A DNA stretch of 28,032 nt from a virus. Made by a program: the position numbers and the translations under genes. Each line of letters begins with the position of its first letter. Positions within the stretch are counted from its first letter, which is position 1. The stretch is taken from positions 1 to 28,032 of IMG/VR virus record IMGVR_UViG_3300033146_002799; one strand, written 5' to 3'. The notes under the pieces are model-generated. The model searched no databases, had not been told where the DNA came from, and worked only from the letters and a program-made list of their open reading frames with translations. This document shows, piece after piece, positions 1-28,032 of the stretch.

Positions 1-919
1 TATCATTTTTGATTTCTCCTGAAAGTTTACCATATTTCATTCCAGCCTTCATAATTTCACTTTGATTATCTAAATCTTCTGCAATATTTTCATCAACAAA
101 AAGTTGTGAAGGATATCTACCTAAACTTGAACCTTTTTGATATTTGTTACCCATATTGTTACAATTAAATCCATTATCCGGATTTAAAATGGATGTTGTT
201 TGTAATCTTCCTAATTCATCTTCAGTTGGTATTCTCCCATTATCAATATTCCATATACTGGGACTAATCTCATTATCTCCATTTTCATATGCAAACACAT
301 CATCTAAAACAGATTTATTTTTGGTTTCTTTTTGAAATATCATAATAGTTTCAAGAGTTTGCTTCAATGGACTTGTAGAATATTTGTAACCTTCATATTT
401 TTTTCCTAATTCTGAACTTGGTTTCGTGTAAACCCCTTTTTCACCTTGCAAACCAAAAGCATTTGTATCATACTTATTTTTATTACTTCTTTTTATAAAG
501 GCTTTGTTTATGTATGTTTCTGTCCTTTCACTACCTAATCGTTTGTCTATATTTTTGGATATATCAGTTGCTTTTGGAAAATTAGAAAGAAAATACCAAT
601 ATAAACTTTGTTTAATTTCAAGGTTAGCAAATATACCATAATACTGAAATAACATAAGTTGTCTATCAATACCAAACATAAGAAGTCTTCCACCATATTT
701 AAGGACTCTATTAGCCTCTTTAAAAAATTCCTCCCAAAATTTTTCATCTGGCATATCCCATTTATCCATAAAATCTCTTGCTTCTTTGTAATATGGTTTT
801 CCATTTTCATCAATTTTTACATGACTACCCAAAGCATAAGGAGGATCAGCAAAGATAATATCTTGACTATTATCTTCTAGGTTCTTAATTTTTTCTAAAG
901 CATTTATATTTTCAATCAT
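1..919 (-). CDS. DNA methyltransferase (DPPY type), 3' end beyond window
   Basis: About 306 codons are visible and the frame is still open at base 1, so the C-terminus is missing. Near residue 25 the protein has IIFADPPYALGS, the catalytic motif IV of amino-methyltransferases that modify adenine N6 or cytosine N4. It is followed by EANRVLKYGGRLLMFG and LYWYFLSNFPKA, which fit motifs VI-VIII of CcrM/HinfI-like enzymes. Motif IV at the N-terminus predicts a beta-class order, with the SAM-binding FxGxG motif in the missing part. The ATG at 919 follows AAAAGGAAATAA, 16 bases after the helicase C-half stop, so it ends the replication operon. The likely role is modification of phage DNA against host restriction (inference). 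Target base and recognition site cannot be read from the sequence. Confidence 0.8.
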   Translation of the reverse strand, partial: MIENINALEKIKNLEDNSQDIIFADPPYALGSHVKIDENGKPYYKEARDFMDKWDMPDEKFWEEFFKEANRVLKYGGRLLMFGIDRQLMLFQYYGIFANLEIKQSLYWYFLSNFPKATDISKNIDKRLGSERTETYINKAFIKRSNKNKYDTNAFGLQGEKGVYTKPSSELGKKYEGYKYSTSPLKQTLETIMIFQKETKNKSVLDDVFAYENGDNEISPSIWNIDNGRIPTEDELGRLQTTSILNPDNGFNCNNMGNKYQKGSSLGRYPSQLFVDENIAEDLDNQSEIMKAGMKYGKLSGEIKND

Positions 920-935
920 TTATTTCCTTTTTTCA

Positions 936-2240
936 TTAAAATGATATACCACCAAAGTCATATTCATTGCCTTCACCATTATTCATAACATTTTTAAGTG
1001 TATTGTTTGTATTATCCACGTCATAATTTGTATCATCTACATAATCAATATATCTCATTTTAGGATAATCGGATTCTAACATAATACTACCTAACATACC
1101 AGTATTTCTATTTTTCAAAAATTTAATTTGTACTTGATTCAAATCTCTCATTTGTTCTGTAGCTATCATTGCTAACATTGTATCAGCTGTAGCAGCCAAT
1201 CCTATTGATTCAGATATAGATTCCATACCTACTTCTGAGTTACCAAAGGCGGACCTATTTAGCTGGGCAGCACTTACAACCGGTACATTATATTTTTTAC
1301 TAAATCCATGACATTCTTCAGCTATTGTTTTGACATACATATAAGTACCTCCAGATTTAGCTAATGTAGTTCTAGAAGAAGCCATAAGACCTAAATAATC
1401 TATCATAATAATATCAGGTTTAAAACCATCATTTTCTAATTCATTTATTAAACCTTCTAAATGTAAAATGTTAAAAGTACCTGCTGGATATTCTTTAATT
1501 ATTAATTCACCCAAATTATCTTTAATAGCATTGAATTTTTTTGTTATTTCTTCTTCAGGTGTAGATGGTAATTGGTTAATATCAATATTTAATATATTGG
1601 CATCAATTCTTTTAGCCGTTTCTTCTTCTGACATTTCCAAAGTAATATATAAAACATTAATTTTTTTAAATACCATATTAGCAGCAATACAGGCCAAAAG
1701 GGCTGAATTATGATTTAGAACACCATCTGCTGTATAATATAAATGAGGATTGCTAATGCCTATATCATAAACATAATCATCTGAATAATATTCTTTTGTT
1801 TTAACTTTTAATTTTCCGTTTTTTGATATAACATAATCAATTTCAGAAGCATATTTATCCATTCCATCATATTGAGGATATAAATGTTTTTCTGCTACTT
1901 TATGAATTGTATTGTCTTCAAAAGTTATCTTTATGATTTTATGTATTTCTTTTTTGATTCCTGCATTTATTCTTGTAAAACCAGAAGGTGTTTCAATATA
2001 ATAATTATTAATAAGTTGAACAGGAAAATTTATTTCAGTTATATTATTATAATCTATGAAATCACCTATTTTTATTTGAATTTCTTCCAATTCTTCATCT
2101 TCTATTACTATATCTTTATTTTGTCTTTCAAGATTTTTTTCTTTTTTATACATTAATTTATGAGCTATTTCAAATAATTCTTCTTCAGAAATATCCAAAC
2201 CTTTGTATGTTTCTTTAAGTATTTTTATAAGTTCTTCCAC
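936..2240 (-). CDS. 41: Replicative helicase gp41, C-terminal half preceded by C-part of a split intein
   Basis: The frame is open from an ATG at 2273, but I prefer the GTG at 2240. TAAAAGGAAAACA sits just before it, whereas the ATG has no ribosome site and an in-frame stop close upstream. The first ~178 residues are intein: a charged helical extension, IKIGDF, a block-B-like segment ITFEDNTIHKVAEKH, then block F/G NPHLYYTADGVLNHN. The 256-residue C-extein starts with Ser and matches T4 gp41: NVLYITLEMSEEETAKRIDA, the Walker B-like IIMIDYLGL, SAAQLNR and GLAATADTMLA. It is the RecA-type motor domain of a DnaB-family 5'-3' helicase that unwinds DNA at the phage fork. It lacks the P-loop lysine, which is on the other half, so it should be inactive until joined. 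Confidence 0.88.
   Translation of the reverse strand: MEELIKILKETYKGLDISEEELFEIAHKLMYKKEKNLERQNKDIVIEDEELEEIQIKIGDFIDYNNITEINFPVQLINNYYIETPSGFTRINAGIKKEIHKIIKITFEDNTIHKVAEKHLYPQYDGMDKYASEIDYVISKNGKLKVKTKEYYSDDYVYDIGISNPHLYYTADGVLNHNSALLACIAANMVFKKINVLYITLEMSEEETAKRIDANILNIDINQLPSTPEEEITKKFNAIKDNLGELIIKEYPAGTFNILHLEGLINELENDGFKPDIIMIDYLGLMASSRTTLAKSGGTYMYVKTIAEECHGFSKKYNVPVVSAAQLNRSAFGNSEVGMESISESIGLAATADTMLAMIATEQMRDLNQVQIKFLKNRNTGMLGSIMLESDYPKMRYIDYVDDTNYDVDNTNNTLKNVMNNGEGNEYDFGGISF
1707..2240 (-). other. C-terminal fragment of split intein
   Basis: The fragment runs from the GTG start to the Asn codon at 1709-1707, immediately before the Ser (+1) of the C-extein. The terminal His-Asn (LNHN|S) is the conserved penultimate-His/Asn cyclisation pair of inteins. 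Block B is recognisable, with its His in AEKH; the usual Thr/Ser of TxxH is Ala here. The order of a sequence like YYIETPSGFTRINAGIKK, then block B, then the C-terminal blocks resembles phage inteins such as AceL-TerL. The first ~55 residues are highly charged, with an acidic stretch IEDEELEEIQ. No homing endonuclease motif is seen. Confidence 0.85.
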
Positions 2241-2273
2241 TGTTTTCCTTTTAAATGTTTCACTTGTATTCAT

Positions 2274-2417
2274 TAGGATTTATATTTTCTATTTTACACT
2301 TTTTTTCTTTAAAAATGTCTGTAGAAAAAGCTTTTGTTGTAGTAAATCCATGATAAATCTTTTATTGTGAAATATGTAATTTTTTCACTCTCAAATATTT
2401 TTCTTTTGAGGAAGGTT
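2274..2417 (-). other. Spacer between the two helicase/intein half-genes
   Basis: This gap separates two half-genes that lie in the same reading frame. In that frame there are four stops (two TGA, one TAG, one TAA) besides the TAA that ends the N-half, so one sequencing error could not create the break. No gene is supported. Another frame reads through about 33 codons into the C-half start without an initiation codon; it could be a remnant of lost sequence. At 2277-2284 the minus strand reads TATAAATC, one mismatch from the late-promoter box. A weak hairpin (GTGAAA...TTTCAC) lies near 2366-2387. Confidence 0.6.
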
Positions 2418-3104
2418 TTAAATTTGCATTTTTCTTTTGATGTAATAACCTTTTGTCTCCATATCTTTCACTATGTTTTTTGGTATCAATACATCTATAA
2501 GTGTAGAATATTCTGAACACTTTCCACCATGACTTGGAGCAGATATAAGATTAAGAGTTTTGTTCATATATCCTCCTCCAAGTGCTTTATCTAAAGAAGG
2601 AATACCTGTGCTTAATCCTTGAATTTTTCTATGATAATATTTTGCTCTATCTTCTACACTACTTCTATATGAAAGTCCAGTATCAGTATCAAAATTAACA
2701 TTCAAAGCCTCACTAACCATTCCAACTATGGGTTCAAATTCTCCATCTGTTTGTATAATGTCAGCTGCTTTAAAAATTGATTGAGTTAATTTTTGTTTTT
2801 GTACCCAAGTTTCTGTTTTTGAAATAATGAAATCTAAATTAGTTATTGATTCACTTTTAGCAATTTCTTTAAATTTTTCTAATGTAGCATTTTTCATTGA
2901 AGAAGACAATGTATTAGATTCTTTTATGCTTAAACCAATTTCTTTGAGTGAAGGTTTGGTTGAAAATTCATCTACATACTTTTTGATATTGGAAAATATC
3001 AAAGAATTTTCTTCACTTTGAAATAAATCTTCAGATAAATGAGTAAATGATTTAGAAAAAAATAAATTGTTATTCATAAGTGTTTTTAATATAGTTTCTT
3101 CCAT
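2418..3104 (-). CDS. 41: Replicative helicase gp41, N-terminal half fused to N-part of a split intein
   Basis: The 228-residue protein has 195 residues of helicase N-extein and a 33-residue intein start. The N-extein ends with LSTGIPSLDKALGGGYMNKT and LNLISAPSHGGK. This matches the entry to the motor domain of T4 gp41 (GTLNVLMAGVNVGKS) and stops after the Walker A lysine. Next comes Cys196, the usual nucleophile of an intein, then STLIDVLIPK and a basic tail to the stop. The upstream part is helical, as in the N-terminal domain of DnaB-type helicases. The ATG lies 2 bases after the phosphoesterase stop and its AAAAAAGGA ribosome site overlaps that stop, so the genes are probably coupled. Without splicing the product ends inside the P-loop and cannot be a helicase. 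Confidence 0.88.
   Translation of the reverse strand: MEETILKTLMNNNLFFSKSFTHLSEDLFQSEENSLIFSNIKKYVDEFSTKPSLKEIGLSIKESNTLSSSMKNATLEKFKEIAKSESITNLDFIISKTETWVQKQKLTQSIFKAADIIQTDGEFEPIVGMVSEALNVNFDTDTGLSYRSSVEDRAKYYHRKIQGLSTGIPSLDKALGGGYMNKTLNLISAPSHGGKCSEYSTLIDVLIPKNIVKDMETKGYYIKRKMQI
2421..2519 (-). other. N-terminal fragment of split intein
   Basis: Thirty-three codons start with the Cys at 2519-2517, directly after the helicase sequence GGK. Cys1 followed by a beta-strand-like STLIDVLIPK is the expected block A of an intein. The fragment ends with a lysine/arginine-rich tail (GYYIKRKMQI) and contains no block B. Most split inteins break after about 100 residues. A fragment this short resembles the atypically split class (AceL-TerL, VidaL-type inteins). 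Confidence 0.83.
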
Positions 3105-3106
3105 TT

Positions 3107-4090
3107 TTATCCTTTTTTGTTTTCTAATTTGTCTAATGTTTGATCTATCAAATTAACAATATATTTACTAAATTCTATCATTTTTTGAGGTGTTGAATTT
3201 TCTATTTTAGATCCAAAAGCAGACGAATGTCCTCCTGCTACTTCAATATATGGCAATTCTTTTATTTTTTTAACAATATAATCTTTAAATTTGCCACCTT
3301 TAGAAATACTATTATCCAATCTGACTGAAACACCACCTGTGCTTCTAATAATTATATAAGTTAAATAATCAGGATAATCTATTGTTATGAAAGATTGATA
3401 ATCATCAATAAAAATTAAAAAAATTCTTTTATTTCCAAAAGTCATAATTCTTCCTGATTTTTTTAATTTATCAAATAATTTATTCTTTTTATCAACTATA
3501 TTTTTATATTCTTCTTTGTCTTTTGAAGACAAAGAATGATTATCTTTAAATTTGGACCAAAAGTAATCTTTACCATATTTCCAATACAATTCATTATAAA
3601 CAAAACCTGGTTTAAATTCTTTTTTGTTTCTGAGCCATAAATCATAAGCATTAACTCTTTCAACAAATTCATTTAATTCTTTTGTTCCTTTTAAATCATA
3701 TTTGGATTTTAATAACAAATAAACTAATTTTGTAGCACATGCTTTATCTGTTATTATTATAGAAAAATTGCTTGTAACCAAATCTTTATAATTACCATTT
3801 GTTTCATCAAATGGATGATGATCTACAAAATGAAAAAAAGTATCAGGATATTTTTTGGTTATTTGATATAATTTTTTTAATTGTTTAAATGAAAAGGATA
3901 AATCAGTAACAAAAATTTTATTTGGAGATGTTCTAAAACAAAAATCATCTATAATTTCAATATATTCATCTATTTTATTATAAGTGATGTTCATTTTTTT
4001 AAATTCTCCAAATACTTGTCTTATAATTATTTGACAAGATATTCCATCCAAATCGGAATGACTTAAAACAAGAATATTTTCTCTATACAT
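3107..4090 (-). CDS. DHH/DHHA1-family phosphoesterase
   Basis: The 327-residue protein has the DHH motifs in order: SHSDLDG (Asp13, Asp15), VTDLS (Asp63), DHH (90-92) and a fourth Asp in NAYD (150). The C-terminal substrate-binding signature VAGGHSSAFGSKIE (GGH near 286-288) is typical of DHHA1 domains. Such enzymes (RecJ, NrnA, GdpP-type) use two metal ions to hydrolyse phosphodiesters in single-stranded DNA, short oligonucleotides or cyclic dinucleotides. The length and two-domain layout are closest to NrnA-like enzymes. The ATG overlaps the gp62-like stop by 8 bases and follows AAAGGAATTGA. Location in the replication operon suggests DNA trimming or nucleotide recycling. Degradation of a signalling dinucleotide is possible but unsupported. 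Confidence 0.8.
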   Translation of the reverse strand: MYRENILVLSHSDLDGISCQIIIRQVFGEFKKMNITYNKIDEYIEIIDDFCFRTSPNKIFVTDLSFSFKQLKKLYQITKKYPDTFFHFVDHHPFDETNGNYKDLVTSNFSIIITDKACATKLVYLLLKSKYDLKGTKELNEFVERVNAYDLWLRNKKEFKPGFVYNELYWKYGKDYFWSKFKDNHSLSSKDKEEYKNIVDKKNKLFDKLKKSGRIMTFGNKRIFLIFIDDYQSFITIDYPDYLTYIIIRSTGGVSVRLDNSISKGGKFKDYIVKKIKELPYIEVAGGHSSAFGSKIENSTPQKMIEFSKYIVNLIDQTLDKLENKKG

Positions 4091-4562
4091 TCAATTCCTT
4101 TAATTTATTTTTATTTTTTAAGATAACTCTATACTCTTGTATTTTTTTTGTGTCTGATGCTGACATGTAATTTTCATTCATTCTTCCATAAGTTTCTAAC
4201 AATTTAACAAGTTCATCATATGATAATGTTTTAAGATACTCTTTTGCTGTGCTTTTTCCTACTTGATAATGAGTAGTTATTAATTTTATGAGAGTGTTTA
4301 ATAATTTATCATTTTTATCCATTTTTATGTATGTATTAGGTTTTAAATGTATTAAACCTTTTAATGTTTTATATTCTTCTATTTTTCCTATATATTTATT
4401 TCCTCTGGCAGTATTCAATAAATTTGATTCATATAATGCTTGAGGATGTCCTGAAAGCCATTTAAAAGCAGCCCAACCATTATAATGTTGAAGGATTAAT
4501 TCATCGGAAATATTTTTTTTATTTATGATAGAAGTCATTACTGTAAAATATTCATTGGCCAT
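4083..4562 (-). CDS. 62: Clamp-loader small subunit, gp62-like
   Basis: The 159-residue protein has the pattern of the phage clamp-loader A subunit: FKWLSGHPQALYESNLLN, then a spacer containing Y-K-T-L, then LIKLITTHYQVGKSTAKEYL and LSYDELVKLLETYG. In T4 gp62 the corresponding stretch is IKLLAKRYQVNTNDAINYKS; cyanophage gp62 has a similar FPDTI/ANEMN segment. With four gp44 ATPases, gp62 loads the sliding clamp onto primed DNA. It opens the operon with the phosphoesterase and helicase halves and is preceded by an early-type promoter motif. A homologous gene lies divergently at 4659-5054. Identity is by motif pattern only, and gp62 sequences diverge widely. Confidence 0.6.
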   Translation of the reverse strand: MANEYFTVMTSIINKKNISDELILQHYNGWAAFKWLSGHPQALYESNLLNTARGNKYIGKIEEYKTLKGLIHLKPNTYIKMDKNDKLLNTLIKLITTHYQVGKSTAKEYLKTLSYDELVKLLETYGRMNENYMSASDTKKIQEYRVILKNKNKLKELNV

Positions 4563-4588
4563 TTGTATTCCTTTTATTTTATTTGTAT

Positions 4589-4612
4589 ATTATACTTGAA
4601 TTTTGTTTAAAT
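4589..4612 (-). promoter_or_regulatory. Early/middle-type promoter of the gp62-DHH-gp41 operon
   Basis: Read on the minus strand: ATTTAAACAAA, 7 bases, TATAAT. The same arrangement with the same spacing occurs upstream of gp44 and the HU-like gene. The -10 box is perfect and preceded by G, as in extended -10 promoters. The upstream box is centred too close to be a normal -35. Confidence 0.6.
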
Positions 4613-4632
4613 ATTTGTATAACATTTTTAAA

Positions 4633-4640
4633 TATAAATA
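4633..4640 (+). promoter_or_regulatory. Late-type promoter box TATAAATA
   Basis: A perfect T4 late-promoter octamer on the plus strand, 18 bases before the GTG of the plus-strand gp62-like gene. An AAAAGAGAG ribosome site lies between them, the compact layout seen at other late boxes here. It lies back to back with the early-type promoter of the minus operon. Confidence 0.55.
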
Positions 4641-4658
4641 CTTTAAAAGAGAGTTGTT

Positions 4659-5054
4659 GTGAAAAAAAAGATAAAGCACACAGGTTACAATGTAATGAAA
4701 TCTGCGGTTGATAATAAAATAGAACCAACATTAGAAGAAATCAATAAAATAAATTCATTTTTTTTAATAAGATATGTATCTAATGATCCATCTTCAATTT
4801 ATATAGCTAACACTTTAAATATTTATCCTAAAATTCCTGTTTATGCTCAATATAAATTTATAAAATTTGCTACATTGGACAAAGTTGCTTTCATAAATTA
4901 TCCTAAAAAAGAATTTAATATACCCATAAAAGTAATGAAAATTATATGTTATCATTTTAAAATTAATGAAATATTAGCTAAAGAATATGTGAAATTATTA
5001 GGAGATGAAAGAGTTGAAGAAATAATTAAAAAATATAAAAATATAAAGCTTTAG
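4659..5054 (+). CDS. Second gp62-like clamp-loader subunit homologue
   Basis: The 131-residue protein starts at GTG after AAAGAGAG. It aligns with the neighbouring minus-strand gp62-like protein: FFLIRYVSNDPSSIYIANTL against FKWLSGHPQALYESNLLN, then VMKIICYHFKINEILAKEYV against LIKLITTHYQVGKSTAKEYL, and both end in a helix with -II/LLxxY. The segment IPVYAQYKFI...NYPKK also fits the cyanophage gp62 pattern. It is therefore another candidate clamp-loader small subunit, divergently transcribed and probably late (TATAAATA box). It may be the true gp62, a second loader subunit for late transcription, or a diverged copy with another job; the sequence does not decide. Confidence 0.5.
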   Translation: MKKKIKHTGYNVMKSAVDNKIEPTLEEINKINSFFLIRYVSNDPSSIYIANTLNIYPKIPVYAQYKFIKFATLDKVAFINYPKKEFNIPIKVMKIICYHFKINEILAKEYVKLLGDERVEEIIKKYKNIKL

Positions 5055-5072
5055 GAGTAAAAACTCCTAAAG
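5049..5072. terminator. Bidirectional hairpin terminator
   Basis: Perfect 10-bp stem (CTTTAGGAGT / ACTCCTAAAG) with an AAAA loop. It lies between the stop of the plus-strand gene, whose TAG is inside the stem, and the stop of the minus-strand HU-like gene at 5081. On the minus strand the stem is followed by a T-rich run (CTTTATATTTTTATATTTTT), so it suits the HU transcript best. The plus-strand side lacks a clear T-tract. Confidence 0.7.
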
Positions 5073-5080
5073 TAAAAAAC

Positions 5081-5353
5081 TTATACTAGTTCTTTACCTG
5101 CTTTTGAAAGTCTAAGTTTGACTGTTTTACCAGCTGGTTTAGACCAAGCTTTTTCATCTCCACCAAGTCTAGTTACTCCACTTCTTGCTGCTGTATCAAC
5201 TACTACAAGTTTACCAATACCCGGAAGTACAACTTCACCACTTTCTACACCTTCTGTGATTGCTGTCATTACAGTATCCAAAGTTCTCGCTGCTTCTGCG
5301 TTTGAAGTTTCCATTTTACCAGCTACTGCTGCAATTAATTCTTTTTTGTTCAT
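5081..5353 (-). CDS. HU/IHF-family DNA-binding protein
   Basis: The 90-residue protein has the HU layout: N-terminal helices MNKKELIAAVAGKM...EAARTLDTVM, then GEVVLPGIGKLVVVDTAAR, an arm region, and KTVKLRLSKAGKELV at the end. HU proteins are dimers that bend and coat DNA. The arm tip (GVTRLGGDEKAWSKPAGK) differs from the usual bacterial RNPQTG sequence. The coding region is about 38% G+C by hand count, clearly richer than its neighbours, and rich in Ala, Gly and Val, which may mean recent acquisition. It has its own early-type promoter, a leader of about 110 bases, a partly sequestered ribosome site and a terminator. It may compact or organise phage DNA, or be packaged; that is inference. 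Confidence 0.88.
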   Translation of the reverse strand: MNKKELIAAVAGKMETSNAEAARTLDTVMTAITEGVESGEVVLPGIGKLVVVDTAARSGVTRLGGDEKAWSKPAGKTVKLRLSKAGKELV

Positions 5354-5357
5354 TCTA

Positions 5358-5399
5358 ATCCTTTTGTTTTTAATAATTAGGACTTACATTAAAAAGGAT
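5358..5399 (-). promoter_or_regulatory. Inverted repeat covering the HU ribosome-binding site
   Basis: On the minus strand ATCCTTTT (5399-5392) can pair with AAAAGGAT (5365-5358), the ribosome-binding site just before the HU ATG. Inner TAAT/ATTA bases can extend the stem across a loop of about 26 bases. It could lower HU translation until melted. Short AT-rich inverted repeats also arise by chance. Confidence 0.35.
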
Positions 5400-5466
5400 C
5401 ATAGTTTTCCGTTCGTACTCACTACCATTTCCAATGTTTCTAAATGCCTATTTTTTGTTATGTGTT

Positions 5467-5490
5467 ATTATAACAAATGTTTGTTTAATT
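5467..5490 (-). promoter_or_regulatory. Early/middle-type promoter of the HU-like gene
   Basis: Minus strand: AATTAAACAAA, 7 bases, TATAAT, matching the motifs upstream of the gp62 operon and gp44. It lies in the 203-base gap between the AAA+ ATPase stop and the HU start. Apart from this and the inverted repeat, I see only a possible 9-codon leader peptide in the gap. Confidence 0.55.
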
Positions 5491-5556
5491 TTTTAATAAT
5501 TAAAGTAATGTTATTTATTTTTTTCAAAATCAGTTGTTTTGATAACATTTTTTATA

Positions 5557-6756
5557 TTAAAGGCCTATTTTGATCTTATGTTTATATTTATTATAAACAC
5601 TTATATCATTTTCTTTGATATAAGATCTAAGCACACGGTTTGTTTCTCTTGCTTTAATATGTAAACTAATTTCATCACCTAAATCTGCTTGTAAAACTTC
5701 ATCAGACCCAAATGTTTCATAAAATAAATTTTCATCCAAAAGTTCTTTGAGCCAAATAGTTTTAGCTTCTTCTGATTTAAGTTTTCTTAAACTCAAAATA
5801 TCAAAAGTACGACCCTTTCTAATTATTGCATCATCTATATCTTCTACTGTTCTATTTGTTGTTATAACAAATTTGGTTTTGTTTCCATTTTCAAATATAC
5901 CATCAGTAAAAGATAACAAATTTGATATAAATTTATTTTTTTGTATGTCTTCAGATGATGTTATATTTTGTTTTCTAGGCAATAAAGAATAATCCAAATC
6001 GTCTAAAAATACCAAATTGTATTTTTCTTCTCTTAAAATGTTCCAAAAAATATCATCTGCCAAAATTCCTTCATTTTTTATGTAGGCTACCTTTACACCT
6101 TCTAATTCAGCTACCATTGATTCATAAACTTTTAAATTGCTTTTGCCTTTTTGTTTTATTGCTTTTTCTGAATTAATTAGCAAATGATGCATAAAAGCAT
6201 CTCCCAATTTTGTTTTACCTGTACCAGTGGTACCAGCTAACAATAGAATATTGCTGTCTGACATAATATATTGATTGAACATTTCTTTCACATTAATAAA
6301 AGGATAATAATCTAAAGATATTTTACTATAATCTTTCATTGATTTTGTACTATCATTAAATGAAACATTTTTAGATGAATCCATAAAAAAACTAGAAATT
6401 CTAATATAAATTTCATCTTCATCATCTCTATATTCATTAATAATGTCAAAAAGAGGTTTGGCTTCTGTATAATCCATAAAATAATATGTAATATCAACTT
6501 TTTTCTTTGAATCATATGATTCTAAAACAATTAAATGATCATTATTTTCTAAAAAAATAGTTTCATTAAATAAATTAAAAGAAAAATCATTTCTTACAAA
6601 ATTCATTTTTTGGTTGAGTTGCTCTATTAGAGGTTCTATATCCTCATATTTAATACTTAAATTTTCAAAACCTTTACTGTATTTTGTTACAGAATTTGAG
6701 AAAAGCATTTGAGCATTAGTAATATAACTATCTTTTATAATTCTTATATTTGACAT
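5557..6756 (-). CDS. AAA+ ATPase of unknown role
   Basis: The 399-residue protein has about 165 N-terminal residues of no recognised family. A classical AAA module follows: Walker A AGTTGTGKT (near 174-182), Walker B LVFLDDLD (near 248-255), sensor-1 FVITTNR and the second-region RKGRTFDI, resembling the RPGRFD of Bcs1/FtsH-type AAA proteins. The lid continues to about residue 370. No membrane segment, protease motif or helicase domain is visible. It follows gp44 by 14 bases with a good AAAAAAAGGAACTAA ribosome site, so it is co-expressed with the clamp loader. It could remodel replication or host proteins. No T4 counterpart was recognised. Confidence 0.75.
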   Translation of the reverse strand: MSNIRIIKDSYITNAQMLFSNSVTKYSKGFENLSIKYEDIEPLIEQLNQKMNFVRNDFSFNLFNETIFLENNDHLIVLESYDSKKKVDITYYFMDYTEAKPLFDIINEYRDDEDEIYIRISSFFMDSSKNVSFNDSTKSMKDYSKISLDYYPFINVKEMFNQYIMSDSNILLLAGTTGTGKTKLGDAFMHHLLINSEKAIKQKGKSNLKVYESMVAELEGVKVAYIKNEGILADDIFWNILREEKYNLVFLDDLDYSLLPRKQNITSSEDIQKNKFISNLLSFTDGIFENGNKTKFVITTNRTVEDIDDAIIRKGRTFDILSLRKLKSEEAKTIWLKELLDENLFYETFGSDEVLQADLGDEISLHIKARETNRVLRSYIKENDISVYNKYKHKIKIGL

Positions 6757-6770
6757 TTAGTTCCTTTTTT

Positions 6771-7724
6771 TTATTTAAATTCTATTCCTGGACTCATCAT
6801 CAATTCAACAGCAAAAGCAGCAGCACAAATAGATTTATCCCTAGCATTAGCATGCATATCTTGATATTTAGCAGTTTGTATTACTACTTGAGGAATACTA
6901 TCAGGTTTAAAATATTCATCCAAATTCTTAAATACATAAGTATAAAGACTTCCTGGATCATCTAATTCCTGTAAATTTTTTCTAAGAGAAGTAAATTCCT
7001 TATCTTTGATATATTTCATAATTTCAGAGTATTTGGTACTTAAATTTATCATACTTTCATTAAGTTCTAATTTTCCATCATTAGCAGATTGTTGTAAAAC
7101 CATAACCATTTTTCTAACAGATGGATATAAATTTGTTACTACAGAACTCAAAGATTTTTTATCAAATTCAACTCCTTCATTACCCAAAATAAAACTTAAT
7201 CTGTTGAATATTTGCATTCCTACTTCTTTTTTATTTTGATTATAAAGATTGTCAAAATCCAAATGAACAAATCTGTTTCTTAAAGGTTCAATTAATTGTT
7301 CTTTATAATTACAAGTCAAAATAAAAGTAGAATTTTTACTAAATTCTTCAATTAATCCTCTTAAAATTTTTTGAGCTTCAGGTGTTAAACCATCTGCTTC
7401 ATCAATAACAACTATTTTTGGACTATCATCAATTGTAACGGAAGTTACAAATTCTTTAACAGCAGTTCTAAATGTATCAATTCCTCTATCTTGTGAACCA
7501 TTAATCCATTTTACATCAGCATCTAATTCTTTAACTAAAGCATTAACAGCTGAAGTTTTGCCTAATCCTGGAGATACGGAACTAAATAATATATGAGGAA
7601 ATCTTTCATCTTCAATATATGATTCAAATTTGTTTCTAATAGCAGATGGCAAAATCATATCTTCTATTCTTTGAGGTCTATATTTTTCAGCCCACAAAAA
7701 TTGCGAATTGTCTATTTTTTTCAT
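6771..7724 (-). CDS. 44: Clamp-loader large subunit gp44
   Basis: The 317-residue protein matches T4 gp44 (319 residues) along its length. It opens with LWAEKYRPQRIEDMILPSA, then Walker A SVSPGLGKTSA (Lys56), Walker B IVVIDEADG (near 104-112), sensor-1 FILTCNY and LRNRF where clamp loaders have the arginine-finger SRC. Four gp44 subunits with one gp62 hydrolyse ATP to open and load the sliding clamp. The clamp gene gp45 is not in the window. It starts after TTTAAAGGATAAAA and is preceded by an early-type promoter, so it probably leads its own transcript with the AAA+ gene. Confidence 0.93.
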   Translation of the reverse strand: MKKIDNSQFLWAEKYRPQRIEDMILPSAIRNKFESYIEDERFPHILFSSVSPGLGKTSAVNALVKELDADVKWINGSQDRGIDTFRTAVKEFVTSVTIDDSPKIVVIDEADGLTPEAQKILRGLIEEFSKNSTFILTCNYKEQLIEPLRNRFVHLDFDNLYNQNKKEVGMQIFNRLSFILGNEGVEFDKKSLSSVVTNLYPSVRKMVMVLQQSANDGKLELNESMINLSTKYSEIMKYIKDKEFTSLRKNLQELDDPGSLYTYVFKNLDEYFKPDSIPQVVIQTAKYQDMHANARDKSICAAAFAVELMMSPGIEFK

Positions 7725-7760
7725 TTTTATCCTTTAAATGTTTAAGCCTTACATAACAAT

Positions 7761-7784
7761 ATTATACTAAAACTTTGTTTAAAT
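7761..7784 (-). promoter_or_regulatory. Early/middle-type promoter of gp44
   Basis: Minus strand: ATTTAAACAAA, 7 bases, TATAAT. This motif is almost identical to the one upstream of the gp62 operon, including the G before TATAAT. It overlaps the last codons of the upstream gene and leaves a leader of about 30 bases before the gp44 ATG. Confidence 0.6.
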
Positions 7785-8363
7785 AATCATTTTATTTTCA
7801 TATAATTTATTTATTTCTTCCAACCCATTACTTGAAAATGTAATATAAAGTTTTAATTTTTTAATTTTATTTATCACTTTATTATTTATTATACTATTTT
7901 TAATCAAAGGATCATTCAAGCCTTCTTTTGAATTTTGAATAATAAAAAAATACAATGTAAACCAATGAATTTGTTTTAATTTGTATTTATTCAACATATA
8001 ATTTAAAGTAATATTAGTTTCTTCATGCATTATAGAATTTATATCATCATTTGATAATTTTCTATAATTTATTATTTCATTTTTAAATTTTATTGCTTCT
8101 TTCATATCTAAAACTGCCAATTTTTTAAAAGCATCCATTAAAGAAGTTGGAGATTGTTTAAAATTGATATACAAATTAGCAATTACTAAATTTTCTTTTG
8201 TTGCTAAATAAAATTTATTATATGGAGTCAATTCTTTAATACTATTTCTTTTTTCTTCATTATGATTTACTACATAACTTTTTTTATTTGCTTTTTTATT
8301 AACAAAAGTTGTATATATTCCAGCTGTAATATTATAAAAATCTCTATAAGATATACTCACCAC
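7779..8363 (-). CDS. Hypothetical protein, possible helicase loader gp59
   Basis: The 194-residue protein is basic and mostly helical, with no clear domain. It begins SYRDFYNITAGIYTTFVNKK, and has NKFYLATKENLVIANLYINF, then a region with paired D-I (NDDINSIM) and a C-terminal helical half. Order and size loosely follow T4 gp59 (217 residues), which loads gp41 onto forked DNA; for example FYLATK...ANLYINF falls where gp59 has a KL...FISNLVAN segment. This is a weak pattern match. The start is one of two adjacent GTG codons overlapping the TGA of the gp33-like gene; GAGGATGA serves as ribosome site, and 8360 is equally possible. Confidence 0.45.
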   Translation of the reverse strand: MVSISYRDFYNITAGIYTTFVNKKANKKSYVVNHNEEKRNSIKELTPYNKFYLATKENLVIANLYINFKQSPTSLMDAFKKLAVLDMKEAIKFKNEIINYRKLSNDDINSIMHEETNITLNYMLNKYKLKQIHWFTLYFFIIQNSKEGLNDPLIKNSIINNKVINKIKKLKLYITFSSNGLEEINKLYENKMII

Positions 8364-8620
8364 TCATCCTCATCATAATCATTAATTTCATAATCAACCT
8401 CTGATTTAAAATATTTTTCTTTAATTAATTGTTTTTTAAATATAGTTTTAAAATCTTTATGATTACTTAAAATATTACCTATTTCTTGAATAGGTATATT
8501 TTTTTTATAACTATATTCTACAATTGTATCCAATAAGTTTAAATCTTCAGCAAATTCTTTTTTAAATTTAAATATAGATTTAATTAAATCCTCAGCTTGT
8601 TTATATTCTTCATTATCCAT
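8357..8620 (-). CDS. 33: Probable late-transcription co-activator gp33
   Basis: The 87-residue acidic, helical protein ends in INDYDEDEW. Its core LDTIVEYSYKKNIPIQEIGN fits the T4 gp33 core IIEKMVEEFGMSYLEATTAF and the cyanophage form with KEKRIPYLDAV. In T4, gp33 links RNA polymerase to the sliding clamp through a C-terminal acidic/hydrophobic tail shared with gp55. Here the gp55 homologue ends IFDEW and this protein YDEDEW, so the shared tail supports the assignment. T4 gp33 is 112 residues. It sits between gp46 and the gp59-like gene, with AAGGAAATACA before the ATG. Homology is faint and only the tail and context lift it above hypothetical. Confidence 0.55.
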   Translation of the reverse strand: MDNEEYKQAEDLIKSIFKFKKEFAEDLNLLDTIVEYSYKKNIPIQEIGNILSNHKDFKTIFKKQLIKEKYFKSEVDYEINDYDEDEW

Positions 8621-8656
8621 TGTATTTCCTTATGTTGTATTTTATCAAAATTAAAG

Positions 8657-10396
8657 TTAAATTTCATCTATGTTTAAAGAACTATATGTTTTTTTTGTGA
8701 TATTTACTATTCTATTGAATAATTCTATTTTTTCTTTTATTTCAGAATTATGACTAATAATTATAATATTTTTTGATGATGAAAATTCTTCTTTCAATAT
8801 ATTTAATAATTCTTCTCTTCCTCTTGAATCTACGGAACTGTCAAGAATTTCATCCAATATGAGTAAATTTGTTTTAACACCATTTCTTTTTTCTATCAAT
8901 TTTAAAAAAGCAAACATCAAACTAAATGAAATTCTAGCCTTTTGTCCATTTGATAATTGATTAAATTCAGAATCTTCATTTTTAGATATAATTCTTTCTT
9001 TAAAATGTTCATCTATAATAAAAGAATAATCCACAATAGAAAATAATTCTAAAAAATAATTTATTCCTTTATTTAAAAAAGGAATTTGTTGTTTGATGAT
9101 AGAACCTTTTAAATTATCAGCACCAATTATAGAAGACAATGAAATGTATTTGTCTAATAAAATATTATCTTTTTTCATTATAACAGTAATTTTTTCTAAT
9201 TCTTTTTTATTTTCATTTAAAATAGAATAATTTATTTTTTCTAATTTTATATTATTTAATTCAATTAATGAATTTTCATAATATTTTAAATCATTTTTTA
9301 ACTCATTTAATGTTTCTTTTATTCTTTTGCCATTTAATAATTTTTCTTTCATTTTATCAGATGTTGTTTTGATTTCATTATATAAATTATTATATTGTAA
9401 TATATTTTTTTCAATTTTTTCTTTATTATTAATGAAATGATTTTTTTTAGATACATCAACATCAATAAGATAATTTTTTGTACCACAATCATTACAAATA
9501 ATTGCTCCTTTTTCAGCACTATCAATTTTAGATAATTCATTTTTTATATTTTGTAATTGATCATTGAATAATGTCAAATTATTTTTTAAAGCATTTTCTT
9601 CTATTTTGATAATGTCATATTCATCTTTTATTTTTTTTAATTTAATGAGACCTTCTGTATATTTTTCTATTTTTTCTTGAGTTGTTTTTATATTGGAATT
9701 TGTTATATCTATATTTTCTTTATGATTATTTTCAAAATTTTTGTTTCTTTCTTCTGCTTGTTTTATCATATTTTCTTCAGATGATATATGAGATTCTAAT
9801 AATTCTCTTTTATAAGTTTTGTCTTTAATATCACTTTTTAATACAGATATTTTATCCTTAATATTATCATTTATGATATTAAAAATAGATGTATCTGTTA
9901 TTACTTGAAACAAACTTTCTTTTTCTTGTTTTGATAATTCCATAAATGGTTTAGAAGAGGGTAAATTAGCTCCTAATATAATAAGTTGTCTAAAAATGAT
10001 TTCATTTATCATTAATATTTCATTTTCTAACATTTTCTGATAATCTTTAGAAGCTGCTTTTTGTTCAATCAAAACAAATTTGTTTTTACTTTTTTTATAA
10101 ATTTCAAATACAGCAGGTTTCATTCCTCTTATTATTTTATATTCATTTTTATTAACATTAAATAATATTTCTACTGATAACTTTTTTTTCTGTATTCTAT
10201 TAATTAAAGAGTTTGCTTTTATTTTTCTAAAAGGTTTGCCAAACAATGAATAAAATATAACGTCAGCTATAACAGACTTTCCTTCTCCATTTAAACCTAA
10301 TACTAAATCTATTCCATTTTCAAAATCATATGTATTGTAATTTTCTCCATAAGATAAAAAGTTTTTCCATTTGACATTTTTAAAAATTATATTCAT
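8657..10396 (-). CDS. 46: Recombination nuclease ATPase subunit gp46 (SbcC/Rad50-like)
   Basis: The 579-residue protein has the full SMC/Rad50 plan: Walker A LGLNGEGKSVIADVIFYSLF (near 33-52), a coiled coil, a zinc hook CNDC (Cys301, Cys304), a second coiled coil, the ABC signature LSNGQKARISFSL (near 481-493) and Walker B LLILDEILDSS (near 511-521). SLFGKPFRKIKANSLI and MKPAVFEIY match T4 gp46. With gp47 it forms the nuclease that resects DNA ends for recombination-dependent replication and host DNA degradation. The ATG follows AAAGGAAATAT, 9 bases after gp47. Confidence 0.95.
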   Translation of the reverse strand: MNIIFKNVKWKNFLSYGENYNTYDFENGIDLVLGLNGEGKSVIADVIFYSLFGKPFRKIKANSLINRIQKKKLSVEILFNVNKNEYKIIRGMKPAVFEIYKKSKNKFVLIEQKAASKDYQKMLENEILMINEIIFRQLIILGANLPSSKPFMELSKQEKESLFQVITDTSIFNIINDNIKDKISVLKSDIKDKTYKRELLESHISSEENMIKQAEERNKNFENNHKENIDITNSNIKTTQEKIEKYTEGLIKLKKIKDEYDIIKIEENALKNNLTLFNDQLQNIKNELSKIDSAEKGAIICNDCGTKNYLIDVDVSKKNHFINNKEKIEKNILQYNNLYNEIKTTSDKMKEKLLNGKRIKETLNELKNDLKYYENSLIELNNIKLEKINYSILNENKKELEKITVIMKKDNILLDKYISLSSIIGADNLKGSIIKQQIPFLNKGINYFLELFSIVDYSFIIDEHFKERIISKNEDSEFNQLSNGQKARISFSLMFAFLKLIEKRNGVKTNLLILDEILDSSVDSRGREELLNILKEEFSSSKNIIIISHNSEIKEKIELFNRIVNITKKTYSSLNIDEI

Positions 10397-10405
10397 ATAT
10401 TTCCT

Positions 10406-11545
10406 TTATTTTATATCTTTTAATTGTGTGCTATCTATTTCAGCTAATATTTCTATAACTAAAGGTAATAAATCTTTTTTCTCTTTTTTTACAGTTGAAA
10501 GAATAAAACTTCTTGTATCATCTAAATCTTTATTTTCAGCTATATAATCTGTACCTATTATTTTAGAAATTTCTTGATTGTCTATCACTGCAGATTTTAA
10601 TCCCGCTTTATTCATTTTATATAACATTTCATCATATTTTTTGTCTTTGGAGTGATTAATAAAAACTTTGACTTCATGTTCATCCAATAAAGGCAAAACA
10701 CTTTTAAATTCATTTTCATTATAAAATTTTGATGTTTCAAATAAACCAGAAATTTCAATATGTTTTTCTTTATTTTTTTCATCATCATATTTTACTTTAA
10801 CAAATTTTTTACTTGATTTGTTTTCTTTGAATTCTAAATAATCATCTTCATGCCAAACATAAAATCCTTTTTCTTCTTCATAATCATTCCAATTTATTTG
10901 CCATGGAGTACCCAAATATTTGATAAATCCTTTTGTATCTTTAAGATGAAAATGTCCACTATATACATTTTGTAAAGTTGTATTTTCTCTAAAAAATTTT
11001 TCAGTAAGTTTAGCATTGGTATCTTTATGACCTTTTACCACCATACAATTTTGTATTTTAAAATGTCCCAATACAGTATGACATGATGCTATTTCATCAT
11101 AAGATAAATCTTCATCATTTGTTATCCAAGGAACTACATAAACTTTATTGTCATTTATTGTAATGTAAGTTCTATTTTTAAAAACAATCAAATTATCAGA
11201 GTAAATATTTTCAAAAAAACTAATAAGTGAAACTTCTCTTGATTCTCTATGAGCTATGTCATGATTGCCTAATAATGTATATAATTTAATGTTTTTTTCT
11301 ACTAATACTTCAAAAAAATATTTTTTTATGTAATTCATAAAAATAATATCAATATTTGTTCTATTATCAAAAATATCTCCTAATTGAAAAATGGTATCTA
11401 TGTTGTTTTTTTCCATATAAGGAAATATTTGTTCATCAAAAAATTTTAATTGATTTTTTAATGTATTAATATTAAATCTTTTTATACCAAAATGACAATC
11501 TCCTATAACAATTAATTTTCCATTTATTTCAATATTACCATTCAT
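10406..11545 (-). CDS. 47: Recombination nuclease subunit gp47 (SbcD/Mre11-like)
   Basis: The metallophosphoesterase motifs are in order: IGDCHFG, QLGDIFDNR, LLGNHDIAHRES, a GHFK motif and SGHFHLKD, then YLGTPWQINW as in T4 gp47 (YIGTPWTLTA). They bind two manganese ions and cleave DNA at ends opened by gp46. I chose the ATG at 11545, preceded by GGAAGAAG. The frame extends upstream to a TTG at 11569 inside gp55, with a poor ribosome site. The gene overlaps the gp55 stop by 11 bases, so translation is probably coupled. At about 380 residues it is longer than T4 gp47 (339). Confidence 0.94.
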   Translation of the reverse strand: MNGNIEINGKLIVIGDCHFGIKRFNINTLKNQLKFFDEQIFPYMEKNNIDTIFQLGDIFDNRTNIDIIFMNYIKKYFFEVLVEKNIKLYTLLGNHDIAHRESREVSLISFFENIYSDNLIVFKNRTYITINDNKVYVVPWITNDEDLSYDEIASCHTVLGHFKIQNCMVVKGHKDTNAKLTEKFFRENTTLQNVYSGHFHLKDTKGFIKYLGTPWQINWNDYEEEKGFYVWHEDDYLEFKENKSSKKFVKVKYDDEKNKEKHIEISGLFETSKFYNENEFKSVLPLLDEHEVKVFINHSKDKKYDEMLYKMNKAGLKSAVIDNQEISKIIGTDYIAENKDLDDTRSFILSTVKKEKKDLLPLVIEILAEIDSTQLKDIK

Positions 11546-12713
11546 CAAAAATGTCTTCTTCCATAACAATAAGTTCTTTTTCTTGTTTGATCTTTTTATA
11601 TTTTGAAGTTATAATCACTGGAATTCCTTCACATTCTTCTGTTGAAGGCATTTTCCAATTTTCCAATATTAATTTTTTAGGTTTAAATATTTTTAATGAT
11701 TCTATTATTTGTTTTTCTTTTGTATCTTTCTTTTTAGCTTTTAAATATTCAATGTAATTATCAAAGTCTTGTGTTTGTTCATTTTTAGGTGTATTATTGT
11801 ACAATTCTTTAATTTCTTCATCTATAAGTTCATTATGTTCTAATATATCATTTGATTTTTTAATATATTTTATACCTTCTTTAATAGCTTTGTTTAATTC
11901 TGATAATTTTGTTATTTTTGATTCATGATATATTGCTGTATATTTTTCTTGTTCAGTTACAACAAATTCTTCTTTATGATGCATGTTTTTTAATCCATCC
12001 AAATTAGAACTTTCTAATGATATTGTGTTTTTTAATTCTTTTTCATTTTGTTTTCTTTCTATGATAATATTCAAAAAAGCATTATAACATATTTGTGTAA
12101 CATAAGCAAATGCTTTTGATTTTGCTCCAGTTCTTTTTGATTTTAAATTATCATCAAAATTATTCAAATATAACAATGTTTTTTCTATAGCATTACTATA
12201 AAAATCTGTTTTCCAATTGCTAGAGTATCCCGAAAATGAAGGCATGGATGATAAATTTTTTACTATGAGCAACAACATAATTCCAAATTTTTCTTTAGAA
12301 GCCTTGTTTGTTAAAGTTAAATTTTCAACATATTCTAACATTTCTTTATCAGCTTTTTCAGATGATGTAGTGTTTTCTTCAATTCTATTTTTTAAAAATT
12401 TTATATAATTTTCTTTTTTTTCATTAAATTGTTTTAAAATCACTTCTTTTGAAAATGGAGGTTCTATATTTTTTAAATATTTTATATTAAATTTTAAAGA
12501 TTCTTCTTCTATATCAGTTATTTTATTATCAGAATTAAGAGTATTTTCCCACTTAGATATTTTCTTATCTATTGTTATAAACCATTTTTCTTTTACTTCT
12601 TCCATAGGTAATTCTTCCAATCTTTTTAAAAAATTAGAATATTTTAATAAATATAATTGAAATTTTAAAGAATCTTCTGATACAAACTCACGTATAGATT
12701 TCTTTTTAGCCAT
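11535..12713 (-). CDS. 55: Late-transcription sigma factor gp55
   Basis: Residues 142-222 carry the gp55 core: FSGYSSNWKTDFYSNAIEKT (T4: [20 protein letters not shown]), LNNFD, and AFAYVTQICYNAFLNIIIER (T4: [20 protein letters not shown]). gp55 is a reduced sigma-2-like factor that directs host RNA polymerase to TATAAATA late promoters, and those boxes occur throughout the window. The protein ends EEDIFDEW, a likely sliding-clamp-binding tail. It has 392 residues, about twice T4 gp55 (185), with a ~140-residue N-terminal extension and a long charged segment (220-370) of unknown use. CAAAGGAACTATTA precedes the ATG. Confidence 0.9.
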   Translation of the reverse strand: MAKKKSIREFVSEDSLKFQLYLLKYSNFLKRLEELPMEEVKEKWFITIDKKISKWENTLNSDNKITDIEEESLKFNIKYLKNIEPPFSKEVILKQFNEKKENYIKFLKNRIEENTTSSEKADKEMLEYVENLTLTNKASKEKFGIMLLLIVKNLSSMPSFSGYSSNWKTDFYSNAIEKTLLYLNNFDDNLKSKRTGAKSKAFAYVTQICYNAFLNIIIERKQNEKELKNTISLESSNLDGLKNMHHKEEFVVTEQEKYTAIYHESKITKLSELNKAIKEGIKYIKKSNDILEHNELIDEEIKELYNNTPKNEQTQDFDNYIEYLKAKKKDTKEKQIIESLKIFKPKKLILENWKMPSTEECEGIPVIITSKYKKIKQEKELIVMEEDIFDEW

Positions 12714-12740
12714 TAATAGTTCCTTTGTTTAAATATTAAA

Positions 12741-12764
12741 ATTATACTTAAATATTACTTAATA
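12741..12764 (-). promoter_or_regulatory. Possible early-type promoter of gp55-gp47-gp46
   Basis: Minus strand: TATTAAGTAAT, 7 bases, TATAAT preceded by AAG. The -10 box and spacing match the other early-type motifs, but the upstream box is only partly conserved (TTAA shared). It overlaps the plus-strand late-promoter repeats, so the region is divergently used. Confidence 0.4.
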
Positions 12765-12790
12765 TATAAATATTACTTAATATATAAATA
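12752..12790 (+). promoter_or_regulatory. Tandem late promoters TATAAATA (two copies, 18-bp period)
   Basis: Two perfect TATAAATA boxes at 12765-12772 and 12783-12790 lie within overlapping 21-bp copies (12752-12772 and 12770-12790). A looser third copy precedes them. The second box is 5-6 bases before AAAAGG, the ribosome site of the tail-tube-like gene. Confidence 0.65.
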
Positions 12791-12810
12791 ATATAAAAGG
12801 AAATTAATCA

Positions 12811-13272
12811 ATGTCACATAGAAATTTTTCACATAATTCCAATTTTATATTTCAAACTAATTTATTTGAAAATGATACTTTTTTTTATTATTTACAAGAG
12901 TGTAATTTACCAGGATTATCTTTTTCACATATAGAAATGCCTAAAAATGCTGTATTAGGTAATATCCAAGGAGATACAATAACTTATTCTCCATTGAGCA
13001 TATCTATAATTATAGATGAAAAATTAGAAACTTGGAAAAATATAATTAATGTAGCTCAAAAAATGAGAAATCCTGTATCATCTACTGGTGAACCAATATC
13101 AAAATGGGGTCATTTAACAATACAAGATGATAACACCAATCAAGTAGTAAAATTAGAATTTAGAGATATGATGTTGGAAAGTATAAGTGATTTAACTTAT
13201 AGCACCACTTCAGAAGATGAAATTATAACTTGTACTGTAGATATAAAATATGATTTTTACACCATATTTTAA
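12811..13272 (+). CDS. Tail-tube-fold protein, gp19-like
   Basis: The 153-residue protein follows the T4 gp19 tail-tube pattern. It has NFIFQTNLFENDTFFYYLQE, CNLPGLSFSHIEMP (gp19: ATALPAGIVEKIPV), GDTITYSPLSISIIIDEKLE then W (gp19: GDRTFDDWTVTVMNDEAHDA...W), and strands ending in TVDIKYDFYTI (gp19: TLALDYWE). Tube-fold proteins polymerise into the inner tail tube or cap it, so this is a tube subunit or paralogue. It is one of two plus-strand genes, isolated from the minus-strand tail operon, with strong late boxes and AAAAGGAAATTAATC before ATG. Its stop abuts the stop of the fibre-like gene with no base between, and no terminator is visible. Confidence 0.6.
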   Translation: MSHRNFSHNSNFIFQTNLFENDTFFYYLQECNLPGLSFSHIEMPKNAVLGNIQGDTITYSPLSISIIIDEKLETWKNIINVAQKMRNPVSSTGEPISKWGHLTIQDDNTNQVVKLEFRDMMLESISDLTYSTTSEDEIITCTVDIKYDFYTIF

Positions 13273-14223
13273 TTATCTAGGATAAACAACAAAAGTAATT
13301 TTTTTATTTGTTTCTGGAGCACTTTCAAAAACAACTTTTACACCTTGTTCTCCAGTTGTTGATTCTCCATCACCATCATTATAATAAAGAATATATTCTT
13401 CTCTATCTGCCATAATACCATTCACAAATACACTTAAACCTTCATTTTTAAATTGAAAATTATAAGTGGTTGTTGCTCCATTTCCTATATATCTGTAAGT
13501 GTTTACTACCACGGAATTTTTTACAATTAAATCAACTTCACCTTTTGTGTAAGTTGTTGCTTTAGAATAATATTGAATATCACTCCAATTTTGAGTGGCT
13601 ACTGTTTCTCCACCAACTATTATTGTATTATCAAATTCTCCATCTAGTGATCTTATTTTACCAGTAGTAGTAATATCTTTTGTAGAAGCTATATTTGATG
13701 AAACTGAAATAATATTATTTGAGGATTTTAATTCTCCTTCTACATAAATGTCATTTGTTACTGTGAGTGTATCATTCACAAGTAATGTTGTACCAACTTC
13801 TAAACTTTGATTGATTCCAACATCAGAATTAAATGTTCCTGTTCCATCAACATTCAAATTGTCAGTAATTGTAGTTTCTCCTTCTAAAACAGATGTTCCC
13901 TTAACTACAAAATTTTCTGCTATTTCTACACTACCATTAAACAATGAATTAGAACCAGAAACATTTTCAACTCCATTTATTTCCAAATATTGAACTTGAG
14001 AATTAAGTGTAGTAATATTGTCTGCTATTTCTAACATTGTGTCTAAATTAAGATTATCAGAACCCAAAACATTATATATTTGAGTTAACATGTTTTGATG
14101 TTTGGTAATATTATCTCTTAATTGAATAATAGGTCTATTAAATGTTTCCGAATCTGCTCGTTCACCATTTTGATATAATTCAATTTCTAATAACGTCACT
14201 TCGGTTATATTTTCATTAGCCAC
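13273..14223 (-). CDS. Fibre-like tail protein
   Basis: The 316-residue protein has a conserved-looking N-terminus LYQNGERADSETFNRPIIQL, as in baseplate-attached fibre proteins. A helical stretch follows, then many short beta repeats of T/S/V-rich type (for example VVKGTSVLEGETTITDNL) that suggest a trimeric beta-helix shaft. The C-terminal domain NTYRYIGNGATTTYNFQF...LSVFVNGI resembles beta-sandwich tips of phage fibres. It is probably a short appendage or baseplate-bound spike of the tail. Start is GTG after AAAGGAGATAG, with a TATAAATA box directly upstream, so it may be transcribed separately and late. Receptor specificity cannot be read. Confidence 0.65.
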   Translation of the reverse strand: MANENITEVTLLEIELYQNGERADSETFNRPIIQLRDNITKHQNMLTQIYNVLGSDNLNLDTMLEIADNITTLNSQVQYLEINGVENVSGSNSLFNGSVEIAENFVVKGTSVLEGETTITDNLNVDGTGTFNSDVGINQSLEVGTTLLVNDTLTVTNDIYVEGELKSSNNIISVSSNIASTKDITTTGKIRSLDGEFDNTIIVGGETVATQNWSDIQYYSKATTYTKGEVDLIVKNSVVVNTYRYIGNGATTTYNFQFKNEGLSVFVNGIMADREEYILYYNDGDGESTTGEQGVKVVFESAPETNKKITFVVYPR

Positions 14224-14240
14224 CCTATCTCCTTTTTAAA

Positions 14241-14248
14241 TATTTATA
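14241..14248 (-). promoter_or_regulatory. Late-type promoter TATAAATA
   Basis: Perfect octamer on the minus strand, followed after 5 bases by AAAGGAG and the GTG start of the fibre-like gene. Confidence 0.6.
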
Positions 14249-14272
14249 TTGTTTTTTAATATTAAAAATATA

Positions 14273-14896
14273 TTAAAAAATAATACTCCATGTGATTACA
14301 AATTTAACTGTGTCTTCTTTAACTCTTGCTGGAAAAGTTTTCATAGAAAAAATATCAACACCAGCATACAAAGCCGCTTCTGTATAGGCAACAACTGCTC
14401 CTTCACCTGGTCTATTTCCAGCATAATCAGGAATAGTAATTGTAAAGGTAGTGGTTCTATCATTAACCAATCTATCAACACTACACAATTGAGTTTCACC
14501 AGCACCCGCTACTTGTCCTCTAGCAACATCATCTGTTTGTAAAGGTAAATCACCTGTACTATCAAAATCAACATAATATGTAAAACTATCCTTATTGTTG
14601 GACACAGCATAAAGAGGATCCTCTGAAAATAATGAAGTTCTTTCTGTTATAAAAATATCATCTTCTCCAACTTTTTTATAATTTAAAATATCTTCTCCAA
14701 CATGTCCTTTATTACCCATAGCCAATCTTGTTATTCTCATACCTTGACTATATCCTCCAATAAGTTCTGCCATGTTTGTTCTGGCTGTATCCATAATTAA
14801 GTTTTTATCTTCATATGTTTCAATACTACCATCTTTTTTAAATACTTGTATTGTAAACTCACCTCTTAAATTAGAAATACTGTCTTTTAATATCAT
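14273..14896 (-). CDS. Putative baseplate or fibre-connector structural protein
   Basis: The 207-residue protein has an N-terminal beta segment (LRGEFTIQVFKKDGSIETYE), then DKNLIMDTARTNMAELIGG and a C-terminus AYTEAALYAGVDIFSMKTFP...FVITWSIIF. This layout, with a short beta strand ending in W-x-I-x-F, recurs in virion structural proteins of large myoviruses that join fibres to the baseplate. That comparison is from memory of the pattern, so the role is inference. It lies between the gp7-like wedge gene and the fibre-like gene and has its own TATAAATA box and AAAAAGGTATAATA before the ATG. Confidence 0.5.
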   Translation of the reverse strand: MILKDSISNLRGEFTIQVFKKDGSIETYEDKNLIMDTARTNMAELIGGYSQGMRITRLAMGNKGHVGEDILNYKKVGEDDIFITERTSLFSEDPLYAVSNNKDSFTYYVDFDSTGDLPLQTDDVARGQVAGAGETQLCSVDRLVNDRTTTFTITIPDYAGNRPGEGAVVAYTEAALYAGVDIFSMKTFPARVKEDTVKFVITWSIIF

Positions 14897-14913
14897 TATT
14901 ATACCTTTTTAAA

Positions 14914-14921
14914 TATTTATA
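14914..14921 (-). promoter_or_regulatory. Late-type promoter TATAAATA
   Basis: Perfect octamer on the minus strand at the 3' side of the gp7-like gene. AAAAAGG and the ATG of the 207-residue structural gene follow closely. Confidence 0.6.
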
Positions 14922-14926
14922 AATTG

Positions 14927-17368
14927 TTAATAAGCAGCATAATTATTATCAGCTACTGTTTCCCATTCTCCATCAGCATTTTCTCTGTAAACACCAAAAC
15001 TAAAATCACCTTCAATAAAATAATCATCTCTTTTTAAAAATACATTATCACCTATACAGAAACCTAATGGATTTGATATATCATCAATAACTCTTTGTAT
15101 TAATTTATTATCATTATAATCATCAGTATCTTCTCCATTGAACAATTTAGCACCAAATTCAACTGTAACATAAGAATCATCTTCAAATGGTTCAATAGTA
15201 TCAGAAGCTGGAGGTAAGGTTATAACAAATGATAAATTATCATAACCAATATAATAATTCCAATTTGATCTAAATACATCTGCTTCTACAGTGGTTGAAT
15301 ATCCATAAACATTTTCACCAGTAGTTCCTGGAATAATACCAATAGTTCTACACTCTCCAATTAAAATATTATTACCATCATTATTAATAAACCATTCTCC
15401 ACCATCTAAACAATAAATTTCTCGTTTAAACATTTGAATATAACTTACTTCAGAATAATTTTCCCAAGCAACATAATCTTTATTTATTTCCACTGTGCTA
15501 TCTAATACTGGAGCTCCAGTATCCAAATTATCCCATATGTATCTGGATAATGTATTTGTGGTATTTAATAATGCCAAATCTGCTTCTGGTTCTGGTTGCC
15601 AAGATTGTTCCCATCTTTGTTTTACATCATTCCAACCTTTGTCAAAATAATGAAGTCCAAATTCTCCTATATTCCATGGTCCACCTATTACTAATTCTTC
15701 TATGTTTCCATCTTCAATAATAGTAACTTCACCAGTTTCATAATTAATTTTTCTTTCATTTTTTATATGAGGACTATTTAATCTTTTATTATACCCAAAC
15801 CATCCTATTTTTGGATTGATAAACATATTAGCAACATCTTTACGTCCCCAATAATCTCTAGGATATTTAGTATCAATTTCTACAAGAGTATGATCCACAT
15901 TGGAATAATATTTTTCATATGGATCTTTGCCTTCAGCCAATAATTCAGCTATTAATTCTGGTTTTAAAACAATATCTCTTCTATCCCTAGCAAGAAGAAA
16001 ATTAGCGGGTCTAATACCAGATAATGATTTATGAACATCTACTGTTTCTACAATATAAGTTTTTTTTAAATTATAATCAATTCTACAATTATATCCTAAT
16101 GTTTTTTCAATTCTTCCATTATATGAAGAATAATCCAAAATATTATCTCTTGTGTATCCTTCTGGCTCAAAAACTTTGATATTATCTTGATTTACAGCTT
16201 TAATATATAATGGAAATTTTACATAATTCCAATAATCAGGATAATCTCCTTTTATTCTAAATTTAAAATATACATATTCACGATCTATAATAGTGTATTC
16301 TGTAAAATAAAATTCTTCCAAAACAGTATAAGTTTCATTTAAAACAGTTTTTTCAACCCAGGTTATAGTCAAATAACCTTGAGTTTCATCAACCAATTTT
16401 ATTTCTTCTATTTCCAATTCTAGTATTTCTTTAATACCCATTTCATAATTGTTTACTACTTTTGATCTTTGTCTATCAAATAAAGTTACTAAACCATTAT
16501 AATCTCTTAAAAGTCTAAAACCATCATCTATGGAATTATCTAAAGGAGTATAATCCAAATATATTTTTTCACGACCAGTTTGATCATATGATATTTCATA
16601 TCCTACTAATTCTCCAAATATTTTTGATTTAATAATTTCATCTTGTTTAATGTCTCCTTCTTCAAAACCATAACAAGTTAAAGTGGTATTATATATTTCT
16701 TCTATTTCTGTTAAACCATAATGATCAAACAAATTAATAAATATAATTCTTTCATAATCTACATCAAATCCTACTGGATGAGTTAATGGTAACACTGATT
16801 GTTTATATACTTCTCTGTATAATGAAGTTTCAACTGTATAAGCAAAAGGAAGATCAGGTCTTCCTCTAACACCTTCTTTTAAACTAAAGAATGGTTCAGA
16901 ATTTAATGATTGTAATCCCGTTTTTTCCATCAAATCATAAACATAATAAAAACTTTCTCTAGTTCCTTTTTTTGTTTTGTAACCTGTGCTAGCATTTATA
17001 TATTCAGAATTAATAGTAGAACTAACATCAGTTGAAATTTTTAAATCATCAGTAGGAACTTCCAACATTTCATAAATTGTTACAAATTTATCAAATACTT
17101 CTTTAGATGATTCAACCAATCTTATAATTCTTTCAACTTCTTCAAGATTTATTTTGAAGATTTCTGTTCTTATATCAAGTACATCTTTATTATTTTCAAA
17201 TCTTGTTTTAAGAAAATCTACATCAGTCATATTTGAAGGTGTGGATAAAAAATCTTGTAATTGACTAAATGAATCCATGTAAAGATTCACCATTTCAGAA
17301 ATGGTATTTTTTTCTAATAATGGATTTGGTGTAGAATTAAGTAATTGATTTTTGGACTTATTTATCAT
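14927..17368 (-). CDS. Large baseplate wedge protein, gp7/I-like
   Basis: The 813-residue protein has an N-terminal ~215-residue domain containing TGYKTKKGTRESFYYVYDLM, which resembles the KGT segment of the tail protein I domain, and LPLTHPVGFDVDYE. T4 gp7 (1032 residues) carries an I-like core that pairs with two gp6/J copies, so position next to gp6 and size support gp7. The remaining ~600 residues are beta-rich, with many Trp and Tyr, as expected for an elaborated wedge. No catalytic motif is seen. It follows the shorter paralogue by 8 bases with TTAGGAATAAAC before the ATG. The N-terminal domain is duplicated in that neighbour. Confidence 0.55.
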   Translation of the reverse strand: MINKSKNQLLNSTPNPLLEKNTISEMVNLYMDSFSQLQDFLSTPSNMTDVDFLKTRFENNKDVLDIRTEIFKINLEEVERIIRLVESSKEVFDKFVTIYEMLEVPTDDLKISTDVSSTINSEYINASTGYKTKKGTRESFYYVYDLMEKTGLQSLNSEPFFSLKEGVRGRPDLPFAYTVETSLYREVYKQSVLPLTHPVGFDVDYERIIFINLFDHYGLTEIEEIYNTTLTCYGFEEGDIKQDEIIKSKIFGELVGYEISYDQTGREKIYLDYTPLDNSIDDGFRLLRDYNGLVTLFDRQRSKVVNNYEMGIKEILELEIEEIKLVDETQGYLTITWVEKTVLNETYTVLEEFYFTEYTIIDREYVYFKFRIKGDYPDYWNYVKFPLYIKAVNQDNIKVFEPEGYTRDNILDYSSYNGRIEKTLGYNCRIDYNLKKTYIVETVDVHKSLSGIRPANFLLARDRRDIVLKPELIAELLAEGKDPYEKYYSNVDHTLVEIDTKYPRDYWGRKDVANMFINPKIGWFGYNKRLNSPHIKNERKINYETGEVTIIEDGNIEELVIGGPWNIGEFGLHYFDKGWNDVKQRWEQSWQPEPEADLALLNTTNTLSRYIWDNLDTGAPVLDSTVEINKDYVAWENYSEVSYIQMFKREIYCLDGGEWFINNDGNNILIGECRTIGIIPGTTGENVYGYSTTVEADVFRSNWNYYIGYDNLSFVITLPPASDTIEPFEDDSYVTVEFGAKLFNGEDTDDYNDNKLIQRVIDDISNPLGFCIGDNVFLKRDDYFIEGDFSFGVYRENADGEWETVADNNYAAY

Positions 17369-17376
17369 GTTTATTC

Positions 17377-18015
17377 CTAAATATCCACTTTTTCATAATT
17401 AAGAATAAATCCTACAGGATGAGTTAAGGGTTTAATTGTTTCTTCATAAACTTCTTCATATAATGTTGATTTTATTGTGTAATGAAAAGGTATACCTTTT
17501 CTATCTGTTGTGCCTTCTATAATTTCAAAAAAATCCTCTTCTCCTATTGGTTGTAATTCTGATTTGTTTATTAAATCATACATAAAATATAAACTACCAG
17601 CTGTACCTTTTCTTGTTTTGAATATTTTGCTATAATGAATATATTGATTATCTAATTTTGTACTTATATTGGTAGTTATAGTTAAAGCTTCATTATCTAT
17701 TCCTAAACTTTTTCTTATTTCAACAAATTTATTATAAACTTCTTCAGAAGATTCTATTTCAGTTGTAATTTTATAAAGTTCCTCTAAATGAGTTCTAAGC
17801 AATTCAACTCTTACTTTTTCAAATTCTTCATTGTTTGTTCTAATATATTCTTCAGCTAAAAAATCATCTTCATATATTTGTATAGGATCTTCTAAGATTT
17901 TTTGAACATCTGATATGACATCAAAATAAAAATCTATTAAGATTTTAATAAGATTTTTGTCATATAGAGGTTTTGGAACAGAATTAACTATTTGTATTTT
18001 TAAATTTGAATCCAT
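17377..18015 (-). CDS. Short paralogue of the gp7/I-like wedge protein
   Basis: The 212-residue protein aligns end to end with the first ~215 residues of the next gene: NSVPKPLYDKN / NSTPNPLLEKN, LTITTNISTKLDNQYIHYSK / LKISTDVSSTINSEYINAST, FKTRKGTAGSLYFMYDL / YKTKKGTRESFYYVYDL, and PLTHPVGF in both. It stops where the large C-terminal region of its neighbour would begin. It therefore looks like a tandem duplication of the I-like core domain. It may be a second wedge subunit, or the true small tail protein I with the neighbour carrying added domains. TAGGAAAAT precedes the ATG, and a TATAAATA box is just upstream. Confidence 0.6.
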   Translation of the reverse strand: MDSNLKIQIVNSVPKPLYDKNLIKILIDFYFDVISDVQKILEDPIQIYEDDFLAEEYIRTNNEEFEKVRVELLRTHLEELYKITTEIESSEEVYNKFVEIRKSLGIDNEALTITTNISTKLDNQYIHYSKIFKTRKGTAGSLYFMYDLINKSELQPIGEEDFFEIIEGTTDRKGIPFHYTIKSTLYEEVYEETIKPLTHPVGFILNYEKVDI

Positions 18016-18034
18016 ATTTTCCTATCTTTATAGA

Positions 18035-18042
18035 TATTTATA
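18035..18042 (-). promoter_or_regulatory. Late-type promoter TATAAATA
   Basis: Perfect octamer on the minus strand overlapping the last bases of the gp6-like gene and upstream of the short wedge paralogue. Spacing to the ribosome site TAGGAAAA is slightly longer than at the other boxes. Confidence 0.5.
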
Positions 18043-21000
18043 TGTAATTTAATATTTTCATTCTACTAAATACATTTCTTTTAGTAAGTATGTTGTCTCC
18101 CTTTGGATTTATATTCATTTTTCTTGGTGATGCCACAAAATATTCTCTTGGGAATGGTGCTATAACTGCCGTATATTTATGATAATCTTCACCAGTTTTA
18201 ATTTCTTCAGTTGGTGCTACATCAATATAAGGCACAGGAATATTATCTACATCATCAGCATCATTTCTGGCAAACAATGTAATTTTTTTGTTTCCTTCAT
18301 CATCTAATTGATAAGTTCCATCGCTATGTATTAAATAATACATAGTTTTTCCCAAATCTTCATCAACATATTCCACTTCATTTGATTCAGCCCAATAAAT
18401 TAAATTATCATCAATATATGATTGTTCTACTTTAGCAATAGAATCAAAGTGTTTATAAGTATGAGCATTTAATTCCAATCTTATTATTCTTTCTTCTGAA
18501 TGAATTGAATATGTACCAACTTTATATCTTCTTCCACCCATTACATTTACTTCATCTTCAGTATAAGAATTTCCTGTAGAAGGATTTATTTTGCCTTCTT
18601 CAAATAATTTAGCAGCCGCATAATTTTTAACATAATATATACTTATAATAACAATTGCTGAATTTCTATTAGCCAAAATTGTTTCTTCTCTTCCATCTTT
18701 AGAATATGAAACAAAATTTATATCTTCTAATTCCATGTACAAATAATCACCCATAACAATAAAATCTTTAGTGTTACAATTAGTTATATTATCAGTTATC
18801 ATTCTACCTCTATATTTTACAATACTATCCACAATAATATTTTTTTCATACATATCTTCTATAGGATATGCTATGGGCATTCTATATTTCCAAAGGTCAC
18901 TATCTCCATCAGTTTTAATTACAAAATATTTATTATCATATAAAGTTGAACAAGCGAAGTTTCCAGTATCAGGACTTATTATACTATCTTTAATACTTAC
19001 ACTAAAATTCACATCTATACCAATACCATAAGCATCACCTAATTCACTATCAATATGTCTTATCAATGAAGAAAGATAAAAATCTGAATTAAATTTTTCT
19101 ATTTCTCTAGCAAAATATTTTCTTATACTACTAAAAATTTCTTCATTACTTTGTGCTATTGTTTGTCCAAATCTGTATTTTAAAACTTTTACTTCTAAAT
19201 CAAAATCAAGATATATAGTTTTTACATATTCAAATTGTAATGTTATAATTTTAAAATTTTCTAAAAAATTAAACAAAACTTCTTGATCTACAGTGTTAGG
19301 CAATAAATCATATCTTTCTTTTCCTGTTATTTGATAATAACTTGGATAAAATAATTCATCATTATCAACATTTTTTAAATTATAATTATATGTTGATTTA
19401 TTAAATACTATTGGTCTTGAATAAGGCACAATACTAAAAAAAATATATCCTGGTAATTTATGTGGAGTTTCTTCTTCTCCACCCCAAATTTCAGCACTTT
19501 GAATGTATGGTTGAGCTTCACATATGGTTTTATAATCTAATTTTGTAACAGCTCTGTTTGCTGTATTTGAAAATAAAGGTGCTGTATTTCTAATTTCATC
19601 TGTACTTTGAATATCAGAACCACTAACATGTAAAATAGAAGGTGTTAAAGTTTCCTCTACATAATACGTTGCTTTAAAATTTTCATCAGTAGGTATTATT
19701 AATGATGTGGTGCTACCTGCTGCTCCTTTAGAACGTAAAAGATTTAATTTCATAGTCATATCAACACTTAAAGGTGTTCCAGTTCCAGCATATTTTGTAT
19801 AAACATTTATGAATTCTTCATAATCTATATCAGTCATAGAAATAAAAGATTTTACATCAACTTCAGTGTCTTCTGCCAATAAAAATTTTCTTTGTACCCA
19901 AAATTCATTATATACAATTGTTCCATCATCCAAAACTCTTGTAACAAACATTTCAATACCAGTATCTTCAATTCCATCATCTCTAATAGTGAAATAACCA
20001 GCATCAACCATATCTTGATTTATGGCTATTATTAAGTCTTGATTTTTATACACTGGCAAAGGAGGATTAGTATTGTTTTCTAGCGCTAATGCTATTTCAG
20101 CTTCTGATTCAGCTGTCAATTCAGTCCATTGTGTTACAACGCCTTCTTTAACAATAATTTCTAATTCGTCTTTTATAAAAGTTTCTCCCATAATACCAAA
20201 ACATGTTTCAGGAGCAAAAGGATCATAACCTAATATTTCACCAGTAGAACTAACATTTTGAATGGTTTTAGAAAATCTTGTTTTCTTAAATGGTGTGGTT
20301 AATACATCTTCTAAACCTAAAACCATTCCATTATTATAAACATATGGATTATGAAAATCTCTTCCATAAGTTATATTTGAGGCAATTTCTTCATCTGTAG
20401 CTAATCCTATTCTAAATGTTAAAACATTGGTTTCTTCATTAAAATTAGCATAAAAACCATTCCATCCTAAAGGATTTAATAATGAATCCCATTCTGTTTC
20501 ATTTTCTATTACTTCTCCTCTTAAATCGGAAAAGAATATTCTAGCATCCAAATAACCATCTGTTCCAAGAGCAGTTGGAAAAACTACATCATCATTTTTT
20601 GTTATTTGGACTTTTAAAACAGAATTATCTTTATCCAAAATAAATGTATCTACTGAACCAACCTTTATAAAATTTCTGTATCCATCAGGATTCAATTGAT
20701 TGTGAGAATCTTGTATATATAAATCTTGTCCTATTTGTGAATATTTTGGAATTTCATTTTTAGCTGCTAATGGTTCCAATAAAAATCTAGCTTCAGATTC
20801 TAATTCTTTTTCTAAAATTTTACAAACCAAACCTTCTTCAGTTATGATATATCCACCAACTTCTATATCTTCATCATAATACATATTATAAGTGTTATTA
20901 TTATATTCATTATTAGATAATCTTATTCCAACAAAAGTTCCATAAATTTCTGTAATTGATTTACCTAAATAAACATAATCATTACCATTACTAGTAAATG

Positions 21001-21328
21001 TTGAATATTTTGGTAATGTTATTTCTCCAGCTTTTACTGTTTTTAATTTTATTTTATATTGATATGATACTCTTCTTTTATGACTATACCCTAATTGTCT
21101 AGCGTGTTTTATTACATTTTTTCTATCTACTGCTTGAGAAATAAACATTTCATTTAATCCAAAAGTAAAATTGGTATTGTTTATAAGTGTGGCATATGAT
21201 AACAAATTAATAAGTTGAGCTATATTAGAGCCTTCATATTCACTATCAGTAAGACCCATTTCAGTAATAGCCTTATATTTTAAATAATTTTTTATATCTT
21301 CTAATTCATATGGTACTATTTTAAGCAT
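18038..21328 (-). CDS. 6: Baseplate wedge protein gp6/J-like
   Basis: The 1096-residue protein begins YELEDIKNYLKYKAITE...YEGSNIAQLINLLSYA, followed by FISQAVDRKNVIKHARQLGY. This is the N-terminal pattern of the gp6 / P2 J wedge family (helices, then an alignment of a D-R-x-N-V-x-x-x-A element). A later stretch ITLQFEYVKTIYLDFDLEVK...NEEIFSSIRKYF fits the conserved J-like end domain. Two copies of gp6 with one gp7 form the wedge core that opens on contraction. T4 gp6 has 660 residues, so this version has several hundred extra residues, mostly beta-rich, in the middle and end. It follows gp25 with AAAAAAAAGGAATATAA before ATG. Confidence 0.72.
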   Translation of the reverse strand: MLKIVPYELEDIKNYLKYKAITEMGLTDSEYEGSNIAQLINLLSYATLINNTNFTFGLNEMFISQAVDRKNVIKHARQLGYSHKRRVSYQYKIKLKTVKAGEITLPKYSTFTSNGNDYVYLGKSITEIYGTFVGIRLSNNEYNNNTYNMYYDEDIEVGGYIITEEGLVCKILEKELESEARFLLEPLAAKNEIPKYSQIGQDLYIQDSHNQLNPDGYRNFIKVGSVDTFILDKDNSVLKVQITKNDDVVFPTALGTDGYLDARIFFSDLRGEVIENETEWDSLLNPLGWNGFYANFNEETNVLTFRIGLATDEEIASNITYGRDFHNPYVYNNGMVLGLEDVLTTPFKKTRFSKTIQNVSSTGEILGYDPFAPETCFGIMGETFIKDELEIIVKEGVVTQWTELTAESEAEIALALENNTNPPLPVYKNQDLIIAINQDMVDAGYFTIRDDGIEDTGIEMFVTRVLDDGTIVYNEFWVQRKFLLAEDTEVDVKSFISMTDIDYEEFINVYTKYAGTGTPLSVDMTMKLNLLRSKGAAGSTTSLIIPTDENFKATYYVEETLTPSILHVSGSDIQSTDEIRNTAPLFSNTANRAVTKLDYKTICEAQPYIQSAEIWGGEEETPHKLPGYIFFSIVPYSRPIVFNKSTYNYNLKNVDNDELFYPSYYQITGKERYDLLPNTVDQEVLFNFLENFKIITLQFEYVKTIYLDFDLEVKVLKYRFGQTIAQSNEEIFSSIRKYFAREIEKFNSDFYLSSLIRHIDSELGDAYGIGIDVNFSVSIKDSIISPDTGNFACSTLYDNKYFVIKTDGDSDLWKYRMPIAYPIEDMYEKNIIVDSIVKYRGRMITDNITNCNTKDFIVMGDYLYMELEDINFVSYSKDGREETILANRNSAIVIISIYYVKNYAAAKLFEEGKINPSTGNSYTEDEVNVMGGRRYKVGTYSIHSEERIIRLELNAHTYKHFDSIAKVEQSYIDDNLIYWAESNEVEYVDEDLGKTMYYLIHSDGTYQLDDEGNKKITLFARNDADDVDNIPVPYIDVAPTEEIKTGEDYHKYTAVIAPFPREYFVASPRKMNINPKGDNILTKRNVFSRMKILNYI

Positions 21329-21353
21329 TTATATTCCTTTTTTTTGTGTTAAA

Positions 21354-21361
21354 CATTTATA
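21354..21361 (-). promoter_or_regulatory. Possible late-type promoter TATAAATG
   Basis: Seven of eight bases match the late box, at the 3' end of gp25 and upstream of the gp6-like gene. The mismatch and location inside a coding region make it uncertain. Confidence 0.3.
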
Positions 21362-21722
21362 TTTCTAAATTAGAACTATTGAATATAAATTCTCGTTCTA
21401 TTCTATTTGGGTCATCTAATATATTATATTTCAATTTTATTATGATTCTATTATAATCAGAATCTTCAATAACTTGTGTATCAGTTACATGTATTCTTGG
21501 TTCCCATCTTTTTAAAGCATAAAGCACTTCAGCTTTAACTAAACCACTAACCAAAGGATCAAGTTGTTCAAATAAAAATTTGCCCAAATTTGTTCCAAAT
21601 TCAGGATTTCCAGGCACTGAGCCTTTTCTAATGACAAATATATTATAAATAGCTTGTCCTATAGATTCTTCTCCACTTACAAAACTATTTTCATTATTGG
21701 AAGGTATATCAATATAATCCAT
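21357..21722 (-). CDS. 25: Baseplate wedge protein gp25
   Basis: The 121-residue protein matches the gp25/W family: ESIGQAIYNIFVIRKGSVPG, NPEFGTNLGKFLFEQLDPL, then the signature RWEPRI (Glu74-Pro75-Arg76) and a beta-rich end. gp25 (132 residues in T4) links the wedge core to the sheath and starts sheath assembly. It is followed directly by gp6, the same order as W-J in P2 and gp25-gp6 in T4. The ATG follows AAAAGGATATTATAA, with a TATAAATA box upstream. The EPR motif is intact. Confidence 0.93.
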   Translation of the reverse strand: MDYIDIPSNNENSFVSGEESIGQAIYNIFVIRKGSVPGNPEFGTNLGKFLFEQLDPLVSGLVKAEVLYALKRWEPRIHVTDTQVIEDSDYNRIIIKLKYNILDDPNRIEREFIFNSSNLEI

Positions 21723-21741
21723 TTATAATATCCTTTTAATA

Positions 21742-21749
21742 TATTTATA
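21742..21749 (-). promoter_or_regulatory. Late-type promoter TATAAATA
   Basis: Perfect octamer on the minus strand, followed after 5 bases by AAAAGGAT and the gp25 ATG. It could drive gp25 and gp6 together. Confidence 0.6.
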
Positions 21750-21758
21750 TTTTTAAAA

Positions 21759-22715
21759 TTAAAAAAGTGTATTCATTATTAAATTTGCTCTTGATTTTTC
21801 TAACAAAATATAATAAGGATTATTAATATCAGGTACACCAGAATCTTTTATAACATTGTATGATTTATTTATTATTTCTTCTCTTATTTTTAAATAATCA
21901 TAATAAAGTAATTCAATTCTTCTTCCTTGTAATAATTGATCACTTGTTAACTCTTGAAAAAATTTATTTATTCTTAATTTACCATTATTATAATCTATAG
22001 GCAATATAAATTGTGTTTTTTCTTCAAAAAAAAACAAAAAATAATCATCTGGAGTATTTTGACCATATTCCTTACAATTTTTACTAACACAATCATATAA
22101 GTCTCGCCAATCTTTATATCTTTGAACAAATTTTGTATTAAAAATAAATTTTTGAAACATGTCCAAATTCATAAATAAATTATAATAATCTTCATGTATT
22201 ATCGTTTTCATTATTTTATCCAAATAATCATTAACATATATTTCTATACTTTGAAAATCTTCTTTAAATTTGATTGCTTCATTTTCAAGTTCTTTTTGAG
22301 CATCATTTGTCAATTCATTAATTTCATCCAATATTGGAGTATAAGGATTTAATTCATCATCTAACCCATTATTACCTGCTCTAATATTTTTGCCAGTTAA
22401 TTCAGTTGATAAGCATAATGCTATTGGAACAATTTTTGGTTTTATTGTTTTTTCTATCATGCTTTCTACATTTACTTCATAATTTTTAGAATTTTTAGGC
22501 ACAAAATTTTCATTCATTAATGGTTCTAAATATTTTTTTGGTAATTTTGAAGTCATTCTAGCACTAATAAATATAGAATTAACTCTTAATGTTGCAGCAT
22601 TATATTTTTTATATTTTTTTGAACAAGCTATGTATTTTGAAAAATTTTCAAATTCTATAGCCGATGGAGATTTAACTCCATACACAGAACATAATGTTTT
22701 TAAAGTTGGTTTCAT
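21759..22715 (-). CDS. Hypothetical protein in the baseplate hub operon
   Basis: I do not recognise this 318-residue protein. It is predominantly helical, rich in Lys, Asn, Glu and Tyr, with a charged middle (EINELTNDAQKELENEAIKF) and no membrane segment or catalytic motif. It lies between the gp5-like spike and gp25, starting 16 bases after the spike stop with AAAGGAAATATAAC before the ATG. In T4 the hub region encodes assembly factors such as gp26, gp28 and gp51, so a hub-assembly role is possible. No sequence similarity to those proteins was seen. Confidence 0.6.
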   Translation of the reverse strand: MKPTLKTLCSVYGVKSPSAIEFENFSKYIACSKKYKKYNAATLRVNSIFISARMTSKLPKKYLEPLMNENFVPKNSKNYEVNVESMIEKTIKPKIVPIALCLSTELTGKNIRAGNNGLDDELNPYTPILDEINELTNDAQKELENEAIKFKEDFQSIEIYVNDYLDKIMKTIIHEDYYNLFMNLDMFQKFIFNTKFVQRYKDWRDLYDCVSKNCKEYGQNTPDDYFLFFFEEKTQFILPIDYNNGKLRINKFFQELTSDQLLQGRRIELLYYDYLKIREEIINKSYNVIKDSGVPDINNPYYILLEKSRANLIMNTLF

Positions 22716-22730
22716 GTTATATTTCCTTTA

Positions 22731-23888
22731 TTAATTTAAAGTTATCATAGCAGCAGTCATTGATATGCTTGTTCCACCATTTACACTTAATCCGCTACCA
22801 TAAGTTTGATTACCTTTTCCGCCTACCATTAAATCATAATTTCCACCAATAGTTCCATCGTATTTTCCTCCAATAGTTTCATCATAATTTCCACCAATAG
22901 TTCCATCATAATTTCCTGAAATATCATCTGTTTCATCTCCTGAAATAGTTAAATCAAAATTAGCACTATAATCATGAGTTACATCTCCAGTAACTTCTAA
23001 AGAATGTTCAGCTTCATAAATTTCTTCCACATCTCCTGAAACTGTTTCTTTTGAATCACCTCCAACTACAATAGTTCTATCTCCATCAATTTTATATAAT
23101 GAATTTCCTTGAACAGTATGAGTTTCATTTTGTTTAATAAATCTTTCTGCATCCATATCAACAATAAGTTTTTGACTATCAACTACTTTAACACTATGCA
23201 TTCCGCTAGGTAATATTTCAGTATATGTTCCTGAATTATGAAAATGATGATATCTTCCTCCAGAAGTACAATCATATTCTACAAAACTTCCATCAGGCCA
23301 TGCTTGAGATTCATTATTAGGATATGAAACACTAGAAGTTGATTCTTTTTGTTCACTATTTGTTTCTCCTTCTTTAGCAGTTGGAATATCTTCATCAATA
23401 TTTTGATCTCTTACTTTTTTAATACCCGTTTCATTAATTTTTCTATTAGCAGAAGTTCTGGTAGTACCTTCTTCTATTTTATCTTCTTCAGGATATTTTT
23501 GATCAGGATCTTCAAAACCTTTATTTCCAGTAGGTTTTGAAGCTTCAGCTCCATATATTATTCCACAAACAATTGGTTTATTCCAATCACCAGAATCAAA
23601 AAATACCCACACCCAAGCACCTTGTAAAGGAATGGCAGTTTTTCCATATGTACCCACTCCACCCATTACATCAGTTGGACCCATTACTTCTGCCCAAGGC
23701 AATTCTTCTGGTGGAACACCCATATTTGTACCTGTTCTTTTGTTTTCAGGAGAATGAACTCCTAAAATTCTAACTTGAACTTTTCCTTTTCCTCCATCAT
23801 TATTATTTTCAACCACTGCTCTATAAAAAATATTTTGTGGTTGATGTATATTATTAATGTGATCCATATTTTTAAACAAATCTAACAT
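22731..23888 (-). CDS. 5: Baseplate hub spike gp5-like, without lysozyme domain
   Basis: The 385-residue protein has an OB-fold domain: FYRAVVENNNDGGKGKVQVR, ILGVHSPENK, PEELPWAEVM and AWVWVFFDSGDWNKPIVCGI. This is the gp5/gpV/VgrG N-terminal pattern (T4: GRCRVRCLGIHSDN, ELPWAYP). An acidic linker follows, then a C-terminal beta-helix with 8-residue repeats of the GNYDGTIG type, which forms the trimeric membrane-piercing needle. T4 gp5 has a lysozyme domain between these two; here only a ~70-residue linker is present. The gene follows the gp27-like hub gene by 10 bases. The lytic function may have moved to the amidase protein at the right edge. Confidence 0.8.
   Translation of the reverse strand: MLDLFKNMDHINNIHQPQNIFYRAVVENNNDGGKGKVQVRILGVHSPENKRTGTNMGVPPEELPWAEVMGPTDVMGGVGTYGKTAIPLQGAWVWVFFDSGDWNKPIVCGIIYGAEASKPTGNKGFEDPDQKYPEEDKIEEGTTRTSANRKINETGIKKVRDQNIDEDIPTAKEGETNSEQKESTSSVSYPNNESQAWPDGSFVEYDCTSGGRYHHFHNSGTYTEILPSGMHSVKVVDSQKLIVDMDAERFIKQNETHTVQGNSLYKIDGDRTIVVGGDSKETVSGDVEEIYEAEHSLEVTGDVTHDYSANFDLTISGDETDDISGNYDGTIGGNYDETIGGKYDGTIGGNYDLMVGGKGNQTYGSGLSVNGGTSISMTAAMITLN
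22839..22910 (-). repeat. Three 24-bp tandem repeats in the spike gene
   Basis: Three units (22839-22862, 22863-22886, 22887-22910) encode GGNYD-type turns of the beta-helix. Units 1 and 3 differ by one base and the middle unit by a few. They mark one beta-helix rung per unit. Confidence 0.75.
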
Positions 23889-23898
23889 TTATTTTCCT

Positions 23899-25017
23899 TT
23901 ACATCATGTATTTTGCTCTAGATAATGTTAATCTCTGAACAAAATCAGGAGGAACAATATTATCTACAACTTTTGTTATTAACCAATTTCCACTAATGTT
24001 AATTTCAGGCAACATTGACATTCCATAACTAACCAAATCTAATTCTACAATATCTCCCACATTAGTTTCAAATTTTCCTGGTACTAATATATTTATTTGT
24101 AAATCTTTATGAGAGTTTCTACTCCACATTTGTTCAGTAGCTGATTTATTATGTGTAGTTGATCTATAATATAATTTTTCTCCTGTATCTTTGATACTTC
24201 CTGCTGTGTTTCCTGTACTTGATAATTTTCCTTGAGAACCAGAATTAGTTTCAGTAACTTCTTCTGGTGCCTTTTTCTTTGGATCAAAAGATACCACTTT
24301 TCCTTTAGGTTGAAATATATTTGTAGCTAATGATTTTCCAAAAATAGTTTCATAAGCATATATTCTACTTCTATATGTAGAATTTGGAGATTTATATATA
24401 AATTTATTTCCTGTTTTGCTACCTCCAAACAAATCCTTATATGTTTTTATACAAAAATTGTCTCTTGTTTGAAAAACTACAACATTATCCTTTTTAGCCA
24501 TCCAATGAATTATGACATTAAAAGATACTCCCAGATGCATAACAAAATTTTCATATTCTGTTAAATCAGAAGTAAAATCTGTTTGTTTACCACTTAAAGC
24601 TGATTTTAATGTTTCTTGATGATCAATAATATCACTCATTTTGGCTTTTTTCCAACTCATACCATTATACATTCTTATAGCTTCCATTGATATAGGATCA
24701 ACAAATTTCAACATAACAGCCGGTTCACCTGATTGTATTCTTGTTTGTGTAACATCAACAACTATAAATTCTTGTTTGCTAACTCCTCCATCAAAATCAG
24801 TCATTGACATTACTATTTTATTGTCTCCTCTTATTGGTAATCTGGTAACCATATCACTCATGTCCCTAAAAACCATAGATCCAACAACATTCATACTATC
24901 TAAAGTCCATCTCATTTGAATGGAATTAACTTGTCCATTAGTCAATTTGGTTCCATCTATTTTAACTGAAAAATCTTTTAATTGGTTAGATGCTAAACCA
25001 ATAGTATATCCTTCCAT
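23899..25017 (-). CDS. 27: Baseplate hub protein gp27-like
   Basis: The 372-residue protein (T4 gp27: 391) begins with a hub-type pattern: VNSIQMRWTLDSMNVVGSMV, FRDMSDMVTRLPIRGDNKIV, then QEFIVVDVTQTRI, FVDPISMEAI and a second domain with FNVIIHWMAKKDNVVVFQTR. The end, FETNVGDIVELDLVSY...GNWLITKVVDNIVPP, is the beta-barrel domain of gp27/gpD-type hubs. Three copies form the ring that joins the tail tube to the gp5 spike. It lies directly before the spike gene, matching the gp27-gp5 pairing. Start is ATG after AAGGATTGATAA, just after the gp53-like gene. Confidence 0.68.
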   Translation of the reverse strand: MEGYTIGLASNQLKDFSVKIDGTKLTNGQVNSIQMRWTLDSMNVVGSMVFRDMSDMVTRLPIRGDNKIVMSMTDFDGGVSKQEFIVVDVTQTRIQSGEPAVMLKFVDPISMEAIRMYNGMSWKKAKMSDIIDHQETLKSALSGKQTDFTSDLTEYENFVMHLGVSFNVIIHWMAKKDNVVVFQTRDNFCIKTYKDLFGGSKTGNKFIYKSPNSTYRSRIYAYETIFGKSLATNIFQPKGKVVSFDPKKKAPEEVTETNSGSQGKLSSTGNTAGSIKDTGEKLYYRSTTHNKSATEQMWSRNSHKDLQINILVPGKFETNVGDIVELDLVSYGMSMLPEINISGNWLITKVVDNIVPPDFVQRLTLSRAKYMM

Positions 25018-25020
25018 TTA

Positions 25021-25536
25021 TCAATCCTTATTAATAATTAAATTACTATTTATGTTTGGTTCTTGTTTTAAATTATTCAAATCAGCTAATAATTCTGACA
25101 TATCCGTTGGTGATATATATTTAAAATTTCTAAATTTTTCATTTTTTTCCATATAATCATTCAATATTTCTTGATATTTAGCTTCTTTATAAACATCAAC
25201 TTCTATATTAAGTATTTTATACATTTTTTCAAGCCAATTTTGATAATCATATTCAGCATATTCTTGTATAGTATCATATTTTGTTGGTAATTGATTTGTT
25301 CTTGTGATACCATTCAATACCATAAGAATATCCCAAAAATCAGTTGTACCATAAATGTCATATGATATTTTTTCTAATAAAGAATCATCTTCTATTTTTT
25401 TATATAAAATATAATCCTTACCTAAAAATTTTTCAGGAATTTTAGGTAATAATATTAAATCAGTGGAATTAACAACTTCTCCTAAAGAAGTAAGTATTGT
25501 ATCCATTTTTAAATAAGAATTATTCATAAGTCTCAT
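25021..25536 (-). CDS. 53: Baseplate wedge protein gp53-like
   Basis: The 171-residue protein has the gp53 plan: an N-terminal strand, then a LysM-like helix pair LEKISYDIYGTTDFWDILMV followed by LNGI (T4: LANAIYGNPQLYWVLLMCN), and an end with YKEAKYQEILNDYMEK and a helical tail. gp53 joins wedges around the hub during baseplate assembly. I start at the ATG at 25536, which overlaps the preceding TGA as ATGA and has GGAGG six bases before it. A longer frame begins at 25560 inside the upstream gene without a better ribosome site. Confidence 0.72.
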   Translation of the reverse strand: MRLMNNSYLKMDTILTSLGEVVNSTDLILLPKIPEKFLGKDYILYKKIEDDSLLEKISYDIYGTTDFWDILMVLNGITRTNQLPTKYDTIQEYAEYDYQNWLEKMYKILNIEVDVYKEAKYQEILNDYMEKNEKFRNFKYISPTDMSELLADLNNLKQEPNINSNLIINKD

Positions 25537-26228
25537 ATAATACCTCCAAATAAACTCCAATCACTTCTGGTTTTTATACCAAATTCTGATAAATTCAAAG
25601 TTAATTCAATATGTTTTGGCATCATATCTTTATATGTACTTGGATATCCTTGAGCAAAATAATTTATTGAATATGATTCAATAGCCATTTTATTAAAACT
25701 CATTGCTAATTCAATAACTGGATTACTAAAAGTTAAACCTAATACATAGGGTTGTTCTAATACTCCTAATTTGTCTGACATTATAGATGCCTTATCTGGA
25801 GCAGCATAAGTTTTTAAGTTTTTTATTAATAAAAAAACTAATGCAGCTTCTCCTAAAGATTGAGGTATTATTTGCCAAGTTCCACTCCATTTTCTTGGTG
25901 TAGTTCCTTGATAAATATTAGTCATCATTGGATCTGGTACTACACCAGCCAACATAGATATAGAATCACCTAAAGTGCCCTTCATAGAATCTGCTACTTT
26001 TGAACCAAAAGGGTGATTTTGAGTAAAAGTGTTACTTTGAGTATCAATCATCCCTGTATCTGGAAATGGCAATACAAATCCTCCTACAGGAAGAAAAAAG
26101 TTAAATGCTGTAGACCAATTTTGTGACATAGCCACATTTATCATTGGTTTATAAGCTATAAAAATGATAAATGGTCTAACATTATGAGACGTTGGGTCTG
26201 AAGAAAAAATATTCATAGGATATATCAT
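25533..26228 (-). CDS. Baseplate-tube junction protein, gp48/gp54-like
   Basis: The 231-residue protein contains the tube-cap pattern of gp48/gp54: RKWSGTWQIIPQSLGEAALV, LIKNLKTYAAP, then QPYVLGLTFSNP and SYSINYFAQGYP, ending in a strand IELTLNLSEFGI. In T4, gp48 and gp54 sit on the hub and start tail-tube polymerisation. The N-terminal ~90 residues, rich in Pro, Phe and Gly, are not assigned. Start is ATG after AAAGGAGATAAAAGAT, with a TATAAATA box upstream, and the gp53-like gene overlaps its stop. Which of gp48 or gp54 it represents cannot be told. Confidence 0.55.
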   Translation of the reverse strand: MIYPMNIFSSDPTSHNVRPFIIFIAYKPMINVAMSQNWSTAFNFFLPVGGFVLPFPDTGMIDTQSNTFTQNHPFGSKVADSMKGTLGDSISMLAGVVPDPMMTNIYQGTTPRKWSGTWQIIPQSLGEAALVFLLIKNLKTYAAPDKASIMSDKLGVLEQPYVLGLTFSNPVIELAMSFNKMAIESYSINYFAQGYPSTYKDMMPKHIELTLNLSEFGIKTRSDWSLFGGII

Positions 26229-26249
26229 ATCTTTTATCTCCTTTAATTA

Positions 26250-26257
26250 TATTTATA
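26250..26257 (-). promoter_or_regulatory. Late-type promoter TATAAATA
   Basis: Perfect octamer on the minus strand directly after the amidase gene, followed after 5 bases by AAAGGAG and the ATG of the tube-junction gene. It could drive the hub operon down to the unknown 318-residue gene. Confidence 0.6.
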
Positions 26258-26260
26258 TTG

Positions 26261-28032
26261 TTAAAACAATGTTCCTAATTGATTAAACAATAAATCATTA
26301 TAATCAGCTTGTTCTAAAGTCAATGTTCTGGATTCAGTTGGACCAGTCATTACATTTGTCACATTATTATTTTCTATTCTTTGCTTTTCAGATTTAACTT
26401 TTTGAGCACTTAATCTTGCTATTCTTTTTGTTTCACTACCTATATCTAAATTTGATTGTCTTTTATTAGATACTTCAACTTTTGTTTTAATGTTGCCATT
26501 ATTAATTTGTGTTCTTAATTCACTACTGGGAGCAGTTTTATTAATTTTATTTTCACAAGATGTATTATTTACTGAATTCCACAAACTAGAATTGGAATTT
26601 TGACTAATATTTGTATTGTTGTTTATGTTAGTTTCATCAACATTATTAGAATTAGTCCCAAATAAATTGCTTAATGAAACATTAGAATTGTTAGATATTT
26701 TGGTTGATTCTGTTTTTAATGATGATTTATTACTTCCAAATATATTTTCAAAAAATGATTTTTCTTTCTTTTTAGTCATGTCAGTTTTGATGCCCAAAGA
26801 TTCTATACTTAAACCACCATTTTTATCAATCATATTATTATTGGTTGCTATTGATTTAGCTGCTTGAAAAGTTTCTTTATCAATATCATCAACTATTTTA
26901 TTAAAATCTTGCATGAAAGAAGATTTGACACCTGGTTTTGATGTATTGTTAACTCCTACAGATTTATTTAAACCTCTATTAGAAACTGTATTTATCCCAA
27001 ACATGTTTCCTATAGCTCCAAATAAATTTCCTCCTCCTTTAACAACACTTTTACCCATATTTGATAAATTACCAAAAATTCCCAATTCTTTTTTCTTTTG
27101 CATTTTTGTTTTAATACCAAAACTTGATAAACCTACATTACCTTGTTTATCAACCAATTCCATATTATACAATGCTGATTTAGCTGCTTGAAAAGTTTCT
27201 TTATCAATATCATCAACTATTTTATTAAAATCTTGCATGAAAGAACCATTATTGTTTTCACTTTTTGAAGCTGAAGCTAATGAATTAGTGCCTCCTAAAT
27301 TTCCTGGATCTCCAATAGAAGCAATAGGTGAACTTTCATTTCCTTGTTTGTTTGGCAATCCTTCATTATTATCTATTAAACTACCTTCATCTGAAACACC
27401 CAATTTACCACTAGGTGAAATTTTAAGTATTTTTTTATAATCAAATACAGGACAATCTTTTTTAGCTACTTCTCTATGTCCTCTAAATGTCATATTTTTT
27501 TCATAAGCATTATTAATATCTCCAGTTATTTTTTTTAATGAAGTATATTGAGCTGATGTAAATTTGTTTTTATCCAATCCATGAAGAACAATAGCAATGG
27601 CTCCTATATTATATCCTTTAGCTTGAGCAGGAGTTTTTTCTATATTTCTACCTTTTGATATAGAACCATCTTTATGTATCATATAATGATAACCTATTTC
27701 TGTCCAACCTCTTTTTTTATGCCATCTATTTATTGTGGCAATATTATCATGATCTGGATTATCAGAAGCACTACAATGTATCCAAGTAGTATCACATTTT
27801 CTATTAGGTTTAGTGAAAGTAGCACCTCCTTTTGAACCTATATCTTTTTTAATATTGTTATTATCTTTTCCAGGAACATTATCACTTTTATCTACATCAA
27901 ATCCTATATCTTCTGGAGCTTCTTTTTTGTTTTGTGTAGCCATAGAAGCTATGCTAGTTTGAGAATTATTTTCTCCATGTGAAGTTTGTAATCCAGAATT
28001 TCTAGGTGCTATATCAGCATATGATTTGTTAT
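26261..28032 (-). CDS. Amidase-domain tail protein, 5' end beyond window
   Basis: The frame is open to the right edge; an internal ATG lies at 27943, but about 29 more codons are open upstream. Counting from that ATG, residues 50-170 form an N-acetylmuramoyl-L-alanine amidase of the T7 lysozyme (Amidase_2) type. The zinc ligands His56, His156 and Cys164, plus Tyr85 and Lys162, have exactly the spacing of T7 lysozyme His17, His122, Cys130, Tyr46 and Lys128. It cleaves the peptide stem from the glycan of peptidoglycan. The remaining ~390 residues are Asn/Ser/Lys-rich and contain two copies of a ~50-residue block starting SFMQDFNKIVDDIDKETFQA. Upstream of the hub operon, it is probably a virion-borne lytic enzyme. 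Confidence 0.82.
   Translation of the reverse strand, partial: NKSYADIAPRNSGLQTSHGENNSQTSIASMATQNKKEAPEDIGFDVDKSDNVPGKDNNNIKKDIGSKGGATFTKPNRKCDTTWIHCSASDNPDHDNIATINRWHKKRGWTEIGYHYMIHKDGSISKGRNIEKTPAQAKGYNIGAIAIVLHGLDKNKFTSAQYTSLKKITGDINNAYEKNMTFRGHREVAKKDCPVFDYKKILKISPSGKLGVSDEGSLIDNNEGLPNKQGNESSPIASIGDPGNLGGTNSLASASKSENNNGSFMQDFNKIVDDIDKETFQAAKSALYNMELVDKQGNVGLSSFGIKTKMQKKKELGIFGNLSNMGKSVVKGGGNLFGAIGNMFGINTVSNRGLNKSVGVNNTSKPGVKSSFMQDFNKIVDDIDKETFQAAKSIATNNNMIDKNGGLSIESLGIKTDMTKKKEKSFFENIFGSNKSSLKTESTKISNNSNVSLSNLFGTNSNNVDETNINNNTNISQNSNSSLWNSVNNTSCENKINKTAPSSELRTQINNGNIKTKVEVSNKRQSNLDIGSETKRIARLSAQKVKSEKQRIENNNVTNVMTGPTESRTLTLEQADYNDLLFNQLGTLF
26852..26921 (-). repeat. 70-bp direct repeat, copy A
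   Basis: Identical base for base to 27176-27245 and in the same reading frame. It encodes SFMQDFNKIVDDIDKETFQA followed by AKS. The copies are 324 bases apart (108 codons). Confidence 0.9.
27176..27245 (-). repeat. 70-bp direct repeat, copy B
   Basis: Second copy, nearest the amidase domain. The similarity continues at protein level beyond the identical bases (FGIKTKMQKKKE against LGIKTDMTKKKE), so the repeat unit is about 50 residues with a perfect core. Confidence 0.9.

Follow-up and report, generated by a model that had tools for sequence, protein, structure and literature searches.

The lysozyme of phage T4 sits on the gp5 spike. Tape measure proteins (TMPs) that carry wall enzymes and TMPs that contain repeats are already known, and the idea that pairs a spike without lysozyme with an enzyme on the TMP is in print for phage P1. 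P1 is a contractile phage whose TMP, Sit, has a lytic transglycosylase domain near its C-terminus and whose gp5-like spike is without lysozyme; its authors propose that the TMP supplies the activity missing from the spike, and they fit tail length with the TMP part that lies before the enzyme (PMC9024508). The TMP of mycobacteriophage TM4 contains a peptidoglycan hydrolase motif, and deletion of 114 residues from it yields tails about 20 nm shorter (PMC1796659). A difference of 95 residues between ICP1 and its satellite PLE11 corresponds to about 10 nm (PMC12987554). In TP901-1, the TMP contains 29 short in-frame repeats of 11 or 18 residues marked by aromatic residues, and the authors suggest that such repeats ease duplication and deletion, and thus adaptation of tail length (PMC5099701).

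The DNA analyzed here (the window) is a whole virus record of 28,032 bases. A minus-strand ORF at one end, spanning 26261-28030, encodes at least 589 residues of the protein, with a T7-lysozyme-type amidase domain and, behind it, a module present in two copies (Table 1). Like P1 Sit, it would be a contractile-phage TMP that has a wall enzyme toward its C-terminus and is accompanied by a gp5-like spike in which no lysozyme domain was found, but the enzyme is an amidase rather than a transglycosylase and is followed by the two-copy module (PMC9024508). As in TM4, the hydrolase motif is internal, and the 114 residues deleted there are near the size of the 108-residue unit of the window; TM4 differs in its non-contractile tail and in that its change was engineered (PMC1796659). 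The ICP1/PLE11 difference is likewise comparable in size to this unit (PMC12987554). In-frame repeats are shared with TP901-1, although those of the window are two modules of ~63 residues, spaced by 108 residues and C-terminal to the enzyme (PMC5099701).

Table 1. Features of the window; positions are those of the 28,032-base record, and residues are numbered from the first visible residue of the ORF
Feature	Position	Strand	Basis or remark
C-terminal part (at least 589 residues) of a probable tail TMP-type protein	26261-28032	-	ORF open at contig end; upstream of gp48; C-terminal profile
Amidase_2/T7-lysozyme-type N-acetylmuramoyl-L-alanine amidase domain	27422-27814	-	Residues 73-203
70-nt repeat, first copy in protein	27176-27245	-	Residues SFMQDFNKIVDDIDKETFQAAKS; 70/70 nt identical
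Module 1	27056-27244	-	Residues 263-325; boundary set by us where clear similarity ends
70-nt repeat, second copy in protein	26852-26921	-	70/70 nt identical to the other copy
Module 2	26732-26920	-	Residues 371-433; boundary set by us
Conserved C-terminal segment	26261-26509	-	Residues 508-589 and stop; common to relatives' tape-measure-type proteins
gp48-like baseplate tail-tube cap, next gene downstream	25533-26228	-	phrog_230, E 4.7e-14
gp53-like baseplate wedge protein	25021-25560	-	phrog_232 baseplate wedge subunit, E 7.3e-5; position as in phiKT1024
gp27-like hub/tail protein (name inferred from position)	23899-25017	-	phrog_350 tail protein, E 4.9e-13
gp5-like spike, OB and trimerization parts, lysozyme domain not found	22731-23888	-	Pfam
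TATAAATA before an ORF start	26250-26257	-	Start 26228
TATAAATA before an ORF start	21742-21749	-	Start 21722
TATAAATA before an ORF start	18035-18042	-	Start 18015
TATAAATA before an ORF start	14914-14921	-	Start 14896
TATAAATA before an ORF start	14241-14248	-	Start 14223
TATAAATA before an ORF start	4633-4640	+	Start 4659
TATAAATA before an ORF start	12783-12790	+	Start 12811

The initial annotation had placed the repeat inside an amidase gene. An amidase domain is indeed present in the same ORF (PF01510, E 8.2e-11, above the cut-off; phrog_822, E 1.7e-38). Its closest solved structure is T7 lysozyme (1aro, E 2.6e-24), and the two align at what we take to be the zinc and active-site residues of that enzyme: His, Tyr, His, Lys and Cys. 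The record ends before the ORF does, however, placing the 5' end of the gene beyond the contig. Its position, the long genes of its relatives and the match of its C-terminus to theirs favor the C-terminal part of a tail TMP over an amidase with a linker. What had been called an amidase is thus most likely the end of a TMP with an amidase domain embedded in it. Taken as a whole, the explanation that this is the C-terminal part of a TMP with a T7-lysozyme-type amidase and a duplicated, recently homogenized module is one we hold to be probable.

The order of the amidase ORF and the gp48, gp53-like, gp27-like and gp5 genes recurs among the baseplate genes of two Vibrio phages, phiKT1024 and Va1, and the phiKT1024 protein at the gp53-like position matches Phage_gp53. 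The place of the window ORF, directly upstream of gp48, is taken in T4 by gene 29, whose product is the tape measure and sets tail length; gp29 thus shares with our ORF both position and inferred role (PMC3004832). It differs in that it has 590 residues, a Pfam enzyme domain was not found in it, and its C-terminus is not detectably similar.

Using alignments of the neighboring proteins as scan queries, we identified five related contigs (L018, L099, L101, L104 and L108). L018 ends inside gp48, so no upstream gene is visible there. In all four that reach upstream, gp48 is preceded at a distance of 20-30 nt by the end of a long gene in the same orientation; these genes encode 1227 (L099), 1419 (L101), 1720 (L104) and 1064 (L108) residues, and one or more hydrophobic stretches are present in every product. 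Ahead of the long gene, L099, L101 and L104 have a pair of genes encoding 229-242 residues. The L104 pair, the one put to the test, resembles baseplate proteins: one member matches PF12322 (T4 baseplate, E 2.9e-30), and both match phrog_150 (baseplate hub). In L108, the ORF upstream of the long gene is of another kind. In a PHROG comparison that covered the long proteins of L099, L101 and L104, each matched a tape-measure family (phrog_24, E 6.5e-4; phrog_16823, E 1.3e-15, through the peptidase part; and phrog_58, E 7.6e-8, respectively).

We built a profile from the last 90 residues of the L099, L101, L104 and L108 proteins and searched the 71 window ORFs and 1000 shuffles with it. It matched the last 82 residues of the window ORF (508-589) with 24.6 bits (E 1.1e-6); the next window ORF scored 3.2 bits, and the best of the 1000 shuffles of the window protein 7.0 bits. 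The same profile did not detect T4 gp29 or other distant proteins. Whereas the amidase homology, the gene position and the shared C-terminus are observed, the function as a TMP is inferred. Against this reading stand the location beyond the contig of the N-terminal part, where a long helical ruler region with hydrophobic stretches would be expected, and the modest size of the C-terminal match; moreover, none of the 589 visible residues form a hydrophobic stretch at the chosen threshold. Pfam's model of the T4 tape measure, PF25671, matched neither the window protein nor the proteins of its relatives or of phages ValKK3 and D479; it is listed for T4 alone, and on this evidence appears specific to near relatives of T4 gp29.

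In the alternative, which follows the view of the initial annotation, the gene encodes an endolysin or tail-associated amidase that stands by itself, with a candidate baseplate-binding peptide present twice in its C-terminal tail. An ATG at 27943 would yield an amidase of 560 residues, and the repeated peptide would be strongly amphipathic if helical, with a helical hydrophobic moment of 0.54, a high value reached by 6 of 10,000 shuffles. We nevertheless consider a free-standing amidase unlikely: no start or stop closes the frame before the contig ends, the relatives have a protein of >1000 residues at the same site, and the C-terminus of the window protein matches theirs.

If the ORF does encode the end of a TMP, the protein would occupy the tail tube while the tail is being built and would be expelled before the DNA. 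The amidase would then open the peptidoglycan, replacing the gp5 lysozyme of the T4 style; use of the enzyme at entry is our interpretation. In a Pfam comparison of 12 proteins that are at the TMP position or were judged TMP-like, 7 contain a wall-degrading domain, and these differ in kind: Amidase_2 in the window, VanY in phiKT1024, L101 and L104, phage lysozyme in L013 and L108, and glycoside hydrolase 19 in L017. L099 has LysM only, and in the remaining four (CPt10, T4, ValKK3 and D479) no Pfam wall domain was found. In L017, ValKK3 and D479, the gene judged TMP-like has the opposite orientation and is not directly upstream of gp48, and its designation is based on size, hydrophobic stretches and neighborhood. 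The CPt10 protein upstream of gp48 is named endolysin in its own record and PHROG family; by eye it appeared CHAP-like, a candidate assignment that we dropped as Pfam showed no such domain. A lysozyme domain was not found in 11 of 12 gp5 proteins (the window and 10 other phages), and the positive control, phiAS5, has one. A rule by which a gp5 without lysozyme implies an enzyme in the TMP was rejected, since ValKK3 and D479 have neither by Pfam.

Turning to the repeat, the initial annotation had reported two identical 70-bp copies, which our comparison bears out. Because the gene is on the minus strand, the copy at the higher coordinates comes first in the protein, a correction to that annotation, as is the fact that the gene runs off the contig end. 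The start-to-start distance is 324 nt and both copies are in the same codon phase, so that recombination between them would indeed gain or lose exactly 108 codons in frame, as had been proposed. The 70 nt are the longest exact repeat of the whole contig; with one copy removed, the next longest is 27 nt, and in 50 sequences simulated with the window's own order-3 Markov statistics the longest repeats were 16-21 nt. The surrounding sequence had been described as an otherwise diverged repeat of ~50 residues, and in agreement with this, 15/35 residues and 61/105 nt match beyond the 23 identical residues.

An assembly artifact that joined two alleles would also give a repeat of this kind in a virus contig. 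However, the flanks of both copies are unique, the frame is continuous across them, and the same gene has in-frame repeats in relatives; we regard such an artifact as highly improbable. Preservation of the 70 nt as a DNA or RNA element, such as a promoter or a recombination or homing site, would fit identity at the nucleotide level. This has, in our estimate, scarcely any likelihood, in that the block is wholly coding and in phase, no Rfam match at gathering score occurs in the contig, and TATAAATA, presumably the core of the T4 late promoter, is absent from both copies.

Among residues shared by the two modules, codons are identical at 23/23 positions inside the block and 9/15 outside it (Fisher p 0.0018). 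Under independent codon choice, with the usage of 17 window ORFs, 23 identical codons would arise with a chance of about 10^-3.9, a value that serves only as a guide, as copies with a common ancestor do not vary independently. Without any conversion, peptide-level selection by itself might have kept 23 residues the same in two old copies, and the arrangement of the repeat could be taken to favor this: its copies share a codon phase, and the end of the identical block coincides with a codon boundary while its start falls one base ahead of one. Selection at the protein level leaves synonymous sites unfixed, though, and the contrast in codon identity makes this explanation quite unlikely in our view.

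The simplest reading of the two sequences is instead a recent copying event over about 70 nt atop an older in-frame duplication with a 108-codon period, because peptide selection would leave the identical synonymous sites unexplained. The initial proposal that perfect identity reflects recent copying or gene conversion thus gains support from the perfect block beside diverged flanks. From this mosaic identity, together with the repeat and its phase, we infer that after duplication had produced the module pair, gene conversion or unequal crossing-over recently made the first 23 codons of both copies identical. The 70-nt identity would in turn allow the locus to gain or lose one 108-codon unit without frameshift. 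Large deletions with direct repeats of only 5-10 nt at their borders have been described in phages of the T4 family, and slippage or recombination is the proposed mechanism (PMC5449768).

Both modules open with the same 23 residues, in which two low-confidence AlphaFold2 models (mean pLDDT 40.5 and 59.3) place two short helices; the predicted shape of the whole module in these models is two helices, a short paired strand and further helices. Asn, Ser, Gly, Thr, Pro and Gln together make up 48% of the 386-residue tail behind the amidase, versus 31% of the amidase and 34% of the modules. The protein probably holds an Asn/Ser-rich tether with two ~63-residue modules between enzyme and conserved C-terminus. 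The similarity between the module and phrog_29258 was too weak to be retained (E 0.0036 for the whole protein and 0.035 for module 2 alone; module 1 was not listed). A "DKxGN" likeness to parts of L099 and L108, noticed by eye, was rejected on hhalign probabilities of 0.3 and 0.7%.

Direct repeats of at least 28 nt with in-frame spacing occur in the TMP genes of three of the four relatives. These are a 72-nt repeat (81%, spacing 390) in L099; 18- and 33-nt tandem units and an exact 38-nt repeat (spacing 48) in L101; and repeats with spacings of 51 and 48, among others, in L108. The L104 gene has one 44-nt, 70% pair only. At the same settings, the TMP-position genes of the more distant L013, CPt10 and phiKT1024 showed no such repeats. 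With exact 24-nt seeds applied to all of L018, L099, L101, L104 and L108, four of six repeat families fall in TMP genes (three in L101, one in L108) and none in those of L099 or L104; L018 does not reach the gene. The remaining two families lie at L108 1-346, outside the listed ORFs of at least 150 residues. There, before the first such ORF, are direct repeats of 110 and 69 nt (95 and 93%) with ~180-nt spacing. In L101, about six head-to-tail 18-nt units at 8872-9015 separate the peptidase part of the TMP from its C-terminus and are likely a length-variable linker.

Judging from their sequences, the repeats of different phages probably arose separately, because they differ from phage to phage and the window's module was detected in none of seven other TMP-position proteins by sequence searches or hhalign. 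A protein scan with the whole ORF found five loci, all of which matched the amidase region (query residues 68-210 or 71-210), and a scan restricted to the repeat region gave no locus. When 26720-27275 was compared with phages by distant blastn, the 15 of 118 records listed were short AT-rich hits with E values of 0.004 or worse, and a scan of genome contigs with the gp48 alignment returned no relatives. No copy-number variant was found, because no relative with the window's repeat was found in these searches, which may omit records very near the window. The analysis does add a small group of uncultivated T4-like phages, one lineage whose TMPs combine differing wall-acting domains with lineage-specific in-frame repeats.

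What a change in copy number would mean depends on where the repeat sits in the tail. The initial annotation had considered a length-variable linker; with the gene read as a TMP, length variability becomes a possible question of tail length as well. If the segment belongs to an alpha-helical ruler, one 108-residue unit would correspond to about 16 nm at 1.5 A per residue. By our judgment, a part in the ruler is a possible but doubtful role, and a candidate role at the baseplate end, as tether or in hub binding, takes the remaining weight. The enzyme is on one side of the repeat and the conserved C-terminus on the other, and this C-terminus, by analogy with other phages, would face the baseplate. 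The repeat may sit at the baseplate end because it is behind the enzyme, and in P1 the part before the enzyme was the one fitted to tail length (PMC9024508).

A more elaborate possibility is a contingency repeat, through which recombination in a phage population would step the TMP among one, two and three 108-codon units and so vary the length of the tails; alternatively, two modules per chain might match a threefold TMP to the sixfold tail-tube cap. The T4 TMP is listed at three copies (PMC3004832). We consider this proposal very unlikely. Should copy number vary, however, this locus would offer a natural example of what has been suggested for TP901-1, namely that repeats let tail length change (PMC5099701).

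Several other features of the window and its relatives were recorded. Seven of the nine window matches to TATAAATA lie about 20 nt before an ORF start (Table 1), and their number is not enriched (9 found, 12.7 expected). In L099, two similar ORFs among tail-tube-like genes (1352-2095 and 3898-4605) are homing-endonuclease-like by eye, and one of them shares its first residues, MSGPMN, with the gene next to it. The HU-like DNA-binding protein gene at 5081-5353 on the minus strand of the window (PF00216) has a GC content of about 38% versus 20-27% around it and is possibly a recent acquisition. Split inteins are known in gp41 helicases, and at 936-3104 on the minus strand a gp41-like DnaB helicase is encoded in two ORFs, with an apparent intein split by eye. 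The N part (2418-3104), for which a Pfam-type search gave no domain, enters apparent intein sequence after ..SHGGK; the C part (936-2273), in which DnaB_C was found, opens with apparent intein sequence that ends ..VLNHN and is followed by ..SALLACIAANM.
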